Program-made: the position numbers and the translations under genes
The notes under the pieces: model-generated
What the model was told of the DNA's origin: nothing
Database searches by the model: none
The model's input: the letters and a program-made list of their open reading frames with translations, nothing else
DNA from: Chromatiales bacterium
Lineage (GTDB): Bacteria; Pseudomonadota; Gammaproteobacteria; RBG-16-57-12
DNA length: 48,437 bases
Direction: 5' to 3'
NCBI GenBank assembly: GCA_026989455.1
Contig: JALSJH010000106.1
Coordinates: 1-48,437, forward strand
Shown: in pieces, positions 1 to 48,437 of the stretch
Layout: each line of letters opens with the position of its first letter
How positions within the stretch are numbered: position 1 is the first letter of the stretch

Positions 1-100
1 CGAAAACATCGCACAACGCCGCCGCCCACCCCGCGCCAACAAAGCCAGCCAAACCCGAATCAGCCACAATAAAGCCAACACTCGCCGCACCAGTAAATAG
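1..100 (+). CDS. C-terminal end of an unidentified basic protein (partial)
   Basis: An open frame runs from base 2 to a TAG at 98-100, giving 32 residues with no start inside the window. The peptide is strongly basic (contains QRRRPPRANKASQTR and ends NTRRTSK). Such tails occur on RNA- or ribosome-binding proteins; the spacing of basic residues is reminiscent of the tail of the rescue hydrolase ArfB, but this is a weak resemblance from a short peptide. The gene starts outside the window, so domain content cannot be judged. Confidence 0.45.
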   Translation, partial: ENIAQRRRPPRANKASQTRISHNKANTRRTSK

Positions 101-128
101 AAGGAGATCTGACCGCCAACAGGGGTGT

Positions 129-161
129 TATGCATTCCCACGCGGAGCGTGGGAACGAGCG
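129..161. repeat. REP-type palindrome
   Basis: TTCCCACGC at 135-143 is followed by GGA and the exact reverse complement GCGTGGGAA at 147-155, with flanks ATGCA and CGAGC. This is a common form of extragenic palindrome in gammaproteobacteria, linked in known families to RAYT transposases. It lies between the end of the first gene and the convergent phosphatase gene, where it could also act as a transcript-stabilising hairpin. Confidence 0.7.
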
Positions 162-209
162 ATCTGCAGACCCTAATACAAGTGATCGTGTTGCCCTTTC
201 CTGCGCTTT

Positions 210-1370
210 TCAGCAATACGCCACCACCAGTGGCACGCGCATTTCCGCTTCGCTCAGGCCACCGTGTTGGCCGATCATCTGGAGGTCGGCTTCACCCGGT
301 AGGCGCTGGGTGAGGATGTAGTTCTCTTTCATCTCCAATACGAACTCCCCTACCCGATGTTTTAGCTCCGGGTGGGCTTGGCCTAGACCATACAGCCCTT
401 GCGCAATGATCTGTTCGCCTTGATGGATAACCAGCGCGTGCCCTAGCTGCTGCTCTAGCAACGCTACAAAGCGTTTCTGTTGGCTGTTTTGTACGTAGCA
501 GTAGGCGAGGCGGGGTTCGCCACACAGTGGGATTTGTAGGCACTCCATTATTTCTGGGTAATCATTAATCGAGAGACGGCTCTCTGGGGTGGTGTTGATG
601 AAGCCGTGGTCGGCGGTGAGCAGCAGCAGCGTTTCGGTGCCTGCCAGTTGTTGTTGAAGCTTTTCGAAGCCTCGGCTCAGTTTGGCGAAGTGTTTGGCGA
701 GCTGTTTGCTTTCTGTGCCATATTTGTGGGCCAGTGTGTCAAACTGCGGCCAATAGGCGTAGAGGTATTTAGCTTGCTCATTTTGCTGAACCACGTCTGC
801 AATTTTATCGAAATAGTCATTGATGCCACGGTGCAAAACCAGTTCACTTTTCCCCAGTAGCGCGCTATTGAATTCTGACTCGCCCAGCCAGTCGGGCATC
901 AGTGTGTAGCTGGCTCTATTTAGCTGATCTGAAAAGGGTTGGTGGTTAAAGAGTTGTTGGGGTGTCACGCCGTTGGCCGCAAAGCCGGTGCGATTACCGC
1001 GTATGGCAAAGGGCAGTACGGTCACCACGCTCCCCACTTCTCGCAGCCAGGTAAACCAACCCGTCAAACCATGTTGCTGGGGGGCGAGGCCGGTTAGAAA
1101 CGTGGTGATGGAGGCGGCGGTGGTGGGGGGTGCTACGGCATCCAGAGCGCAGTGCAGCTGTTGCTGTAGTGCGCTGCCGTAGCCCTGGGTGGTGAGGTAG
1201 TCGTAACCGAGCCCATCCACTACCAGCAGCACTATATTTTTAGCGCCACTAACCTGTGCAGGGGTGAACGCCCGTAGCGCGGGGTATAGCCCCGGTTCGC
1301 CGCCACACCCTTGGCGAATGGAGCTGACAAGATTGACGATGGAGCCACCCTGGTAGTCAGGAATACGCAT
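210..1370 (-). CDS. Alkaline phosphatase-fold phosphodiesterase / nucleotide pyrophosphatase-like protein
   Basis: The 386-residue protein has the layout of the type I phosphodiesterase/nucleotide pyrophosphatase branch of the alkaline phosphatase superfamily. VVDGLGYD (around residues 51-57) gives the first metal-binding Asp. PPTTAASITTFLTG (about 81-94) holds the nucleophilic Thr. A later TADHGF and a C-terminal GQHGG followed by a RVPLVV strand supply the remaining metal ligands. These enzymes hydrolyse phosphate mono- or diesters; the substrate cannot be told from sequence. There is no evident signal peptide, so it is probably cytoplasmic. It lies downstream of serS in the same direction, separated by a 152-bp mobile element. 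Confidence 0.8.
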   Translation of the reverse strand: MRIPDYQGGSIVNLVSSIRQGCGGEPGLYPALRAFTPAQVSGAKNIVLLVVDGLGYDYLTTQGYGSALQQQLHCALDAVAPPTTAASITTFLTGLAPQQHGLTGWFTWLREVGSVVTVLPFAIRGNRTGFAANGVTPQQLFNHQPFSDQLNRASYTLMPDWLGESEFNSALLGKSELVLHRGINDYFDKIADVVQQNEQAKYLYAYWPQFDTLAHKYGTESKQLAKHFAKLSRGFEKLQQQLAGTETLLLLTADHGFINTTPESRLSINDYPEIMECLQIPLCGEPRLAYCYVQNSQQKRFVALLEQQLGHALVIHQGEQIIAQGLYGLGQAHPELKHRVGEFVLEMKENYILTQRLPGEADLQMIGQHGGLSEAEMRVPLVVAYC

Positions 1371-1378
1371 TAACAGTG

Positions 1379-1530
1379 CCTAGGAGCTTGTCCGAGAATA
1401 GAAGCCGTTTTGAGTCCATTTTTTCGTCATTTGAGGCAAATAGTTGTTCATATTTAACGAAAATGAGCGTAAAAATGGGCCAAAAGGGCTTTTCCGTAGT
1501 AGGCTCTCTACTCTCGGACAGGCTCCTAGG
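1379..1530. mobile_element. MITE-like element with 23-bp terminal inverted repeats
   Basis: The left end (1379-1401) and right end (1508-1530) are inverted copies of each other with about two mismatches; the shared core is GTCCGAGAATAG against GTCCGAGAGTAG. The 106 bp between them encode nothing credible. Size, inverted ends and intergenic position fit a non-autonomous miniature transposable element. A single copy of the same end occurs at 37928-37951 in this window. No clear target-site duplication was seen beyond the CC/GG extension of the repeat itself. Confidence 0.75.
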
Positions 1531-1541
1531 GCGGCGCAGCG

Positions 1542-2834
<1,293 letters not shown>

Positions 2835-2867
2835 CTATTGGATTGATGTGTCTACAGGACACAGGGT

Positions 2868-3179
2868 TTAAGGCGCGCCGTTTACATTAACCTGCCACCA
2901 CACCAGATGACCGGGTTTTACCAGTGGCCCGAGATGCTCGATAGCTTTTTCAATCTTCTCGGGGGTGTCGAAAAACTCAACCACAATCGGCAGATCCAGC
3001 GACAGGTTGACTAGACTCCAGGTATGAATATCCCCCGAACCACCAAAGCCACTGATCCCGCGAAAGACGGTGACACCGCGTAACTTCTCCCAGTCGTGCA
3101 GGCGTTTCATTAGTGTGGAGAGCTGTGCCTCTCCCTCGCTCAGATAAAGTCGCACCATGGTAATGGTTTCGCCGTTCAT
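2868..3179 (-). CDS. DUF190 protein
   Basis: A 103-residue protein starting MNGETITMVRLYL and containing the DUF190 pattern: a glycine-rich FRGISGFGGSG turn, then PIVVEFFDTPEKIE. The family has a ferredoxin-like, PII-like fold and is repeatedly found beside crcB; its exact role is not established. Its ATG overlaps the stop of crcB as ATGA (3176-3179), which fixes the start and implies coupled translation. A 15-codon upstream extension in frame would overlap crcB more deeply and looks spurious. Confidence 0.85.
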   Translation of the reverse strand: MNGETITMVRLYLSEGEAQLSTLMKRLHDWEKLRGVTVFRGISGFGGSGDIHTWSLVNLSLDLPIVVEFFDTPEKIEKAIEHLGPLVKPGHLVWWQVNVNGAP

Positions 3180-3550
3180 AACTGCCTCCCCGCTATCATA
3201 CCCACCCACGCCGCTGCGATACACAATATCACACTCAACAGCACATTCAGCATCGCTTTAGCCAACTCACCGCTCTCGATTAGCGCAATACTCTCGATGG
3301 AAAAGGTAGAGAAGGTGGTGAATGCACCCAGCAAACCCACCAGTAGTGCAGCTCGCCACTCTGGCGACAGCGCAGTGCGCTCTATCAGCCAAACATAGAG
3401 AAAACCCATCAGCAGTGACCCCAGAACATTCACCACCAAAGTGCCGTAGGGAAAACCACGCCCCATTTGGGCATAGACCCAACCGGAGACCCAAAAGCGC
3501 AGCAGTGCGCCGGTTGCGCCACCGACGGCAATAGCTATTATCTGGTTCAT
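3176..3550 (-). CDS. crcB: Fluoride ion transporter CrcB (Fluc)
   Basis: A 124-residue, four-helix membrane protein, the usual Fluc size. It has GATGALLRFWVSG near the N-terminus, the NVLGSLLMGFL helix with the conserved Asn, and GLLGAFTTFSTFS carrying the phenylalanine/threonine motif that lines the fluoride pore. It works as a dual-topology dimer exporting F-. The start at MNQIIAIAVGG matches the family; 42 further in-frame upstream codons do not resemble CrcB. It is co-transcribed with the DUF190 gene. I looked for the crcB-type fluoride riboswitch upstream and saw no convincing match. Confidence 0.93.
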   Translation of the reverse strand: MNQIIAIAVGGATGALLRFWVSGWVYAQMGRGFPYGTLVVNVLGSLLMGFLYVWLIERTALSPEWRAALLVGLLGAFTTFSTFSIESIALIESGELAKAMLNVLLSVILCIAAAWVGMIAGRQL

Positions 3551-3646
3551 AGGGTGAGTATACCCGATCCTAGGTTGGGGTAAAAAAGAGAAATCAGTTA
3601 ACCCGGATATTTTATAATTTTGCGCAAAAATCGTACAGAGTATTGC

Positions 3647-3700
3647 TTTCACAGGAGATATTTCCTGTGGAATCATCAGGCAAGCTAGATTGTGTATAAT
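3647..3700 (+). promoter_or_regulatory. Palindromic operator-like site and -10 box in the crcB / DUF3592 divergent region
   Basis: A 26-base imperfect palindrome (3647-3672, core CACAGGA-6-TCCTGTG, 22 of 26 positions symmetric) lies in the 179-bp gap between divergent genes. A TATAAT follows at 3695-3700, 30 bases before the ATG of the DUF3592 gene; no good -35 box is spaced from it. The palindrome could bind a dimeric regulator or form a hairpin. The regulator is unknown. Confidence 0.4.
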
Positions 3701-3729
3701 TTATGAATTATCGGGGTTAAGATCACAGC

Positions 3730-4158
3730 ATGATCTATCAACTATTAAGAGTCAGCTTCTCTCTCCTGCCCATCATCATGGGGCTGTTTATTCTCTCGAA
3801 CACGCTGCTTGATTTGAATGCCAGCCGTCAAGCTGCAAGCTGGCCTACCACTCAAGGGCAGATTAAAAGCTACGATGATGGCAGCATCATTAACTACAGT
3901 GGTGTAAACAGTGCCAGCATACAGTATCACTACCGTGTCAACGGGGTGCAATACCAGGGTCAGCGTGCGGCTTTTGGTGGTGGAAAAATAAGAGATACCC
4001 AGCAGCTGGAGTCACAGTCACTGACGGTTTACTACAACCCGATCAATCATAGTGAATCGGTGCTGTTTGTGGGGTTTCACTTCAGCTATTTGTTGCATGC
4101 CTTGATTGCGATTGCACTTATTTTGCTCGGCAAACATCTCTGGGGCCGGCTCAAATAG
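3730..4158 (+). CDS. DUF3592 membrane protein
   Basis: A 142-residue protein with a hydrophobic helix at about 5-27, a soluble middle domain and a second helix near the C-terminus (about 118-137). The middle domain carries the family pattern: SWPTTQGQI, a Y-x-Y strand pair (IQYHYRVNGVQYQG) and VYYNPINHSESVL near its end. DUF3592 proteins are small membrane proteins of unknown function. The gene stands alone on the plus strand and shares a terminator with the convergent helicase gene. Confidence 0.8.
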   Translation: MIYQLLRVSFSLLPIIMGLFILSNTLLDLNASRQAASWPTTQGQIKSYDDGSIINYSGVNSASIQYHYRVNGVQYQGQRAAFGGGKIRDTQQLESQSLTVYYNPINHSESVLFVGFHFSYLLHALIAIALILLGKHLWGRLK

Positions 4159-4163
4159 TCCGC

Positions 4164-4190
4164 AAAAAAAGGGGCGCAAGCCCCTTTATT
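4164..4190. terminator. Bidirectional rho-independent terminator
   Basis: A-tract, then GGGGC-GCAA-GCCCC (4171-4184), then TTTATT. The stem is flanked by A-rich and T-rich tracts on the two sides, so it can serve both the DUF3592 gene (plus) and the RhlE-type helicase gene (minus). Confidence 0.85.
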
Positions 4191-4192
4191 GT

Positions 4193-5446
4193 TTAGTGGG
4201 ATGAACGGTTACGGGGTGCTGCACTCCGCCCTGGCCGCCGCTCTCCTTGGCTCTGCCCTCTGCGCTGCTGTGCGGGCCTTCTTGTACTGTTTGTCGAGGC
4301 TGTTGAGACTTTATCTTTGGGTTCGAATCCTTCAATAATCTCACGTTCAAACTTACGGCCAATAACACGTTCGATAGCATTCAGCTGTTTTGACTCATCA
4401 ATGCTGACCAGTGAAACGGCAAGGCCATTGGCACCGGCACGCCCGGTGCGGCCAATACGGTGCACATAATCTTCGGGCACTTGTGGCAGGTCAAAGTTAA
4501 CCACATAGGGGAGCTGGTCGATGTCGATACCCCGAGCGGCAATGTCGGTGGCAACCAGCACGATAATATTGCCTTTTTTGAAGTTAGCCAGTGCGCGGGT
4601 ACGTGCGCCCTGGCTCTTGTCACCGTGAATCGCTGCTGCTTGAATTCCGGCGCTATCCAGCTGTCGAGCCAGCCGGTTGGCACCGTGCTTGGTACGACTA
4701 AACACCAGCACCTGATGCCAGTTATTGGTTTTGATCAAGTGAATCAGCACATCACGTTTTTGTGATTTATCCACTGGGTGAATAACCTGTTTGATGTTGT
4801 CTGCGGTGCAGTTAGCAGCGGCCACCTCGACGTAAATAGGGTTATTGATCATCCCCTTCGCCAGCGCTTTGATCTCTTTGGAGAAAGTGGCAGAAAACAT
4901 CAGGGTTTGACGCTTTACCGGTAGTAGTTTTTGAATACGGCGGATATCGTGGATGAAACCCATATCCAACATACGATCCGCCTCATCCAGCACCAAAACC
5001 TCCAGCTGATCAAAGTTGATGGCGCGTTGATTGTAAAGATCCATCAAGCGTCCCGGCGTGGCCACCAGCACATCTAATCCACCTTGTAATTTGGAGATTT
5101 GCGGGCCAACTTTCACCCCACCAAAGACTACCGCAGAGCGGATATTAAGGTAACGGCTATAGTTCTGCACGCTTTCAGCCACCTGGGCTGCCAGCTCCCG
5201 CGTGGGTGTGAGTACCAATGCACGCACCTGTTTGGCCGCTGGGCGTTTTCCCGCTGCCAGACGCTGCACCATAGGCAGTGTAAAGCTGGCCGTTTTACCG
5301 GTTCCGGTTTGTGCTGCCGCCATCACATCACGGTGGCTAAGTACCGCCGGAATCGCTTCCAGCTGAATCGGTGAGGGTTTTTCATAACCTTGTTCTGCAA
5401 CTGCTTTTAGCAGCTCATCACACAGGCCGAGGGAAGAAAATGACAT
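4193..5446 (-). CDS. rhlE: DEAD-box ATP-dependent RNA helicase, RhlE type
   Basis: A 417-residue cytoplasmic RNA helicase. Motifs in order: Q motif near PSPIQLEAI, Walker [10 protein letters not shown] (45-52), [16 protein letters not shown] (154-157), SAT (185-187), then the second RecA domain ending [10 protein letters not shown]. After it comes a short basic tail rich in R, Q and S, as in RhlE rather than DbpA or SrmB. MSFSSLGL matches the RhlE N-terminus, so I prefer this start over an in-frame one seven codons upstream. Family roles are ribosome maturation and mRNA turnover, often at low temperature. Confidence 0.9.
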
Positions 5447-5492
5447 AGCGCGTATTCCTTGGATCAATTCAACAGGTTGTCCAGAAATATCG

Positions 5493-5542
5493 CTAGGGAA
5501 TCTCTAATTAAGCATTCGTGACTCAAATCAGAGCTTCCCTAG
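5493..5542. repeat. Short inverted-repeat element (IS-end-like)
   Basis: CTAGGGAATCTCT (5493-5505) and AGAGCTTCCCTAG (5530-5542) form a 13-bp inverted repeat with one mismatch around 24 bp. Read on the minus strand, GGAAGCTCTGATT followed by GAGTC resembles the left end of the dispersed element at 19635. It may be a very small relic of the same family. Confidence 0.5.
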
Positions 5543-5870
5543 TCGCGTTACTCTCGACTCGAATGCCGCGCAGTATACGCTAAATCGGGCCGGTATGGTG
5601 CGCACTCCATAGAAAAAAACCATTTCACCGGCTTCAAACATTACAAAAACGTAACTATTCAGCGTGTTTATATTTTGCCTCAAATCGAGGCATTTTCGCA
5701 CACAGAGAGGGAGCATATAGGGAATATGTGACCGATTGAGTACGAAAATAACGAAGAGTTGGGGCAAAAGATGAATACGCTGAATAGATACACAAAAACA
5801 AAATGGGCGTGAAGCGTTGGAGTGACCCACTCAACACACCCATCCGTTTTACTCTTTAAAACGCCCTTTA
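5543..5870. other. Intergenic stretch without a supported gene
   Basis: This 328-bp gap lies between the helicase promoter side and the end of the chemoreceptor gene. It holds the receptor's terminator near its right end. One 100-codon minus-strand frame covers it but has no recognisable domain, no good ribosome site and would overlap the inverted repeat, so I do not call it. Confidence 0.6.
5798..5846 (-). terminator. Terminator of the chemoreceptor gene
   Basis: Read on the minus strand after the receptor stop, ATGGGTGTG (5843-5835) pairs with CACGCCCAT (5811-5803), with an inner GAGTG-GGT-CACTC hairpin, and is followed by TTTTGTTTTTG. This fits a rho-independent terminator. Confidence 0.65.
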
Positions 5871-7973
5871 TTACAAGCGAAAGCGTGACACAATCGTTTG
5901 CAAATCACTGGCCAACTTCGCCAAGTCATCGGTTGCGGTCACTGTGTGCAGCGCAGTCTGTTCGGTGCTTTGAGAGACCTCGGTTACTTCTGTAACGTTT
6001 TGGGTGATCTCATCCGCAACCGCAGATTGCTCGGTTGCCGCCGTGGCAATTTGCTGGAAACGGCTTGAGAGGCTATCCACCACCGTCACAATCTCTTCCA
6101 GCGCACTGCCCGCCTTGGCAACCAACTCAACACCACTCTCCACCTCCTGCTTACCGACACTCATGGAGTGAACCGCCGACTCCGTACCGCTCTGAATATT
6201 TTTGATCATATCGGCGATCTCTTGGGTTGCCACCGTAGTGCGACTGGCCAGTGAGCGTACTTCATCAGCGACCACCGCAAAACCGCGCCCCTGCTCACCC
6301 GCTCTGGCCGCCTCAATGGCGGCATTCAGTGCCAGCAGGTTGGTTTGGTTGGCAATATCCTCGATCACCGAAACAATCTGACCAATCTGATCGGAGTGCT
6401 TGGCCAGCTCACCCACATTGTCAGCGGTATCTTGAACTGCACTGGAGATGCGCGACATGCCGTCAATGCTTTGCCGAACAATATCACCACCTGAAGTGGC
6501 CGCCTGGGAGGCCTGTTCCGCTGCCTGAGCCGCCTCGCTGGTATTGTTGCAAACCTCGGTAGAAGTAGCCCCCAGCTCATTAATCGCCGCAGAGACACTG
6601 TCCATCTGTCGGCTCTGACTCTCGGCACCGCTGGCCATTTCACGTGATGAGACGGCAATCTGCTCCGTAGAAGAGGCCAGCTGCTCGGCAGAGTCCGATA
6701 TTTTCCCTACCATCTGGTTGAGGTTAGCCGCCATACCGTTGAGTGATGTCGAAAGGCTGCCGATCTCATCATCGCTGCGCACCTCTAACCGCACACTCAA
6801 GTCTCCATCAGCAATGGCATTGGCCGCATTGGTTACCTCTTGTACCGGGCCAATAATCATTTTACTGGTCAACAGATAGAAGACCGCAAAGGCAAACAGT
6901 GACATCAACAACATACCCACCACCGCCCAGAAGATATAGGTGGATTTCTTTTCGGCCATCTGCACAAAACGAGTCGTTAGGCCATCGCTCAACGTGAATA
7001 GGGTATTGGATCCCGCAAGCACATCCTGCTTTGCCATTGCGAACTCATCCGAACCGGTTGTTGCATTTTTTAGGCGATCAACCGCATCAACAAAGCGTGC
7101 CAACTCGGTCTCTATAACAGAGATTTTGCTTAGCACCTCACTATCGTCACTCCCGCCGTAATAGGCCATTTTACTCAGTGTGAAATCAGTAGGGTACTCG
7201 CCTCCGTTCTTCATCGCCTGTAGTGTTTGAGTGAAAATGGTCAGTGCCGCGTCATATCCCGCCAGATCCAGCGTTAAGCGCTCTTTTCCCAGTGCAGCGT
7301 CATTGGAGTAGTGAAGAACAAAGCGCCGGATACCCAACAGCTCTCCCATCTCAACCGGGGTGCCAAGTAGCTGGGTATGGCAATCGGCACAGGCGGCCAC
7401 AGTGGCTCTATCCGGTGTATAAAAGTTGAGATAGAGTTGGCCGTTTTTCACCACATCTTTGAAGTAGAGATCGGCACCGTTTTGATTCAATTCTACAAAG
7501 GCATCGCGATCTATCTGATCGCGCAAACGCTTCTCGGGATTGACCGGGTTGTCGCTGATAATTTCAACTGAAATAGCACTTTTTTCTGAAAAGCGCTCAC
7601 TCACCATACGTGCAAAGGTGGCGGGGAAGGGAATTGCCTCACCATCCGGGTGCATGGAGAGAGAGAGTCCCATTGATTTGGCTGGACCTATCACACTGGA
7701 GGTATAAACAGTACGCATCTGCGTAATGTACTCATCCAGCTTTTGAACTTCTAAGGTTGCCGTTTGCAGGCTGCTTTTCGCTAGAATATAGCCCAAAACA
7801 TCTTTGCCCATCGCCTGGCTCAACATACGCTGTTTGCCCGCTGCATTCACCACTTCTGAATCGTGCTTACTGTTTGCTAACGAAGTGAAAACAACGACAC
7901 TGCAAAGTATCAGTAATACGCCAAAAAAAATGGAAAGCATCAAACCTTTTTGCTTGAGATTAAGGCTTTTCAT
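5871..7973 (-). CDS. Methyl-accepting chemotaxis protein with periplasmic CxxCH (haem c) domain
   Basis: A 700-residue inner-membrane chemoreceptor. TM1 is at about 10-32 and TM2 at 345-368. The periplasmic region starts with [15 protein letters not shown] (43-57), the signature of PilJ-type sensor helices. It continues with a Tll0287-like (DUF3365) region carrying CADCH (195-199), a covalent haem c site, and then a second helical stretch (230-340). HAMP follows (about 370-424), then the signalling domain with the hairpin tip [20 protein letters not shown]. The start is the ATG with AGGAGG four bases upstream; an in-frame start 15 codons earlier is less likely. Likely role: sensing redox state or a gas/haem ligand and signalling to CheA. 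A sigma-28-like promoter precedes it. Confidence 0.92.
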
Positions 7974-8069
7974 GCAGCCTCCTGAGTAAGTTAAAGTCCA
8001 TGTAATATCCCATCTCAACCCCGTAATAAGGAGCCAACAAAAAACCGTGTCGCCCGAGATGCAACTATA

Positions 8070-8096
8070 GTAACGGCTAATATGTTTTTAGCTTTA
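8070..8096 (-). promoter_or_regulatory. Sigma-28 (FliA)-like promoter of the chemoreceptor gene
   Basis: On the minus strand TAAAGCTA (8096-8089), 11 bases, then GCCGTTAC (8077-8070). The flagellar sigma-28 consensus is TAAAGTTT-N11-GCCGATAA. The spacing is exact and the key TAAAG and GCCG blocks are kept. The transcript would start about 90 bases before the ATG. Confidence 0.65.
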
Positions 8097-8163
8097 TTTT
8101 GGTATAGAGATTTATTAACATTACAAAATCAGACCATCACACGCTCTCGGCATTTTTTAGGCA

Positions 8164-8193
8164 CAAAAAAACCCGCCGCAGCGGGTTTCTTCA
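8164..8193 (-). terminator. Terminator of the aceEF-lpd operon
   Basis: On the minus strand ACCCGCT-GC-GGCGGGT-type stem (AACCCGC / GCGGGTT on the plus strand at 8170-8187) followed by a run of seven T. It lies just past the lpd stop. Confidence 0.85.
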
Positions 8194-8210
8194 TCAGAAC
8201 AGTATAGCTG

Positions 8211-9947
8211 TTATCTCTTCTTCGGCGCATAGAGGTCAGTACAACTCCCCTCGGCCATTTCTGCGGCGAAGTTAAGGGTTTCAGAGAGCGTGGGGTGTGG
8301 GTGGATTGTCAGGGCAATATCTTCCACATCCGCACCCATCTCCAGGGCGAGTACCGCTTCTGCAATTAACTCACCCGCATTGGTACCCACAATAGCCGCG
8401 CCGATTATTTTGTGATGCTCATCAAACAGCAGCTTGGTTAGCCCTTCATCACGGCCAATAGAGAGTGAGCGCCCTGAAGCGGCCCAAGGGAAAGCACCTT
8501 TGGTATATTGAATCCCCTCTTTTTTGCACTCCTCTTCGGTTTTACCCATCCACGCCACTTCTGGATCGGTGTAGGCAACCGATGGAATGGTGCGCGCATC
8601 AAAGAATGATTTTTCACCGGCAATGTTTTGTGCCGCTACTTTTCCTTCATGGGTCGCTTTGTGAGCCAGCATCGGTTGACCCACCACATCTCCAATGGCA
8701 AAGATGTGATCGACATTGGTGCGCTGCTGTTTATCAACCTCGATAAAGCCCCACTCATTGACGGCCACACCCGCTTTTTCGGCATCAATCAGCTTGCCAT
8801 TGGGTGTGCGGCCAATGGCCACTAACACCCCATCAAAGGTATCGGTTGATGGCGCATTTTTACCCTCAAAGGTGCAGACCAGACCGGCTTTAGTCGGCTC
8901 GATGGCGGAGACTTTGGTGTTGGTATAGATGTTCTCATAACGTTTTTTAATACGGCGTTCCAGTGGCCGCACGATGTCACGATCCACACCCGGAATAAGC
9001 CCCGCAGAGAGCTCAACCACGGTCACCTTTGAGCCTAACGCATCGTATACGGTGGCCATTTCCAAACCAATAATACCGCCACCGACCACCAGCAGGCGCT
9101 TGGGAATCGATTTAATCTCCAGCGCATCGGTAGAGTCCATGACACGGGGGTCATCCCAAGGGATAAAGGGTAACTTGGTCACCCGGGAGCCTGCTGCAAT
9201 AATGCAGCTTTGAAAGCCAATGGTCTGCTTGCTACCATCGGCGGCTTCTACCTCAAGGGTATTGGCTGAGGTGAACTTGCCGTAGCCGTGTACAATCTTC
9301 ACCTTGCGCTGTTTAGCCAGACCTTTCAGACCGCCGGTCAGTTTACTGACAATCGAATTTTTATAACCGCGTAGCTGCTGCAAATCCACCTCGGGCTTGT
9401 TGAATTTAACCCCGACATGTTCAAACTCTTCCGCTTCATTGATCACCTGCGCGGTGTGCAACAACGCTTTGGAGGGGATGCAGCCGACATTCAGGCAGAC
9501 ACCACCAATGCTTTCGTAACGCTCAATCAGCACTACCTGCTTACCTAGATCGGCGGCGCGAAAAGCGGCGGTGTAGCCCCCCGGCCCAGAGCCTAGTACT
9601 ACCACTTCAGTCGTGATATCGACATCACCCGCAAAATTAGCCGCTACGGGGGGTGGCGTGGCGGCAGTTTGCACCGTTTCAGACACTGCTGCTGTGGGAG
9701 CTGCCGCATCCGCTTCCAGCATAATTAGTGCACTCCCTTTGGAGACATTGTCACCGATATTCACCAGAATCTCTCTCACCACCCCCCCTTGCGAGGCGGG
9801 AATCTCCATGGAGGCTTTATCCGACTCCACCGTGATCAGTGACTGCTCATCTGTAATGGTGTCACCCACGTTGATCAAAACCTCAATCACTTCAACCGTG
9901 TCAAAGTCACCAATATCGGGAACATTTATTTCTATTAGGTTGCTCAT
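8211..9947 (-). CDS. lpd: Dihydrolipoyl dehydrogenase (E3) with N-terminal lipoyl domain
   Basis: A 578-residue flavoprotein that reoxidises dihydrolipoamide with NAD+ in pyruvate dehydrogenase. Residues 1-80 are a lipoyl domain with the modifiable lysine at K44 in [11 protein letters not shown] linker (81-110) leads to the FAD domain ([15 protein letters not shown]) and the redox disulfide C151/C156 in [13 protein letters not shown]. The C-terminal HPHPTLSE holds the catalytic His. The start [15 protein letters not shown] is the lipoyl-domain start; an in-frame 35-codon upstream extension overlaps the aceF end and has no family support. It is the last gene of aceE-aceF-lpd, 13 bp after aceF. 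Confidence 0.95.
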
Positions 9948-9960
9948 GGATTTCCCCTCA

Positions 9961-11235
9961 TCACAACAACAGGCGGCGCGTATCGGACAATACACGGCTA
10001 AGGAAAGTGGTAAAACGAGCACCATCCGCGCCATCAATAACGCGATGGTCATACGAGAGCGACAGCGGCAACATCAAGCGAGGTTCAAACGCTTTACCAT
10101 TCCAGACTGGTTGCATCTTCGAGCGAGAGACACCCAAAATAGCCACCTCAGGTGCATTGACGATAGGTGTGAATTGAGTCCCCCCAATGCCACCGAGGCT
10201 AGAGATGGTAATTGAACCACCTTGCATATCGGAGGGCTTGAGTTTTTTATCACGCGCCTTAACGCTGATTTCACCCAACTCAACCGCCAGCTCGACAATG
10301 CTCTTGTGATCCACATCCCGCACCACCGGCACCACTAATCCATCAGGTGTATCAATAGCGATACCCACACTAAAGTAGCTCTTCATAATCAGGTTTTCAC
10401 CACTGGCATCCAGTGATGAGTTGAAGCGTGGGAACTGTTTCATGGCCGAGACCAGTGCCTTCATCAGAAACACCAGCGGTGTGATACGAATCCCTCTCTC
10501 TTTATAGTCAGCTGCCAGCTCCTTACGAAATGCCTCCATGTCGGTGACATCCGCCTCATCAAACTGCGTGACATGGGGAATCGTGACCCAGTTACGGTGC
10601 AAAAACTGACCGGTCAGTTTATTAATTTTAGAGAGCGGCTGAGACTCAACCGTACCCCATTGACTGAAGTCGATCTCCGGCATCGGCGCAACCCCTAGGC
10701 CGCCTCCTGCTGGCTGGCTCATGGCGCGTTTTACAAAACCCTGTACATCCTGTTTGAGGATGCGGCCTTTACGCCCGGTGCCATCAACACGCCCCAGATC
10801 TACCCCCAGCTCGCGGGCAAACTTTCGCACCGAGGGTGAGGCGTAAGCTTTTGAAAAGCTCACTTCATCAATTTTTGCGGTTGGCGAGGGTCGAGCGGGT
10901 GCTGGCGCTGCTTTTGCGATGGGTGCCGTAGCGGTTGATTCCGTTGTTTTTACAACGGGTGTCGTTTCAGCTTCAGTCGTTTTAGCGGATGTTGATACAG
11001 CACTTGGCTCTAAAACAATCAGCGGACTCCCTTCAGCCACCCGGTCTCCCAAAGCGACCTTGATCTCTTTGATCACCCCCGCTTCAGGACAAGGGATCTC
11101 CATGGAGGCTTTATCTGACTCTACAGAAATCAACGAATCGTCAGCGGCTACGGTATCACCGACCGAGACCAGAATCTCAATAACTTCAACATCTGCGAAG
11201 TCACCAATATCAGGAACAAGTATCTCTTTACTCAT
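9961..11235 (-). CDS. aceF: Dihydrolipoyllysine acetyltransferase (E2 of pyruvate dehydrogenase)
   Basis: A 424-residue E2. It has one lipoyl domain (1-78; K42 in [10 protein letters not shown]), an Ala/Pro/Thr-rich flexible linker, an E1/E3-binding domain (about 132-170, [16 protein letters not shown]), and the acetyltransferase core ending in [14 protein letters not shown] with the catalytic His. Many gammaproteobacterial E2 chains have two or three lipoyl domains, so this is a short form; the second lipoyl domain of this operon sits on E3. It transfers the acetyl group to CoA. Gap to aceE is 18 bp. Confidence 0.95.
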
Positions 11236-11253
11236 GATCTTCCTTCTCTCCGC

Positions 11254-13917
11254 TTAATTATACAGAGGGTTTGGTTTTTCTGAATCAAGTCCGTACTTGG
11301 CAATCGCCTCTTCTACCTTTTTGGCCGGAAGTTTCCCTTCATCCGCCAGTGCTTTAAGTGCCGCAAGTACTACGCTGAAACTGTCCACTTCAAAGTGACG
11401 ACGCAGGTTGGCGCGAATATCCGAACGGCCAAAGCCATCTGTACCCAGCACCACATACTCTCCTGGCACCCATTTGCGAATCTGATCCGCATAGTTGCGA
11501 ATATAATCCGTTGCCGCAATAAAGGGGCCTTCACGCCCTTGCAGACACTGGGCAACATAGGGTACGCGCTGCTCTTTACTTGGGTTCAATCGGTTCCAAC
11601 GCTCACAATCTTCACCTTGGCGGCTCAATTCGTTAAAACTGGTGGCACTCAAGATGTCAGACTCAACACCCCAATCTTCCTTCAACATCTCCGATGCCTT
11701 GATCACTTCACGGAAGATGGTGCCGGAACCCATCAACTGAACCTTAAGCTTCTTGTTGCCGCCTTTGCGGAACTCATACATCCCTTTGATGATCCCCTCT
11801 TCAACACCTTCAGGCATTGCAGGCATTGTGTAGTTCTCATTCATGGTGGTGACGTAGTAGAAAACATTCTCCTGCTCACCATACATGCGACGCAAACCGT
11901 CATGAATAATCACCGCCAGTTCATAGCCATAGGTTGGGTCATAGCTGACACAGTTAGGAATAGTGCCCGCCTGAACCAAGCCGTGACCATCCTGATGCTG
12001 AAGCCCTTCACCCGACAGTGTGGTACGACCCGCTGTGGCTCCAATCAGGAAGCCACGCGCCTGCATATCACCTGCCGCCCACGCTAGGTCGCCAATACGC
12101 TGGAAACCAAACATGGAGTAGTAGATGTAGAATGGCACCATGTTGACGTTATGATTAGCATACGAGGTGGCCGCTGCAATCCAGGAAGACATGGCACCCG
12201 CTTCATTTATGCCCTCTTCCAAGATCTGTCCCGACTTGTCCTCTTTATAGAACATAATCTCATCTTTATCCTGTGGGGTGTAAAGCTGCCCCACCGAAGA
12301 GTAGATACCCAGCTGGCGGAACATCCCCTCCATGCCGAAGGTACGCGCCTCATCGGGAACAATCGGCACCACGTACTTGCCCATCTTCTTGTCACGGCAC
12401 AACAGCGTCAGCAGACGCACATAGACCATGGTGGTGGACATCTCTTTTTCACCTGAACCCTTCAACAGTACATCGAAAGTCTCCAGCGGTGGCACCGCCA
12501 GGGGTGCAGCATTTTGATTGCGCTGTGGCAGGTAGCCACCCAGCTCTTTTCGGCGGGCATGCATGTACTGCATCTCGGGGCTATCTGCCTCAGGCACATA
12601 ATATTTACCCGCTGCGGCATCTTCATCGTTCAGTGGGATATTAAAGCGGTCGCGCACATAGACCATCTCGTCAGCTGCCAGCTTTTTCTGTGAGTGAGTA
12701 CGGTTTTGTGCTTCACCCGCCGCCCCCATGCCATAACCCTTCACGGTATGTGCCAACACCACGGTGGGTTGGTCAGCGGTATTCATGGCGTTATGGTAAG
12801 CCGCATACACTTTGTGAGGATCATGTCCGCCACGATTCAAGCGCCAAATATCGTCATCCGACATTTTGGAAACCATCTCCAGCAGCTCTGGATATTTGCC
12901 AAAGAAGTGCTCTCGAACATACGCACCATCTTTCGCCTTGTAGTTTTGCAAATCACCATCCACACACTCCATCATGCGTTTTTGTAGCAAGCCGTTGGTA
13001 TCTTTCGCCAACAGTGGATCCCAATAAGAGCCCCACAACACCTTAACCACATTCCAGCCCGCCCCCCGGAACATCGCCTCCAGCTCCTGAACGATCTTAC
13101 CGTTACCCCGCACCGGCCCATCGAGCCGCTGCAAGTTACAGTTAATCACCCAGGCTAAATTATCCAGATTCTCCCGTGAGGCCAGTGAGATGGCACCCAG
13201 TGACTCAGGCTCATCGCACTCGCCATCACCCAGAAAGGCCCAGACTTTGCGCTGCTGGGTATTGGCAATGCCACGATCCTGCAAATATTTCATGAAGCGT
13301 GCCTGATAGATCGACATGATCGGCCCCAGCCCCATGGAGACGGTGGGGAATTGCCAGAAATCCGGCATCAAATAGGGGTGCGGGTAAGAGGGCAAGCCTT
13401 TGCCATCCACCTCTTGGCGGAAATTATCCAACTGCTCTTCCGTCAAGCGCCCCTCCAGAAATGCGCGGGCGTAGGTGCCCGGTGACGCATGTCCCTGTGA
13501 GTAGATCAGATCACCACCGTGCTCATGGCTGGGTGCCCGCCAGAAGTGGTTGAAACCTACGTCATACAGCACCGCAGAAGAGGCAAAAGAGGCGATATGC
13601 CCGCCCAACTCAGAAGCCTTGCGGTTTGCCTTGACCACCATGGCAATCGCATTCCAGCGAATAAAGGAGCGAATTCGATCCTCAATCGCCTGATCACCCG
13701 GAATGGGCGCTTCCATATGGGTTGGAATGGTATTCACGTAAGCGGTATTCGCAGAGTAGGGAAGATTTGCCCCCGAGCGACGCGCCTTATCAATCATCTG
13801 CTCCAGCAGGAAATGGGCACGTTCGACCCCTTCGGTCTCAATAACCGCTTCCAAGGCTTCCAACCACTCCTGGGTTTCAACTGCATCGATATCGGGGATC
13901 TGTGATTGCTGAGACAT
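11254..13917 (-). CDS. aceE: Pyruvate dehydrogenase E1 component, homodimeric
   Basis: An 887-residue E1 of the homodimeric AceE type, decarboxylating pyruvate with thiamine diphosphate and acetylating the E2 lipoyl group. The ThDP/Mg2+ motif runs from GDGECDEPES to NCNLQRLDGP, and the HVKGYGMG and transketolase-like central domain follow. Length matches the E. coli type. I choose the ATG in MSQQSQIPD; a TTG three codons upstream also reads in frame. First gene of the aceE-aceF-lpd operon. Confidence 0.96.
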   Translation of the reverse strand: MSQQSQIPDIDAVETQEWLEALEAVIETEGVERAHFLLEQMIDKARRSGANLPYSANTAYVNTIPTHMEAPIPGDQAIEDRIRSFIRWNAIAMVVKANRKASELGGHIASFASSAVLYDVGFNHFWRAPSHEHGGDLIYSQGHASPGTYARAFLEGRLTEEQLDNFRQEVDGKGLPSYPHPYLMPDFWQFPTVSMGLGPIMSIYQARFMKYLQDRGIANTQQRKVWAFLGDGECDEPESLGAISLASRENLDNLAWVINCNLQRLDGPVRGNGKIVQELEAMFRGAGWNVVKVLWGSYWDPLLAKDTNGLLQKRMMECVDGDLQNYKAKDGAYVREHFFGKYPELLEMVSKMSDDDIWRLNRGGHDPHKVYAAYHNAMNTADQPTVVLAHTVKGYGMGAAGEAQNRTHSQKKLAADEMVYVRDRFNIPLNDEDAAAGKYYVPEADSPEMQYMHARRKELGGYLPQRNQNAAPLAVPPLETFDVLLKGSGEKEMSTTMVYVRLLTLLCRDKKMGKYVVPIVPDEARTFGMEGMFRQLGIYSSVGQLYTPQDKDEIMFYKEDKSGQILEEGINEAGAMSSWIAAATSYANHNVNMVPFYIYYSMFGFQRIGDLAWAAGDMQARGFLIGATAGRTTLSGEGLQHQDGHGLVQAGTIPNCVSYDPTYGYELAVIIHDGLRRMYGEQENVFYYVTTMNENYTMPAMPEGVEEGIIKGMYEFRKGGNKKLKVQLMGSGTIFREVIKASEMLKEDWGVESDILSATSFNELSRQGEDCERWNRLNPSKEQRVPYVAQCLQGREGPFIAATDYIRNYADQIRKWVPGEYVVLGTDGFGRSDIRANLRRHFEVDSFSVVLAALKALADEGKLPAKKVEEAIAKYGLDSEKPNPLYN

Positions 13918-14311
13918 ATGCTCCAACCTCTCATTATTGATTCAAACCGCCGCCCTTACTCAGGGACAACAGTGGCATAGCGGGCTATCACCACGCATTT
14001 TATATAGAGTGTAAAAGTGCGCTATGATCAGGGTTTTCCGTCATAAGGTCAAGCGCAGCACACTGTTTACAATCGAATAAAAATATCATATCTCTTTAAT
14101 TTACATGGTGTTACAAAACTATCCCACTATTTAGTGACACCATCATTCAGTAAGCTGCCCTGTAAAACCCGGGGCAAAACAGCTAAAGAACCTCTCTGCC
14201 AAGCCGATCCTTCACCTAGATCAAAAGCCTCTATCGACAAGAATAGTAAACGCAGATAATGCGAACGAGATCTTACTTTGTAATGCGCAAACAGATAGGT
14301 GGTATAAGCGT
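13918..14311. other. Divergent promoter region between aceE and the HDOD operon
   Basis: This 394-bp gap separates two divergent transcripts. For aceE (minus) the best -10-like sequence is TATATAAAAT (14006-13997), without a good -35 box. For the plus-strand operon there is a sigma-28-like promoter at 14184-14210. No gene is supported here; a short minus-strand frame over 14221-14589 is a shadow of the next gene. Confidence 0.5.
14184..14210 (+). promoter_or_regulatory. Sigma-28 (FliA)-like promoter of the HDOD/c-di-GMP operon
   Basis: TAAAGAAC (14184-14191), 11 bases, GCCGATCC (14203-14210). Against TAAAGTTT-N11-GCCGATAA the spacing is exact, TAAAG is intact and six of eight -10 bases match. 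The first gene starts about 100 bases downstream. Confidence 0.65.
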
Positions 14312-14668
14312 ATGGTGCAGACAGAACATCTACAGCCCGGCATGAGATTGCGTAGTGATGTTCGCGATGGCAGTGGCCGCTTGCTGGCCAAAGCAGATAC
14401 CGTGCTAACGGCCCAGCACATAAAAGTATTCAAAACCTGGGGCATTACTGAGGTGTGCATTAACGATTGCCCTATCGAAGAGGAACAGCCACAACGGAGC
14501 GTCACACCATCCACAGAAGCGGCGATTAAACGTGCCCACGAAATTGCCGATGAGCTGTTCAGCCTAACTAATTTGCAACACCCCGCCATGCAACAGTTGT
14601 TCGATATTAGTGTGCAGCATATCGCTGTCGAGCTGAATAACGGAAAAAAGCGTGATCAGCATGTATGA
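14312..14668 (+). CDS. Small DUF3391-like protein
   Basis: A 118-residue soluble protein. Its N-terminal half (LQPGMRLRSDVRDGSGRLLAKADTVLT, then HIKVFKTWGI) resembles the small N-terminal domain found before HD-GYP domains. Here that domain stands alone, followed by a helical tail of about 50 residues and no HD-GYP catalytic part. It has an AGGTGG ribosome site nine bases before the ATG. Its end overlaps the HDOD gene by 17 bases, so the two are translationally linked. A regulatory or adaptor partner of the HDOD protein is my inference. Confidence 0.75.
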   Translation: MVQTEHLQPGMRLRSDVRDGSGRLLAKADTVLTAQHIKVFKTWGITEVCINDCPIEEEQPQRSVTPSTEAAIKRAHEIADELFSLTNLQHPAMQQLFDISVQHIAVELNNGKKRDQHV

Positions 14669-15515
14669 CATTGACGCGCTCATCTCCCAGACCGCTACAC
14701 TGGCAACACCGCCCACAACATATTATCAACTGAACAGCGCGATCAACAACCCCAACTCAAGCCTGAAAGATATTGGCGACATCATCAACCAGGATGCCTC
14801 TCTCACTGCGCAGTTATTACGCATTGCCAATAGCGCATTTTTCAGTTTTCCGGCAGAAATTACCACCGTAGCGCAAGCCATTACCATTGTTGGGATACAG
14901 CAATTACGTGAACTCACCTTAGCCTGCACGGTGCTCAGGGCGTTCCCATCCATCCCTAATGACGACTTCAACATAAACGGTTTTTGGCAACACAGCCTAG
15001 GTGTTGCGGTAGCTTCACGGGTTATTGCCAGCCTGCGCAAGGAGTCTAATGTTGAGCGTTATTACGTGCTGGGTCTTCTGCATGACATTGGCCGCATCAT
15101 CATCTGCCTAGGTGACCCTGGTGGGGCTCGTAAGCTCCTGCAAACGACTCATCAATCCAAACGACTGTTGCACGAAACGGAGCTTGCCCTGTGGCAGGTT
15201 GACCACGGTGAGATTGGTGCCCGTTTTTTAGCGCACTGGCACCTCCCCCCTTCGATCCATCAGCCCATTCACCACCATCATCATCCCGAAAGTGCTGAGC
15301 ACTATCAGGATGAGTGTGCCACACTTCACATGGCAGATATCATTGCCCATGCACTGCAACTGGGAAATAGCGGTGAAAAACGCATCGCCCCACTCTCCGA
15401 TATTGCCTGGCAACGGCTTGGCATCACCTTGGAGCAACTGCCCGAGATGACAGAGCAGGTCAAATTGCAGTACCACGAATCAATCCAACTATTTAAGAGC
15501 ACTCTGCACTCGTGA
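14652..15515 (+). CDS. HDOD domain signalling protein
   Basis: A 287-residue cytoplasmic protein. The HDOD region covers about 15-215: NQDASLTAQLLRIANSAFF, then FWQHSLGVAVAS, GLLHDIGRIII, DHGEIGARFLAHWHLP and an HHHHHPE stretch. HDOD proteins are HD-fold signalling proteins, usually thought non-enzymatic, common near chemotaxis and c-di-GMP genes. The start could be GTG 14652 (GGA eight bases upstream) or ATG 14661; I list the longer form. It overlaps the small protein before it and ends in GTGA, where the next gene starts. Confidence 0.88.
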   Translation: MISMYDIDALISQTATLATPPTTYYQLNSAINNPNSSLKDIGDIINQDASLTAQLLRIANSAFFSFPAEITTVAQAITIVGIQQLRELTLACTVLRAFPSIPNDDFNINGFWQHSLGVAVASRVIASLRKESNVERYYVLGLLHDIGRIIICLGDPGGARKLLQTTHQSKRLLHETELALWQVDHGEIGARFLAHWHLPPSIHQPIHHHHHPESAEHYQDECATLHMADIIAHALQLGNSGEKRIAPLSDIAWQRLGITLEQLPEMTEQVKLQYHESIQLFKSTLHS

Positions 15516-17419
15516 AACCCTCAACCACAATTCCAGATGATGACTTGCAACAGTGGCACGAGCTGACGCTGGAGCTACTAACCTCCTTGGGAAGCATGTA
15601 CGGCTCATCTAGGCAGAACCGGGATGTCGGCGCAATACTCGCTACCAGCCTGAGTTACATACAACGTACCATCAATTTTGAGAGTCTGGCCATTCTCACC
15701 ATTGATGAAGAGGATGCCTCATTCAACCTCACCCATTGCAAGCCTGACGAGCACCACAAGCCGCTGCAACAGCAGGTTGATCGATTAATTGAAAGTGGCC
15801 AGTTTGCTTGGGCTATCCAGCAAAACCGCCCGGTCACCATTGAGTCTGAAAAAAAGGATAAGCCTTTTATTCTGCATGTTCTCACCACAAAAACTCGCGT
15901 GAGAGGTATGTTTATCGGTGTGAGCGAGATACCCTTTGAACAACTCTCGGCGACTCGTCTAAGCCTGCTCTCTGTAATTTTGCACAATTGCGCCTCAGCA
16001 CTAGAAAGTGCAACTCTCTACAACCTAATTCAACAACAAAACCGCACCCTGACAAATGCAGTTGACCAACGCACTCAAGAGCTCGAATACCGACTTGGCC
16101 ACGACCCGCTTACCGGACTGGCAAACCGAATGCTGTTTCAGGATCGAGTGGAACAAGCGATCAGCAATGCCCGCCGTCACAAAAGCAAGCTGGCGGTTTT
16201 ACTGCTCGATATCGACCTGTTTAGCCGAATCAATGAGAGCATGGGACACAGTGCCGGTGATGAGCTGTTAAAAGCGGTTGCCAACCGGCTCAATAACACA
16301 CTGCGAAATAGCGATTCCATTGGCAGACCCACCGATGAGAAAAATAACATCAGCATCTCTCGCTTAGGGGGTGATGAGTTCAGTATATTGATTATCGACC
16401 TTGAGGATGTTGACAACATTATCAACATTATTCGAAGAATATTTGAAGTCATCTCAACACCCTTTTCGCTACAGGGCCAAGAGGTGCTTATAACATTGAG
16501 CATCGGCATTTCACTCTTCCCCACCGACAGTGAAGAGACCGGTACGCTACTGCAAAAGGCGGATGTTGCCATGCATCATGCAAAAGAGGAGGGGCGCAAC
16601 AACTACCAATTTTACTCTGAAGAGATCAACAGCCTCAGCTATCAACATTTGATCATTGAGAGTCAGTTGCGCCATGCCATCGAAAACCATGAATTCAAAC
16701 TCTTCTACCAGCCAAAAATTGATATAAAAACGCAGTCGATTACTGGTGCCGAAGCCCTTATCCGCTGGATCAAAAGTGATGGAACCATCGTCCCACCGAA
16801 CGATTTCATCTCCATAGCAGAACACTCCGGGCAGATCATTAAAATAGGTGAGTGGGTACTTCAAGAAGCATGCAGACAAGCCAAAGAGTGGTTAGAGTTG
16901 GGGTTCGAACAAAAGATTGCCGTCAACATATCGGCTCAACAGTTCAAAGAGAGCTTATTGATAGAGAAGATAAAAAATGCGCTTAGCCAAAGCCAGCTTC
17001 CACCCGCACTACTCGAGCTAGAGATCACCGAAAGCACCATCATGGAAAATAGCACTCGCTGTATCGACACCCTTCAAGCCATTCACCAGCTGGGGATTAC
17101 CCTCTCAATTGATGACTTTGGTGTCGGGTATTCATCCCTGAGCTACCTCAAGCGCTTCCCCATCGACACACTAAAAATTGACCGCTCTTTCGTAAAAGAT
17201 ATTGAACATGACAAGAGTGATGCCGCCATTGTCACCGCTATTATCGCCCTTGCCCACAGCCTTCATCTTAATGTGGTTGCTGAAGGGGTGGAAGAGGTCG
17301 TACAAGCTCGATTCCTTCGCACCTTGCGCTGTGAAATGATCCAGGGATTCCTCTACAGCAAACCAGTACCGCCTGATGAGTATCTTGCGTTGTTAACGAT
17401 ACCGATTAAAAAGCACTAA
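15512..17419 (+). CDS. GAF-GGDEF-EAL protein (c-di-GMP turnover)
   Basis: A 635-residue cytoplasmic protein. Residues ~15-170 look like a GAF sensor, followed by a short coiled segment (172-192). The GGDEF domain (about 195-368) has DIDLFSRIN and an intact GGDEF at 286-290, with a short insertion at 270-283. The EAL domain (about 378-630) has EALIRW (414-419), NISAQQF, EITEST, DDFGVGYSSLSYLK and AEGVE, so phosphodiesterase residues are kept. Both activities are possible. It starts at a GTG overlapping the HDOD stop (GTGA) and ends the operon at a strong terminator. Confidence 0.93.
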   Translation: MKPSTTIPDDDLQQWHELTLELLTSLGSMYGSSRQNRDVGAILATSLSYIQRTINFESLAILTIDEEDASFNLTHCKPDEHHKPLQQQVDRLIESGQFAWAIQQNRPVTIESEKKDKPFILHVLTTKTRVRGMFIGVSEIPFEQLSATRLSLLSVILHNCASALESATLYNLIQQQNRTLTNAVDQRTQELEYRLGHDPLTGLANRMLFQDRVEQAISNARRHKSKLAVLLLDIDLFSRINESMGHSAGDELLKAVANRLNNTLRNSDSIGRPTDEKNNISISRLGGDEFSILIIDLEDVDNIINIIRRIFEVISTPFSLQGQEVLITLSIGISLFPTDSEETGTLLQKADVAMHHAKEEGRNNYQFYSEEINSLSYQHLIIESQLRHAIENHEFKLFYQPKIDIKTQSITGAEALIRWIKSDGTIVPPNDFISIAEHSGQIIKIGEWVLQEACRQAKEWLELGFEQKIAVNISAQQFKESLLIEKIKNALSQSQLPPALLELEITESTIMENSTRCIDTLQAIHQLGITLSIDDFGVGYSSLSYLKRFPIDTLKIDRSFVKDIEHDKSDAAIVTAIIALAHSLHLNVVAEGVEEVVQARFLRTLRCEMIQGFLYSKPVPPDEYLALLTIPIKKH

Positions 17420-17444
17420 CAAGGATGCAACTTATGTGGATTAA

Positions 17445-17475
17445 TAAAAAAGGGCCCTAAAAGGCCCTTTTTTAA
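17445..17475. terminator. Bidirectional rho-independent terminator
   Basis: AAAAAAGGGCC (17446-17456 region) pairs with GGCCCTTTTTT (17463-17473) over a six-base loop. It serves the plus-strand HDOD operon and the convergent minus-strand purF. Confidence 0.9.
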
Positions 17476-17494
17476 TCTAAAAACCACCGTCAAA

Positions 17495-19006
17495 TCAATC
17501 GTTGTTATGCATACCCAATACCGCATTATCGGCGGCTTCAGTTTTCTTTTTAGCGGCATCATTACGACGGTCTTCCAGTGCTTGTAAATATTCCGGTGTA
17601 ATATCCCCCGTTACATACTCACCATTAAAGCAGGAGATGTCGAAACGCTTGATGGTTGGATTTCCCTGGCGCACGGATTCGATAAGGTCTTCAATATCTT
17701 GGTAGACCAGCCAATCCGCACCAATCTCTTTGCAAATTCCATCATCATCACGACCGTGCCCTATCAACTCATTGACGCTGGGCATGTCGATCCCATAGAC
17801 ATTAGCATGACGAACCGGGGGCGCTGCGGAGGCAAAATAGACTTTACGGGCACCGGCCTCACGAGCCATCTGGATAATCTGTTTAGAGGTAGTGCCTCGC
17901 ACAATGGAGTCATCGACCAATAGCACTACCTTATCTTTAAACTCCAGATCGATGGCATTGAGCTTTTGACGAACCGATTTTACTCGTTGGCTCTGCCCCG
18001 GCATGATGAAAGTTCGACCGATGTAGCGATTTTTAATAAAACCTTCACGGTACTTTATACCCATCTTGTTCGCCAGCTGGAGTGCGGTAGTACGGCTGGT
18101 ATCCGGAATGGGGATCACCACGTCAATATCGTGTTCGGGGAGTACCCGCATGATTTTATTTGCCAGCAGATCACCCATGCGCAGGCGCGCTTTATAGACT
18201 GAAATGCCATCAATAATTGAATCAGGACGTGCAAAGTAGACGTGCTCAAAAATACACGGCGCATACTGCGGATTGCGTGCACACTGTTTGGTATACATCT
18301 GCCCCTCTAGGCTAATAAAAACAGCCTCGCCGGGTGCCAAATCACGAATAACTTCAAAGCCTAAAGAGTCAATCGCCACACTTTCAGAGGCGACAATATA
18401 TTCTGTACCCTCATCCTTTTTACGTTGACCAAAAATTGCGGGGCGAATACCGGAGGGATCCCGAAACCCGACGATACCGTAGTTCGGGATGATCGCTACC
18501 GCAGCGTAGCCTCCTTGGCAACGGCGATGAACACCGGCAACCGCTTCAAAAACATCGTTATGGTCGATGCTTAATTTACCTTGGCGCTGTAACTCGTGGG
18601 CGAACACATTCAGTAAGATTTCGGAATCGGAGTTGGTATTGATATGGCGCAGATCTTCTCGAAAGATGTCATCTTTTAACTGAGCCGCATTGGTAAGGTT
18701 ACCGTTGTGTGCCAGCGCGATACCGTAAGGAGAGTTAACATAAAAAGGCTGCGCCTCGGCACTGGTGAAGCTGCCCGCCGTTGGATAACGCACATGCCCT
18801 ATTCCCATATTACCCGTTAGGCGCAGCATGTGGCGGGTATGAAAGACATCGCGAACCAGACCATTGGACTTCCGCAAATTGAAATGGCCTTTATCACAGG
18901 TCACCATCCCCGCGGCATCCTGCCCACGGTGCTGTAGTACCGTCAATCCGTCATAGATCAATTGGTTGACATTGCCTTGACCCACAATACCGATAATCCC
19001 GCACAT
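17495..19006 (-). CDS. purF: Amidophosphoribosyltransferase
   Basis: A 503-residue enzyme for the first committed step of purine synthesis: glutamine plus PRPP to 5-phosphoribosylamine. The catalytic Cys follows the initiator Met (MCGIIGIVG), followed by the Ntn glutaminase domain (AHNGNLTN). The phosphoribosyltransferase domain has the PRPP loop [14 protein letters not shown] (361-374). There is no propeptide. Last gene of the folC-dedD-cvpA-purF cluster, but a hairpin lies between it and cvpA. Confidence 0.97.
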
Positions 19007-19040
19007 AAACAGACCTCAATTACAGAGCTTGAAACATAAA

Positions 19041-19078
19041 AACAGTTAGCCCGGATAGAAATTACCGGGCTAGTTATA
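19041..19078 (-). terminator. Hairpin with T-run between cvpA and purF
   Basis: TAGCCCGG (19047-19054) and CCGGGCTA (19065-19072) form a perfect 8-bp stem with a 10-base loop. On the minus strand it overlaps the cvpA stop codon and is followed by ACTGTTTTTATG, so it looks like a terminator or attenuator ahead of purF. Confidence 0.6.
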
Positions 19079-19561
19079 ATGGATATATTGTGCAATGCCA
19101 CTGGGCAGATAATCTTTGGATATAAACGCCAGTTGCTCAAAATAGGTTAGAAAAACAGATTGTTGCCACCAGGGATCTTCAGGCAGTGTTGTCATACTGG
19201 CCAGTACCACTAATACCGTCACCACTAACACACCACGCAGTACCCCAAAAATCACCCCGATCATACGGTCGGTACCACTCAAGCCGGTGACTTTAACTAA
19301 TTTAACAACAAAGAAATTGAGTATCGCCACTGCAAATAGTGTCACAACAAATAACGCCACAACCGCAATAATCAGACGCAGTGAGGGTGTTTCGACAATA
19401 CCTTCCAGCAGCTGTGATGCCGACTGTGACAGATAAAAACTTGCGGCAACCGCAGCAACCAGGCCCGCCAGTGAGAGTGACTCGCGAACAAAGCCTCGAA
19501 CAAGGCTGATGGTGACTGAGATCCCCAGCACTACCAATATTACAATATCAATCCAGATCAT
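19070..19561 (-). CDS. cvpA: CvpA family membrane protein
   Basis: A 163-residue inner-membrane protein with four predicted helices, starting MIWIDIVILVVLGIS, and with the family segment LVRGFVRE-SLSLAGL near the N-terminus and a GTDRMIGVIFGVLRGVLVV loop-helix. CvpA proteins are linked to envelope stress and, historically, colicin V export; biochemical function is unclear. It sits directly upstream of purF as in many gammaproteobacteria. Confidence 0.92.
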   Translation of the reverse strand: MIWIDIVILVVLGISVTISLVRGFVRESLSLAGLVAAVAASFYLSQSASQLLEGIVETPSLRLIIAVVALFVVTLFAVAILNFFVVKLVKVTGLSGTDRMIGVIFGVLRGVLVVTVLVVLASMTTLPEDPWWQQSVFLTYFEQLAFISKDYLPSGIAQYIHYN

Positions 19562-19634
19562 AAGGCCCAGTCTAAAAAATCATCCACTCGAATTAAGTGG
19601 CACATTCTACCACTCATCTGCGACGCATACATCA

Positions 19635-19720
19635 AGGAAGCTCTCTGATTAAGTCTGGGTGAATTTAGGCTGAGAGGGAAACAAGGGCAATTTCAGCCAG
19701 CATAAGGCATTCATGACTTG
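19635..19720 (+). repeat. Dispersed IS-like repeat, copy A
   Basis: This fills most of the 169-bp cvpA-dedD gap. Its left part (CTGATTAAGTCT, then GAATTTAGGC, then GAGAGG) matches 46753-46790. Its right part (AGGGCAATTTCAGCCAGCAT, then CATTCATGA and TTG) matches the reverse complement of 48301-48337 with about 4 differences in 37 bases. It therefore joins two parts seen separately elsewhere and is probably an internally deleted copy. Confidence 0.7.
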
Positions 19721-19730
19721 ATCAAGTTTT

Positions 19731-20363
19731 TTAACGATGGCGGATAACTAAACCATCCAGTGCCAACTTCTCTTGAAGGCTCTCTTTAACCACTTGTGCC
19801 TGTTCTTGTTTTATCTCGGGCCCGACCCTTACCCGATAAACAGTCTCAGCGCCCTCTGCTCGTTCAACAAAAGTGCTAAAACCGTGACCACGCAGTTTAT
19901 CTCGCAGTGCAAGCGCGTTCGCTTGACTTGAGAAGCTGCCCACCTGTACAACCCAACCGGAAACAGCAGCAGCTCTCTCCACTGGAGGCGCTATTTGTGG
20001 CTCAGCAGGAGGGGGAGGCGTGATGGGTTGTGGCTTCGCTACCGGCGCTACATCTGGAGGAGGAGCAACCACCTCTTCATCTTTTGCGGGCAGCACAATG
20101 TCGAGCAGTGATGTTGATGTTGCTGCCGGTTTTTCACTCTCCTGAATAACGCGCCGCTGCACCGTATCAGCTTGGGCTGGCAATGCCTTAATCTCCAGCG
20201 GTATAATTTCGGTCTTTGCTAGGTAGTCCGGTTTTTCAGGGATATTGCTGCCGGTAATTCTCTTTTCGCCACTTTCGCTAAGGATCATCGGCAGTACAAT
20301 CACGGCTATCGAGAGTATAATAACAGCGCCAACAATACGTTGTTTGGTACGATTATTTTCCAT
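19731..20363 (-). CDS. DedD-like SPOR domain protein
   Basis: A 210-residue protein with a short cytoplasmic N-terminus, one membrane helix (about 10-28), a Pro/Ala-rich periplasmic linker, and a C-terminal SPOR domain (about 133-208, WVVQVGSFSSQANALALRDKLRGHGF). SPOR domains bind denuded septal peptidoglycan, so a role in cell division is likely. Its start overlaps the folC end by 11 bases, showing one transcript. Confidence 0.88.
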   Translation of the reverse strand: MENNRTKQRIVGAVIILSIAVIVLPMILSESGEKRITGSNIPEKPDYLAKTEIIPLEIKALPAQADTVQRRVIQESEKPAATSTSLLDIVLPAKDEEVVAPPPDVAPVAKPQPITPPPPAEPQIAPPVERAAAVSGWVVQVGSFSSQANALALRDKLRGHGFSTFVERAEGAETVYRVRVGPEIKQEQAQVVKESLQEKLALDGLVIRHR

Positions 20364-21651
20364 TGCTGTTTATTATCCTGTCATTAGAAGCTGCCGTCAT
20401 CTCGTTCAGAGCGACAGCAATGGTAAAGAAGGAACCAAATACGACAATCTGGTCGGCTGGCCCGGCATCTTTCAACGCTTGTTGATATGCCAGCTCAACC
20501 GTTGCAAGCTGATGAATGCGTTTAATGCCCTGCTCTTCCAGTAGCGGGAGAAGTTGTGCTGCTGTTGCGGCACGTGGTTGCTCCAAATCACCAATATACC
20601 ACTCATCAATTAAGGGGTGAATAATCTGAATAACCTCATCAATCGCCTTATCACCCATCATTGCAAACACGGCTCTAGTTTTACCCAAGCATTCGATGCT
20701 CTGAAGGTTTATTTTGAGCTGTTCTACGGCGTGGGGATTGTGCCCCACATCAAGAATTTGGCGCAGTGGTGTCGAAATAATCTGAAAACGCCCCGCCACC
20801 TGTGCATCAAGCAGACCGGCACGCAGCTCAGTCTGAGCGATGGGCAGTTGTTGGTTAAGAGACTCCAGCACCATCAATACGCCAGCGGCATTTTTCAGCT
20901 GAAACTCGCCCCGCATGGCAGGCATGGGTAAGCTCTCTCGCTTGCGATGGGGTGATTGCCAGCGCCAGCCTGAGCCGGTCGTTTCGTATTGATAGCTCTG
21001 TTCAAGGGTGTAGAGTTGCGCGCCAATTTTATTGGCATGTGCCAGCAGTGAATCGGGCGGATTGGCGCTTGCAAACACCACGGGCCGTCCCTTTCGCATA
21101 ATACCGGCCTTCTCAAAACCGATACTTTCAATGTCTGAGCCCAGCCACTCCTCATGGTCAATACCAATATTGGTAATCAGCGCGATATCCGCATCGATAA
21201 TATTAACCGCATCAAGTCGACCACCGAGCCCCACCTCAAGAATAACCACATCCAGCGGGGTGCGATTGAAAATATCCAACGCCGCCAGCGTACCGAATTC
21301 AAAATAGCTCAGGGAGATTTCACCCCGTGCCCGGTTCACCCGTTCGAAAGCATCACAGAGTATTTGGTCATCCACTTCATGACCATGGAGCTTTATGCGT
21401 TCGTTATATTTCAGCAGATGGGGGGAGGTATAGTTGCCAACACGATAACCCGCAGCCCGCAGAATGGCATCAAGCAGGGCAACGGACGAACCTTTGCCGT
21501 TGGTTCCACCCACGGTGATAACCCGGTATGCCGGGCGCTCACGACAGAGCCGCTGATAGACCTGGCCAACACGTTCAAGACCTAACTCAATCTCACTGGG
21601 ATGAAACTGCTCTTGCCACGCTAACCATTGCTGAAGAGTTTCAAATCCCAT
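20353..21651 (-). CDS. folC: Folylpolyglutamate / dihydrofolate synthase
   Basis: A 432-residue Mur-ligase-family enzyme adding glutamate to dihydropteroate and folates. The P-loop is VGGTNGKGSS (about 47-56); other family marks are YTSPHLLKYNERI and GLGGRLDAVN. In the C-terminal domain DVGHNPHA is the conserved motif. Starts MGFETLQQWLAW, 11 bp after accD, and overlaps the SPOR gene. Confidence 0.95.
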   Translation of the reverse strand: MGFETLQQWLAWQEQFHPSEIELGLERVGQVYQRLCRERPAYRVITVGGTNGKGSSVALLDAILRAAGYRVGNYTSPHLLKYNERIKLHGHEVDDQILCDAFERVNRARGEISLSYFEFGTLAALDIFNRTPLDVVILEVGLGGRLDAVNIIDADIALITNIGIDHEEWLGSDIESIGFEKAGIMRKGRPVVFASANPPDSLLAHANKIGAQLYTLEQSYQYETTGSGWRWQSPHRKRESLPMPAMRGEFQLKNAAGVLMVLESLNQQLPIAQTELRAGLLDAQVAGRFQIISTPLRQILDVGHNPHAVEQLKINLQSIECLGKTRAVFAMMGDKAIDEVIQIIHPLIDEWYIGDLEQPRAATAAQLLPLLEEQGIKRIHQLATVELAYQQALKDAGPADQIVVFGSFFTIAVALNEMTAASNDRIINSNGK

Positions 21652-21662
21652 GGTAAAGAGGT

Positions 21663-22538
21663 TCAGCGCGCACCTTGAGAGGTCTCTGAATAGTTTGTCA
21701 GTAGTGAGAGGGAATTAGCTAGGCGATCACGCAACTGGTGACGATGGATAATCATATCCAGCCCCCCGTGCTCCAACAGGAACTCACTACGCTGAAACCC
21801 TTCAGGGAGTGTCTGACGTACTGTCTGCTCAATAACACGCGGCCCGGCAAAACCAATCAGCGCCTTGGGTTCAGCAACATTCAGATCACCCAGCATGGCA
21901 AAGCTGGCCGATACACCCCCCATGGTCGGGTCGGTCATCACGGAGACAAAGGGGGTGCCTTGTTCACGCATTTTAGCTAATACCGCTGATGTTTTCGCCA
22001 TTTGCATAAGAGAGAAGAGTGCCTCTTGCATGCGCGCTCCCCCTGAGGCGGAGAAACAGACAAAAGGAATGTTATTTTCCAGCGCGACGTTGGCTGCACG
22101 GGTAAATTTCTCACCGACCACGGAACCCATAGATCCCCCCATAAAGGAGAAGTCAAAAGCTGCGGATACAATGGGAAGCCCTTTCAGGGTGCCCCGCATA
22201 ACAATCATCGCATCCTTTTCACCCGATGATTTCTGATACTGACTAATGCGATCCTTATATTTTTTACTGTCTTTAAACTTCAAAACATCCACAGGAGACA
22301 TATCGGCAGCAATCTCTTCACGCCCCGCCTCATCTAAAAAAACCTCTAAGCGGGTACGACCGGTCAGGCGCATATGATGGTCGCATTTGGGGCAGACATT
22401 CAGGCTGCGTTCCAACTCCGGACGGTAGAGCACATCATCGCACTCACCACATTTAACCCAGACCCCTTCGGGGATGCCTTTTTTACCACCCGATTCAGTA
22501 CGAATTTTAGAAGGTATAAGATTCTTCAACCAACTCAT
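21663..22538 (-). CDS. accD: Acetyl-CoA carboxylase carboxyltransferase subunit beta
   Basis: A 291-residue subunit forming malonyl-CoA together with AccA. A four-cysteine zinc ribbon (C30, C33, C49, C52) is followed by the crotonase-type core with [12 protein letters not shown] and [16 protein letters not shown]. It lies 14 bp after trpA and 11 bp before folC, so it is co-transcribed with the trp genes. Confidence 0.97.
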
Positions 22539-22552
22539 GGTATTTATCCTGT

Positions 22553-23368
22553 TTAGTTAGGGATGCTCTGATCAAGCGCACCGCGAATACTAGAGAGCAT
22601 CGCCACGATATTTGCGGTGATCAATGCCGGATTACCGGCACCCTCTTCAATTTTCTTCACAATAGCACTACCCACAATAATGGCATCCGCCTCTTTTCCA
22701 ATGGCAACTGCCGTTTCAGCATCCCGAATGCCAAATCCAACACCCAGCGGTAAATCAGTCACCTGGCGGATGCTCTTAAGCTTTTCAGCCGCCCCTTCAA
22801 CATCCAAATGACCCGCACCGGTCACCCCTTTTAAGGAGACATAATAGACAAAACCACTGGCATTCGAAACCAGGGAAGCGATACGTGCGGCGGTGCTGGT
22901 CGGTGCAATCAGAAAGATAGGGTCAACCCCCTGCTCTCTGAGTAACGGGATGCACTCACCCCCCTCTTCGGGTGGCATATCCACCGTGAGTACACCATCC
23001 ACACCCGCATTTGCCGCCGCAGAGGCAAACTCCGCATAACCCATCGCCTCGATCGGATTGAGGTAGCCCATTAATATTACCGGGGTTCTCTTATCCTGCA
23101 TACGAAACGCTTTAACCATCTCAAACACATCACGCAGTGAGACGTTATGCTCTAACGCCCGCTCAGCAGCCTTTTGAATCACCGGGCCATCGGCCATTGG
23201 GTCAGAGAAAGGCACTCCCAGCTCAATAATGTTTGCCCCCGCTTCAACCATCGCGTGCATAAGTGGCACGGTGAGTTCCGGCGTGTAATCGCCTGCGGTG
23301 ATATAGGGTATCAACGCCTTGCGGTTGTTACTTTTCAATCGCTCAAAGGTTGCAGCAATACGGCTCAT
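22553..23368 (-). CDS. trpA: Tryptophan synthase alpha subunit
   Basis: A 271-residue TIM barrel that cleaves indole-3-glycerol phosphate to indole. The catalytic Glu is E49 in [11 protein letters not shown] and the catalytic Asp is D60 in PMADGP. PYITAGD and [12 protein letters not shown] are family signatures. It partners TrpB, whose gene ends 12 bp upstream. Confidence 0.97.
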
Positions 23369-23380
23369 AGCTGAACTCCC

Positions 23381-24604
23381 TTAAAATTCGATGCCGTCGC
23401 GGGTTGCGACAGTGTGGATATCTTTATCGCCGCGCCCGGAGAGGTTAACAATAATGTTTTTATCTTTTGACATGGTTTTTGCTAGTTTCATGGCATAAGC
23501 CAGTGCGTGGCTGGACTCCAATGCAGGCAAGATACCTTCAATTTGGGTCAAAGCATAAAATGCCGCCATCGCCTCATCATCGCTGATCGCCACATAGTGA
23601 GCGCGACCAACATCCTTCAACCAGGCATGCTCAGGGCCAACACCCGGATAGTCGAGGCCAGCTGAGATTGAGTGAGTGTGCGAAATTTGGCCATTCTCAT
23701 CTTCCATCAGGTAGGTGCGGTTACCGTGCAATACCCCCGGCACCCCGGCACAAAGTGGTGCGGCGTGGTTACCGGTTTCCAAGCCATCACCCGCTGCCTC
23801 AACCCCATACATTTCGACACTCTCATCGCGCATAAAGGGGTAGAATAATCCCATTGCATTGGAACCACCGCCAACACAAGCCACCAATGCATCGGGCAGA
23901 CGAGCCGTTTTTTCAATACACTGTGCGCGCGCTTCGCGGCCAATAATAGACTGAAAGTCACGCACCATGGCAGGGTAAGGGTGAGGCCCGGCCACTGTGC
24001 CAATAATGTAGAAGGTGTCATCAATATGAGTCACCCAATCACGCATCGCCTCGTTCAAGGCATCTTTCAAGGTTTTTGTGCCAGACTCAACCGGGATAAC
24101 CGTTGCACCCAACAGCTTCATACGGTAGACATTTTGCGCTTGGCGCTCCACATCAACCGCACCCATATAAACCACACACTCAAGCCCCAGACGAGCTGCA
24201 ACCGTTGCGGTCGCCACCCCGTGTTGTCCAGCACCCGTCTCGGCAATAATACGGGTTTTGCCCATACGCTTGGCCAGTAGTGCTTGGCCAATGGTATTGT
24301 TTATCTTGTGAGCTCCGGTGTGGTTAAGGTCTTCACGCTTAAGATAGATCTGCGCACCTCCCAGCTGCTGAGACCACCGCTCTGCATGGTAGAGTGGCGA
24401 GGGGCGACCGACGTAGTCCTGAAAATCCTTATCCAGCTCTTTAATAAACTCAGGATCGTGCTGGTACTTTTCATACGCAATACGCAACTCATCCAGTGCC
24501 GCCATCAGGGTTTCAGCGACAAACAAGCCACCATACACACCAAAGTGGCCTTTGCTATCCGGGAGATCAGGCAACTCAGCCCAGCTCTTTACACAATCAG
24601 ACAC
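23381..24604 (-). CDS. trpB: Tryptophan synthase beta subunit
   Basis: A 407-residue PLP enzyme joining indole and serine. The PLP lysine is K100 in [10 protein letters not shown], and [10 protein letters not shown] binds the PLP phosphate. It is the TrpB1 type by length and by pairing with trpA. It starts with GTG, overlapping the trpF end by 8 bases, which fits translational coupling. Confidence 0.97.
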
Positions 24605-25214
24605 GTTTTACCTCGTTGATAAAGGCTGCAATTTTTGCAGCGTCTTTGATTCCTTTGCTCGCCTCAACCCCGCCACTTACATCCACTGCGTAGGGGGAAG
24701 CTTGTTCAATGGCACCCGCCACATTAGCGGCATCTAGGCCACCGGCCAAAACAATGGGTTTTTGCATTTTATCGGGAATACGCCCCCAGTCAAAGGTGGT
24801 TCCGGTGCCGCCGGGTACACCGGGCTGGTAACTATCCAGTAACAGCGCCTTGGCATTTTCATAGCGCAGCACCCATGACTCAAGAGAGAGCCCCTCACGC
24901 ATCCGAACCGCCTTCATGTAGGGCTTATCAAACTGCTCGCAATATTCGGCAGACTCGTCACCATGAAACTGCAACAGATCGAGTGATACCCTTTGTATAA
25001 CATCCTCGACAAAATCTTTATCCGCATCAACAAACAACCCCACGCTGCTGACAAAGGGTGGCAGTGCCGCGACGATATTTGCCGCCTGCTGAATACCGAC
25101 GGCACGGGGGCTGGGGGCATAAAACACTAAACCGATCGCATCGGCACCTAACGCTGCCACAGCCAGAGCATCTTCAATGCGAGTAATACCACATATTTTA
25201 ACGCGAGTTGTCAT
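24597..25214 (-). CDS. trpF: Phosphoribosylanthranilate isomerase
   Basis: A 205-residue TIM barrel for the third step of tryptophan synthesis. KICGITR at residues 6-12 holds the catalytic Cys, and the C-terminal VDVSGGVE strand binds phosphate. It heads trpF-trpB-trpA-accD and follows truA by 14 bp. No leader peptide or attenuator is visible before it. Confidence 0.96.
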
Positions 25215-25228
25215 ATTATCCTATCGAT

Positions 25229-26008
25229 CTACCAAACCAGCGAGCTATTTTCCACTCTGGGTATTTCAAACTCATCAGGGTACTTTACACCCATAAAGTA
25301 GAGGCCGGAGGGGTGTGCAGTAACCCCTCCCATGCGGCGATCCTTATGTGCTAACACCTCACCTGCCCAGCGGGACTGTTGCTCACCACAGCCGATCGCC
25401 ATCAATACACCGGCAATATTACGCACCATATGATGTAAAAAAGCGTTGGCTTCTATATCGATAAAAACCATCTCATTCTGACGCGATACCTCAACCCTGT
25501 GCACCGTCCGTATCGGGCTTTTTGCCTGGCATGCCACCGCACGATATGAGGAGAAGTCATGCTCACCCACTAGGTGCTGGGCCGCCTGCTGCATCAGCAC
25601 CACATCAAGTGGACGGTACTCCCAAGTGGTGCGCCAAGCCAAAAAACTAGGGCGCACATCCCGATTACAAATAACGTAGCGATAACGCCGACTCAAGGCG
25701 GAGAAACGCGCATGAAATTTATCACTTACCGGCCGCAGCCAGACAATAGAGATCGACTTGGACAAGTTGGCATTTCCGCCCATCACCCAAGATCGGATAG
25801 TGCGCTCTGCATCACTGTCGAAGTGGACAATTTGCCCCACACCATGCACCCCGGCGTCGGTCCGCCCGGCACAAACAATCTCTATTGGGTGGTTGGCAAC
25901 ACTAGAGAGCGCTTTTTCTACATTTTCCTGCACACTGGGGGAGTGCTTTTGCCGCTGCCAGCCGCAAAATTCACGCCCATCATACTCAATTCGAGCTGCA
26001 TATTTCAT
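25229..26008 (-). CDS. truA: tRNA pseudouridine(38-40) synthase
   Basis: A 259-residue enzyme modifying the tRNA anticodon stem-loop. The catalytic Asp is D51 in CAGRTDAGVHG. MKYAARIEYDG is the normal N-terminus; a 17-codon upstream extension would run into the previous gene. The ATG overlaps the stop of the upstream membrane protein gene as ATGA. Confidence 0.95.
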   Translation of the reverse strand: MKYAARIEYDGREFCGWQRQKHSPSVQENVEKALSSVANHPIEIVCAGRTDAGVHGVGQIVHFDSDAERTIRSWVMGGNANLSKSISIVWLRPVSDKFHARFSALSRRYRYVICNRDVRPSFLAWRTTWEYRPLDVVLMQQAAQHLVGEHDFSSYRAVACQAKSPIRTVHRVEVSRQNEMVFIDIEANAFLHHMVRNIAGVLMAIGCGEQQSRWAGEVLAHKDRRMGGVTAHPSGLYFMGVKYPDEFEIPRVENSSLVW

Positions 26009-26673
26009 AAAACAAGAAAAGTCCCAGACAGTACAGATAACATAAGCCACTGCAACCAACCCGGTGCCTGCAAAATAGGCACCTCAATTGCTCGACACGG
26101 CAGTGAGTGCGCATGTTGCGTGACCTGATCAAATAAATCAACCATTCGAACAGCCGCAGCCCGCATTCGTTGGCGTAGCCCTTTCGTAACAACAGGAGGT
26201 GTGGCCACCATTGCGGGCAGATCACCCACCGCTTCCAGGGTAAGTGCCAGCCGCACAGCAAGCCGTTCATGTGGCAAGCCCAACCGTGCAAAGGGGTGCA
26301 GCAACCACAACAGTGCGGCGATCATCATTATTAACGGAGTTGATTGTAACAACAAGCTCACTGCGAGAACCAGCAGCAGTAAAATAGCCACGCGATGGAG
26401 GCCGATCATCACCCCCTCATAGCTGGGAGACCAGGCTAATAATTCTGGAAAAATGGGGGTACCCGGTGTAAACCAGAGGTAAACAATAACGATTGAGAGC
26501 AGTAACCAGCGTAACCGTGCTGCCATTTTCAACGCCAACATGATCTCAGCATCTCTAACAACAACAAAACCAATCACGGTCAATAACAGCGCAAAAAACC
26601 ACTGCGACCATCCGCCCCACACTGTCATCAGCGCGGCCAATAACAACAGTAGAATTTTTATTACCGGATGCAT
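26005..26673 (-). CDS. CbiQ/EcfT-like membrane protein
   Basis: A 222-residue integral membrane protein with about five hydrophobic segments, including two adjacent ones at the N-terminus, and a basic loop (GLRQRMRAAAVRM) before the last. The segment LGLPHERLAVRLALTLEAV resembles the transmembrane T component of energy-coupling factor transporters. No ATPase or S-component gene lies nearby, so it would be an orphan. It is translationally coupled to truA. Treat the family call as tentative. Confidence 0.55.
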   Translation of the reverse strand: MHPVIKILLLLLAALMTVWGGWSQWFFALLLTVIGFVVVRDAEIMLALKMAARLRWLLLSIVIVYLWFTPGTPIFPELLAWSPSYEGVMIGLHRVAILLLLVLAVSLLLQSTPLIMMIAALLWLLHPFARLGLPHERLAVRLALTLEAVGDLPAMVATPPVVTKGLRQRMRAAAVRMVDLFDQVTQHAHSLPCRAIEVPILQAPGWLQWLMLSVLSGTFLVL

Positions 26674-26699
26674 CTGCTTATTTCCACTCTATAAAAACA

Positions 26700-26738
26700 G
26701 CACGGCCCGCTGATCATCACTCCAGCAGGCCGTTTTTT
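26700..26738. terminator. Rho-independent terminator after fimV
   Basis: ACGGCCCGCTG (26702-26712) pairs with CAGCAGGCCGT (26723-26733) with one mismatch, followed by a T run on the plus strand and GCTGTTTTTAT on the minus strand. On the minus strand it ends the fimV transcript. Confidence 0.75.
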
Positions 26739-26752
26739 CATAGAAAGTTCGA

Positions 26753-29515
26753 TCAAAGCTGTTTAAGCAGTGCTTGCGCCTCTTCCTTTTGCTCGTCGGT
26801 GCCTTCCTGCATAACCTCATCAATAATGCTTTGCGCACCCTCGTTGTCACCCATATCAACGTAGGCGCGTGCTAGGTCCAGCTTGGTACCCACCTCATCA
26901 AGGTCTGCAAAAGGGTTGTCATCGTCAAAGTCACTACCACCATCTTCCATCAGGTCAGCCATTGAACCAAGATCGACCTTATCAAGGTCATCCTTATCCT
27001 TACTGGATTCAGCAGCGACACTCTCATCTAGAGAGTCAGCCGCATCAAACAGATCCGACTCTAAGTCAGCCACTGGCTCCGATGGTTTTCTTTCATCCGC
27101 ATCCAGTGCGTCAGCCGCGTCAAATAGGTCTGACTCTAAATCAGACACTGGCTCCGATGGTTTGCTCTCACTATCATCCAGATCCAACACATCAAAGTCA
27201 TCAATGTCACTCTTCTTCTCTTCAACTACGACCTCTTCATTGAATTCGGTCGAACCCTCATCCAGTGGCTTATCTGCCTTAAACTCTTCCGACAACTCAA
27301 CACCATCTACCGTATCCGATCCCGCTGTTTTCTCTGCAAAACTATCGGAACCGAACTCCAGTGAGTTGGATGCGATATCTTCATTCAACTGCTGCTCTTT
27401 CGCTTCATCAAGTGAGTTTTCAGTGCTTAGAGCCTCCAGACTACCCGAGTCAAACTCTAGGCCATTATTATCGGTCGCCTCATCGCTCTTCTCGGTGTCC
27501 GTAACATTACTCTCCAACTCGGCAAAGGAGTCATCCAGCGGCTTCTCTTCAAGTTGTTCCAGCTTGTCGTCCAGCTCATTGAAGTTAAACTCATCCATCT
27601 CGTCCCGCGGCACCTCGTCAGTCGACACCCCAATCTCGGAACTATTACTCTGCGAAGAGAGCATCTCTGATGATTCAACGCCAGGGCTTTCCACTTCGTT
27701 CAATACCTGGCTTGACTCCGGTGCATCGTGATCAGCAGTATCACCTTCACCTCCAAAGAGGGCATTACCTGGTTGCAGCTCACGCCCCATGGCACAAACT
27801 TTAACCCAGCCACCTCCCAGCAAGTTACCACCGAGAGTACCGTGATAGCTCTGCGCGGCCTCTAGGAACTTATCTTTCTCCCCACCCGCGTGGTAAATTT
27901 CCAGCAGCTTGGTGTGGTACTCTTCACGCTCAGGGTCGCTTTGCAGAGCGCCTTTAATGATCTCCTCAGCCTGGGTATAACGACCGTATGCGAGGTAAAC
28001 ATCCGCTTCTGATATAGGATCTATTTCACCAATATCACTCTGCAACCCCTCCATAGAGGTGGATGAGAAATCGGTCAACAATGAACTTTCAGTACTATCT
28101 TGAGCGACATCTGTAGAGGCTGTTGCCGCCGCAGGAGTCGCTTTCGCTGCCGCACCACCCGCAGGTACTTCACCCATAGGTATATTGGTCGGCTGACTGA
28201 GAATACTCTCTTGATATTCATCCTGTTTACGGCGCTGATAGAGCAGAAACCCTAACGCTGCAATCAAGCCGATGACCAGTGCGATCAAGGCCAGTGCCAA
28301 GGGGCTATCAAACAGCCCTGTCGCTTCTGGCTCAGCTTGTGTCACCACTTGTGGTTGTGGCTGTACTTTTGCACTCTGCTGGATTGCAGCCAGCTCGCTA
28401 TCTTTCAGCTGAACTAGGCGCTGAAGTGAATCAAGCTGTCCTTCCAATTTAGCCAGGCGATCGGTCAGCTCTGTTGTCTCTTGGTGATTGGCCAATAGCT
28501 GTTCGTTAGCTATTGCCAGCTGTTCATTGACGCTATCCAGTGCATCTGATGTCACCCCAGCTTGCGCCTGGGCTTGTTCATCCACCCCAGCACTGGTCAA
28601 CTTCAATTGTGCCGGTGCCGCCGGGCGCTGATCGCTAGCATTAGCAGCCGAAGTAGCGTCTGCTTTAGTTTGCTCTCCAACAGCTGTTAAACCCGCCGTG
28701 GCAGAGGCATCCGCTGTTCCGCCGTTCTTCCACTCCCGATATTGGCGTGAAACTTCCCGCTGCGCTTCCGCTTTACTCAGAGAGGTCATTGTTGCCGGAT
28801 CATTGATCCGCAGCACATAGCCCATTTTCAGGTTATTAACATTACCACGATAAAATGCGTCCGGATTATCACGCAAAATGGTCAACATCACTTGGTGGAT
28901 TGAGACATCGCGGTCACCCCGCATCGCCGTGGCAACAGCCCACAACGTATCATTCGCACGACTGGGGCCATACTCAATCGAACCGCTGTTACGATCAGTG
29001 TGCAGTAGGGAGTGCTGATTTGTTGCGGCTACCGCGACTTGATTTGTTGTGGGCGCAGCTTCATGACGTGGTGCTGCAACCCGTGCGGGGGCTACCTGGA
29101 GTGGTACCGCCTCCATCATGGTGGGTGGATCGACAAGAACAGTGAACTGGCGAAGGGCGTGGCCATTTGGCCACTTCGCCTCTACCAGAAAGTTAAGGAA
29201 AGGTTCGCGAATTGGTTTGGATGATGAGACTTGAATATAGCTCTTACCATCTGCCCCCTGCACCACTTTGAACTGCAACTGCTCAAGAAACTCTGGGCGA
29301 TCAATTCCATAGCGGATAAACATGGCATCAGATGCGAGGTTGACCTTGAGCCCGTCAAGGTCCTCTGCCGTAGCAGAGCGTATTATAATCTCAGCTTCAA
29401 GGTGTTGATCCAGAGCCGAATTCATTGAGATATTACCCAGACCCAATGCCAACACACCGGTAGGTATCAACAATGCCAACGAAGCCGTTACGGAGGCCAG
29501 TTTGCGCTTCACCAT
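26753..29515 (-). CDS. fimV: FimV/HubP-type polar hub protein
   Basis: A 920-residue envelope protein. It has a signal peptide (MVKRKLASVTASLALLIPTG, cleavage near VLA-LG), the FimV N-terminal domain, and a LysM-type domain (near TLWAVATAMRGD) that binds peptidoglycan. A coiled coil (TTELTDRLAKLEGQL onward), one membrane helix (LALALIALVIGLIAALGF), a TPR-like cytoplasmic part and a long acidic region follow. The C-terminal FimV domain (KLDLARAYVDMGDNEGAQ) ends the protein. FimV organises type IV pili, flagella and chemosensory complexes at the pole. I choose the ATG with AGGA eight bases upstream; in-frame starts at 29545 and 29581 lack a ribosome site. The acidic region holds a tandem 25-residue duplication. 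Confidence 0.9.
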   Translation of the reverse strand: MVKRKLASVTASLALLIPTGVLALGLGNISMNSALDQHLEAEIIIRSATAEDLDGLKVNLASDAMFIRYGIDRPEFLEQLQFKVVQGADGKSYIQVSSSKPIREPFLNFLVEAKWPNGHALRQFTVLVDPPTMMEAVPLQVAPARVAAPRHEAAPTTNQVAVAATNQHSLLHTDRNSGSIEYGPSRANDTLWAVATAMRGDRDVSIHQVMLTILRDNPDAFYRGNVNNLKMGYVLRINDPATMTSLSKAEAQREVSRQYREWKNGGTADASATAGLTAVGEQTKADATSAANASDQRPAAPAQLKLTSAGVDEQAQAQAGVTSDALDSVNEQLAIANEQLLANHQETTELTDRLAKLEGQLDSLQRLVQLKDSELAAIQQSAKVQPQPQVVTQAEPEATGLFDSPLALALIALVIGLIAALGFLLYQRRKQDEYQESILSQPTNIPMGEVPAGGAAAKATPAAATASTDVAQDSTESSLLTDFSSTSMEGLQSDIGEIDPISEADVYLAYGRYTQAEEIIKGALQSDPEREEYHTKLLEIYHAGGEKDKFLEAAQSYHGTLGGNLLGGGWVKVCAMGRELQPGNALFGGEGDTADHDAPESSQVLNEVESPGVESSEMLSSQSNSSEIGVSTDEVPRDEMDEFNFNELDDKLEQLEEKPLDDSFAELESNVTDTEKSDEATDNNGLEFDSGSLEALSTENSLDEAKEQQLNEDIASNSLEFGSDSFAEKTAGSDTVDGVELSEEFKADKPLDEGSTEFNEEVVVEEKKSDIDDFDVLDLDDSESKPSEPVSDLESDLFDAADALDADERKPSEPVADLESDLFDAADSLDESVAAESSKDKDDLDKVDLGSMADLMEDGGSDFDDDNPFADLDEVGTKLDLARAYVDMGDNEGAQSIIDEVMQEGTDEQKEEAQALLKQL
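27035..27184 (-). repeat. Tandem 75-bp duplication inside fimV
   Basis: Two adjacent in-frame 75-bp units, roughly 27110-27184 and 27035-27109, each encode 25 residues of the form KPSEPV-DLESDLFDAAD. The copies differ at only a few residues. Confidence 0.85.
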
Positions 29516-29780
29516 TCTCTTGTTCCTGCTTTTAGATGTATCCATAGCCGGGGTTACCACCCCAATGAGACCTTTGTACACGTTATATTTTTCACCCTGT
29601 CAGCACTAAAAACATGTTCGAAACCCTTGTTGACACCTGCAAGTTCCAATTTTTAGAGCCGTTTTAAAGTGCTGTGGTAAAAACTATTTTTTATGCAAAA
29701 ATCTCCCGATATATGTTGTTATTGTACGGAATAAATTGAAAAATACTTAATCCAGTACGTCGACACTCACTACTATTACT

Positions 29781-30815
29781 TTATTCGCAAAGATGATTTT
29801 TTATCAGGTTTTCCGCTATTTGCACACAATTAAGCGCGATACCTTTGCGTACATTATCGCTAACAACCCAAAGATTCAAACCATTCTCAGAACCTATATC
29901 TTCACGAATGCGGCCAATATGCACTAAATCGGTGCCAACACCACTACTTATGGGTGTTGGATAGTCATTAGCGGCACACTCATCAACAATCTCAATACCA
30001 TCACACTGCGAGAGCAGTTCACGGGCATCGGGGGCTGATATTTTGCTTTTTGTCTCGATGTGCAGCGACTCCGAATGGCTGAAAAACACCGGAACCCACA
30101 CAGCGGTAGGCGTAATTAAGATCGACTTATCATCAAGCACCTTTTGGCTTTCACCAATCAGCCTAAGCTCTTCAATAGTGTAACCATTGTCTAAAATAGT
30201 GCCAACCTGTGGAATAACATTGAAAGCAATCTGCTTGGCAAACTGATTATTTTCCAACGCCTGCATGTTTAATAAGCTTGTGGTCTGGGAGGCCAGCTCA
30301 TCTGTGCCCGCCTGTCCCATCTCAGAAACGGCCTGATAGGTCGAAACATTAATCCGCTCGATACCAACTGCATCATAAATCGGCTTTAAAGCGACCAACA
30401 TTTGTATCGCGGCACTGCCTGGGCTGGCAATAAGGTTACGTTGTTTATAGTCGGCAATGGCCTGTGGATTCACCTCCGGCACCACCAGTGGCACATCGCT
30501 ATCCATTCTAAACTGGCTGCTACTATCAATAACCACGCAACCCTCTTTGCTGGCCTTGGGTACAAACTTAGCCGCAACCGCCTCACTCCCCACAAACAGC
30601 GCAATTTGCACCACAGAAAAATCAAACTCCGCAACATCTCGAATACTTTTGTAGTTGCCTTTGAACTCAATACGGCCGCCGGCAAGATCATCACTATCCA
30701 GTAGATAGATCTCATCGACCGGAAAACCGCGTTCGGCGAGCAGCTCAACCACCACACCGCCCGCACCCGTTGTTGCGCCAACCACTGCCACACTATAACT
30801 GTCTGCTTTCTTCAA
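29781..30815 (-). CDS. usg: Aspartate-semialdehyde dehydrogenase paralogue lacking the catalytic Cys (USG-1-like)
   Basis: A 344-residue protein with the full ASD fold: VAVVGATTGAGG nucleotide loop, IDSSSQFRMD, and GLNLWVVSDNVRKGIALN near the end. The active-site segment that normally reads NPNCST is SPGSAA here, placing Ser134 where the Cys nucleophile belongs. The substrate Arg of RVP is Trp240, while His247 is kept. It therefore cannot be a normal dehydrogenase. Such USG-1 paralogues lie beside asd in Pseudomonas, with unknown function. It is 24 bp after asd. Confidence 0.88.
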   Translation of the reverse strand: MKKADSYSVAVVGATTGAGGVVVELLAERGFPVDEIYLLDSDDLAGGRIEFKGNYKSIRDVAEFDFSVVQIALFVGSEAVAAKFVPKASKEGCVVIDSSSQFRMDSDVPLVVPEVNPQAIADYKQRNLIASPGSAAIQMLVALKPIYDAVGIERINVSTYQAVSEMGQAGTDELASQTTSLLNMQALENNQFAKQIAFNVIPQVGTILDNGYTIEELRLIGESQKVLDDKSILITPTAVWVPVFFSHSESLHIETKSKISAPDARELLSQCDGIEIVDECAANDYPTPISSGVGTDLVHIGRIREDIGSENGLNLWVVSDNVRKGIALNCVQIAENLIKNHLCE

Positions 30816-30839
30816 GCGTTACTCCAAACCAAAGTTCAT

Positions 30840-31946
30840 TTATAAGAGAATGCGCAACATGCGGCGCAACGGCTCTGCTGCGCCCCATAAAAGCTGATCA
30901 CCCACGGTAAAAGCCGATAAGTAATCATCACCCATATTTAATTTACGCAGCCGCCCAACAGGGACATCCAACCGACCTGTGACCGCAGCCGGGGTCAGTT
31001 TTTCCATGGTAAGCGCCCGATCATTCGGCACCACGCTCACCCAGTCGTTACCCTCGGCAAGTATTGTCGAGATCTCATCCAGCGGTACATTTTTGTTCAA
31101 TTTAATGGTCATCGCCTGACTATGGCAGCGCATTGCACCCACCCGCACACAGAGGCCATCAATGGGGATTTGACGATCAGAGCGCCCTAGGATTTTATTG
31201 GTTTCAACTTGCGCCTTCCACTCTTCCCGCGTTTGGCCACTCGCCATCGGGCTATCCAACCATGGAATCAATGAGCCGCCCAACGGCACGCCCCACTGAT
31301 CTTTGGGGTATTGGTCGCTACGCAGAAACTCCGAAAGCTTTTTATCAATCTCTAAAATACCGGCGGCTGGATTATCTACCAACTCAGCTACCTCATGGTG
31401 AACAGCGCCCATCTGCTTTATCAGCTCGCGCATGTTCTTAGCACCCGCACCCGAAGCGGCCTGGTAGGTCATCGGCGAGATCCACTCGATCAAGTTGTTT
31501 TCAAACAGGCCGCCTAACGCCATCAGCATTAAACTGACCGTACAGTTGCCACCCACAAAGGTCTTCTTACCGTCAAGCAATGCCTGTTTGATGACATCAA
31601 GATTCACCGGATCGAGAATAATCACCGCCTCATCATCCAAGCGCAGGGTAGATGCTGCATCAATCCAGTAGCCCTTCCAGCCCGCTTTACGCAGTGCGGG
31701 ATAGACAGCTTCGGTATAACCGCCCCCTTGGCAGGTGATAATGACATCCATCGCTTTCAGCTCATCGATGCTATTAGCATCTTTCAGCGCAGGTAATGCC
31801 TGGCCAATATCGGGTGCAGCGATACCCACCTGCGAGGTGGAGAACAGAATCGGTTCAATATGGTCAAAGTCTCGCTCCTGCTGCATACGCTGCATTAATA
31901 CTGAGCCAACCATGCCACGCCAACCGACGATACCTACCCTTTTCAT
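30840..31946 (-). CDS. asd: Aspartate-semialdehyde dehydrogenase
   Basis: A 368-residue NADP enzyme making aspartate semialdehyde for lysine, threonine, methionine and peptidoglycan precursors. It has the [10 protein letters not shown] nucleotide loop, the nucleophile C135 in GGNCTVS, and the later GAMRCHSQA segment. It is of the E. coli/Pseudomonas type. It lies 22 bp after leuB, in the leuCDB-asd cluster. Confidence 0.96.
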
Positions 31947-31968
31947 AATATTATCCTGTTATTGAGCT

Positions 31969-33042
31969 TTATAGATTGGCCACAATCGCATCACCCATCG
32001 CTGAGGTAGAGACTCTCTTCATGCCATCGGTGTAGATGTCGCCGGTACGATAACCTTCATCCAGTGCTCGATTAACCGCCGCTTCTATTTTATCCGCTAG
32101 CGCCTCTTTACCCAGAGAGTAACGTAACATCATCGCCGCAGAGAGGATGGTTGCCAGCGGGTTGGCGATATTTTTCCCTGCAATATCAGGCGCAGAGCCG
32201 TGGATTGGCTCATACATACCTTTACCATTTGAGTCCAATGATGCTGATGGCAACATGCCGATTGAGCCAGTCAACATCGCCGCACAATCTGACAAAATAT
32301 CACCAAACATATTAGTGGTCACCATAACATCAAACTGTTTGGGTGCGCGCACCAGCTGCATGGCTGCATTGTCCACATACATGTGGCTCACCTCCACTTG
32401 CGGATAATCTTTGGCCACATGGTCAACCACTTCACGCCATAGCTCCGTGCACTCCAGCACATTCGCTTTATCTACCGAGCAGAGACGTTTGTCACGTTTC
32501 ATGGCGATATCAAACGCAGAGCGTGCAATGCGCTCAATTTCCGACTCAGCGTAGACCAAGGTGTTGTAACCCTGACGCTCACCATTATCCAGCAGACGAA
32601 TGCCACGGGGTTGACCAAAGTAGATGCCACCGGTCAATTCGCGCACAATCATCAGGTCAAGACCTGAAACCACCTCAGGCTTCAAGGTTGAAGCATCAGC
32701 CAGTTGAGGGTAGAGAATCGCAGGGCGCAAATTTGAAAAGAGTTTCAGCTCAGCACGCAGTCCCAACAACCCCTTTTCGGGGCGAACAGATATATCCAAT
32801 GATTCCCACTTGTAACCACCGACGGCACCCAACAAAATCGCATCCGCTTTTTTTGCCAGATCCAGTGTTTCGGGTGGTAGCGGATGTCCGTGCTGATCAT
32901 ACCCCGCACCACCGACCGTGGCCTCCTCCATCTCAATATCCAGAGCATGGTCTTTTTTCAGCGCCTCGAGCACCTTAACCGCTTCCGCAGTAATTTCAGG
33001 GCCAATACCATCACCTGGCAATACAGCGATTAACTTAGACAT
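31969..33042 (-). CDS. leuB: 3-isopropylmalate dehydrogenase
   Basis: A 357-residue NAD enzyme for oxidative decarboxylation in leucine synthesis. N-terminal [10 protein letters not shown], substrate-binding [14 protein letters not shown], metal-binding [11 protein letters not shown] and MFGDILSD are present. Follows leuD by 13 bp. Confidence 0.97.
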
Positions 33043-33055
33043 TTTATTTTACCTC

Positions 33056-33697
33056 TTAAACAAATAGCCAAGGTGCTTGAACCCGGCGCTTCTCTTCATA
33101 AATTTTAATATCTTCGACATGTTGCAACGTCATTCCGATATCATCCAGGCCATTCAACAGACAATGCTTGCGAAATGCATCCACTTCAAAACTGAATGTC
33201 TCGCCATCAGGGGTAGTGATGGTCTGCGTGGCAAGATCAATGGTCAATTGATAACCCTCTGTCGCTTCACACGCCTTAAAAAGCGCATCCACCACACGCT
33301 CACTCTGTACAATGGGCAAAATGCCATTCTTAAAGCAGTTATTGAAAAAGATATCCGCAAAGCTGGGCGCAATAATGCAGCGAATGCCAAAATCTTCTAA
33401 AGCCCAAGGGGCGTGCTCACGGCTGGAACCACAACCAAAGTTTTTGCGCGCCAAGAGTACTGAAGCACCTTGATAACGCGGCTTATTCAATACGAAATCA
33501 CTGTTCACAGGACGATTCTGGCTATCCATGCCTGGCTCTCCATGGTCCAGGTAGCGCCACTCATCAAACAAATTAGGACCAAAACCACTGCGTTTAATCG
33601 ACTTTAAAAACTGCTTGGGAATAATAGCATCGGTATCCACATTCGCACGATCCAGTGGAATGGTAGTGCCGGTTAATTTTGTAAACGCTTTCATCAT
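33056..33697 (-). CDS. leuD: 3-isopropylmalate dehydratase small subunit
   Basis: A 213-residue subunit, normal length, of the leucine-pathway isomerase. Family marks are [17 protein letters not shown] and [15 protein letters not shown]. Two ATG codons stand in tandem at the start; the first overlaps the leuC stop as ATGA, which favours coupling. Confidence 0.97.
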
Positions 33698-35121
33698 TCA
33701 GCCCCTGTCGATAATGAGTCAAGATCAGCCACATCAATAAAGTGGCCTGCAATAGCCGCTGCCGCTGCCATCGCTGGGCTTACCAGATGAGTACGCCCTC
33801 CCTGCCCTTGACGACCTTCAAAATTACGATTGGAGGTAGAGGCGCAACGCTCTCCCGCACCCAGACGATCCGCATTCATAGCCAAACACATTGAGCAGCC
33901 TGGCTCACGCCACTCAAAGCCCGCCTCGATAAAAATTTGATCCAGCCCTTCTGCTTCAGCCTGCTGCTTCACCAGCCCAGAGCCCGGCACTACCAACGCC
34001 TGCTTAACACTCCTCGCCACTTTGCGGCCCTTTGCCACCGTAGCCGCAGCCCGTAGGTCTTCAATGCGTGAATTGGTACATGAACCAATAAAGGCACGGT
34101 CAATCATCACCTGGTTAATCGGGCTGTTTGCCTGCAAGCCCATATACGCCAATGCGGCTTCCATGCCCTCCCGTTTAACCACGTCCAGCTCATTCGCGGG
34201 GTCAGGCACCAAAGCGTCAATCGCAATCACCATCTCCGGAGAGGTTCCCCAAGTGACCTGTGGCTTGATCGTCGCAGCACTCAAGTGAACTACCTTGTCA
34301 AACTCAGCATCCGCATCACTGTGCAGATCAGACCACGCCTCAACTGCCATCGGCCAATGATCACCTTGCGGCGCGTAGGGACGACCCTTTACATAGTCAA
34401 TTGTGGTTTTATCCACCGCGATAATGCCGGCACGGGCACCCGCTTCAATCGCCATATTACAGACAGTCATGCGCCCCTCCATAGAGAGCGCCATGATCGC
34501 CTCACCAGCAAACTCAATCGCATAGCCGGTGCCACCCGCAGTGCCTATTTCACCAATAATCGCTAATACAATATCCTTTGCCGTAACCCCCGCATTAACC
34601 TCCCCATCAACAGAGACTAATAAGCTTTTCGAGCGCTTTTGGATCAAACACTGGGTTGCCAGCACATGTTCAACTTCTGAGGTGCCGATACCATGGGCCA
34701 AGGCACCAAAAGCACCGTGAGTGGAGGTGTGAGAATCACCACACACCACGGTCATTCCCGGCAGTGTAGCCCCCTGCTCTGGGCCCACAACATGTACAAT
34801 ACCTTGGCGAATATCATCCATTTTGAATTCAGTAATACCAAAATAGTCACAATTGGCATCCAGTGTTTCAACTTGAAGGCGTGCAATCGGATCTGCAATA
34901 CCGGACTGACGGTCTGTGGTCGGCACATTGTGATCGGGTGTCGCAAGGTTAGCATCGCTACGCCACACTTTACGACCAGAGAGACGCAATCCTTCAAAAG
35001 CCTGTGGTGAGGTCACTTCATGCACCAAATGGCGATCAATATAGATGAGTGAAGCACCGCCTTCATCCACACGCACCACATGTGCATCCCACAACTTATC
35101 GTATAAAGTTTTTGCTGTCAT
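33694..35121 (-). CDS. leuC: 3-isopropylmalate dehydratase large subunit
   Basis: A 475-residue aconitase-family enzyme binding a 4Fe-4S cluster. Cluster cysteines lie in IGSCTNSR and [23 protein letters not shown] is a further signature. A GGGGAG ribosome site precedes the ATG. It is the first gene of leuCDB and is divergent from a LysR gene 99 bp away. Confidence 0.97.
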
Positions 35122-35200
35122 AACATCTCCCCTCTAGCGTCTTAGCAACAATGTAACGCCCCAACCACCCATTACACAAGCGACTTATTTTCATGTAAAC

Positions 35201-35217
35201 TATTCCAAAAAGGAATA
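35201..35217. promoter_or_regulatory. LysR-type T-N11-A operator candidate
   Basis: TATTCC-AAAAA-GGAATA is a perfect dyad of the T-N11-A form bound by LysR regulators. It ends four bases before the LysR ATG and covers the AGGA ribosome site, so binding would block the regulator's own expression. It is 80 bp from the leuC start. Confidence 0.65.
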
Positions 35218-35220
35218 CAG

Positions 35221-36123
35221 ATGCAGTATAACCATCTCCACGCATTCATCACAGTTGCAAAGTGTGGTTCATTTTCCCGAGCATCCGAGCAGCTGTTCCT
35301 GAGCCAATCAGCAATCAGCAAGCGTGTTGCGGCACTTGAGGCAAACTTGAGATGCCGGCTTTTTGATCGAATAGGCCATAAAGTGACCCTAACAGAAGCA
35401 GGTAACAGTCTGCTACCACGGGCGTATGATTTAATAAACCGCATAGAGGATTGCCAGCGAGCCATCCGCAATCTATCCGGCAAAGTGGAGGGGAGGCTAG
35501 ATCTGGGTATCAGCCACCATATTGGAATACACCACTTACCCGCCATTCTTAAGCAGTACACCCAGGAGTACCCCAACGTTGAGCTTAAACTCCATTTCAT
35601 GGAGTCAGAGCTTATCTGCAATGCCGTCGCCCAAGGAGAGGTTGAACTCGGTATCGCGACACTACCGGACACCCCCACAGAACAGCTCACGCTGACCAAA
35701 ATATGGGATGATACGCTTGTTTTTGTCTGTGGCGAGGGGCACCCATTAAACAGAAGTCATCGCCTCTCAATTGAACAACTGGCACGCTATCCCGCCATTC
35801 TGCCACCACAAGAGAGCACCACCTACAAAGTGCTACAACGACTTTTCACCCTCAACAGTCTCAAACTAAATGCCAACATGGAGACCAACAACCTTGAAAC
35901 CATAAAGATGATGGTATCGATTAATTTAGGCTGGAGCCTCTTGCCAAAAACCATGCTCTCAGAATCCCTCATTAAACTTGAGGTTAAAAAAATTAAATTA
36001 ATGCGTAAACTAGGCATTGTCAATCATAGGGAGAGAAGCCTTTCAAATGCAGCTTCCAGGCTGGTAGCACTGATCACTGCAAATAGAAAAGGCCCCATCA
36101 CAAACAACGGAGTGGGTAAATGA
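35221..36123 (+). CDS. LysR family transcriptional regulator
   Basis: A 300-residue regulator with an N-terminal winged helix-turn-helix (about 1-60; FSRASEQLFLSQSAISKRVAALE) and a periplasmic-binding-like effector domain (about 90-290; RLDLGISHHIGIHHLPAIL). It is divergent from leuC, as in Pseudomonas, so it may control leucine genes, itself, or the cytochrome gene that overlaps its end (ATGA, 36120-36123). Effector unknown. Confidence 0.92.
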   Translation: MQYNHLHAFITVAKCGSFSRASEQLFLSQSAISKRVAALEANLRCRLFDRIGHKVTLTEAGNSLLPRAYDLINRIEDCQRAIRNLSGKVEGRLDLGISHHIGIHHLPAILKQYTQEYPNVELKLHFMESELICNAVAQGEVELGIATLPDTPTEQLTLTKIWDDTLVFVCGEGHPLNRSHRLSIEQLARYPAILPPQESTTYKVLQRLFTLNSLKLNANMETNNLETIKMMVSINLGWSLLPKTMLSESLIKLEVKKIKLMRKLGIVNHRERSLSNAASRLVALITANRKGPITNNGVGK

Positions 36124-36725
36124 TAAACGATCAACCATTACTGAAAAGTATTACAATCGCTACGATCTCTCTTCTGCTTACGCTCGCCTCACCGGCCGCA
36201 CTCAGTGGTGACATTGAAGCGGGTCGCCTCCTCGCTGCTGTTTGCAATCATTGTCACTTGGACAACAATAGCAGCTCAATTCCGAAAATTTCCGGGCAAC
36301 ACGAAAACTATCTTGCCGAACAGATGCTCGCCTACCGCAGTGGCAAACGAAAAGATAAAATCATGGAGACAGTTGTCAGCCGCCTAAAAGGGGAGAGTGA
36401 TATCAGTGACCTCGCTGCTTATTACGCCAGCCTGCCACCAGTGGCTGACAACAAAACCACACAGCAAAACTCATTAGGGCATGATGTCTTCAGAAATAAG
36501 ATTCGCTGCGACCAATGCCACGGTGCTAACGGAGAAGGAAACCCCCTCGCCAAGCCCATCATCCCCGCCATTGCCGGTCAAAACAAAGATTACATCGTAA
36601 AACGACTGATGGAATTCCAGACCCAAGGTCCACACCAAGTACCCAACAGCCCGATGCCACAGGTGGCCAAACAACTGGATATTATTGATATCTTCTCAGT
36701 CTCTGAGTACGTTAACGACATGTAG
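36120..36725 (+). CDS. Dihaem cytochrome c (c4-like)
   Basis: A 201-residue exported protein: signal peptide (about 1-29, hydrophobic ITIATISLLLTLA), then two haem c sites, CNHCH (42-46) and CDQCH (130-134). Candidate axial Met residues are M82 in KIMETV and the one in NSPMPQVAKQ. Two similar class I domains in tandem match cytochrome c4-type electron carriers. Co-transcribed with the LysR gene by a 4-base overlap, an unusual pairing. Confidence 0.88.
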   Translation: MINDQPLLKSITIATISLLLTLASPAALSGDIEAGRLLAAVCNHCHLDNNSSSIPKISGQHENYLAEQMLAYRSGKRKDKIMETVVSRLKGESDISDLAAYYASLPPVADNKTTQQNSLGHDVFRNKIRCDQCHGANGEGNPLAKPIIPAIAGQNKDYIVKRLMEFQTQGPHQVPNSPMPQVAKQLDIIDIFSVSEYVNDM

Positions 36726-36760
36726 AAAATGACACATCATCAACCTTTTCACGGGAGGCT

Positions 36761-37906
36761 TTAACGCTCCCGAATTCCCCACCAAGTTACCGCAAAGGCT
36801 AAAACACTCAGTAGCGCTGCAATATTAAAACTTGCGGTAGCGCCCAACCCCTGCCAACTGTAACCCGCATAAAGAGAGCCCGCCACTCCGCCCAAGCCAA
36901 AGCTGACACTGGTATAAAGCGCCTGCCCTCTCCCTTGGTGTTTACCGACAAAATGGCGATGAATAAGTTGTATTGCCACCGCATGATAGATACCAAAGCT
37001 CGCCGCATGAAACAGCTGGGCGACTAGCAACAGTAACAATGAATCAATAAACTGCCCAATCATCCACCAACGAATTGCGGTTAAAAAGACTGAAAATAGC
37101 AATAGGTTACGCAACCCAAAGCGCGGTACCAGGCGGTGCATAACCATAAACACACCCACCTCAGCAATCACCCCCAGCGCCCACAACCAACCGATCAGAA
37201 CAGAGCCGTAACCGGCTTGCTCCAGATAGAGCGTATAAAACACATAGTAGGGACCATGACTCGCTTGGTTAAGAAAGCAGATCACCAGCAGCGCAATCAC
37301 CGCAGGTTTCAGCAAAACTTGGCGTAAAGATTCGGACTCTATCGGTGAGTGGGCTGCGGCCTGCTCAGGCACGGAAAGACTCGACAACCAAATAACCACC
37401 ATGGTGGCCAGCATGATTATCGGCATCCACGGCTGCCCATATTGTGATAACAGCGGCCCTACCGAGATAACCGCCAGAATAAACCCCACCGAACCCCACA
37501 AACGAATCGCGCTGTATCGATGCGGCTGATCCCCGAGGTAACTCAAAGTATTGGCTTCAAACTGAGGTAGGCAGGCGTTCCAGAAAAAACTAAACAGAAA
37601 AGTCACCGCCATTAACCACCAGTAGTCATTGGCAAAGAAAACCCCAGTAAAACAGAGTGCCGCCAGAAAAGCGCCACCCCGCACGATCTGCATACGGCGG
37701 CCAGTATGATCAGCAATCCACGCCCAGATATTAGGCGAGACAATCTTGGTCGCCATCACCATCGCCATCAGCTCGCCGATTTCAGAGGGGTTGAAGCCCA
37801 AGCTATGCAGATAAGGCCCCCAATAGGGAACGAGAACACCAATAGAGGCAAAATAGAAAAGATAAAAACCAGAGAGACGCCAATAAGGCACTGCTCCGAT
37901 TGGCAT
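36761..37906 (-). CDS. MFS transporter (HcaT-like)
   Basis: A 381-residue permease with about 12 hydrophobic helices, beginning MPIGAVPYWRLSGFYLFYFASIGVLVPYWGPYL and with the FNPSEIGELM loop typical of the phenylpropionate-permease-like MFS group. An in-frame extension to 38008 reads through a mobile-element end and the aroC tail, so I start at the internal Met. A similar MFS gene follows aroC in Pseudomonas. Substrate unknown. Confidence 0.85.
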   Translation of the reverse strand: MPIGAVPYWRLSGFYLFYFASIGVLVPYWGPYLHSLGFNPSEIGELMAMVMATKIVSPNIWAWIADHTGRRMQIVRGGAFLAALCFTGVFFANDYWWLMAVTFLFSFFWNACLPQFEANTLSYLGDQPHRYSAIRLWGSVGFILAVISVGPLLSQYGQPWMPIIMLATMVVIWLSSLSVPEQAAAHSPIESESLRQVLLKPAVIALLVICFLNQASHGPYYVFYTLYLEQAGYGSVLIGWLWALGVIAEVGVFMVMHRLVPRFGLRNLLLFSVFLTAIRWWMIGQFIDSLLLLLVAQLFHAASFGIYHAVAIQLIHRHFVGKHQGRGQALYTSVSFGLGGVAGSLYAGYSWQGLGATASFNIAALLSVLAFAVTWWGIRER

Positions 37907-37927
37907 CGAAGCCGGGGTTTGGTGCTT

Positions 37928-37951
37928 ACTAGGAGGCTGTCCGAGAATAGG
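37928..37951 (-). repeat. Solo terminal repeat of the 1379-1530 element
   Basis: ACTAGGAGGCTGTCCGAGAA and the following TAG match the ends of the MITE at 1379-1530 with two or three differences. No second end is seen nearby. It sits between the aroC stop and the MFS gene start. Confidence 0.7.
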
Positions 37952-37952
37952 G

Positions 37953-39050
37953 CTAATGGCTCGCAGGGATAAGGGGTGTTTCAGAACAGACATCCGCATT
38001 TTGCCCACGATGGCGTAACAAGTGATCCATCAATACGATGGCGGTCATCGCTTCAGCAATAGGGGTTGCACGGATACCGACACAGGGGTCGTGGCGACCC
38101 TTGGTAACCACCTCAATCGGCTCACCCTGTTTATTGATACTGCGTCCGGGGTTGAGAATGCTAGAGGTAGGTTTGAGCGCAATGCTAGCCAGAATATCTT
38201 GGCCAGTGGAGATGCCACCGAGAATACCACCGGCATGGTTGCTCAGAAAACCCTCCGGACGCATCTCATCTCGGTGTTCACTCCCCTTCTGTTCAATAGA
38301 AGCAAAGCCATCACCAATTTCAACCCCCTTAACGGCATTGATACTCATCAACGCATGGGCCAAATCAGCATCAAGACGATCAAATACCGGCTCACCAAGA
38401 CCCACCGGCACACCGGATGCGACCACATTGATTTTAGCGCCAATCGAATCACCGCTTTTACGCAGCGCATTCATGTAGGCCTCAAGCTCGGGAACCTTAC
38501 GGGCATCCGGTGCGAAAAAGGGGTTATTCGGAACCTCGTTCCAATCCACCAAATCGACCTTAATGGGGCCAATCTGGGAGAGATAGCCTCGCACGGCCAC
38601 ACCAAACTCACGCTTAAGATATTTCTTGGCAATCGCCCCAGCAGCAACCCGCATAGCGGTCTCACGGGCAGAGGAGCGACCACCGCCTCGGTAGTCACGA
38701 ATACCGTATTTTTGCTCATAAGTATAATCAGCATGCCCCGGGCGAAAGGTATCCTTAATATCAGAATAATCTTTCGAACGCTGATCGCTGTTTTCAATCA
38801 GCAGGCCAATCGGGGTGCCGGTTGTCTTCCCCTCAAACACGCCCGATAAAATGCGCACCTGATCAGGTTCACGACGCTGGGTGGTAAAGCGCGAAGTGCC
38901 GGGCTTGCGACGATCAAGGTCACCCTGTAAATCAGCCTCATTCAGCGCCAACCCCGGGGGGCAGCCATCGACAATACAACCTAACGCGAGACCGTGACTC
39001 TCACCAAAGGTGGTAACCGTAAAGAGTTTTCCAAAAGTATTTCCAGACAT
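37953..39050 (-). CDS. aroC: Chorismate synthase
   Basis: A 365-residue, FMN-dependent enzyme forming chorismate from EPSP, feeding the trp genes in this window. Signatures are [33 protein letters not shown] with [14 protein letters not shown], and GISTGQDI near the C-terminal third. [12 protein letters not shown] is the normal N-terminus; the 42 in-frame codons upstream do not fit the family. Confidence 0.97.
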
Positions 39051-39111
39051 AAGCGCTATTGTAACGGTTCTGGCAAACAACGAAAACCGTTGTCTGCACT
39101 CTACGCTCAAA

Positions 39112-40098
39112 TTAATCGACGGGTTGGGTGGTCGCGGCGGGCGGAAGTGTTGTGGGGGATTCAACCATGCTGGCATCGATGGTCGGTAAGTTAAGAAAAT
39201 CAGATGCCTCAGTGTAATGCACCGCCTCAGACTCTCTTGAGATGGCCTCTTCAGCCTTTTTCTTCAAAACAGTCAATGTAATACGACGATTGGCAGGGCT
39301 ATTTGGATCATCCTTATCATGCAGCGCCATTGAAGCTAAGCCCACCACCCGAACAATTTTATCGGGCCGCATTCCACCACTCATCAATTGACGGCGCGAA
39401 GCGTTGGCTCTATCGGCTGAGAGTTCCCAATTAGAGTAACCAGAATCACTCTGATAACGACGTGCATCGGTATGCCCCGCAATACTGATTTTGTTGGGGA
39501 CACTGTTCACCAGTTTAGCAATCTCACGCAAAATACTGCTCATGTACCACTTCAGGTGAGCACTCCCCACATCAAACATCGGGCGGTTCTGTTTATCCAT
39601 TACCGAGATACGCAGACCATCATGGGTCATCTCCATCAGCATCTGCTCACGATAAGGACTCAGATTTTCATTTTTTTCGATGGCGTGCTCAATCTGTTCC
39701 TTCAAATCGACCAATGCCTTCTGCTCAATCTCCTCCATTCGTTTTTCAACATCCGAATCCGTTGGGACGGCCGAGTTTGCTGTCGCTTGCTCACGAGCGG
39801 GAGAAGCCTCTTGACGCATACCGAAAGCACCGGGGTCTAAACGAATCGCAGACCCCATGTTAATAATTGCAGAGTTAGCACCCTTATCCCCTCCGGTAAC
39901 TGCGGTTGGGTTATGAAAGTAATCCGAAATGGCGCGTTTTTGCTCTTCATCGGTAACCGCTAACAGCCACATCAACAGAAAAAAGGCCATCATCGCGGTT
40001 ACAAAATCAGCATAAGCGATCTTCCAGGCACCCCCACTGTGGCCGCCCCCGCTCTTCTTGATTTTTTTAACAATTATGGGTTGGTTTTTATCCAGCAT
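39112..40098 (-). CDS. motB: Flagellar motor stator protein MotB
   Basis: A 328-residue stator subunit. It has a basic N-terminus, one membrane helix with the proton-carrying D31 in [12 protein letters not shown], a linker, and a C-terminal OmpA-like peptidoglycan-binding domain (GHTDARRY at 208-215, NWELSADRA at 223-231). It anchors the MotA ring to the wall. 6 bp after motA. Confidence 0.95.
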
Positions 40099-40104
40099 TG
40101 GAAG

Positions 40105-40959
40105 TTACTTACTACCCTTAACAAACTCCTCCAGCTCCAAAAAGCCGGGGCGTACACTCGGTAAAAGACTCTTACGGCCAAACTCAATCGCCACTTGGGG
40201 GTTATAACCATTCAGCGTTGCCAAAATACAGACTTTGATACACTGGTAAAACTTGCCCTCATCCTCACAAACATCTCCCATCGCCTGTGCCAGCGGGCCA
40301 AAAAAACCATAACCCAACAAAATCCCTAGAAAGGTACCAACCAGTGCAGCAGCAACGTGAGCACCAATCTCTTCAACCGGGCCGCCCAGCGAACCCATGG
40401 TGATAACCACCCCCATAACCGCCGCAACAATACCAAAAGCGGGAAGACTGTCTGCCAGATTGGCCATGGCCGCACTCGGCATATGAGCTTCGTGGTGGTG
40501 AGTCTCCAACTCGACATCCATCAAATTTTCCAGCTCGAAGGGGTTCATCGTCCCGCCAACCATCAAACGAATATAATCACAAATAAACTCAATCACATGG
40601 TGGTCAGCCGAAATCTTGGGGTATTTATTGAATATTTCACTCTCCGAAGGCTCCTCAATATCAGCCTCCAGCGCCATCAACCCCTCTTTGCGGGATTTAC
40701 TGAACAACTCGTACATCAAACCCAACAGATCCAGATAGATCGCCTTATTATAGGGAGAGCCTTTGAATGCTTTTACGACCTCTTTAGGCGTCACCTTCAA
40801 AATCTTAGGCGGATTACCCACGATAAAAGCACCCAGGGCACCACCAAATATAATGACCAACTCAGCAGGCTGCCACAACGCTATCAAGACACCGTGCGCC
40901 ATTAAATAGCCGCCGAGTACCATGGCCGTAACCATTATGTAACCAATAATGACTTTCAT
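40105..40959 (-). CDS. motA: Flagellar motor stator protein MotA
   Basis: A 284-residue proton-channel subunit with four membrane helices: two N-terminal (IGYIMVTAMVLGGYLMAHG onward) and two near the C-terminus, with PAFGIVAAVMGVVI in the third. The large cytoplasmic loop between them contacts FliG. It forms the H+ stator with MotB. The sigma-28-like promoter upstream indicates flagellar late-gene control. Confidence 0.95.
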   Translation of the reverse strand: MKVIIGYIMVTAMVLGGYLMAHGVLIALWQPAELVIIFGGALGAFIVGNPPKILKVTPKEVVKAFKGSPYNKAIYLDLLGLMYELFSKSRKEGLMALEADIEEPSESEIFNKYPKISADHHVIEFICDYIRLMVGGTMNPFELENLMDVELETHHHEAHMPSAAMANLADSLPAFGIVAAVMGVVITMGSLGGPVEEIGAHVAAALVGTFLGILLGYGFFGPLAQAMGDVCEDEGKFYQCIKVCILATLNGYNPQVAIEFGRKSLLPSVRPGFLELEEFVKGSK

Positions 40960-41068
40960 CTATTTCATTATTTTGAAGCCTTTGCACTAAGTAGTACAAG
41001 ACTCTCATCCTTATTTAATTGTGGTAAATTGCAGAAGCTATTCCAAGCCCAACGTACTCTCAGGTGGG

Positions 41069-41095
41069 TTATCGTCCCACCACCTTTGATCTTTA
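41069..41095 (-). promoter_or_regulatory. Sigma-28 (FliA)-like promoter of motAB
   Basis: On the minus strand TAAAGATC (41095-41088), 11 bases, GACGATAA (41076-41069): seven of eight -10 bases and the TAAAG block match the sigma-28 consensus, with exact spacing. The start site would be about 100 bases before motA. Confidence 0.75.
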
Positions 41096-41194
41096 GCCCC
41101 TAAAGAGGGAACCACAGACAAGTTAAAAACAGACAAAAATTGTGCAAAGTATGTTGCCAAAAAAGGGGTTTTGATTTACCCTTCCGGGCTTCCT

Positions 41195-41284
41195 GGAGAA
41201 GTGTCCGAGTGGCCGAAGGAGCACGCCTGGAAAGTGTGTATCGGGGTAACTCGATCGAGGGTTCGAATCCCTCCTTCTCCGCCA
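41195..41284 (+). tRNA. tRNA-Ser (GGA)
   Basis: 90 bases including encoded GCCA. The acceptor stem GGAGAAG (41195-41201) pairs with CTTCTCC (41274-41280). The anticodon loop CTGGAAA gives anticodon GGA for UCC/UCU codons. The long variable arm (TATCGGGGTAACTCGATC region) is typical of class II tRNA-Ser, and the T arm has GGTTCGAATCC. Confidence 0.95.
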
Positions 41285-41288
41285 ATAC

Positions 41289-41321
41289 AAAAAAAACCGG
41301 TTCTCTGAAACCGGTTTTTTA
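41289..41321. terminator. Bidirectional terminator between tRNA-Ser and rep
   Basis: AAAAAACCGGTTT-type stem: AACCGGTT (41295-41302) against AAACCGGTTTTTT (41308-41320) with a short loop. Flanking A and T tracts let it serve the tRNA (plus) and rep (minus). Confidence 0.85.
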
Positions 41322-41341
41322 CGTTTAGCCCAAATATTATT

Positions 41342-43351
41342 TCATGGTTTACTGAGTAGGCTTTTAAGGCTAGCCAAGTTGGCTTTGCCGCGCTCTTTTT
41401 TCTTTTCTGGGCAGATCTCACCACCACGCCCTTCCCACTCAAGATCATCTTGTGGCAGTTCGTGCAGAAAGCGGCTGGGTTCGCAGGCAGTGAGCTCACC
41501 GTACTGTTTTCGCCTAGCGGCATAGCTCATGGTGAGGGTTTTTTGGGCGCGGGTGATGCCGACGTAGGCAAGGCGGCGCTCCTCTTCGATGTCATTATTT
41601 TCGATGCTGTTGCGGTGTGGCAGTATCTCCTCTTCTACGCCAATCAGGAACACATGGGGGAATTCAAGCCCTTTTGCGGCGTGCAGAGTCATCAGGGTGA
41701 CAGCATCACTCTCCTCTTCTTCATTTTGCCGGTCAAGTATGTCAAGCAGTGCCATGCTAGCAACCGCTTCAGCGAACGTTTTGTCGCCCTCTTGTAACAT
41801 CCGCCCTAGCCACTCAATCAGCTCATATACATTTTGCAGGCGCTTTTCGGCTTGCGATTCATTTTTACTGCTCTCCATCAACCACTCTGAGTAACCAATT
41901 TCCGTCACAACACTTTTGACGACCGCCAAGGTGTCGCCTCGCTTTGCATTGTCGGCTTGCAGGTTGATCCAGTGAGTAAAGCGCTGTAGGCGTTCCAGTT
42001 GCCGCTCTTTAAGGGATTCTCCCAACCCTATTTCGAAGCTGGCGGCAAACAGGCTGATGCCGCGCAGGGTGGCGTAACTACCTAACTTTTCGAGGGTGGA
42101 TGGCCCCAGCTCGCGGCGGGGCACGTTAACGATCCGCAGGAAGGCGTTGTCATCATCTTGGTTCACCAACAGTCGCAGGTAGGCCATCATATCTTTTATC
42201 TCGGTTTTCGAGAAAAATGAGCTGCCACCACTCAGGCGATAAGGGATACGGTGCTCTCGCAACATACGCTCTATGAGCCGTGACTGATGATTGCTGCGAT
42301 AGAGGATGGCGTAATCCTTATCTTGGGTGCGATTTTGAAACTTGTGGTGCAACAACTCTGAGACCACACGCTCTGCTTCCTGCTCTTCATTCCGACAATG
42401 CAGCACCCGCAAAGGGTCACCATACCCCTTATCAGACCAGAGTTTTTTCTCAAATACGTGGGGATTGTTGGCAATCAGTTCATTGGCAGCTTTTAGGATG
42501 CGCCCCATGGAGCGATAGTTTTGCTCTAGCTTAATGAGCTTTAGCGAGGGGAAGTCCTCTTTCAGCAGTGCCATATTTTCTGGCTGTGCGCCACGCCAAG
42601 CGTAGATCGACTGGTCATCATCACCCACCACCGTCAGGCAGCCACGCAGGCCGACGATCTGTTTTACCAAAGTATATTGTGAGCCATTGGTGTCTTGATA
42701 CTCATCCACCAGCAGGTAGCGAATACGCGCTTGCCAGCGGGCTAGAATTTCGGGATTTTGGGAAAATAGCTGCGTCGGCATCAGAATCAAGTCGTCAAAG
42801 TCGACCGCATTATAGGCTTTGAGGTTACGTTGGTATTTTTCGTATAGCGCGGCGGCGACTACTTTTAGTTCGTCACCTTCGGTTTGGTTGACCGCAAGAT
42901 CGGGGCTGATCATGGCATTTTTCCAGCTGGAGATTTGCCACTGCACCTGCTGTACCATTTCGCCATCACCGTCAAATGAGCGGTGCATCAGCTCTTTAAT
43001 CAAAGCAGCGCTGTCGGCGGCATCGAAAATGGTAAAGCCTGCTTTATATCCGAGGGCTTTGTGCTCCCGCTTTAGGATATTTAGCCCCAGGGTATGAAAA
43101 GTTGAGACCTTTAAACCCCGTGCCTCTTTGCCTTGCAGCAGCTTCCCTACCCGCGCTTTCATTTCACGGGCGGCTTTATTGGTAAAGGTGACGGCGGCGA
43201 TGGTGTTGGGTTTGTAGCCACATTTTTGGATCAGGTAGGCAATTTTTTCGGTAATAACCCGAGTTTTGCCACTGCCCGCACCGGCCAGCACCAAACAGGG
43301 GGTATCTATATAGAGTACAGCTTCTTTTTGGTGGGGGTTAAGACCTTTCAT
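41342..43351 (-). CDS. rep: ATP-dependent DNA helicase Rep
   Basis: A 669-residue superfamily 1A 3'-5' helicase. It has the Q-motif (LNPHQKEAV), Walker [22 protein letters not shown], motif [29 protein letters not shown] and the C-terminal [18 protein letters not shown] and YVGITRA. The length and the N-terminal [16 protein letters not shown] are closer to Rep than to UvrD (~720). Roles: restarting and clearing replication forks. A monocistronic unit ending at a terminator. Confidence 0.92.
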
Positions 43352-43413
43352 TACAATGCAGCTTTACTGAAAACGGGCTGGCGATTATACCTTTTTCACA
43401 TCAAAAGTTACCA

Positions 43414-45201
43414 TCAAAATAGCTTTCGACCATCCACGTTGCGCTGCAACCAGAGTTCCAGCAGTGCGCTGTGCCAGAGTTTGCTACCGCGCAGCTGTGT
43501 AAAGTGCGCTTCGGGTGAGGCCAATAGCTTGTCAAGGTAGGGGCGCTTAAACAGCCCCCGCTCTCGGCTCGCTTGTGAATTGAGTATGTCGCGCATGAAG
43601 TCGAGGAACTCCCCCTGTACATATTTCAGCGCAGGCATCGGGAAGTAGCCCTTAGGGCGGTCGATCACTCTCCGGGGTAGAATAGATCGGGCAATCTCTT
43701 TTAACGGATGCTTACCGCCCGATTTTAGTTTTAGCTGCGGTGGTAGCTGCATCGCCAGCTCAACCAGCTCATGGTCAAGGAACGGCACCCTCGCTTCCAA
43801 ACCCCAGGCCATAGTCATGTTATCTACCCGTTTGACCGGATCATCTACAATCAATGTACTCACATCAAAGCGCAATACCTGATCAAGAAACTCATCCGCT
43901 CCGGCTGAGCCAAGGTGGTCAGCCACTAACTCACTGGTATGGTCAGCCCCCTGATATTGGCGACTCACACTCTCGATAAATTCACGGTGAGAGCGGTCAA
44001 AATAGTGCTTACCAAAGCGCTCAAGATAACTGCCACTTTCCGCTTCCATCTCCGGATACCAGAAGTAACCGGCGAACAGTTCATCGGCACCTTGGCCACT
44101 TTGAACCACTCGAACCTCTTTTGAGACCTGCTCTGATAACAGATAAAAGGCAACCGCATCCTGCCCGACCATCGGCTCTGCCATACAATCAACCGCTTCA
44201 GGAAGTCGCGGCAATACGGTACTGTTTGGGATGTGGTATTTCTGATGGCGGGTGCCATAGTGGTTAGCGACCAGGTCAGAAAATTCAAATTCACTCCCCG
44301 CTTCACTGCCGATATCGTCGAAACCGATAGAGAAGGTTCGCAGCTCGCTCACCCCCGCTTCGGCCAGTAGCGCCACTAACAGGCTTGAATCTAGACCACC
44401 GGAGAGCAACACCCCCACCGGCACATCGGCGATATCCATCCGTCTTCGCACGGCCACACGCAGGGCATCGTGTATTCTCTCTATCCACTCGGTTTCGCTG
44501 TATGTTTGCACGGGGCGTTGTGCCGTAAGCTGCCAATAGCGTTGCTTGCTCACCTGCCCTTTTAGATTGATGCGCATTGAAGTGCCCGGCTCTAGCTTGC
44601 TAATACCTTGCAAGAGAGTACGCGGCGCGGGAATAACCGCATGCAGTGTTAACTGGTTATGCAGTGCAACGGGATCAATCGAGACATCGGTATCACGGCT
44701 GCACAAGAGCGCCTGAGTATTAGATGCAAAGCGAAAAACATGATCATTTTGAGAAAAATAGAGAGGCTTAATACCGAGGCGATCACGGGATAAAAACAGC
44801 TCCTTTTTTTGCATATCCCAGATTGCAAAGGCAAACATTCCCTGTAAGCGGGTCACACACTGCTCACCCCAAGCGTGAAAAGCCTTTAGAATCACCTCAC
44901 TGTCGCCATGACTGAAAAACTGATAACCCATCCCTTGCAGCTCTTTTCGCAACTCAGGGTAGTTATAAATTGCACCGTTAAAAACCATCGCCAAGCTTAA
45001 TTGCGGGTCAACCATAGGTTGATTGGCGTGCTCGGAAAGATCAATCACCGAAAGGCGACGGTGCCCCAGCGCCAGCGGGCCATCAGAATAGCTACCGCTG
45101 TGATCCGGCCCCCGCCGGGCAATGGCAGCCAGCATTTTATTAAGCAGCCCCAACTCTGGTGGAGTCCCATCCAGACGCAGCTCACCACAAATACCGCACA
45201 T
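43414..45201 (-). CDS. Asparagine synthase-family amidotransferase (NAGGN amidotransferase-like)
   Basis: A 595-residue two-domain enzyme. The N-terminal Ntn glutaminase starts MCGICGELRLDG (catalytic Cys2), with RRGPDHSG and NGAIYNYPELR. The synthetase domain has the ATP PP-loop LLSGGLDSSLL. GQGADELFAGYFWYP resembles the group that makes N-acetylglutaminylglutamine amide, an osmolyte, more than AsnB. The usual NAGGN partner genes are not next to it, so plain asparagine synthesis or another amide product remains possible. Confidence 0.82.
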   Translation of the reverse strand: MCGICGELRLDGTPPELGLLNKMLAAIARRGPDHSGSYSDGPLALGHRRLSVIDLSEHANQPMVDPQLSLAMVFNGAIYNYPELRKELQGMGYQFFSHGDSEVILKAFHAWGEQCVTRLQGMFAFAIWDMQKKELFLSRDRLGIKPLYFSQNDHVFRFASNTQALLCSRDTDVSIDPVALHNQLTLHAVIPAPRTLLQGISKLEPGTSMRINLKGQVSKQRYWQLTAQRPVQTYSETEWIERIHDALRVAVRRRMDIADVPVGVLLSGGLDSSLLVALLAEAGVSELRTFSIGFDDIGSEAGSEFEFSDLVANHYGTRHQKYHIPNSTVLPRLPEAVDCMAEPMVGQDAVAFYLLSEQVSKEVRVVQSGQGADELFAGYFWYPEMEAESGSYLERFGKHYFDRSHREFIESVSRQYQGADHTSELVADHLGSAGADEFLDQVLRFDVSTLIVDDPVKRVDNMTMAWGLEARVPFLDHELVELAMQLPPQLKLKSGGKHPLKEIARSILPRRVIDRPKGYFPMPALKYVQGEFLDFMRDILNSQASRERGLFKRPYLDKLLASPEAHFTQLRGSKLWHSALLELWLQRNVDGRKLF

Positions 45202-45359
45202 ATTCTCTTCTCACTCAAAAACTCAATCTGCGGAGTATTGTAACGCACCATCGCCCATACACGCCTAATTTGAGCATTTTTCACAAAAAATAGTTCTCAC
45301 TCCAGCAAGGAAAAAATGAACCATGAAAAGTGCTCAAGTTATCCCGGGTAATTCATCTA

Positions 45360-45677
45360 TTACACTTCACGAGGAGCGCGTGCCGCAAGCCGCGCCCGCA
45401 GCACATCGATCTCATCGAGCAACTCAAGTGTCAGAGCCGCACCCGGAAGATTAACACCCAGATCTCGTTGCAAGCGCTGAACTGTCCGAACACGCTGGAT
45501 ACAAGCCCCCGCAAAACGCCACCCAGCTCTCCCCTCCAGCGGCTCAATCACCCCCTCGGCCACCAGAGCCATCAACCACTCGGCATTAACACAACAGAGC
45601 TGACTTAACTCACTGAGTGATAACTCAAGCTCCTCCTCAACAACATAACCACTAAAGACATAGGATGTAACCGTCAT
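45360..45677 (-). CDS. cbpM: Chaperone modulator CbpM
   Basis: A 105-residue MerR-like helical protein. LSLSELSQLCCVNAEWLMALVAEGVIEP resembles a winged-helix recognition region, and the C-terminal half (RVRTVQRLQRDLGVNLPGAALTLELLDEIDVLRARL) is the CbpM helix bundle. CbpM binds the J-domain of CbpA and inhibits it. Its ATG follows the cbpA stop with no gap. Confidence 0.9.
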   Translation of the reverse strand: MTVTSYVFSGYVVEEELELSLSELSQLCCVNAEWLMALVAEGVIEPLEGRAGWRFAGACIQRVRTVQRLQRDLGVNLPGAALTLELLDEIDVLRARLAARAPREV

Positions 45678-46625
45678 CTAAACCCCCAGCGCAGCGCGTG
45701 GATTAAAGGCCATTTTTTGTGCCATTTCTCGATACAAGGCTTTCGCCTCATCACTCTCAGCAGGCGGCAATACCACCTGCAACACCACATAAAAATCACC
45801 AACCGACTTACCCGGAATACCCTTCCCCTTAAGACGCATCTTACCTCCAGAGCGTGAGCCAGGCGGAACCTTCAGTTCAACCTTACCATCTGGGGTTGGC
45901 ACACTAACCGTTGCGCCCAACGCCGCCTCCCAAGGTGCCACCGGCAGATCAAGATAGACATCACGCCCCTCCACCCGATAAAAAGAGTGTGGCTCAAACT
46001 CAATCTCAAGATAGAGATCCCCCGCCTTTCCCTGGCCAACACCCGCACCGCCCTGCCCAGACAATCGGATATGCTGCCCCTGATGCACCCCTTTCGGAAC
46101 CTTCACATTCAGCGTTCGGTTCTTTAGCTGTGGACGACCATCCGCCCCCAACTCTGTATGTCGCAGAGTAATCGTGCGGGTTGCCCCGTGGTAAGCATCT
46201 TCAAGATTAATAAACACCTTGGCATGGGTATCCTCCCCTCCCATACCGAAATGCTCACCCCCCGCTCGCCCCTGTGCCGCACCGGCACGGCCAAACAGTG
46301 ATTCAAAAAAATCACTAAACTGAGAAGCGTCACCATCCGTAAAGCCACCGCCACGAAACTCAAAGCCCTGATCCCACTCAGGGGGTGGCCGGAAATCCTG
46401 ACCTGACTTCCAATCCATCCCCAGCTGATCATAAGCAGCCCGCTTCTCAGGGTCTTTCAACACCTCATAAGCTTCACCGACGCTTTTAAAACGCTCCTCA
46501 GCATCAGGCTCTTTACTCACATCGGGGTGATATTTACGCGACAGCTTCCGATAAGCGCGCTTAATATCATCCTGAGTCGCCGTCCGCTCGACACCCATTA
46601 TTTTGTAATAATCTTTAAACTCCAA
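45678..46625 (-). CDS. cbpA: Curved DNA-binding protein CbpA (DnaJ-type co-chaperone)
   Basis: A 315-residue type II J-protein. The J domain covers 1-70 with HPD at 33-35, followed by a Gly/Phe-rich linker and two C-terminal beta-domains with [18 protein letters not shown]. No zinc fingers, which separates it from DnaJ. It stimulates DnaK and binds curved DNA. The start is TTG, five bases after AGGAGG. Operon with cbpM. Confidence 0.92.
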
Positions 46626-46679
46626 TGCCGCCTCCTATACAAAATAATCACCTTGCATAACACCACACTACCCACTCAG

Positions 46680-46800
46680 TTCTGACTAAGTCTCGCACAA
46701 CCTAGGTCGCTTTTTCTGCTACCTAAGTTACACATCAAGCCCCAAGAAAGCCCTGATTAAGTCTCGATAAATTTAGGCAAAGAGGAAATTGTTTTCATCT
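46680..46800 (+). repeat. Dispersed IS-like repeat, copies D and B
   Basis: 46683-46712 (CTGACTAAGTCTCG, then CCTAGG) and 46753-46800 (CTGATTAAGTCTCG, then AATTTAGGC and AGAGGAAA) are two degenerate relatives of the left part of copy A at 19635. The second runs directly into the group II intron remnant. With the intron they fill the 492-bp gap between cbpA and the DUF3800 gene. Confidence 0.6.
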
Positions 46801-46816
46801 ATTCCGAAATACGCAG

Positions 46817-47108
46817 TAATAGTCGCTCTATGGAAATACTGGCGATAGTGGCACCAAAGTAAGCAGCATAATGAGACTCGGCGCATAGGTCAGCGATTGC
46901 CTGTGGCATCACCAGCAAAGCCCCATGGCGTAGCTCAAAAACCCCCGGCATTCAGCAGACGTTATCTAACGACTACCTAAAATCTCAGGGGCTATATGCG
47001 TTACGTGATGAATGGATCAAGCTTCACCATGCTAAGTGAAGCGCCCTGTGCGGAGCCGCACGCAGGGTGTTGTGGGGGCTGAGGGCTAGAGACCCTTGGC
47101 TACCCGAT
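46817..47108 (+). mobile_element. 3' fragment of a group II intron
   Basis: The segment ends with the decayed end of an intron-encoded protein (stop at 47037-47039), then a 34-base domain V (47040-47073). Domain V starts AGC, has a CCCTG/CAGGG lower helix, a two-base CG bulge and a TGCG/CGCA upper helix. A domain VI hairpin follows (AGGG/CCCT) with a candidate branch-point A in GGCTACCC. The sequence ends CTACCCGAT at 47100-47108, a typical group II 3' boundary. The 5' part, with domains I-III and most of the protein, is gone; IS-like repeat B lies in its place. The 5' limit is approximate. Confidence 0.85.
46847..47039 (+). pseudogene. Group II intron reverse transcriptase/maturase, C-terminal remnant
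   Basis: Two frames together give a maturase (domain X) and C-terminal pattern. Frame one, 46847-46885, reads SGTKVSSIMRLGA. Frame two, 46881-47039, reads AHRSAIACGITSKAPWR, then SSKTPGIQQTLSNDYLKSQG, then LYALRDEWIKLHHAK and stop. The last part closely follows the 'PWR..K..GI.QALSN.YL..QGL..L...WI..H' ending of group II maturases. One frameshift near 46881-46885 and loss of everything upstream make it non-functional. Confidence 0.8.
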
Positions 47109-47117
47109 TGGGCATAT
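47109..47117 (-). other. Partial attC-like core at the end of the DUF3800 gene, split by the intron
   Basis: On the minus strand, right after the DUF3800 stop, the sequence reads ATATGCCCA and then enters the intron. GCCCA is the first five bases of an attC inverse core (RYYYAAC). On the plus strand the 3' exon starts TGGGC, the remainder of GTTGGGC split as GT/TGGGC. Short match, but position and orientation agree. Confidence 0.5.
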
Positions 47118-48242
47118 TTATTTTTCCATACCCTCAAGACGCCGTTCTTCATCTAATTTCTTTAGCTCCATTCCTTTTTTCATTTCATCATCTGTAGGTT
47201 CAGGAAGATTTTCGAACCATTCACCCCATCTGGATGCTAATGCATTTATTGAAATTTCATCTGTCATGCTTTTGGGTATTTGTTCATTTATGAAGGGATA
47301 TATTTCAATTGCGATTTCTTTTTCTTCAAGCATACGTTTAAATAGCCATAGATACACATCAACTATTTCTAAACCAGCGCTATCTTTACCTGATTTAAAT
47401 GAAAGCGGAATAGTTGGCATGTCTTTAAAGTCTATTTCAGGCATACCTGGCCCTAGGGTTGTTGATGGCGTATCTTTTACAGATGCACAAAACTCAGAGA
47501 ATGTTTTTTGACCCTTATTAAACTGAGATTGTTGATCTACGGTAATAATTGATGCGCTTTTATTATGCTTGTTTAATCTGGATGCAATTCCATGCATTAC
47601 AGATTGGAAGCCAATTAAATTCGGTGTTATAGATAATAGGTCTTTTTTTCTTTTAGCATTATAATAGATTTTAGAAGGATTATTTTGTGCCCAATTCAAT
47701 GCATCATAAATTAACGTTCTTGATCTTTCATCTGGAAGATCATCAACTCTGCCTTTTATAGCCTTACATACTTCAACTAATCCAGTATTAGCTTTTTCAT
47801 CATTTAATTCAATTCGAGAACTCCATGCTAGTTTAAGCATTTCCTCATCAAATAGTGATGCAAGATTTATAAGTAGTACATATCGTAATGGTGTCCAATA
47901 TCCAGACCATGTAATAGCTGGGTTTAGCCCTTGGTCAAAAACCTGATCAAAGAAACAAATTAAAGCATGATCTGCTTTCGCTATACTATATATATCAAAC
48001 GTTAGATCGTATTTTTTTTGTATATATATCAATCCATCAACAATTTTAACCAAGCCGCCATTACCTAACTCTGAAGCATGCAACCTTTGAACGCCAAGAC
48101 TTTGTCTTAAAGCAGAAAGTTCTTTTTCAGCTAGTGCATCAATATTAAATTTACTCGATAATACACCGTAATAAAGAATAGGCTGATTTTCATCAAAAAG
48201 ATTGGTTCCGGTATGACCGCTTTCATCTACGTGAAAATACAT
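47118..48242 (-). CDS. DUF3800 protein (RNase H-like fold), probable integron-cassette gene
   Basis: A 374-residue protein starting MYFHVDESGHTG. It has the DUF3800 pattern: D6-E-S-G, LHASEL with E58, a strand IITVDQQ with D236, and SAGLEIVDVYLWL with E292/D295. These acidic residues would form an RNase H-like metal site. DUF3800 proteins occur in phage, plasmid and accessory islands; function is not settled, though nuclease activity is a reasonable idea. AT-rich codon use differs visibly from neighbours. AGG lies seven bases before the ATG. A GTTAGGC core 18 bases before the ATG and a split core after the stop suggest a gene cassette. Confidence 0.82.
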   Translation of the reverse strand: MYFHVDESGHTGTNLFDENQPILYYGVLSSKFNIDALAEKELSALRQSLGVQRLHASELGNGGLVKIVDGLIYIQKKYDLTFDIYSIAKADHALICFFDQVFDQGLNPAITWSGYWTPLRYVLLINLASLFDEEMLKLAWSSRIELNDEKANTGLVEVCKAIKGRVDDLPDERSRTLIYDALNWAQNNPSKIYYNAKRKKDLLSITPNLIGFQSVMHGIASRLNKHNKSASIITVDQQSQFNKGQKTFSEFCASVKDTPSTTLGPGMPEIDFKDMPTIPLSFKSGKDSAGLEIVDVYLWLFKRMLEEKEIAIEIYPFINEQIPKSMTDEISINALASRWGEWFENLPEPTDDEMKKGMELKKLDEERRLEGMEK

Positions 48243-48260
48243 ATTTATACCTACTTAGCT

Positions 48261-48302
48261 GCCTAACGCTTAATCTACCCCAAAGTGGGGAGATATTCCG
48301 CA
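48261..48302 (-). other. attC-like 3' half-site upstream of DUF3800
   Basis: On the minus strand: GCGGAATATCTCCCC, ACTTT, GGGGTAGATTAAGC, then GTTAGGC (48267-48261). The hairpin CCCC/GGGG with ATCT/AGAT arms and the TTAAGC-GTTAGGC ending resemble the L'-R' end of an integron attC. No good RYYYAAC partner is seen on the far side, where repeat copy C begins, so the site looks truncated. Confidence 0.5.
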
Positions 48303-48375
48303 ACTCATGAATGTTTTATGCTGGCTGAAATCGCCCTCATTTATCCCGAAAACCGCACCCAGAGAGCGACTATTG
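48301..48375 (-). repeat. Dispersed IS-like repeat, copy C
   Basis: On the minus strand it contains AATAGTCGCTCT (shared with 46819-46830), then AGGGCGATTTCAGCCAGCAT, CATTCATGA and TTG (shared with the right end of copy A at 19684-19720). It is opposite in orientation to copies D and B, on the other side of the DUF3800 gene. Confidence 0.65.
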
Positions 48376-48437
48376 TATTTTTACTCTGACCTAGGATATT
48401 GGGGTATCAGGGATTTGATGTTTACTCACGTCGCCAG

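Follow-up and report, generated by a model that had tools for sequence, protein, structure and literature searches.

Probable remains of an integron gene cassette, with a DUF3800 gene and a truncated group II intron, at the end of a draft-genome contig

The window analyzed here is the whole of contig C106 (48437 bp), from a draft genome of 2.37 Mb in 116 contigs. Its right end carries cbpM/cbpA-like genes, a MITE-like repeat, the 3' end of a group II intron, an intact DUF3800 gene on the opposite strand and a second repeat half (Table 1). Two short motifs frame the DUF3800 gene. GTTAGGC stands exactly 18 nt upstream of the ATG, as had been claimed in an earlier, sequence-only reading of this DNA, and GCCCA was confirmed downstream, although 4 nt (ATAT) separate it from the stop codon, which it had been said to follow directly. 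A single gene is therefore found between cores of the forms GTTRRRY and RYYYAAC, the final AC of GCCCA/(AC) being presumed. GTTAGGC has a frequency of 6e-5 per strand position in the window, which corresponds to a chance of about 0.6% for a 100-nt leader. On a PWM built from 39 attC cores of the genus and family, the score of TGGGC, the plus-strand form of the downstream motif, is attained by only 5% of the window's T-starting 5-mers. The leader also shares the 11-mer TAGCTGCCTAA (window 48256-48266) with an intron 3' exon on contig C116 (L016, 1805-1815).

Table 1. Positions of features at the right end of the window
Feature	Position	Strand	Remarks
cbpM/cbpA-like genes	45360-46625	minus	right end of contig
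cbpA/DnaJ-like neighbor gene	45678-46625	minus	
MITE-like repeat, left part of ~165-bp interspersed repeat	46744-46831	plus	fused to intron RT coding region; 5' truncation breakpoint
5'-truncated group IIC-attC intron	46830-47108	plus	end of reverse transcriptase ORF plus domains V/VI
Intron domains V/VI	47039-47108	plus	Rfam RF00029, 49.3 bits, E 8.7e-7
Split R'' core GCCCA (GCCCA/AC, intron-interrupted) of the probable cassette's own attC	47109-47113	minus	TGGGC on plus strand
DUF3800 gene of the probable cassette, intact	47118-48242	minus	374 aa; PF12686 at 1e-6
R' core GTTAGGC, probable cassette start and end of upstream cassette's attC	48261-48267	minus	GCCTAAC on plus strand; same core in genus attC sites
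8-nt putative attC spacer GATTAAGC, last surviving piece of upstream attC	48268-48275	minus	from spacing in genus attC sites
Repeat half, related to MITE-like repeat	48276-48375	minus	replaces remainder of upstream attC

The intron lies antisense to the DUF3800 gene. Its 3' end, CTACCCGAT, stops at 47108 with TGGGC next, and the match to domains V/VI bears out the earlier placement of a plus-strand group II intron end at this junction. The preceding frame, ending in ..ITSKAPWRSSKTPGIQQTLSNDYLKSQGLYALRDEWIKLHHAK*, encodes a group II maturase C-terminus; indels precede this stretch, and its TGA stop is at 47037-47039. The 279-nt fragment is 82% identical (227/277 aligned positions) to the 3' end of the 1926-nt pIMP4_000369 intron, which in a class 1 integron separates catB3 from the remainder of its attC, antisense to the cassettes, with a 5' exon ending in TTGT and a 3' exon of TAGAC. 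In a second plasmid, a class 1 integron carries a related intron after aadA11, again antisense. Among solved structures, the intron-encoded protein (IEP) of pIMP4_000369 is best matched by the GsI-IIC RT (4e-142), and the RT C-terminus, queried as joined residues of relative L061 and the window, shows up to 85% identity. These similarities support the proposed grouping of the window intron, which keeps only the C-terminus of its RT, with known group IIC-attC introns. An RVT_1 search of the genome of the window found no RT. The published rule for group IIC-attC introns is insertion at TTGT/T, within R'' on the bottom strand of attC and in the orientation opposite to the cassette (PMC7923331). 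In the window the 3' side of this target, TGGGC, is present; the copy's own 5' exon is lost, and a GT before the split is presumed.

Many sites in this genome and in two congeners carry the same intron end, allowing the targeting to be examined across the genus. On the attC core PWM, 79% of 29 distinct intron 3' exons from three genus genomes score at least 2 bits, versus 7% of background T-starting 5-mers, and the mean score of the 29 was not reached in any of 20,000 resamplings. All eight 5' exons that were read end in TTGT, and several lie on attC hairpins (C38 and C134 of genome G001, both also found by the attC model described below). The 3' exon statistics of the intron family are the decisive evidence here; both the target rule and the antisense orientation fit, as had been argued earlier.

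An attC covariance model was built from nine sites, comprising hand-found genus sites and plasmid attC sites. It replaced a motif-pattern search that missed true sites, a regex/inverted-repeat finder that returned nothing above shuffles because it used GTTRRRY cores and the genus often uses GTTATGY, and a loosened finder that performed no better than shuffles. Among relatives, the model matched 32 sites in G001, six in G002 and three in G003; in the genome of the window it matched none at E <= 1 among the 150 of 260 first-look candidates that were scored. With filters off, 46600-48437 likewise yielded nothing credible. The sequence-only reading had offered such a scan as a check, and no attC was scored; both attC sites are truncated remnants rather than complete, foldable sites, so neither could score. 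On the left, the 5' part of the intron and the rest of the attC are gone, with the MITE-like repeat joined within the RT codons at a short shared motif. On the right, only GATTAAGC-GTTAGGC is left before the repeat half, the upstream attC having been cut 15 nt from its end. Given these truncations, the locus represents a relic rather than a mobilizable cassette. The absence of an integrase from view stands for contig C106, where no intI adjoins the cassette, but not for the genome, which has a full-length integron integrase gene on contig C108 (419 bits) and a partial one on C90 (345 bits), each at a contig end and unlinked to the DUF3800 locus. On contig C35 of the same genome, a divergent group II intron end was observed ~700 bp from an N-terminal integron integrase fragment (L059/L015, 166-235 and 931-1203).

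DUF3800 proteins have been described as nucleases with an RNase H fold, and the family has been connected with some CRISPR loci (PMC12669027, PMC10910872). Residues D5, E6, D235 and D294 are invariant across 19 aligned homologues. Its predicted structure is a confident model (pLDDT 86.9); a PDB fold search gave no significant match, a PDB sequence search returned none, and neither PADLOC nor NCBIfam has a family for it. The protein is probably an RNase H-fold nuclease, a putative role taken from the literature since the confident model found no significant structural neighbor. The homologue survey covered 24 loci from the genome collection. Homologues 60%, 59% and 53% identical, from SKS4.bin41, Chitinimonas taiwanensis and Alteromonas sp. 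KUL49, adjoin or lie between attC sites: in Alteromonas sp. KUL49 (L213) and C. taiwanensis (L201) the gene has an attC match on either side, and in SKS4.bin41 a match follows the gene and a weaker one precedes it. Homologues about 52-54% identical are common on enterobacterial and Vibrio plasmids, and the two plasmid homologues examined are not in cassettes. The genomic context of homologues, another check suggested beforehand, was thus cassette-like in three cases but not in those two; the DUF3800 family moves in several ways, of which cassettes are one.

The plasmid homologues outside cassettes would suit a different origin: a DUF3800 gene that was never a cassette, a transcription terminator or some other stem-loop downstream of it as the target of the intron, and a GTTAGGC present by chance. 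At least one genus copy does occupy a terminator-like hairpin: the copy on contig C1 of the same genome follows an apparent ordinary terminator (CAGCCGT..ACGGCTG, a T-run and GT). We consider this origin unlikely for the window, as the 3' exon TGGGC fits an attC core, GTTAGGC has attC-like spacing on the start side of the gene, 36 relatives yielded no DUF3800 gene of this type and the close homologues are cassettes. That DUF3800 is a cassette gene in other bacteria supports the relic integron cassette first proposed from the sequence.

The repeat halves on either side were also considered. The interspersed repeat, ~165 bp long and bounded by ends resembling AGGAAGCTCTGATTAAGTC / GACTTGATCAGAGCTTCC, is found at dozens of sites across this genome and G001, has no match in G002 and is probably a MITE. 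Its identification as attC itself was rejected on account of its MITE-like ends and the lack of core sites. The half at 48276-48375 is common to contig C49. With MITE-like halves on both sides of the cassette, and many contigs of this genome ending at repeats, the contig end could be an assembly chimera that wrongly joins an intron/cassette fragment to cbpA. This is very improbable: the intron fragment is 86-97% identical to other copies and is therefore not a collapsed repeat, and the cassette structure is independent of the cbpA join. No such cassette adjoins the orthologues of the cbpA/DnaJ-like gene in two congeners, in the sequence available. The far side of the insertion was sought by way of ubiB, which comes next in one relative, without success; ubiB of this genome is on contig C60.

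The locus is very probably what remains of an array of integron gene cassettes. The DUF3800 cassette would formerly have followed another cassette, and we infer its delivery by an integron integrase. The attC of the DUF3800 cassette would have been entered on its bottom strand, at GT/TGGGC, by a group IIC-attC intron lying antisense to the gene. MITE-like repeats would later have been the sites of deletions that removed ~85% of the intron with the rest of that attC, as well as most of the upstream attC, and left the DUF3800 gene as an immobile single cassette beside cbpA; the order of insertion and deletion given here is the one we infer. The cassette geometry, the identity of the intron, the truncations and attC targeting across the genus were demonstrated. 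The intI genes of the same genome and the attC arrays of congeners were counted in favor of this history. Counted against it were the lack of a complete attC in the window or in this assembly, of an integrase on contig C106 and of the intron 5' exon, and the two plasmid homologues outside cassettes.

Group IIC-attC introns have multiplied in the genus, with tens of matching pieces per genome in congeners, and occupy terminators as well as attC sites. Cassette formation by such introns is a described hypothesis (PMC7923331). Recombination between intron copies may scatter or assemble single-gene cassettes across the chromosome, a possibility that we find rather doubtful here. On contig C94 of the genome of the window, an ORF of 381 aa that has no Pfam family (L239, 5402-6622) lies between two intron pieces, one an intron 3' end and the other the 5' end of another copy on an attC-like hairpin; it appears to be a second cassette with a piece of intron on each side. 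On contig C20 of the congener G001, a full-length group II intron (L156, 1356-3340) is embedded in attC sequence and points the same way as the cassettes; a second copy is represented nearby by its 3' end (1-215). The full-length intron, with Rfam D1D4-2, has an RT unlike the IIC-attC type; IIB introns in integrons (PMC7923331) provide a comparison.

Half-sites together with an intron end thus allow a lone core-region gene to be recognized as a former integron cassette. With DUF3800, the genes carried as integron cassettes come to include a probable nuclease family, and a genus with proliferated group IIC-attC introns provides a natural data set on whether introns help to make or move cassettes. 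The window intron resembles those of class 1 integrons (S.ma.I2; pIMP4_000369) in its 3' end sequence, its TTGT/T target and its antisense position immediately after a cassette gene. Unlike them, it consists of the last 279 nt only, with a broken RT frame and no 5' exon. Group IIC-attC introns in integrons, including truncated ones in cassette arrays, have already been published (PMC7923331). The published truncated intron is likewise 5'-truncated, frameshifted and antisense to cassettes, but is located in an array with attC sites, whereas the window intron is beside a single isolated cassette without a complete attC. In gene family and cassette geometry the locus is similar to the DUF3800 integron/CALIN cassettes of Alteromonas sp. 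KUL49 and Chitinimonas taiwanensis, which differ in having a complete attC on both sides. All of its components are of known kinds, and the locus clearly exemplifies a phenomenon that is already known.
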